A stretch of DNA of 6,042 nucleotides from NCBI GenBank assembly GCA_937877125.1, contig CALEFQ010000109.1, positions 1-6,042 on the forward strand, given 5' to 3'. Of the stretch, positions 1 through 6,042 are shown piece by piece. This DNA is from an uncultured bacterium. GTDB taxonomy: Bacteria > Patescibacteriota > CALEFQ01. A program made the translations under genes and the position numbers. Position 1 is the stretch's first letter; every line of letters begins with the position of its first letter. The notes beneath the pieces were generated by a model. It had not been told where the DNA came from, ran no database searches, and worked only from the letters and a program-made list of their open reading frames with translations.

Positions 1-369
1 GGCTCTCACGTGGAGCAGAGAGGGAGTAATATCACCGCCGAGCGTTTACGGTTTGATTTTTCCCATCCGGCGAAACTGACGGCTGAACAAAAGCAGGCGG
101 TCGAAGATATCGTCAACCAGCAGATCCAAGCGGCCCTCCCGATGAAAAAAGAAGTAATGACGGTAGCGGCGGCTAAAGAGCAAGGCGCGATGGGCCTGTT
201 TGAGCATAAATACGGCGACCAGGTTTCGGTCTATAGCGCTGGCAATTTTACCAAGGAAATTTGCGGGGGCCCGCACGTGACCAATACCCGCGAGCTCGGC
301 CACTTCCGCATCAAGAAAGAAGAGGCCAGTAGCGCCGGCGTCCGCCGCATCAAAGCCACATTAGGATAA
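1..369 (+). CDS. alaS: Alanyl-tRNA synthetase, C-terminal part (editing domain), 5' end outside window
   Basis: The frame is open from base 1 ([10 protein letters not shown]...), so the GTG at base 10 is an internal Val and not a start. The 122 visible residues are the second half of the AlaRS editing domain, which hydrolyses mischarged Ser-/Gly-tRNA(Ala) in the cytoplasm. The hallmark xHVxQxGS and LRFDFSH segments are followed by the CxxxH zinc/editing motif, here C-G-G-P-H (Cys at 262-264, His at 274-276), then the typical GVRRIKA ending. The partner HxxxH motif and the aminoacylation domain lie upstream of the window. The protein stops 7 residues after VRR, so the C-terminal C-Ala domain of E. 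coli-type enzymes is absent. I associate this short form with Patescibacteria. The usual CGGTH is CGGPH here. A free-standing AlaX editing protein would share this domain and cannot be fully excluded without the upstream sequence. Confidence 0.9.
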
Positions 370-370
370 T

Positions 371-402
371 ACTTTTAACTTTTTATTTTTGACTTTTGAC
401 TT
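371..402 (+). repeat. Heptamer tandem repeat filling the alaS-PHP spacer
   Basis: The whole spacer reads as about 4.6 copies of a 7-base unit, ACTTTTA / ACTTTTT / ATTTTTG / ACTTTTG / ACTT, ending immediately before the ATG at 403. It contains no Shine-Dalgarno sequence. It holds two TTGACT hexamers (389-394 and 396-401), but no convincing -10 box follows at 16-18 bases, so I do not call a promoter. It may act as a pyrimidine-rich translation-initiation leader, or may be simple slippage-prone sequence. Confidence 0.6.
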
Positions 403-1110
403 ATGAGGGTAGATCTCCATACCCATACCTGTTACTCGTTCGACACTTTCACGCCCATGGAAAAAACCATTGAGGCGATCCAGAAGAGCGGCGTGGATTG
501 TGTCGCGGTTACCGATCACAATGAAATTGACGGTGCTTTTAAGATGCAAAAAATCGCGCCGTTCAAGGTGATTGTCGGCGAAGAAATTAGGACCGCCGAT
601 GGCGAAATTATCGGTTTGTTCCTGAAAGAAAAGATTCCGCCGAAGCTATCGGCTCTGGAAACGATCCGCCGGATCAAGGCGCAGGGCGGCCTGGTTTACC
701 TGCCGCACCCGTTTTGCTTCCTGATGGGAGCGAAACTGAAAAATCACTTGGTCTGGCAGTACGTGCGCGAAGGCCTGATTGATATCGTCGAAGTCTACAA
801 CGCCGCGGCGATATTCCTGATGTCGTTTAAGACCATTCATGACCTGATGGCCGGCACCAAGTTGGGCAAAGCCGCTTCCACGGACGGACACACCCCCGAG
901 GAATTCGTCGGCGCCTGCGTCGATATGGCTGATTTTGACGGTCCCCAGGATTTTTTGGCGAAGCTAAAAGCCGGCCGGCTGGTGATGAAGCCGGGTTTCC
1001 TTTATTCGACCTTCAAGCTGATTTATAACTATCTGATCCGCACCAAGCTTTTACGGTTGCCCCACGGCGCGGAACTGGAAGCAAAATGGGAGAAAAAACT
1101 GGCTTCCTGA
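403..1110 (+). CDS. PHP-domain metal-dependent phosphoesterase
   Basis: This 235-residue protein has the ordered metal-binding motifs of the PHP superfamily (the fold shared by histidinol phosphatase HisK, YciV/RnaAM and the DNA polymerase PHP domain). The motifs are DLHTHT (H6, H8) with D14, VTDHN (D38, H39), GEE (E60/E61), LPHPF (H102), VEVYN (E130) and STDGHTPEE (D161, H163). All candidate ligands for the trinuclear site are present, so the enzyme should be active, most likely as a phosphatase or nuclease. The substrate cannot be read from the sequence. The last 45 residues form a basic tail (FLYSTFKLIYNYLIRTKLLRLP) outside the core. The ATG at 403 is chosen because the beta-strand and HxH motif begin immediately after it. 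There is no Shine-Dalgarno sequence; the leader is the heptamer repeat. It lies 33 bases after alaS and is probably cotranscribed with it. Confidence 0.88.
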   Translation: MRVDLHTHTCYSFDTFTPMEKTIEAIQKSGVDCVAVTDHNEIDGAFKMQKIAPFKVIVGEEIRTADGEIIGLFLKEKIPPKLSALETIRRIKAQGGLVYLPHPFCFLMGAKLKNHLVWQYVREGLIDIVEVYNAAAIFLMSFKTIHDLMAGTKLGKAASTDGHTPEEFVGACVDMADFDGPQDFLAKLKAGRLVMKPGFLYSTFKLIYNYLIRTKLLRLPHGAELEAKWEKKLAS

Positions 1111-1116
1111 TCGCGT

Positions 1117-1149
1117 AAAAAACTGCCTGGCGCACCGGGCAGTTTTTTT
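1117..1149. terminator. Bidirectional intrinsic terminator between convergent units
   Basis: The A-tract and CTGCCTGG (1117-1130) pair with CCGGGCAG and the T-tract (1135-1148) around a CGCA tetraloop, giving a 14-bp stem with one G-T wobble. The plus strand ends in seven Ts. The minus strand also gets a U-tract from the six As at 1117-1122. It begins 7 bases after the PHP stop and lies 26 bases beyond the stop of the minus-strand small membrane protein, so it can end both units. Confidence 0.92.
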
Positions 1150-1174
1150 ATCGGTATAATTACAATGTTGCGAC

Positions 1175-1354
1175 TCAGCTCCCTAAAAATTTGAGGGCGT
1201 CGTAGACCAGGAAAGCCGGCCAGACGATGGCTTTGAGGAAGCCGAGCACGCCGATCCAAAAAGTCGGAGCGGTGCTGATGTAGTAAACGACGGCGCCGAT
1301 AAAGCCGAGTCCGTAAATCGCGCCACTGGTGCCGTGGCTGATGTTTTGGTTCAT
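1175..1354 (-). CDS. Small two-helix membrane protein (59 aa), conserved hypothetical
   Basis: The minus-strand frame from ATG at 1354 to TGA at 1175 encodes 59 residues beginning MNQNISHGTSGAIYGLGFIG and ending YDALKFLGS. It has two hydrophobic segments, about residues 12-27 (GAIYGLGFIGAVVYYI) and 33-51 (WIGVLGFLKAIVWPAFLV). Between them is a short polar turn (STAPTF). The pattern SHG-x-GA-x-YGLGFIGA...FLKAIVWPAFLVYxAL resembles small uncharacterised membrane proteins I recall from several bacterial groups, including Patescibacteria. That resemblance is from memory and no function is known to me. The start lies only 4 bases after the stop of the upstream kinase-like gene, which suggests translational coupling. 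It is easily missed because it is under 60 codons. The convergent terminator at 1117-1149 follows it. Confidence 0.8.
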   Translation of the reverse strand: MNQNISHGTSGAIYGLGFIGAVVYYISTAPTFWIGVLGFLKAIVWPAFLVYDALKFLGS

Positions 1355-1358
1355 AGTT

Positions 1359-1919
1359 TTATTTTTTTAAATTTAAGATAGTTACAATCTTGGCCGCTGT
1401 TTGGATCGCGCTGATTTTGGTTGTGTCAATGGTAATACTTTGGCCGAAGGGAATTGTTTGATCGACCTGGTATTTCCGGCGAATTGCTTCAACCAGGCGG
1501 GGATCAGTCAATTTCCCGAATTTTTTCCTTGATTTAGATCGGATTCGTCGGTGCAGTTGCCGGTCGGCGCATTTTAGCTTGATGAAAATTATCTCGGCTT
1601 GGCTCGCCTGGGCGAGGCGAGAGATTTGAGCGAAAAATTTAGCATCATTCTTGCCTCCACGCGTCTGGATCCCATAGATCAGGGTCGCAATCAGCCCCTG
1701 GTTTTTCCCGGACAAGGCTTTTCGAAAAAGAAAAAGCCAGAGATAAATAAAGGTATCAACAAAATCTTTCGTTCCGGTATCAAAAAGAGAACTGACCAGA
1801 TCCGCCAGCAAATGGACATGAAACAATTTGAGGCCGGTTTTCTTGGCCAGGGCTTGGCCGACCGTCAATTTTCCGACCCCCGGCGGCCCGTAGAGGATAA
1901 TTACCCTTTTTCGGTTCAT
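1359..1919 (-). CDS. P-loop NTPase, GKLT-type kinase-like AAA family protein
   Basis: This 186-residue protein opens with a beta-strand and a Walker A loop, IILYGPPGVGKLT (residues 7-19), in the arrangement of small nucleoside/shikimate kinase-like P-loop proteins. The Ser/Thr normally directly after the Lys is Leu, with Thr one place later (GKLT). I recognise this as the family's own variant, usually followed by LFHNHL; here it is LFHVHL (32-37). IIFIKLKCADRQLHRRI and an Arg/Lys-rich stretch (about 112-136) fit a strand followed by a lid contacting phosphates. The C-terminal TIPFGQSITIDTT is also typical of the family. The substrate is unknown. The ATG at 1919 directly precedes the first strand, and there is no clear Shine-Dalgarno sequence. 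The gene follows the GNAT gene by 11 bases and precedes the 59-residue membrane protein by 4, so it is mid-operon. Confidence 0.85.
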   Translation of the reverse strand: MNRKRVIILYGPPGVGKLTVGQALAKKTGLKLFHVHLLADLVSSLFDTGTKDFVDTFIYLWLFLFRKALSGKNQGLIATLIYGIQTRGGKNDAKFFAQISRLAQASQAEIIFIKLKCADRQLHRRIRSKSRKKFGKLTDPRLVEAIRRKYQVDQTIPFGQSITIDTTKISAIQTAAKIVTILNLKK

Positions 1920-1930
1920 TTGTCAATCAA

Positions 1931-2395
1931 CTAAAAGATTTTAAACATAATAACAAAATCATCAGCTTGGCGATAGCCCTGTTTTCGGTAGATTTTGAGC
2001 AAACGCGGGTCTTTTCTGGCCCAAAGCATGGCTGATTTTACCTTATGAGATCGGCGGTAATGATGGGTATGGTCCAGGAGTCTTTTGCCGATGCCCTGGC
2101 CCTGGATTTTCGGATCGACCGCTAATTCCTCTAGGATAGCCTGCGGTCCGCTGGTCCAGGCGGAGATATAGAGAAGCTGAAAACCAATCACATCTCCTTG
2201 GTTATCGACGGCGACAAAACTATGTTGCCGGCAGTGCTGGTATTTTTCTTCAAGATACTGTCGGGCGGTATGAGGCGCCAGGTGTTCTTGGTGAGGCGGA
2301 CGTCGGTAGGCCGATTTCAAAATACGGGCACAGGCGGGCAGATCCGCTTTCTGAATTTTTCTAATTTTCACTTTTGCGAGGGGTTTCTTTTCCAT
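1931..2395 (-). CDS. GNAT-family N-acetyltransferase
   Basis: This 154-residue protein has a GNAT fold. An N-terminal strand (VKIRKIQKADLPACARIL) is followed by a central strand with FVAVDNQGDVIGFQLLY (60-76). Motif A is LEELAVDPKIQGQGIGKRLLDHT, with the acetyl-CoA pyrophosphate loop Q98-G-Q-G-I-G103. A later AMLWARKDPRLLKIYRKQGYRQ segment fits motif B. It should transfer an acetyl group from acetyl-CoA to an amine; the acceptor (small molecule or protein N-terminus) cannot be inferred. The ATG at 2395 lies 28 bases inside the upstream gene in another frame, consistent with coupled translation. The residues before V9 are Lys-rich and not part of the fold, so a slightly shorter start is possible. 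It lies in the same minus-strand cluster as the kinase-like and small membrane protein genes. Confidence 0.88.
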   Translation of the reverse strand: MEKKPLAKVKIRKIQKADLPACARILKSAYRRPPHQEHLAPHTARQYLEEKYQHCRQHSFVAVDNQGDVIGFQLLYISAWTSGPQAILEELAVDPKIQGQGIGKRLLDHTHHYRRSHKVKSAMLWARKDPRLLKIYRKQGYRQADDFVIMFKIF

Positions 2396-2775
2396 TCTTT
2401 AATCTGCGGTGAAAAATCGAGCTGATAATCAGGAATTCCAAGCGACATGCCATATTTTGTCACTTCAGCATATTGTTCCGGCTTGGAACGATCGACTTTA
2501 AATATTTTATGGCGAAAAATGATGTAATGGGAATCTTGATTTTTAAAATCAGCATACCAGTCATGTTCCGAGTCCAAGGCACTGCTTATTTCTTTGGCGA
2601 TGCTATCAGCTTGGTTTCCTAAGATTTCAACGGTATGCAACGTCCACTGTTTAATCCAGGGAGTCTGATGTTCCTCGGATACTGGCTCAATATCTGTCTT
2701 GAGAATTTTTACTTTGCTTAAAACATTCTTATTCCCAAGACTTTCCTCAATAATAACACCGTTAAATTTTTTCAT
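2368..2775 (-). CDS. Conserved hypothetical protein (135 aa), soluble
   Basis: I recognise no named domain. The protein is soluble with no signal peptide or membrane segment. It begins MKKFNGVIIEESL and has a KVKILKTDIEPV strand, then a segment WTLHTVEILGNQADSIAKEISSALD. Next comes an aromatic-rich block, EHDWYADFKNQDSHYIIFRHKIFKVDRS (about 70-97), and LGIPDYQLDFSP near the end. It resembles a short hypothetical family I recall from Patescibacteria, often next to small housekeeping genes, but this is recollection and not a search. It is the first gene of the minus-strand cluster and its 3' end overlaps the GNAT start by 28 bases. The gap to the upstream metallophosphoesterase is 77 bases and shows no convincing promoter or terminator. 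Only weak initiation signals precede the ATG. Confidence 0.75.
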   Translation of the reverse strand: MKKFNGVIIEESLGNKNVLSKVKILKTDIEPVSEEHQTPWIKQWTLHTVEILGNQADSIAKEISSALDSEHDWYADFKNQDSHYIIFRHKIFKVDRSKPEQYAEVTKYGMSLGIPDYQLDFSPQIKEWKRNPSQK

Positions 2776-2852
2776 ATGGCACTTTAGTTAAATCTTATGC
2801 GATCGGTTAACTAAGCCGGCCCGTTTGGAAGCTGATCAGATTACAATTGTTG

Positions 2853-4175
2853 CTAATAGCGCAATGAGTCTTCCGCCATTTTTGTTACAGTTTCATTTTC
2901 AAAATTGTAAAGTTTCACTAGAGTTTGAGAAGAAGCCTCGGTGCTCTGCGGCGTGATAACGACGAAATTCGCCGTGGTTTTGCCTGGATTGTTATCAATC
3001 CAGGTTCCGGAATTGGCGTAGATTGTTTTTTCGTTGTCGAGATTTTCGGACGCGATAATTTTAGGTTCGTGCGTATGGCCAAAAACTACGATTCTTTTAT
3101 CGGAGGCCGGGTTCATGAAGTATTGCACCTTGGCCTGATTGTCGGTCTCGGTGTTCGAACTTACCGAATCGATCGCTTCCGCCGTGTTGATATGAACCGG
3201 TACTTTGTTGAGGGTTTGCCGGGCCTCCCAAGTATCTTGAATTCCATTATAGAGATCCACCTTTATCAATCCACCGGCAGTCGATTGATAAGGGACTATA
3301 TCGTTCACGGAATAATTACCCTTGAATCCATTTACATTTGTTTGGATAATTTTCTCGTCAAATTTGTTTGTTATCGGGAATGTTTTAATTGTCCCCGCCC
3401 ATTGTTTCCAATATCTAAATAATAAATCTTGACTCTCGCCTCCGGAAGTGTTTTGGGTGACAACCGGGAGGGTATCGCCGGGCGTTGGTTTGCCTTGGGC
3501 CACATAGAGTGCCGCTATTCTGGTAAAAAAGTATCCGGGAGGCAAGATCGTGCCCGGAGCGATTTTTTGATTGGAAATCGGATCGGGCGCACAGAAAAAA
3601 TTGTAGCGGTGGCCATGTTCAATCGCTATTTTAGGATAATCAACGGGGGAGTAAGTACCCAGTCCCAGCTCTTCATCCCGTGCCTGATTTATCCCCGGCA
3701 GGACACTTTCAATATTAGCGGCCGTAACTGTTAAATCGTGATTTCCTGGTACATAAGTTACTAAAATGCTCCCTTCTTGAATGATATTGTTAATAGCATC
3801 AAATACGCCTTGGTTGGCGGTCGCAATCCGCCGGACAAAGTCAGCCTGATCTTTTCCCTGATAAGTATCGATTGTCGCCGGGACAAACCATTCATCGAGC
3901 AGGTCGCCGCCGATAACGAGTTCTTTCACGTTGGGAGCGGATTTTATTTGTTTCAGCAAGTTTTCCAGAGCCGCCCGGTTTTTATTGCACTCAGCATAAC
4001 TCAGGTCGGCGCCGAGATGCATATCACTGATAACCACTATCATATTCCTCTCATTACCGCCATTGCTGAATGGGTTTGTTTCCGTATCGGCCGGATCCGA
4101 CGTACCGCATGAGGTAAAAACACTTAAGCTGGTCAGCACGAAAAAGACACTTAATAATTGCGTAATAGTTTTCAT
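2853..4175 (-). CDS. Predicted lipoprotein metallophosphoesterase (calcineurin-like)
   Basis: This 440-residue protein carries an N-terminal lipoprotein signal (MKTITQLLSVFFVLTSLSVFTSC). The likely lipidated Cys is 23, followed by a Gly/Ser/Asp/Asn-rich linker (24-44). The dinuclear-metal phosphoesterase motifs then follow in order: SDMHLG (D51, H53), GGDLLDE (D91, D94), VPGNHD (N145, H146), EHGHRY (H187, H189) and FGHTHEP (H367, H369). The set is complete, so the enzyme is probably active on the outer face of the cytoplasmic membrane. The DxHLG and GGDxxDEW pattern is closest in style to LpxH/UDP-2,3-diacylglucosamine hydrolase-like members. A large insert (about 195-345) between the last two His motifs is unlike the about 240-residue LpxH enzymes, so the substrate is unknown. 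Translation starts without a Shine-Dalgarno sequence, after an A-rich leader. It is followed 77 bases later by the 135-aa gene. Confidence 0.88.
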   Translation of the reverse strand: MKTITQLLSVFFVLTSLSVFTSCGTSDPADTETNPFSNGGNERNMIVVISDMHLGADLSYAECNKNRAALENLLKQIKSAPNVKELVIGGDLLDEWFVPATIDTYQGKDQADFVRRIATANQGVFDAINNIIQEGSILVTYVPGNHDLTVTAANIESVLPGINQARDEELGLGTYSPVDYPKIAIEHGHRYNFFCAPDPISNQKIAPGTILPPGYFFTRIAALYVAQGKPTPGDTLPVVTQNTSGGESQDLLFRYWKQWAGTIKTFPITNKFDEKIIQTNVNGFKGNYSVNDIVPYQSTAGGLIKVDLYNGIQDTWEARQTLNKVPVHINTAEAIDSVSSNTETDNQAKVQYFMNPASDKRIVVFGHTHEPKIIASENLDNEKTIYANSGTWIDNNPGKTTANFVVITPQSTEASSQTLVKLYNFENETVTKMAEDSLRY

Positions 4176-4276
4176 GGTTTTTTTGTTTTTTAATTTTTTT
4201 CTGCTTGTAAAGATTCTTGGGATTAGCTCTGCTTACAATTAATTTTTAGTTTTTACCTTCGAAAAGCGGAAAAATA

Positions 4277-5134
4277 TCATAGTAGCCAGAATAATCCTGT
4301 GATGATAGCCAGTCCAATAAGTAAACTGGCCAAATTCATTATCATGCTTAGTACAAATGATTTTTTCAGAGAGACCCTTTTTTTGTTTAATAGATAGATG
4401 AAAAATCCTTCAAAAACAAAGACTAGGATTTCCCCGATGATGACATTAAGCAAATTTGCTCTCAGAAAGGTGAGCGCGTACCATAAAACTGGCAAGGAGA
4501 TAACATTGGCGATCACTACCGAGAGCAAGATTTTTAACGAGGTTTTGGTCGACGACAGAAAAATCAAAGCGGCTATAACTTCAATGAGAAGAGTAAATCC
4601 CAAAGCGGGCAGTATGCTTTTGATAATTTCCCAGTGTTGGCTGTCGAAAAAGTTATTCGTTTCCTGGAGTTGTATGCTTCCATCAGGTAGCAAGTCTGCG
4701 TCGAAGTTATTTTGCATATTTTCCAAAGTGAAGGGTGAAGACAAATATACTTTGTCTTGGCTGGGCAGGTAAATAGCCAATCTCAAGAGGAAGGGAGAAG
4801 CGGGAATAGGACTTAATCCTCCGGTAAAATCACAATTTCCGTCACTGCAAAAGCTATGTCCGAAGGTGAGAGGGCGCCAATAGCAAGCATCTTGAGAATT
4901 ATATTCATTGATATTTTTCAACTGGGTATTTAGATTCTCCGCTGGCTGGATTGTTTTTTCCTCTGGTTTTTGGCAAGTCAGAAGGTTGGCGTCAAAAGCG
5001 GAATCAGGAACCGCTTGTTTGTTTAAGGTGACTCGAAAATCTACCGAAGGGCTGGGGGCGATATCGGCAGAGGCGATCAGGGGGAGGAAAAAAATAGACA
5101 AGGCGAAGATGATAAATGCTAATCGGTTTTTCAT
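4277..5134 (-). CDS. Exported membrane protein, Cys-containing ectodomain plus four TM helices
   Basis: I do not recognise a named family for this 285-residue protein. It has a cleavable-looking signal peptide (MKNRLAFIIFALSIFFLPLIASA, cut near 23) followed by ADIAPSPSVDFRV. An extracytoplasmic domain of about 145 residues comes next, with four cysteines (54, 84, 96, 101) that could form two disulfides. Four hydrophobic helices follow at roughly 173-195, 200-223, 226-249 and 260-284, with a basic loop KKRVSLKK between the third and fourth. The ADIAPSP start and C-terminal helix bundle are seen in uncharacterised exported proteins. The ATG at 5134 is set by the signal peptide; its leader is A-rich with only AAAGAA near the start. 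It is transcribed away from the structured RNA unit at 5250-5505, and a 9-bp inverted repeat (5165-5197) lies between them. The gap to the metallophosphoesterase gene is 101 bases. Confidence 0.75.
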   Translation of the reverse strand: MKNRLAFIIFALSIFFLPLIASADIAPSPSVDFRVTLNKQAVPDSAFDANLLTCQKPEEKTIQPAENLNTQLKNINEYNSQDACYWRPLTFGHSFCSDGNCDFTGGLSPIPASPFLLRLAIYLPSQDKVYLSSPFTLENMQNNFDADLLPDGSIQLQETNNFFDSQHWEIIKSILPALGFTLLIEVIAALIFLSSTKTSLKILLSVVIANVISLPVLWYALTFLRANLLNVIIGEILVFVFEGFFIYLLNKKRVSLKKSFVLSMIMNLASLLIGLAIITGLFWLL

Positions 5135-5164
5135 TTCTTTTTGTTATTAGTATTTATAATGAAT

Positions 5165-5197
5165 AAATTTCCGAAGAATATATTGATCCGGAAATTT
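5165..5197. promoter_or_regulatory. Inverted repeat in divergent intergenic region
   Basis: AAATTTCCG (5165-5173) and CGGAAATTT (5189-5197) are perfect 9-base arms around a 15-base AT-rich spacer. Three more Ts follow on the plus strand. It sits between the start of the minus-strand membrane protein gene and the plus-strand ncRNA promoter, just upstream of that promoter's -35 box. It could be a two-site operator serving one or both directions. A read-through terminator is the alternative, but there is no plus-strand gene upstream for it to end. Confidence 0.45.
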
Positions 5198-5214
5198 TTT
5201 GTTATTTCCCGTCC

Positions 5215-5243
5215 TTGACTCTGGTTTAATCTTTTACTAAAAT
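5215..5243 (+). promoter_or_regulatory. Sigma70-type promoter of the structured RNA
   Basis: TTGACT (5215-5220) and TAAAAT (5238-5243) are separated by exactly 17 bases, with one mismatch to each consensus hexamer. The predicted transcription start is near 5250. No credible coding start follows; instead the structured RNA and its terminator do. Confidence 0.8.
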
Positions 5244-5259
5244 ACTTAAAGATTGGAAA

Positions 5260-5312
5260 CGACTGTTGTTCATCTGCAGTAATGCGGAGGCGGGTTCGAA
5301 TCCCGCAAGTCG
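5260..5312 (+). other. tRNA-like fold lacking a D-arm, with canonical T-arm
   Basis: CGACT (5260-5264) pairs with AGTCG (5308-5312) as a short acceptor-like stem. Eight unpaired bases replace a D-arm. TCTGC/GCGGA (5273-5277/5284-5288) form a 5-bp stem with a 6-base loop. One linker base follows, then GCGGG/CCCGC (5290-5294/5302-5306) enclosing the seven-base loop TTCGAAT, which is the exact consensus T-loop. The 3' side is not followed by CCA and continues into the L1-stalk-like segment, so this is not an ordinary aminoacylatable tRNA. Confidence 0.6.
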
Positions 5313-5327
5313 GTTCCGCGATAGGAG

Positions 5328-5404
5328 CATGTGTGTAGGATAGTCGGGAGGCTATGAAGTTTTCGCGCCAGCGGTAATGGAGCCGTCACTTGAAATACCG
5401 ACCT
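5328..5404 (+). other. 23S rRNA L1-stalk-like segment (helices 76-78)
   Basis: By eye, against E. coli 23S as I remember it (about 2093-2196), roughly three quarters of about 73 positions agree. The invariant-looking blocks GTGTAGGATAG, GGGAGGCT, GAAGT, GCCAG, ATGGAGCC and CTTGAAATACC are in order. The H76 stem GGTGG/CCACC of E. coli is GTCGG (5343-5347)/CCGAC (5398-5402) here. GGCT/AGCC (5350-5353/5381-5384) forms H77. CGC/GCG (5364-5366/5371-5373) closes the conserved GCCA loop of H78. This is the binding site of ribosomal protein uL1 in the ribosome. Confidence 0.75.
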
Positions 5405-5476
5405 TGTGCGCCGAAAGCGACTTGGAAGCCGGGGCATTATGCCTGGCAACCAGCGTTTCAAGGAATTCCAATCACA

Positions 5477-5510
5477 GGGAGAGTGCTTTTCGGCTCTCCC
5501 TTTTTCTTTT
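5477..5510 (+). terminator. Intrinsic terminator of the structured RNA
   Basis: GGGAGAG (5477-5483) pairs perfectly with CTCTCCC (5494-5500). A further T-G wobble and a T-rich loop lie inside the stem. Five Ts, a C and four more Ts follow. It sits about 230 nt downstream of the predicted start and closes the ncRNA unit. Confidence 0.9.
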
Positions 5511-5730
5511 GCAAGTATTAAAAAATTTATTGAGTGGCGAATATTTCATTTGAACGAAAATCACAGTCATAATTTATAAATTTATTTTGTCTGGCGTTAG
5601 CGTATATCCGATTTTTTCCCGAGAAAAACGTACATAATACCATTATAATTTACTGACCGATTTAAGGCAAACAGTGCGAGAAAATCCAAAAGATGAAAAA
5701 AGAGCCCTTTTCTACTATTTCCGTCGTTAT

Positions 5731-5759
5731 TTGGCGCCGGATCGTATCTATGTTATAAT
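5731..5759 (+). promoter_or_regulatory. Sigma70-type promoter of the ftsA-like gene
   Basis: A perfect TATAAT (5754-5759) lies 17 bases after TTGGCG (5731-5736). The predicted start near 5766 falls inside the first leader hairpin, giving a 5' untranslated region of about 125 nt before the ATG at 5891. The preceding 5511-5730 is AT-rich and I found no gene in it. Confidence 0.78.
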
Positions 5760-5804
5760 CACATAACAAACAGGCTTTCGCCTAACGTTTTGTTATCCTC
5801 CTTC

Positions 5805-5824
5805 GCCCCCGATGCATCGGGGGC
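5805..5824. repeat. Perfect 20-base GC-rich palindrome
   Basis: The ten bases at 5805-5814 (GCCCCCGATG) are followed immediately by their exact reverse complement (CATCGGGGGC) at 5815-5824. A further 6-bp stem outside it is offset by a 4-base bulge (TACG, 5825-5828). It forms the core of the second leader hairpin. Palindromes of this form can also be dispersed REP/MITE-like elements, which cannot be judged from a single copy. Confidence 0.7.
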
Positions 5825-5882
5825 TACGGAAGGATTTCGCTCCGCGGAATTCTTCCAAATTATTAATGCGAGTTTTTCTCGC

Positions 5883-5886
5883 GGAG
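5883..5886 (+). promoter_or_regulatory. Shine-Dalgarno sequence of the ftsA-like gene
   Basis: GGAG ends 4 bases before the ATG at 5891. It is the only clear Shine-Dalgarno sequence before any start in this window. It fixes the start and is the part covered by the complementary octamer at 5839-5846. Confidence 0.65.
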
Positions 5887-5890
5887 CTTC

Positions 5891-6042
5891 ATGGGCCTTT
5901 TTAGCAAACCAAAAACCAAATTACACCAGTACGCCCTGGCACTTGATATCGGCACGGCCGTCGTCAAGGCCTTGGTAGTGCAAATTAATTTCCGCGAATC
6001 CCGCGGGACGATTATCGGCGTGGGGCGCGAGCCCCAGCGGCT
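5891..6042 (+). CDS. ftsA: FtsA/PilM-type actin-like ATPase, N-terminal fragment, 3' end outside window
   Basis: The frame opens at ATG 5891 after a GGAG ribosome-binding site and runs off the window. Fifty residues are visible, MGLFSKPKTKLHQYALALDIG and onward. ALALDIGTAVVKALVVQ is the phosphate-1 loop of the actin/Hsp70 ATPase fold, in the form seen in FtsA and its relative PilM. GTIIGVGREPQR matches the following strand where FtsA has a VxGxGxxxS/Q segment. FtsA tethers FtsZ filaments to the membrane at the division site; PilM does a related scaffolding job for type IV pili. With only 50 residues the two cannot be separated firmly, and the gene symbol is tentative. The basic N-terminus (KPKTKLHQ) is longer than in E. 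coli FtsA. Expression is probably controlled through the structured leader. Confidence 0.75.
   Translation, partial: MGLFSKPKTKLHQYALALDIGTAVVKALVVQINFRESRGTIIGVGREPQR

Follow-up and report, generated by a model that had tools for sequence, protein, structure and literature searches.

The DNA analysed here, referred to as the window, is a stretch of 6,042 nucleotides (nt), and positions 5251 to 5505 of its forward strand are occupied by a compact RNA gene with a perfect T-arm in its 5′ third, a full L1 stalk of the 23S rRNA type in the middle and a terminator at its end. The gene lies between a leftward open reading frame (ORF) without a Pfam match (4277 to 5134) and an ORF that begins at 5891, and the frames of at least 40 codons that run over it are merely short overlapping ones (43 to 63 codons). 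On the same strand, a promoter search placed the promoter-like site TTGACT-17-TAAAAT at 5215 to 5243. The 17-base spacing pointed out in an earlier sequence-only reading is therefore present, but the site is weak taken alone: the window holds 14 promoter-like sites against an expected mean of 9.5 (standard deviation, 3.0), little above chance, and a site of at least 9 of 12 ending 12 to 14 bases ahead of the AAC motif described below was seen in 4 of 10 members of the RNA family. A second promoter-like site, TTGGCG-17-TATAAT with a TG (5731 to 5759), stands ahead of the ORF at 5891, which thus need not depend on the RNA's promoter. At the 3′ side, the terminator search returned the intrinsic terminator that had also been anticipated (5476 to 5510), with a hairpin at 5476 to 5501 followed by a T-run, and hairpin plus T-run recur in 9 of 10 members.

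The 5′ end of the RNA is likely near 5251, where the stem P1 (5251 to 5258 paired with 5466 to 5473), seen in the minimum free energy fold and in a strand-swap test across the family, closes the domain. An AAC junction motif, placed by eye at 5258 to 5260 and reading ANC in 10 of 10 members, precedes P2, an acceptor-like stem (5260 to 5264 with 5308 to 5312) whose 3′ strand is one base off the T-stem. The variable arm at 5265 to 5289 measures 11 to 37 nt in a comparison of ten members and may act as a D-loop-like connector. The T-arm, GCGGG-TTCGAAT-CCCGC (5290 to 5306), pairs 5290 to 5294 with 5302 to 5306 around the loop TTCGAAT (5295 to 5301), and it is supported by the sequence, the tmRNA model and covariation, in agreement with the earlier description of a perfect T-arm at this place. 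Farther downstream, P4 (5324 to 5331 with 5405 to 5412) forms the base of the stalk, whose helices (5343 to 5402) were delimited by alignment fold and covariation and are taken by us to be H76 (5343 to 5347 with 5398 to 5402), H77 (5350 to 5352 with 5382 to 5384) and H78 (about 5361 to 5376). Stalk alignment located the first stalk T-loop segment, GTAGGATAG, at 5335 to 5343 and the second, TTGAAATACC, at 5390 to 5399. Folding of 5250 to 5510 gave −98.5 kcal/mol (z, −2.92; as low in 2 of 200 shuffles), and z values of −1.86, −3.23, −1.56 and −3.30 were obtained by the same folding for four relatives. With relatives ranging from −1.56 to −3.30, energy by itself is undecisive, and since promoter-like sites are also near chance, promoter and energy alone are unconvincing. 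The combined pattern of T-arm and stalk gave one match in the window and none in 200 shuffles.

Relatives of the RNA were found in three ways. The genome contigs of 84,980 species were searched with a strict pattern, in which the T-loop is followed at defined distances by ATAG..GGGAG and TTGAAATAC, and all seven stretches returned were relatives on reading; six of the records are named Parcubacteria, Falkowbacteria or Giovannonibacteria and one is named "bacterium." A covariance model, proposed as a check by the sequence-only reading and built here from eight sequences, added two members (G083 and G110), and a looser pattern applied to a phylum-wide draw added another (G783). The family thus has eleven members, the window and ten uncultured Patescibacteria-type genomes (loci L022 to L028, L042, L050 and L158), and the order of parts is retained in all ten relatives. 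The window's own placement depends on a single named protein match, at 63%, to a Patescibacteria protein. In G783, P1, P2 and P4 are all present together with the terminator, and the pattern that found it contained none of the three stems. When the covariance model R1 was run over 285 genomes from the class of G004, 181 matched; this is no family count, because 24 of the 30 loci read were 23S genes and six were the RNA. Two loci, L050 (no RNA flagged automatically) and L039 (a 23S-like motif flagged), were classed by reading. Two pattern scans of viral contigs gave 21 stretches and 1 stretch, all of them chance on reading, and blastn against plasmid and phage collections gave stalk-type matches only.

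The structure of this family is under selection. Covariation was analysed in ten members (G783 being left out) over the 27 pairs of the T-stem, P4, H76, H77 and H78, and 20 of these underwent at least one double change. Paired cells amounted to 80.7%, versus 63.9% after shuffling and 43 to 55% with the partners slid, and the covariation score was 0.531, versus 0.229 for shuffled alignments and 0.106 to 0.237 for the slid controls. Unaided, RNAalifold recovered the T-stem, H76, H77 and H78 but did not predict P4, which pairs in just 57.5% of cells in alignment columns; the outer two pairs of the T-stem are broken in 4 and 3 of the 10 members. When the strands of P4 were swapped between members in near-fixed register, true partners scored 11.24 versus 2.55, and 0 of 20000 permutations did as well. 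The corresponding test of P2 gave 8.94 versus 4.12 (1 of 20000), and the signal is weak without the fixed register (permutation value, 0.025). P2 pairs at 5 of 5 positions in six of the ten members and is poor in G003 and G006; in the eight members where it can be placed, 0 to 1 base separates it from the T-stem, as the acceptor stem of a tRNA likewise adjoins the T-stem. For P1, strand swapping gave 20.46 versus 14.58 (2 of 20000), a test that chose another stem for the window (5′ window ending at 5256) and in which the G004 hairpin, without a T-run, was positioned by hand. The distance from T-loop to stalk is 40 to 44 nt in 10 of 10 members. The sequence-only reading had named a lack of covarying pairs as a possible countercase, which these results remove, and the composite of a tRNA-like part with an L1 stalk that it proposed is real, judging by the retained order, the covarying helices and the eleven members. 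Both parts do have clear rRNA and tRNA relatives, as would be expected if rRNA and tRNA genes had left a decaying fragment; decay is scarcely credible, however, given the covariation, the nearly constant spacing and the full set of helices in the eleventh member.

We then compared the stalk with 23S rRNA. The L1-stalk-like segment in the middle of the RNA, recognised earlier from the letters, was borne out by blastn against plasmid and phage records, in which the matches listed (the best 16 of 40) fall within 5329 to 5409 only, with up to 81% identity and an E value of 1e-9; two of these 16 are annotated, both as 23S rRNA, and the others are unannotated there. On the relatives, the LSU model matched over 2125 to 2216 and 2128 to 2213 only, in two of five at the gathering level; LSU is absent from the Rfam listing of the window, and a differently run scan listed none for the same relative RNAs. 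The family thus resembles the 23S L1 stalk (H76 to H78) in about 75 bases that are up to 81% identical, with the same helices and the same T-loop segments, and differs from it in lying outside an rRNA gene, in having its own closing stem and a joined T-arm, and in occurring in hosts with a different or a truncated stalk of their own.

Relative to the Salmonella 23S stalk, GTAGGATAG and TTGAAATACC are nearly fixed in ten members, whereas H78 varies freely and mostly still pairs. Positions 2112, 2114, 2115, 2117 to 2120, 2167 to 2169 and 2171 to 2175, in what we take to be the 23S numbering, are identical in 10 of 10 members; drift was noted in the second T-loop of G110. The two segments presumably correspond to the pair of interdigitated T-loops that, in the ribosome, stack against the elbow of the tRNA, and their conservation fits elbow docking. 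It cannot single out an elbow in cis, because most of these letters are also kept in 12 aligned CPR 23S stalks.

Identity between the RNA stalk and the host's own 23S stalk was 48, 58, 59, 65 and 71% in the five of nine hosts compared (the G002 host stalk was added by hand). A 23S gene or gene fragment was accordingly rejected, as the similarity goes no farther than the stalk and none of these five hosts has a near-identical stalk in its own 23S gene; the recent rRNA fragment that the sequence-only reading had held out as a countercase falls with it. Mean identity of nine of the ten stalks was 68 to 80% to five non-CPR stalks versus 61 to 69% to 32 CPR stalks, and the mean to ordinary bacteria exceeded the identity to the host's own 23S in four of five hosts, being lower in G110. 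Since the RNA stalk resembles that of ordinary bacteria, it is conceivable that the RNA acts on foreign ribosomes by competing with the stalk in host or prey cells. We regard this as highly improbable: G110 is an exception on the mean (67 versus 69), as is G006 by best single match (72 versus 74), and the canonical letters may merely be the ancestral state. In G003, the host 23S stalk is reduced to a short hairpin and the free RNA has a full stalk. This short stalk agrees with the loss of H78 reported for ABY1, WWE3 and Microgenomatia in PMC12641178. The G003 genome, whose shortened 23S stalk is at locus L095, still has a uL1 gene (L038). Two further loci, L044 and L045 (G071 and G116), hold 23S genes with stalks of the ordinary bacterial kind and a second stalk match elsewhere in each genome, possibly through contamination.

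Known RNA classes were considered in turn. The tmRNA model (Rfam RF00023) matched the T-arm and 5′ segment at 18.9 bits (gathering cutoff, 47; E, 0.00013). This weak likeness is below threshold, the RNA has no visible tag frame or 3′ CCA stem on reading, and a separate tmRNA scoring above the cutoff (84.8 to 141.6 bits) was found in seven of seven hosts tested; tmRNA was therefore rejected. A subthreshold RNAI match lies elsewhere in the window. ARAGORN found no tRNA cloverleaf in the window. The raiA motif (ModT) RNA is likewise a free-standing structured bacterial RNA, of about 210 nt according to PMC11706538 and PMC11751092; its model (RF03072) matched neither the window, searched at E up to 5, nor any of nine relatives, searched at E up to 0.1. 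Neither the T-box (RF00230) nor the RNase P models matched the RNA itself in the window and nine relatives. A T-box leader was also rejected on context, as ten neighborhoods share no downstream family and the single T-box, in G110, is beside the RNA and not in it. According to PMC4810234, 23S, RNase P and T-box RNAs all dock the elbow by means of a double T-loop. Going by its letters, the RNA has a pair of T-loop segments like those of the L1 stalk, as the elbow-docking class does, and so shares this device with the T-box and the RNase P specificity domain; it departs from both in that the predicted partner elbow is built into the RNA. Apart from LSU on the stalks of two of five relatives and weak subthreshold matches, no Rfam family was found on the RNA, none exceeds the threshold in the window, and no such family appears in the open full-text literature searched, subscription journals being mostly outside that search. 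The RNA family thus has no described counterpart in Rfam or in that literature, as the sequence-only reading had supposed.

The family is rare. In the class of G004, the looser pattern matched 6 of 383 genomes (reversed control, 0); it matched 2 of 379 in the phylum-wide draw, and the first pattern matched 6 of 380 in the class of G003, of which two are real (G001 and G003) and four lack a stalk (reversed control, 3 genomes); the three draws overlap, and the counts are not additive. The index genome is the sole carrier within the families of G003 (1 of 6) and G005 (1 of 18). The concern that homologues might be absent even in close relatives proved correct for these two families of 6 and 18 genomes, but the RNA family itself is real. 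Being rare and missing from close relatives, it is dispensable. In G005, a unit of about 280 bases lies between two codirectional genes, which are close together without the RNA in three close relatives (neighboring protein 83 to 93% identical); five relatives were read, with G765, which has another neighbor, and G772 left out. In G004, the RNA and a PaaX-like gene are located between rplU and recR, both named by Pfam, and rplU adjoins recR (identified there by reading) in four of six relatives, one of the others having another gene between and one ending with the contig. The PaaX-like gene (L084:7660-8214) is also absent from that junction in those four. Gain of one unit is a simpler reading of these sites than clean repeated loss.

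Such a sporadic distribution, with an RNA-less site in three G005 relatives and rplU and recR adjacent in four of six G004 relatives, also suits a small SINE-like mobile element assembled from tRNA and rRNA pieces, whose fold would serve its own spread and no cell function. Several results make this quite unlikely: no second copy above 25 bits was found in the nine hosts scanned with the model, 23S-type matches aside; direct repeats of at least 12 do not flank the three units tested; no transposase or integrase domain occurs in 38 flanking ORFs; and the structure is kept by divergent sequences. Among those 38 ORFs (up to two per side, ten members), no Pfam family over the cutoff is shared. As the neighbors share no family and a terminator usually follows, the RNA most likely acts in trans as a unit of its own.

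Individual neighborhoods have features of their own. About 100 bases past the G110 terminator there is a T-box leader (L080:7230-7472; 94 bits, cutoff 93) with tRNA-His behind it, which is absent from the gathering-level scan of the whole locus. A class A RNase P RNA, also elbow docking, lies 2 kb downstream in G007 (L081:9506-10038; 136 bits), perhaps by chance. Near the G003 copy, a tyrosine-recombinase-like ORF and an AbiEi/AbiEii-like pair were recognised by eye (L024:2022-2987 and 6002-7373), the first ORF of the pair lacking a Pfam match, and the region is possibly mobile or defensive. A YafQ/ParE-like toxin gene is two ORFs away in G002 (L023:3176-3427), and ribonucleotide reductase genes of different classes stand beside two members (L081:4444-7203 and L079:2896-4983).

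What the RNA may bind was considered from both of its parts. The H76-H77 region is the site of uL1 in the ribosome, and the uL1 operator in rplK-rplA mRNA is an RNA mimic of that site. Because the H76-H77 region is kept and the hosts G001, G003 and G005 possess uL1, the RNA might be a decoy or sensor whose stalk binds and titrates the protein. However, uL1 was found in just these three of nine hosts and not in the other six (host genome completeness is not stated); none of the 38 ORFs scanned around ten members contains a ribosomal L1 or L11 domain; unlike the operator, the RNA is not beside rplA or rplK in ten neighborhoods; and the reading leaves no role for the T-arm. We therefore consider a uL1 decoy decidedly unlikely and give up L1 sensing, suggested in the sequence-only reading, as a general role. 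As uL1 was found in three of nine hosts, retention of the stalk extends to hosts in which the search did not find the protein.

Since one molecule holds an elbow-docking stalk and, 40 to 44 nt away, a T-arm, the two may dock in cis or across copies. The internal mimic of stalk and elbow envisaged earlier remains the best reading, with the docking itself predicted. In its developed form, which we favor tentatively and hold to be plausible at not quite an even chance, the RNA would be a self-contained elbow clamp: the two stalk T-loop segments would interdigitate as in the ribosome and dock on the RNA's own T-arm, in the same molecule or a second copy, and uL1 would not be required. Cellular tRNAs, chiefly deacylated ones, may compete for the clamp, which would open and close with tRNA supply and act in trans on tRNA or the ribosomal E site. 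Through such competition, the clamp could serve as a reporter or a buffer of tRNA, or it may act at the E site. Alternatively, the stalk could be a trap in trans that holds the elbows of free deacylated tRNAs, the T-arm being only a lid or folding scaffold. The docking device, as in T-box and RNase P, and the stand-alone layout would fit a trap, but inspection by eye brought out no element that would read an anticodon or CCA, and the T-arm, whose distance hardly varies among ten members, suggests a built-in partner, so that we see the trap as unlikely. Returning to the self-contained clamp, it is possible, though less than probable, that the family constitutes a fourth class among the RNAs that dock tRNA elbows: a portable unit, passed on horizontally, that would bring the E-site contact into one free molecule, with a canonical stalk that the ribosomes of some hosts have lost, and that would act in trans on tRNAs or ribosomes without uL1.

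It is inside the ribosome that the L1 stalk grips the tRNA elbow. If the self-contained clamp is correct, this contact would be used as a separate module by a free RNA in which both partners are united, and some of the bacteria concerned have lost the stalk protein or a portion of the stalk itself. The RNA would also extend the list of elbow-docking classes, of which three are known, and the review PMC4810234 anticipates more cases. The RNA would then offer a ribosome-free model for studying the contact between stalk and elbow.
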